Assembly: GCA_946528255.1 (NCBI GenBank) | Contig: CAMMYR010000025.1 | Location: 1-7,577, forward strand | Length of the DNA: 7,577 nucleotides | DNA from: an uncultured Methanomicrobiales archaeon | GTDB lineage: Archaea > Thermoplasmatota > Thermoplasmata > Methanomassiliicoccales > Methanomethylophilaceae | Direction: 5' to 3' | Shown here: in pieces, positions 1-7,577 of the stretch | Position numbering within the stretch: position 1 is the stretch's first letter | Layout: the number at the start of each line of letters is the position of its first letter | Notes under the pieces: generated by a model | Seen by the model: only the letters and a program-made list of their open reading frames with translations | Told to the model about the DNA's origin: nothing | Database searches by the model: none | Program-made: the position numbers and the translations under genes

Positions 1-318
1 ATCATATTGATAGGGGTCGGGACCGTCTGCACCCTGGGCTTCACCGGCGGCCCGCTGGCTCTGGACCTCCCGATGAGCGACGGCATGGGCTATGTCGGTT
101 TCCTGGATAACACGGCGACACGCATAGTGGCCCCGCTTGCGGCCATAGCCATGTGCATCTTCATCGGATACGTGGTGAAGACTGCGTACCTGGAGGAGGA
201 GATCTCCATGTCCAGTAAGTTCAGGACCAGGTACGTATTCAGGATAATGTTGAGGTATGTGGCGCCCGTCCTCCTGTCCGTCATCCTGATAACCGGGCTG
301 CTCTCGATGTTCTCACGA
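1..318 (+). CDS. NSS-family sodium-dependent transporter, C-terminal fragment
   Basis: This is the last 105 codons of a membrane transporter whose start lies outside the window. Hydrophobic segments are visible at about nt 1-55, 121-177 and 259-312. The pattern of a short Gly/Leu-rich helix, an acidic loop with FLDN, a long helix ending IFIGYVVK, a charged loop, then RYVAP followed by the last helix matches the C-terminal end of neurotransmitter:sodium symporter proteins, which import amino acids or similar solutes with sodium. The substrate cannot be told. The protein should end just after the last helix (...GLLSMFS), and the next codon is CGA at 316-318. Read as arginine, the frame runs 33 residues further to a TAG at 415-417, across the TATA box and the start of the next gene, adding a tail unlike this family. 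I end the gene at the CGA. Family call fairly sure; end depends on the CGA-stop reading. Confidence 0.75.
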
Positions 319-332
319 TCTCCGGGGAGCAG

Positions 333-340
333 TATTTATA
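333..340 (+). promoter_or_regulatory. TATA box of the ThiS-like gene
   Basis: The sequence TATTTATA is centred about 26 bases before the ATG at 363. That is the usual archaeal distance from TATA box to transcription start, so the mRNA should begin at or next to the ATG (leaderless). This argues against the in-frame TTG at 354 as the start, because it would lie upstream of the transcript. It also shows that the transporter should have ended before this point. Confidence 0.65.
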
Positions 341-362
341 CGGTGCACGGGGATTGGCAAGC

Positions 363-551
363 ATGCCGAAGATCATGGTGGGAAGCGATGTCTACGAAGT
401 GCCGGCCGGCACCATAGAGGCCGCCGTGCGCTCCGTGGGCCTGCACCCAGATTCCTACCTGTACCTCAGATCCGGGACCCCGGTCCCGATGGATACCGAG
501 ATAGGAGGCGGGGACGAGATAAAAGCCGTGAGGGTGGCTTCCGGCGGACGA
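363..551 (+). CDS. ThiS/MoaD-type ubiquitin-fold sulfur carrier or SAMP-like protein
   Basis: A 62-residue beta-grasp protein. It begins MPKIMVGSDVYEVP, has the mid-region LHPDSYLYLRSGTPVPMD, and finishes with DEIKAVRVASGG, the signature end of ThiS, MoaD and archaeal SAMP proteins. In these families the C-terminal Gly-Gly is adenylated by an E1-like enzyme and then carries sulfur (thiamine, molybdopterin or tRNA thiolation) or is joined to protein lysines; which role applies here is not visible. The start is set by a TATA box 26 bases upstream. Immediately after Gly-Gly comes CGA (549-551). Under the standard code the protein gains nine residues (RSAFAGYLH) up to TAG at 576-578, which would block Gly-Gly chemistry unless cleaved. 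With CGA as stop, Gly-Gly is the exact C-terminus. The gene is lone, leaderless and convergent with the CobQ paralogue; the two stop codons abut. Confidence 0.8.
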
Positions 552-554
552 TCG
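549..554. other. Abutting convergent CGA stop codons in a CGATCG palindrome
   Basis: The plus-strand ThiS-like gene reaches CGA at 549-551 and the minus-strand CobQ paralogue reaches CGA at 554-552, so the two expected stops sit back to back in one six-base palindrome. If each C were T the site would be TGATCA and both genes would stop with TGA. That both strands have CGA at the same expected end is seen directly; the stop function is inferred. Confidence 0.65.
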
Positions 555-1388
555 GCCTTTGCGGGCTATCTCCATTAGAGAATCGAAGTCGAATCCCGAT
601 TCGACGGCGTGGCCCACCATCTCATCGAGATTAGCTAGGAACGCGGATCTGGGGTCCTCCCCCTCCAGCTTGCCCTCGGCATAGGACAGGGAATCCTCCT
701 CGGGGAACCTGAGGAATTCGTATGGCAGTATGCCCAGGCATTTCATCCCGGTCATGGACTCCATCCTCTCTATCCCGGATTTCAGGATGCTCCTGTCCCC
801 GCGGAACCTGTTTATCACGAACCCTTTCAGCAGCGGCCTCACGTCCTCGGGGACCAGCTTCCAGGTGCCGTAGATGGCCGCGAAGACCCCGCCCCTGTCG
901 ATATCCGCTACCAGTATGGCCGGCACTCCCGCGGCCCTCATGAGCCCGGTATTGGCCACATCCCTGTCCAGGAGGTTCAGCTCCGCCGGGGATCCGGAAC
1001 CCTCGCAAACGACTATTCCGTGGGCCTTTTCGAGCCTTCCCAATGCTGACACCACATGGTCCATGACCTCCTCCCTCAGCATCGGCTTGTCCTTGGTGAC
1101 GTCCCTGCAGGGCTTCCCGCCCAATACAAGTTGTATCACGCCGTTGCCGGATGGCTTCAGCAGCACCGGGTTCATGTCCGGTGTCGCCTCCACCCCGGCG
1201 GCCCATGATTGGAACGCCTGCCCTATGCCGATCTCCCCGCCGTCGGATGTGGCGTAGGAGTTCAGGGAAAGGTTGGAGCCCTTGAACGGAACCGGGTCCA
1301 ATCCGAGCTGTGCCAGGCGCCTGCAGACCATGGCGCAGACCGTGGTCTTGCCGGCTCCGGACGATGTCCCTAAGAACAGGACCTTCAT
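552..1388 (-). CDS. CobQ-like amidoligase domain protein lacking the glutaminase domain
   Basis: A 278-residue P-loop protein of the CobQ/CobB/dethiobiotin-synthetase group. The Walker A loop is GTSSGAGKTT at residues 7-16, followed by CobQ hallmarks FKGSNLSLNS, DGGEIG.GQA and DMNPVLLKP, then CEGSGSPAE and DIDRGGVFA. It corresponds to the ATP-dependent amidoligase half of cobyric acid synthase; the glutamine-hydrolysing half is absent. The end ...FDFDSLMEIARKG matches the linker where that domain would normally follow. It may use ammonia, or the glutaminase of the neighbouring CobQ, in corrinoid amidation; the real substrate is unknown. Its ATG (1388-1386) overlaps the TGA of cobQ as ATGA, with a strong GGAGG ribosome site, so the two are translationally coupled. 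The next codon after residue 278 is CGA (554-552); read as arginine, the frame adds 72 residues to 336, wholly antisense to the ThiS-like gene and its TATA box and without family likeness. Confidence 0.8.
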
Positions 1389-3217
1389 TGCCTCCCCTCC
1401 AGTATCGCGAGGAGGCGTTCCACGTCCATGTTGTCCTCGAACACCTGGGCGAGCTTGGTGAGGTTCTCATTTATGATCGAATCGTAATCCTCCACCTCCC
1501 TCCTGTCCACGGGCTCCCCGTCGTGCTTCACGAACGACAGGAAGTACCTCCTGAAGGAGGGCTTGTCGAACACGCCGTGCATGTAGGTGCCGAAGGTCAG
1601 CTCGGATTCCCTGACGGAACCCTCGTCCTCCGGCCCTGAGACGTACCTGTTCTCGATGACGAACATGGGCTTCTCCTTCACATCGGTGATTCCCATGTGC
1701 AGTTCGTATCCTGTTACCTCCCCCTTATCCCCGACCAGCATGTGCCCCTCGTCCTGGAGGATCACCTTCTTGTACTCCCCGAAGGAGGTCTCGTTGTCGA
1801 AGAATCCCAGGGCCTCGATATCCCTGGCGACGCCCCCTTCGATGCCATTGTCGTGGAGCACCCTGCCCATCATCTGGTAGCCTCCGCAGATGCCGACTAT
1901 GGGTATCTTCTTCCACAGCTCCTTGAGCTTCGCTTCGATGCCGGTCTCCCTCATCCACAGGAAATCCGCAACGGTGTTCTTGGTGCCGGGCAGCAATACG
2001 GCGTCCACGCCGTCCAGATCCTCGGGGGATTGGGCGAACACGATGGAAACGTCCTCGAGGAAAAGCGGGTCCAGATCGGTGAAGTTGGCTATCCTGGGGA
2101 ATCTCACCACACCAATGATGGATTTCCCCTCGCCCTTCATGCGGACGCCCCTGAGGGATACGGAATCCTCGTTAGGCAGGACCACGTCCGCATGTGGCAC
2201 TATCCCTATCACGGGGATGCCCAGCATCTCCTCCAGCTTATCCGCGCCGGGGCGCATGTTCTCGGGGTTGCCCCTGACGTTGTTCAGTATGATCCCTTTG
2301 ATGCGCTTCCTGTCCTCCGGCGGTATGAGCTCAACGGTTCCTAGAGCGTAGGCGTATGCGCCGCCCCATTCGACGTTGACAACCAGGATGACATCCGCAT
2401 CGGCGATCTCCGCCGCGCGCATGTTCGCGATATCCACATCGTAGATGTTGATCTCGGCTGGGGAGCCGGCGCCCTCCATTATGACGTAATCGTAGCGGTC
2501 CTTCAGGAAGTCTATGTGCTCCCTGACGATCTCCCTGCCGGGGCCGGGCACGAATTCCGAGTAGTACCCCTCGACATCGTAGTCCGCGTAGGGCTTCCCG
2601 CAGACGATGACCTGCGATACGGTGTCCTTCTTGGGCTTCAGCAGGATGGGGTTCATGTGGTGGTCCGGGTTCTTCAGCCCGGCGGCGGTGGCCTGGAGGG
2701 TCTGGATCATCGCGATTTCCGAACCGTTCCTGGTGACCTTGGAATTCAGGCTCATGTTCTGGGATTTGAACGGGGCGACCAGCAGCCCCCTGTTGTGGAG
2801 GATCCTGCATATGGCGGCAACGGTGACCGATTTGCCCGCATCGGATGTGGCCCCGACGACCATCAATGCCCTGCCGCGCTTGTGGAACTTCGATTTGGCC
2901 TCCTCGAAGATCTGCATGAAACGGGGATCCCTGGCTTCGGTTATCCCCAGCTCCTTGGCCCTGTCCATGGTGTATTTGGCGACCTCGGTCCTGTGTATGA
3001 AGAGGCAGTCGGAGCATGCCCATACCTTGTTCCCCCTCTTGCCCGTGAGCTCGCTGCCGAAAGTGGGGCCGTTGCAGGGGTAGAAGGGGCAGTAGCAGAA
3101 TGTGCAGTCCTGGCCGGTGAAATGGCACGGGTAGTAGTCGCATGCCATGTTGCCGCCTATCCAGCCGGCCTCCAGCTCCTCGTTCACCTTCTTCTTGATG
3201 CAGTCCATCGTTACCAT
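1385..3217 (-). CDS. cobQ: Cobyric acid synthase with an N-terminal cysteine-rich domain
   Basis: A 610-residue protein. CobQ uses ATP and glutamine to amidate four side chains of adenosylcobyrinic acid a,c-diamide, giving cobyric acid (cobalamin synthesis, cytosol). Residues 1-90 hold nine cysteines (6, 26, 31, 38, 41, 43, 48, 68, 71), resembling the small cysteine-rich domain seen near or fused to archaeal cobalamin proteins; it probably binds metal. The amidoligase domain follows: P-loop GATSDAGKS at about 122-130, FKSQNMSLNS, HHMNPILLKP and MEGAGSPAEIN. The C-terminal glutaminase has GICGGYQMMG with the nucleophile Cys444, and GTYMHGVFD with His547, so the protein looks active. A typical CobQ is near 500 residues; the excess is the cysteine-rich part. 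Start: ATG 3217, with ATG 3208 three codons on also possible. The open frame continues upstream to 3754, but that lies antisense to the next gene. It ends in a true TGA (1387-1385) overlapping the next ATG. Confidence 0.9.
   Translation of the reverse strand: MVTMDCIKKKVNEELEAGWIGGNMACDYYPCHFTGQDCTFCYCPFYPCNGPTFGSELTGKRGNKVWACSDCLFIHRTEVAKYTMDRAKELGITEARDPRFMQIFEEAKSKFHKRGRALMVVGATSDAGKSVTVAAICRILHNRGLLVAPFKSQNMSLNSKVTRNGSEIAMIQTLQATAAGLKNPDHHMNPILLKPKKDTVSQVIVCGKPYADYDVEGYYSEFVPGPGREIVREHIDFLKDRYDYVIMEGAGSPAEINIYDVDIANMRAAEIADADVILVVNVEWGGAYAYALGTVELIPPEDRKRIKGIILNNVRGNPENMRPGADKLEEMLGIPVIGIVPHADVVLPNEDSVSLRGVRMKGEGKSIIGVVRFPRIANFTDLDPLFLEDVSIVFAQSPEDLDGVDAVLLPGTKNTVADFLWMRETGIEAKLKELWKKIPIVGICGGYQMMGRVLHDNGIEGGVARDIEALGFFDNETSFGEYKKVILQDEGHMLVGDKGEVTGYELHMGITDVKEKPMFVIENRYVSGPEDEGSVRESELTFGTYMHGVFDKPSFRRYFLSFVKHDGEPVDRREVEDYDSIINENLTKLAQVFEDNMDVERLLAILEGRQ
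1391..1400 (-). promoter_or_regulatory. Strong ribosome binding site of the CobQ paralogue
   Basis: On the minus strand GGAGGGGAGG lies two bases before the ATG at 1388, inside the last codons of cobQ. It fixes the start of the downstream gene and supports translational coupling through the ATGA overlap. Confidence 0.65.
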
Positions 3218-3236
3218 GGATGGATGGGTGTTCCGA

Positions 3237-3246
3237 TAGATAATAC
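3237..3246 (-). promoter_or_regulatory. Possible TATA element of the cobQ operon
   Basis: On the minus strand GTATTATCTA is centred about 25 bases before the ATG at 3217, compatible with a leaderless start; no ribosome site precedes that ATG. The match is weak. The alternative is the minus-strand reading of the element at 3282-3291 (GATATAAAGG), which would give a leader of about 40 bases. Confidence 0.3.
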
Positions 3247-3281
3247 AGGCGGAATCCACTTTCGGGCACCCCCCTGATTCC

Positions 3282-3289
3282 TTTATATC
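3282..3289 (+). promoter_or_regulatory. TATA box of the YhaO/YhaN-like operon
   Basis: TTTATATC is centred about 26 bases before the ATG at 3312, so the transcript should start at the ATG itself (leaderless). The element lies in the 94-base divergent region between this operon and cobQ; being nearly symmetric, it could in principle serve both directions. Confidence 0.65.
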
Positions 3290-3311
3290 GGGGGCGGTCG
3301 TCGTATCGGTT

Positions 3312-4448
3312 ATGGGAAGCACTTTCAGGTTCATCCACTGCGCGGACCTCCATCTCGGGTCCGCCGTGCACTGCCCCGGGCAGGAGGAGGCGATCTGGAT
3401 ATCGCTGAGGAAGCTTATCGACCAGGCCATGGCCAACAGGGCCGATGCAATGTTCATAGCCGGCGACCTGTACGATTCGTCAACCCAGTCTCCAGCTACG
3501 AGGCACAGGCTGGTCACGGAGCTGTCCAGATTCAAAGGCAGGGTGTTCATAGCCAGGGGGAACCACGACAGCGGCGCCACCTGGGATTCGTCCATACCAT
3601 ATCCGGAGAACGTCCACGAGTTCCCCCCGGAGCCGGAATCGGTGATCGTGGACACCCCCGGGGGCCAGTTCGAGGCCGTCGGGATAAGCTTCGGATCGAG
3701 GCTGGAATCCCGCAGCCTGCCCAACATGCTCAAAGGCCGCGGGGACATGTTCACCGTGGCCTGCGTCCACGGGGACAGCTCCGGCGACGGCGCGTATTCA
3801 CCGTTCGACCCAAGATCCCTTTCCGGGAAGGGCGTGGACTATTGGGCCCTGGGCCACATACATGCCAGGCAGGTCATTTCGGAGTCGCCGTACATGGTCT
3901 ACCCCGGGAACATCCAGGGCAGGGATATGGGGGAGACCGGCGAGAAGGGCGCGTATCTCGTCACAGTGACGGAAGGCAGGGTCTCCGAATGCCGCTTCAT
4001 CCCCACCCAGTCGTTCTGCTTCAGGGAGCTGACGGCTGACATAACATCCTCGGATCTGCGGACGGCGGTATCAGTGCTGAGGGGGCAATGCCGCAGGGGC
4101 GATTGCCTGAGGATCACGTTCAGGGGCTCCGGGGTCATGGATGCCATGCTCAGGAAGGAGCCAGAAGCAGTCAGGAAGTCCATAGAATCGGATCTCGGAT
4201 GCACCGTTTCGGAGATCAGGGTTATGACGCGCCCCGATTCCCCTCCGGGTCCGATCACCGAGGCAGTGGAGGCCAGGGGAAGGGCGCTGGCAGATGCCCC
4301 CCGCGAAGAGGTGATGGGCATCCTGATGTCCAAGACACTGATGAAGAACTACAGGACCTACTTCGAATCCATGAGCGATGAGGAGTTCCGCGACCTGGTG
4401 GATAGATCAACCCGTCTTGCTGCATCCGCGATGGAGGGGAGCAGATGA
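3312..4448 (+). CDS. YhaO/Mre11/SbcD-like DNA-repair metallophosphoesterase
   Basis: A 378-residue calcineurin-like phosphoesterase of the Mre11/SbcD exonuclease group, closest in style to bacterial YhaO. All metal-binding motifs are present: D12-L-H14 in CADLHLG, GDLYD at 51-55, RGNHD at 82-86, H153 in CVHGD, and GHIH at 181-184. The stretch YPGNIQGRDMGETGEKG at 197-213 is typical of YhaO. The expected role is manganese-dependent nuclease action on DNA ends together with the ATPase encoded next; the exact substrate is not known. The start is fixed by the TATA box 26 bases upstream. The gene ends in an ordinary TGA (4446-4448) within an ATGA overlap with the ATPase gene, so the pair is coupled and probably made in fixed ratio. 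About 35 arginine codons were read, mostly AGG, none CGA. Confidence 0.9.
   Translation: MGSTFRFIHCADLHLGSAVHCPGQEEAIWISLRKLIDQAMANRADAMFIAGDLYDSSTQSPATRHRLVTELSRFKGRVFIARGNHDSGATWDSSIPYPENVHEFPPEPESVIVDTPGGQFEAVGISFGSRLESRSLPNMLKGRGDMFTVACVHGDSSGDGAYSPFDPRSLSGKGVDYWALGHIHARQVISESPYMVYPGNIQGRDMGETGEKGAYLVTVTEGRVSECRFIPTQSFCFRELTADITSSDLRTAVSVLRGQCRRGDCLRITFRGSGVMDAMLRKEPEAVRKSIESDLGCTVSEIRVMTRPDSPPGPITEAVEARGRALADAPREEVMGILMSKTLMKNYRTYFESMSDEEFRDLVDRSTRLAASAMEGSR
4433..4439 (+). promoter_or_regulatory. Ribosome binding site of the YhaN-like gene
   Basis: GGAGGGG lies five bases before the ATG at 4445, inside the last codons of the nuclease gene. It supports the start at 4445 and coupled translation. 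Confidence 0.6.
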
Positions 4449-6490
4449 GGATCCGCAGCATCAGGATCTCTTCCTTCGGTGGCATCCGCGACAGGCAGCT
4501 GGATGCGGATGAGGGGATGACCGTGGTCCACGGCCCCAACGAGAGCGGCAAGACCACCTTCATGGAGGCCATCAGGAACTCCCTCAGACCCACAGGTGCC
4601 AGGAAGACCTATCCGGCTAAGGATTCGACCGATTCATACGAGGTCGGCTACGAGGAATCCGGAACCGAATCCGCGGCCGGTGTGAAAGGCAAAACCAACA
4701 CGGGGAAGATCCCCCGGTGCATGTCCGGAATCTCCCCCGATCTCTACCGCAAGGTGTTCGCCATGGGCGCCGGCGATCTGGATGATGACGAGATGATGAG
4801 GTCGGGCGAGATATCTTCGAAGCTCCTGAGCATCCCGGGAGGGGAAGCGATACCCCTGGCCGAGGAGGAGCTGGAAGGGATATTCTCCAAGCAGGTCGGC
4901 GAGCGCGCCAATTCCCAATCCGTCCTCGTCCGGCTGACCAACGAATCCAACGGCCTCGAGGAGAAGCTGAAGGAAGCCAGGGAGATGGAATCGAGGTACG
5001 GCGAACTGGTATCGGAGAAGGCGGATCTAGAGGCGGAGATGAAAGAGTCCAGGGCATCCAGCGGGGCTTTGGAAGAGGCGCGCAGGATATGGAATCTGTA
5101 TCAGGCCAATGCCGGGAACTACGGGAGGCTCTCCGAACTCCGCAGTCAGCGGGACGCGATAGGAATGTTCACCGAGGTCACCGCAGAGGACGAGAAAACC
5201 AGGGCAAGTATGATACAGGATGCGACGGTAGCCAGGACCAGATGCAATTCTCAATCTTCGATGGGCTACCCGGAAGGGGCCGATCCCAGAAAGGTCGAGG
5301 CGGAGATACGCGAGATAAGGTCCATCGTGGACGGCTACGATTCGTACATAGCCGCGAAGAGCGCCCCGCCTGCCAAACCCGCCAAAGGCATCAGCACCCT
5401 GCTTATCGCCGGAGCCTTCATGGCGGTGCTGGGCGCCGCAGGGTGCATATTCACGATCTATTCCGCGGCATTGATAGTCGTGGGCGCGGCAGTCGCAGTA
5501 TTCGGGCTGCGCAAACCCGCAGCCGCACCGCAGCCGGTAAGCCACACTGGTGTGACAGCCTACGAGTCCAAGGTGCGCGATACGATGATCAGGATAGGCT
5601 GCCGCCCCGCGGGCACCGAGGGGGATGTCAGGACGCTCCGCCTGATAGATGCGGCGTACGGGACGCATGCCGCGGTCCAGAGGGACATGGAGACCTCCCG
5701 CGCCCAGCTGGAGGCCGCAGAAGCCAGGCTCGAGGGCTTCTACGCCAGATTCGGCGGCGAGGAGGGATACAACGCCAATCTGAGGAAGACCCGCGACGCT
5801 GCAAGGATAGACGGGCAGATCAGGACTCTTTCCGAATCGCTCCGCAACAGCGGTCTGGATCCAGGTAATCCAGTGTGCCCCGTATCCGAGCCTCCTGCGG
5901 AGGATCCGGCAAAGAACGAGATACCGATGCGCATCGGGCAGCTGGATGCCGAGATACAGGCGATCCTCCGTTCCGGGGATTCGGAAAAGTTGACCGCCAG
6001 GCTGGCGGAGAACGAGGATGCCCGCAAGGCGGCCGTGCTACGCGGAGCCGAGGCTCTCCTGGCCTCCAGGATACTGGACGATGCATGCTCCGAGGTATTC
6101 GAAAAGAACCATCCCCGTGTATTCTCCGATGCGGACACGTTCCTCGCGGAGATGACCGGCGGCAGGTACAGGGTCGTATCCGACCCCAGGGAGAAGGACC
6201 CGCTCCGCGTTATCGGAGACGGCGCATCCAAAACCCTGCAGCAGTGCAGCTCCGGACTGAGGGCCCAGGTCCTCCTGTCCCTCAAGCTGGCTGTCGCGAT
6301 GGAGCTCGGCAAGGGCGACATCCCCATGATCCTGGACGATGTCCTGCTCACCTTCGACACCGAGAGGAAGGCCGGCGCCGTCAGGGCGCTGAAGAAAGCA
6401 TCCGAGGGGATGCAGATACTGATGTTCACCTGCGACGACCAGACCGCTATGTTCTGCAGGGATGCTGGAGTGGAAGTGCGCAAGCTACGA
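4445..6490 (+). CDS. YhaN/Rad50/SbcC-like ATPase with central membrane hairpin
   Basis: A 681-residue SMC-like ATPase, partner of the preceding nuclease. The N-terminus starts the ATPase head (MRIRSIRISSFGGI) with Walker A GPNESGKTT at 30-38. Charged stretches likely to form a coiled coil occupy roughly 155-310, then two hydrophobic helices separated by a short turn at about 315-356, then more coil. The signature motif (CSSGLRAQ, Ser602-Ser603-Gly604) and Walker B (MILDDVLLTFD, 628-638) rebuild the head. As in bacterial YhaN, the hydrophobic hairpin sits where Rad50 has its zinc hook, and no CxxC hook is seen, so the complex is probably membrane-attached. Bacterial YhaN is usually longer. The protein should end after QILMFTCDD...VEVRKL, and the next codon is CGA (6488-6490). 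Read as arginine, the frame fuses with the next gene and runs to a TAA at 6935-6937 (830 residues). I treat that fusion as false. Confidence 0.85.
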
Positions 6491-6514
6491 ATAGCCGAAT
6501 GCGGATGCGCATGC

Positions 6515-6847
6515 ATGCCTTCCACTGTAAAGGTGTGCATGCGCGTCTGCGACAAGACCTGCAGGATAACCGCCGACTGTTCCGACGGTGGTCTGGCGAT
6601 CCATATGGAATCCGATTGCACCAAGCTTCAGCAGTTCGGTGAGGCCCTGTCCGAAGGGGTTTCCATGGATGATATCCTGGACGTGTACTCAAGCAGGATC
6701 ATGTCCCCTGAGGTCAGGAAGAACGTATGCTTCGAGTGCCTGGCCGTCCCAGCGGTCTTCAATGCCTGCTGGCTGGAGACCGGGATGATATCCAAGGGAC
6801 TGTCCAAGAGATCCGGGTCCAACTCCATAGAGTTCGACGAGCTCCGA
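6515..6847 (+). CDS. Small cysteine-rich protein, DUF6951-like
   Basis: A 110-residue protein with eight cysteines (8, 12, 16, 22, 35, 72, 75, 85). Its layout, a Val-rich start with Cys, a central ESDC followed by LQ.FGE.L, then ECLAVPAVFNACWLETGM and a closing SNSIEF, fits a small methanogen/clostridial family that I know from memory as DUF6951; the function is unknown and the name should be checked. Cysteine spacing suggests metal or cofactor binding. It starts at ATG 6515, 24 bases after the CGA ending the YhaN-like gene and in the same frame, with no clear ribosome site, so it may depend on re-initiation. Family members end just after the IEF strand; here ...IEFDEL is followed by CGA (6845-6847). 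Read as arginine, the frame adds 30 residues across the AT-richer intergenic region to TAA at 6935-6937. Under the standard code this would be the C-terminal part of an 830-residue fusion. Confidence 0.6.
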
Positions 6848-6965
6848 CATCGGATATCCCGAATCCATACCAATATCAATCCTCGTTGTCGTTTTATCCA
6901 GATTTGTCCATTGACATTGTCTCAAATCGAACATTAAAATACCTTGTCGAACATACATTCCAAAC
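6848..6965. other. AT-richer intergenic region
   Basis: This 118-base stretch between the small cysteine-rich gene and the ACT-domain gene is clearly richer in A and T than the surrounding genes. It holds a short T-run (GTTTTATCC near 6891-6899) that could help end transcription, the TATA box of the next gene and two of the three TCGAACA repeats. Its composition argues that it is not coding, although a standard-code frame crosses most of it. Confidence 0.6.
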
Positions 6966-6976
6966 ATGTCGAACAG
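6927..6976 (+). repeat. Three TCGAACA repeats around the ACT-domain gene start
   Basis: TCGAACAT occurs at 6927-6934 and 6947-6954, and TCGAACAG at 6969-6976 just inside the coding region, at spacings of 20 and 22 bases, about two helical turns. They flank the TATA box and could be operator half-sites. That function is inference; the repeats are seen directly. Confidence 0.4.
6934..6941 (+). promoter_or_regulatory. TATA box of the ACT-domain gene
   Basis: TTAAAATA is centred about 28 bases before the ATG at 6966, which predicts a transcript with little or no leader. It overlaps the end of the first TCGAACAT repeat by one base. Confidence 0.55.
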
Positions 6977-7577
6977 CACGCAGAAGGAGAGCCTCGCCGA
7001 GAAGACGAGGGTCTACATAGACTCGCACCCGAGCATCAAGGATTGCGTTTCGAAGGGCCTCATCAACTACTCGTCGCTCTCCAGGCTGATCATGAAGGAC
7101 ATGGGCCTGACCAACGAGGAGGCCGTCATGATCGCGTGCAGGCGCTACGCATCCAAGCTCGGGACCACTTCCGAGCACGAGATGAACATTCTCAGGATCC
7201 TGAAGGACAGCAGGCTGGAGATGAGGACCAAGACCTGCATCGTCACCGCCAAGAACGACTGGTCCGTGCTCCACAAGATGGACAACCTCTTCAAGGACCT
7301 GTGGAACGAGAACTCCATCATGCAGTGCGTCCAGTCAGCTTCCGCCGTCACCATCATCGCAGACAGGATGCTGAAGGACAGGATCATCGACACCGTCGGC
7401 AGGTTCAACCTCATCAAGGTCAGGGAGAACCTGGTGGAGATCGCCGTCAAGTCCCCGGAGATGATCGTGGATACCAGCGGTGTGATCGCATACCTGATCA
7501 CCAACCTCTCCGATGCCGGCATCAACATCGAGGAGACCGTCAGCTGCCACACGGACACCATCTTCATCGTTGGCGAA
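6966..7577 (+). CDS. ACT-domain protein, putative regulator (3' end beyond the window)
   Basis: The first 204 codons of a gene that is still open at the window edge. After a polar start (MSNSTQKESLAEKTR), residues 15-60 (VYIDSHPSIKDCVSKG, INYSSLSRLI) look like the helical N-terminal segment of a widespread archaeal family of about 220 residues. The last 50 residues (LVEIAVKSPE, DTSGVIAYLI, LSDAGINIEE, TDTIFIVGE) form an ACT-like ligand-binding fold. ACT domains usually sense amino acids or other small molecules, so a regulatory role is likely, but the ligand and target are unknown. It has its own TATA box and repeat elements, so it is transcribed separately. Its eleven arginine codons include no CGA. 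Only a few residues should be missing; what codon ends it would be informative. Confidence 0.75.
   Translation, partial: MSNSTQKESLAEKTRVYIDSHPSIKDCVSKGLINYSSLSRLIMKDMGLTNEEAVMIACRRYASKLGTTSEHEMNILRILKDSRLEMRTKTCIVTAKNDWSVLHKMDNLFKDLWNENSIMQCVQSASAVTIIADRMLKDRIIDTVGRFNLIKVRENLVEIAVKSPEMIVDTSGVIAYLITNLSDAGINIEETVSCHTDTIFIVGE

Follow-up and report, generated by a model that had tools for sequence, protein, structure and literature searches.

A group of gut methanogens with CGA as a probable stop codon and a conserved in-frame CGA in the aRF1 gene

Many genes in one set of methanogenic gut archaea terminate in CGA, ordinarily an arginine codon. Because the codon takes the place of the TGA of relatives at these ends and is lacking within genes, it likely terminates translation in these organisms, most probably through recognition by the release factor aRF1. 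A broader account, which we favor with more reserve, is that a sense codon has become a stop in a cellular organism whose relatives still display the path taken, and that a CGA within the aRF1 gene would act as a switch at which competition between a weak tRNA-Arg and the factor sets the level of aRF1. Three readings were offered in a preliminary description of this DNA, namely a reassigned or unassigned codon, mRNA editing, and an artefact. As far as sequence comparison reaches, reassignment is supported as the best fit by the gene ends, the near-absence of interior CGA and a changed tRNA, with artefact and editing disfavored.

The window, meaning the whole stretch of 7,577 nucleotides that was analyzed, opens with the 3' end of a gene for an SNF-type (sodium:neurotransmitter symporter family) transporter (1..318, +; PF00209, E 1.6e-05, below cut-off), delimited by reading the CGA at 316..318 (+) as a stop. 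A ubiquitin-like small modifier (SAMP2-like) gene follows at 363..551 (+) (PF21965, E 1.4e-4, below cut-off; placed by orthologue ends), and its CGA at 549..551 (+) aligns with TGA or TAA in standard relatives and with CGA in five genomes (G004, G006, G007, G009 and G074). The convergent CobQ-like gene (552..1388, −; NF001989, 299 bits; PF01656) carries CGA at 552..554 (−), placed by codon reading and orthologue ends; this codon abuts the stop of its neighbor, generating the palindrome CGATCG at a site where standard relatives often have TGATCA. Its ATG start shares an ATGA overlap (1385..1388, −) with the TGA stop of cobQ, the cobyric acid synthase gene (1385..3217, −; NF001989, 520 bits; PF04071), whose product bears a Cys-rich domain at its N-terminus. 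Further along, an Mre11/SbcD-like nuclease gene (3312..4448, +; PF00149 over cut-off, TIGR00619 below it) is joined through a second ATGA overlap (4445..4448, +) to a Rad50/SMC-like ATPase gene (4445..6490, +; PF13476, with NF003034 below cut-off). The latter ends in CGA at 6488..6490 (+), aligned with TAA in G004, and without this stop its frame stays open through the next gene, to 6937. That next gene, encoding a DUF6951 protein in the same frame (6515..6847, +; PF22263, E 4.5e-12), ends in CGA at 6845..6847 (+), where the aligned end in G004 is CGA followed immediately by TGA. Finally, a DUF7523/ACT-domain gene identified by profile match (6966..7577, +) remains open at the window end and contains no CGA in 204 codons.

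Read at homologue-predicted positions, all five free gene ends in the window are CGA (5/5). The eight gene bodies comprise 2,427 codons, among which 166 encode arginine (AGG 106, CGC 40, AGA 12, CGG 4 and CGT 4) and none is CGA (0/166); TAA, TAG and TGA are likewise absent in-frame, and TGA is kept at both ATGA junctions. This recount reproduces two claims of the preliminary description, that every free end is CGA with none in the bodies and that TGA occurs only at the two overlaps. A third, that these ends lie where gene families predict them, also holds for the two genes compared, since the TGA or TAA of relatives falls at or a few codons from the SAMP2-like and CobQ-like ends. The 5/5 figure overstates the CGA share of gene ends, because outside the window TGA and TAA share the role, at about half and half in G004. 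Moreover, a lack of interior CGA carries little weight by itself, because TGA-ending relatives, counted with a GC-frame filter against antisense ORFs in the reference, are also nearly devoid of it, as is G003; the argument rests on the ends. An Rfam search of the window gave no match.

Public metagenome-assembled genomes (MAGs) of related archaea carry CGA at gene ends where most other relatives carry TGA or TAA, and a given gene end can differ between neighboring species, one having TGA and the other CGA at offset 0. With independent assemblies carrying CGA at orthologous ends, these putative stops exceed chance. In the genome closest to the window, G004, ends were profiled over 500 kb by the coding signal downstream of each codon: the signal breaks down beyond 154 of the 162 in-frame CGA codons and beyond 158 of the 172 TGA codons. 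Corresponding values for CGA are 58/66 in G006, 35/39 in G009 and 10/10 in G007; sense codons give about 0.10. In well-aligned columns, by contrast, interior CGA is found in 0 of 15,774 codons in G004, 1 of 12,706 in G006 and 0 of 6,632 in G009, these counts being made with stricter alignment columns. Free ends in G004 divide into 111 CGA and 105 TGA. A mixed bin does not account for this coexistence, because single loci hold both end codons: among loci with at least 5 ends, both occur in 24/24 in G004, 15/17 in G006 and 11/14 in G009.

The surroundings of the CGA ends were also compared with those of TGA ends. For these comparisons, as for the shared-locus counts, CGAs less than 120 bases past another CGA were dropped, reducing the CGA ends from 154 to 141 in G004, from 58 to 50 in G006 and from 35 to 31 in G009. 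The next TGA or TAA in G004 lies at a median of 43 codons past CGA ends and 41 past TGA ends; in G009 it is somewhat nearer after CGA, falling within 10 codons at a frequency of 0.29 versus 0.19 after TGA. At position +4, T is enriched after CGA in G006 (16/28 versus 7/73 after TGA, p 1.7e-6) and weakly in G004 (35/97 versus 22/100, p 0.04), with no enrichment in G009 (p 0.62). GC content is 57-60 percent in G004, G006, G007 and G009.

Candidate CGA stops recur in several lineages, which the preliminary description did not foresee. On a quick two-protein tree, with G011 and L021 scored as users on two ends each, CGA use needs 6 state changes, and the number of origins is not fixed by this tree. 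Three candidate CGA ends are present in G003. A CGA near the CobQ-like end of the distant genome G081, located five codons before TGA, was left out of the counts.

To our knowledge, no archaeal tRNA other than tRNA-Arg(UCG) would be expected to decode CGA. It was not found in G004, a MAG in which tRNAs for Tyr and Pro(GGG) are likewise missing and whose tRNA-Arg set consists of CCG, CCU, GCG and UCU. The preliminary description had predicted loss of this tRNA, which agrees with the closest genome and fails for other CGA users, as tRNA-Arg(UCG) is kept in G006, G007, G009, G074 and G075. Where retained, the tRNA is altered in its anticodon arm, in all 24 clade tRNAs read (24/24) and in none of the outgroup (0/25). 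PMC13092985 argues that 4-bp anticodon stems widen codon reading, which counts against calling the altered tRNA weak.

The aRF1 gene itself contains one fixed in-frame CGA in 26 of the 27 clade genomes that cover the site, an element the preliminary description did not anticipate. This codon occupies the position of a conserved Arg within a fixed context, with T ending the preceding codon and C as the next base in 25/25 cases seen (U-CGA-C). It is nearly the sole interior CGA in aligned clade genes, apart from two odd cases, one at a conserved Gln of cobQ in G006 and one in a gappy alignment in G002; an interior CGA in G008 was set aside as antisense to a better-scoring frame. In the codons compared, CGA is absent as a sense codon in the window and G004, and elsewhere in the clade apart from this aRF1 codon and the two odd cases. 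The conserved Arg at the aRF1 position implies that CGA must, on occasion at least, be decoded as Arg, so that outside G004 it is more than a stop. The exception, G004, has GCC CGC CTC at the site, and its aRF1 gene itself ends in CGA. No +1 frameshift is present at the codon, and the 0 frame continues into conserved residues. A telling aRF1 change near NIKS or YxCxxxF, as had been predicted, did not emerge: no substitution common to CGA users was found, including around these motifs. NIRS in place of NIKS, seen in the user G006, was dropped as a marker, as NIRS is shared by G069, of which 20 kb yielded no CGA end.

These features suggest that aRF1 is probably autoregulated through its own in-frame CGA. 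For this codon alone, a less probable but still plausible alternative is that slow decoding of the fixed CGA times the folding of the N-domain, or that the codon is part of an RNA or DNA element, rather than a self-regulating stop. The bases flanking the CGA are fixed as well, which speaks for this alternative; yet this nearly sole interior CGA sits in the gene of the very factor that reads stops, in species with CGA ends, and it is gone from G004, where tRNA-Arg(UCG) was also not found, all of which favors autoregulation.

For the gene ends, it is rather improbable that CGA is merely unassigned, with the ribosome stalling for want of a good tRNA and then being released through rescue, for example by aPelota with ABCE1, instead of by aRF1. 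That account would suit the missing tRNA-Arg(UCG) in G004 and the lack of an aRF1 change found in common among users. In its pure form it nevertheless fails in the genomes that keep tRNA-Arg(UCG), since CGA ends occur there too. Additionally, the +4 T preference (in G006, weakly in G004, not in G009) resembles a termination context, the use of CGA at about half of G004 ends suggests efficient ending, and the aRF1 gene, through its own fixed CGA, implicates this factor, so that termination by this factor remains the preferred reading.

In plant organelles, CGA is converted to UGA by C-to-U editing of mRNA. The same process here would explain why the same sites toggle between TGA and CGA, and 12 GCGA and 4 CCGA junctions at 4-nt-overlap frames in G004 could be taken as edited starts; it is nonetheless a very doubtful explanation. 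All 16 of these junctions have an in-frame ATG or GTG 1 to 11 codons downstream, making an edited start unnecessary. Where the T of the stop is shared with an ATG start, ACGA does not replace ATGA (0 versus 27 in G004, 1 versus 19 in G006), which disfavors the editing alternative of the preliminary description, and ACG is rare among aligned starts (0/31 in G004, 2/27 in G006). Gln codons, which editing would convert to UAA or UAG, are unmarked as ends in G004 (CAG 53/698, CAA 25/94), the CAA rate being about that of another rare codon, CGG (52/182). Nor would editing lead one to expect a change in, or the loss of, tRNA-Arg(UCG).

That CGA still encodes Arg in longer proteins, or reflects an assembly error, is the least credible reading, and the artefact named as the main rival in the preliminary description is very unlikely: tRNA-Arg(UCG) is present in some CGA users, but independent MAG assemblies agree, both end codons occur on the same contigs, the coding signal collapses past CGA, and the extended CobQ-like and Rad50-like proteins would run antisense into the convergent neighbor and through the next gene, respectively.

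A sense-to-stop reassignment could have proceeded in five steps. Genes would first have been emptied of CGA. aRF1 would then have gained termination at CGA, with a weakened tRNA-Arg(UCG) still inserting Arg occasionally. The single CGA in the aRF1 mRNA (codon 78, or 61 in some predicted starts) may have become a sensor: abundant aRF1 would stop translation at codon 78, and scarce aRF1 would allow Arg insertion and full-length aRF1. Once CGA had no other use, several lineages could have tolerated a shift of gene ends from TGA to CGA. Lastly, the branch that includes the window and G004 would have lost both the sensor codon and the tRNA, leaving CGA as a full stop beside TGA and TAA; the window and G004 may thus have completed the reassignment, an end state seen in G004 only.

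Vertebrate mitochondria use AGA and AGG as stops. PMC6821328 describes UCA and UCG turned from sense to stop in mitochondria of Sphaeropleales, correlated with mtRF1a changes. The mitochondrial cases share with ours the codon gone inside genes and present at gene ends, and ordinary stops in parallel, and their tRNA is missing, as the corresponding one was not found in G004; here, in contrast to the algal mitochondria, the genome is an archaeal cellular one of about 2 Mb, the codon is another, and no telling release-factor mutation is seen. Bacterial reassignments of the Arg codons AGG, CGA and CGG are sense to sense in PMC8629427, those of CGA and CGG lying in low-GC genomes, with tRNA(UCG) missing in three Firmicute CGG reassignments; that paper states that new stop codons are undetectable by its method. 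CGA and/or CGG turning rare is common to both, whereas the present change is sense to stop at 57-60 percent GC.

Bacterial RF2 is autoregulated via an in-frame UGA in prfB (PMC13245932 and PMC5289835). The likeness lies in a release-factor gene with a single conserved in-frame codon, which its own product would take for a stop, followed by C, a weak context. The differences are that the codon is CGA and not UGA, that the 0 frame continues with Arg and no frameshift, and that the factor is archaeal; a regulatory role here is putative. In the pyrrolysine code of Methanomassiliicoccales, probably the same order as this clade, TAG serves as sense according to PMC4153887, a stop-to-sense change opposite in direction to that of CGA here. 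PylS is present in 10/10 genomes searched, and TAG is mostly sense-like in G004 (18/60 ends).

One practical consequence is that database proteins of these gut archaea read through CGA into neighboring genes. Among 120 CobQ-like matches listed, for example, the seven closest, the window included, are 334-386 aa long, and the rest are 275-281 aa except for two of 310 and 343. A search of open-access literature, preprints excluded, gave no description of a cellular genome in which a sense codon had become a stop, and the cases it did yield come only from mitochondria. Collectively, the clade appears to show codon capture before, midway and after, side by side, and the old dispute over whether tRNA loss or the release factor comes first would therefore become testable.

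Within the window, CGA occupies all five free gene ends (316-318, 549-551, 6488-6490 and 6845-6847 on the plus strand, 554-552 on the minus strand) and none of the 166 arginine codons among the 2,427 codons of the eight genes, while the two remaining ends are TGA within ATGA overlaps, as the preliminary description had reported. The gene names derive from Pfam and NCBIfam, with several matches below the curated cut-offs. Under the standard code, the CobQ-like protein (552..1388, minus strand) has 350 residues versus 278 with a CGA stop, an addition of 72, and the Rad50-like (4445..6490, plus strand) and DUF6951 (6515..6847, plus strand) genes join into a single frame reaching 6937. Across 6488-6847, CGA alone divides these two genes, which share a frame, and gene finders would fuse the pair.

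The same ends were aligned in relatives drawn from a scan of genome contigs recorded as Methanomethylophilaceae, Methanomassiliicoccaceae or Thermoplasmata archaeon. CGA stands at the aligned ends of both the SAMP2-like (363..551, plus strand) and CobQ-like genes in MAGs from different studies, namely G004 (the closest genome to the window), G006, G007, G009 and G074, and the offset from the aligned end is 0 for the SAMP2-like gene and at most 3 codons for the CobQ-like gene. The CobQ-like gene also ends in CGA in the genomes G078 and G010 and the locus L021; the SAMP2-like genes of G010 and L021 end in TGA, and that of G078 was not found in the ends alignment. Most other relatives have TGA or TAA at these ends, and where standard relatives often have TGATCA, the window, G006, G007, G009 and G074 have CGATCG. 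In addition, ends near the tRNA-Arg(UCG) locus are TGA in G005 versus CGA, at offset 0, in G006, G007 or G075, and the near-identical pair G078 and G080 carries CGA versus TGA at two ends, with two more ORF ends called at CGA in both when compared within the pair. A sequencing or data artefact, initially regarded as the main rival, is very unlikely, since MAGs of different studies have CGA at aligned ends.

On a genome scale, each in-frame codon preceded by coding signal was scored for the frequency with which this signal collapses past it. Over 500 kb of G004, collapse follows CGA in 154/162 cases, TGA in 158/172 and TAA in 21/27, compared with about 0.10 for sense codons and 52/182 for CGG. 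The corresponding CGA and TGA counts are 58/66 and 140/157 in G006, 35/39 and 107/114 in G009, and 10/10 and 18/21 in G007; G003 has only 3 CGAs in 400 kb, each at a signal drop, and collapse scoring of 43 kb of G005 found no in-frame CGA. The model was trained with CGA as a stop, and training on standard stops only gave the same outcome in smaller sets (47/50, 54/62 and 31/37). Among loci with at least five ends, CGA and TGA occur together in 24/24 (G004), 15/17 (G006) and 11/14 (G009), in shares homogeneous among loci (p = 0.10, 0.48 and 0.63). In G004 and G006, a further TGA or TAA follows CGA no sooner than it follows TGA (median distance 43 vs 41 codons in G004, 27.5 vs 25.5 in G006); in G009 the medians are 40 vs 41, and the fractions within 10 codons 0.29 vs 0.19. 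TAG acts mostly as a sense codon (collapse 18/60 in G004), in keeping with PylS in 10/10 genomes searched. Read-through TAGs often align to Tyr positions (4/5 in G004, 6/8 in G009); with PylS present, some sites may have Pyl instead of Tyr.

Counted over well-aligned columns within the fetched part of each genome, interior CGA amounts to 0/15,774 in G004, 1/12,706 in G006, 0/6,632 in G009 and 1/4,764 in G002, where the codon lies in a gappy stretch of the alignment. When the genes of G004 serve as the reference, the CGAs inside genes of G003, G009, G007, G002, G077 and G078 are one identical codon, in aRF1, which is the single CGA among 468 conserved Arg codons of G003 and is present in G006 beside one in cobQ. 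The latter, possibly an error, lies at a conserved Gln (GGYQMMG; position 11333 of locus L010). An interior CGA of G008 was set aside, being antisense to a better frame.

On a quick 42-row tree built from two proteins, one group of CGA users joins the window with G004, a second comprises G006, G007, G009 and G074, between which the non-user G005 falls, and a third comprises G010, G011 and G078, adjoining G080; L021 is separate. G080 was scored a non-user by its CobQ-like end, and the ORF ends common with G078 suggest that it has CGA ends. CGA use requires 6 changes on this tree and was likely, if not provably, gained repeatedly.

A search for tRNA-Arg(UCG), whose loss had been proposed as support for reassignment, did not find it among the 43 tRNAs of G004 (covariance model), where the Arg anticodons are CCG, CCU, GCG and UCU; because Tyr and Pro(GGG) are missing from the same list, the evidence for absence is strong without being conclusive. 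Elsewhere in the clade (the 30-row branch that includes the window, with G073 and G075 added on the basis of their tRNAs), this tRNA is altered in 24/24 read, with a 31-39 mismatch in 19 and C33 for U33 in 5. A 25th stretch, from G066, has none, and pattern searches did not recognise it in G001, G066 or G077. Such alterations occur in 0/25 of the tRNAs read from the outgroup; four of these show a 27-43 mismatch, one of them also 28-42. Both U33 and pairing of 31 with 39 are important for decoding. C33 instead of the near-universal U33 was read in five genomes (L342-L345, L348) and detected by pattern in G002, G067 and G068. Passages of one study argue that 4-bp anticodon stems widen reading in bacteria (PMC13092985), which cuts against a simple weakening of the altered tRNA.

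C-to-U editing, an option raised in the preliminary description, would turn CGA into UGA, and ACGA could then stand for ATGA at overlaps. Overlap junctions are ATGA 27 times and ACGA 0 times in G004 (19 and 1 in G006), against 105 TGA and 111 CGA at free ends of G004. The four-nucleotide overlap frames of G004 include 12 GCGA and 4 CCGA, each with ATG or GTG 1 to 11 codons downstream. The rarity of ACGA and these downstream starts make editing unlikely.

In the part seen of the aRF1 gene, 26 of the 27 clade genomes in which it covers the site, with gene fragments in G069 and G072, carry exactly one CGA, which falls at the Arg of ...A[AS]-R-LKT[FY]K; G004, with GCC CGC CTC, is the sole exception. 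Outside these 27, the aRF1 fragment of G001 misses the site, and full-length aRF1 was not found in G010, G011 or G075. In 25/25 genomes with both flanks seen, T is the last base of the preceding codon and C directly follows the CGA; the context [GT]CT-CGA-CT occurs, for example, in loci L088 (G003), L087 (G006) and L181 (G078). Across aRF1 four-fold columns, the third base is T in 11 percent and only 6/115 columns are invariant, two of them being this CGA and the preceding codon, which varies between Ala and Ser. Further invariant synonymous sites are the Ser codon preceding NIKS, one Val, one Gly (GGA) and one Arg (CGT). The flanks of the fixed aRF1 CGA differ from those of true CGA ends, where the preceding base is mostly G or C and T is favoured next. 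Of 21 aRF1 genes read from outside the clade, counting G008, 3 carry CGA at this site, preceded by different bases, and the positions of CGA in outside genes vary. NIRS replaces NIKS in L087 (G006) and L309 (G069).

Passive stalling at CGA is less favoured than active reading by aRF1, for which the in-frame aRF1 codon and a +4 T preference argue. Specifically, T follows CGA versus TGA at 16/28 versus 7/73 ends in G006 (p = 1.7e-6) and 35/97 versus 22/100 in G004 (p = 0.04), with no difference in G009. No aRF1 change marks the CGA users, so reading of CGA by aRF1 is an inference. As for precedents, passages of PMC6821328 describe sense-to-stop changes for mitochondria, and passages of PMC8629427 describe Arg-codon changes found in bacteria by Codetta and state its limit, that new stop codons are undetectable; the open-access literature, a scope without preprints and most subscription journals, yielded no recognisable report of archaeal CGA stops. 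RF2 is a classical case of autoregulation by means of an in-frame UGA (PMC13245932, PMC5289835), and the in-frame CGA of aRF1 could possibly serve self-regulation of the release factor.
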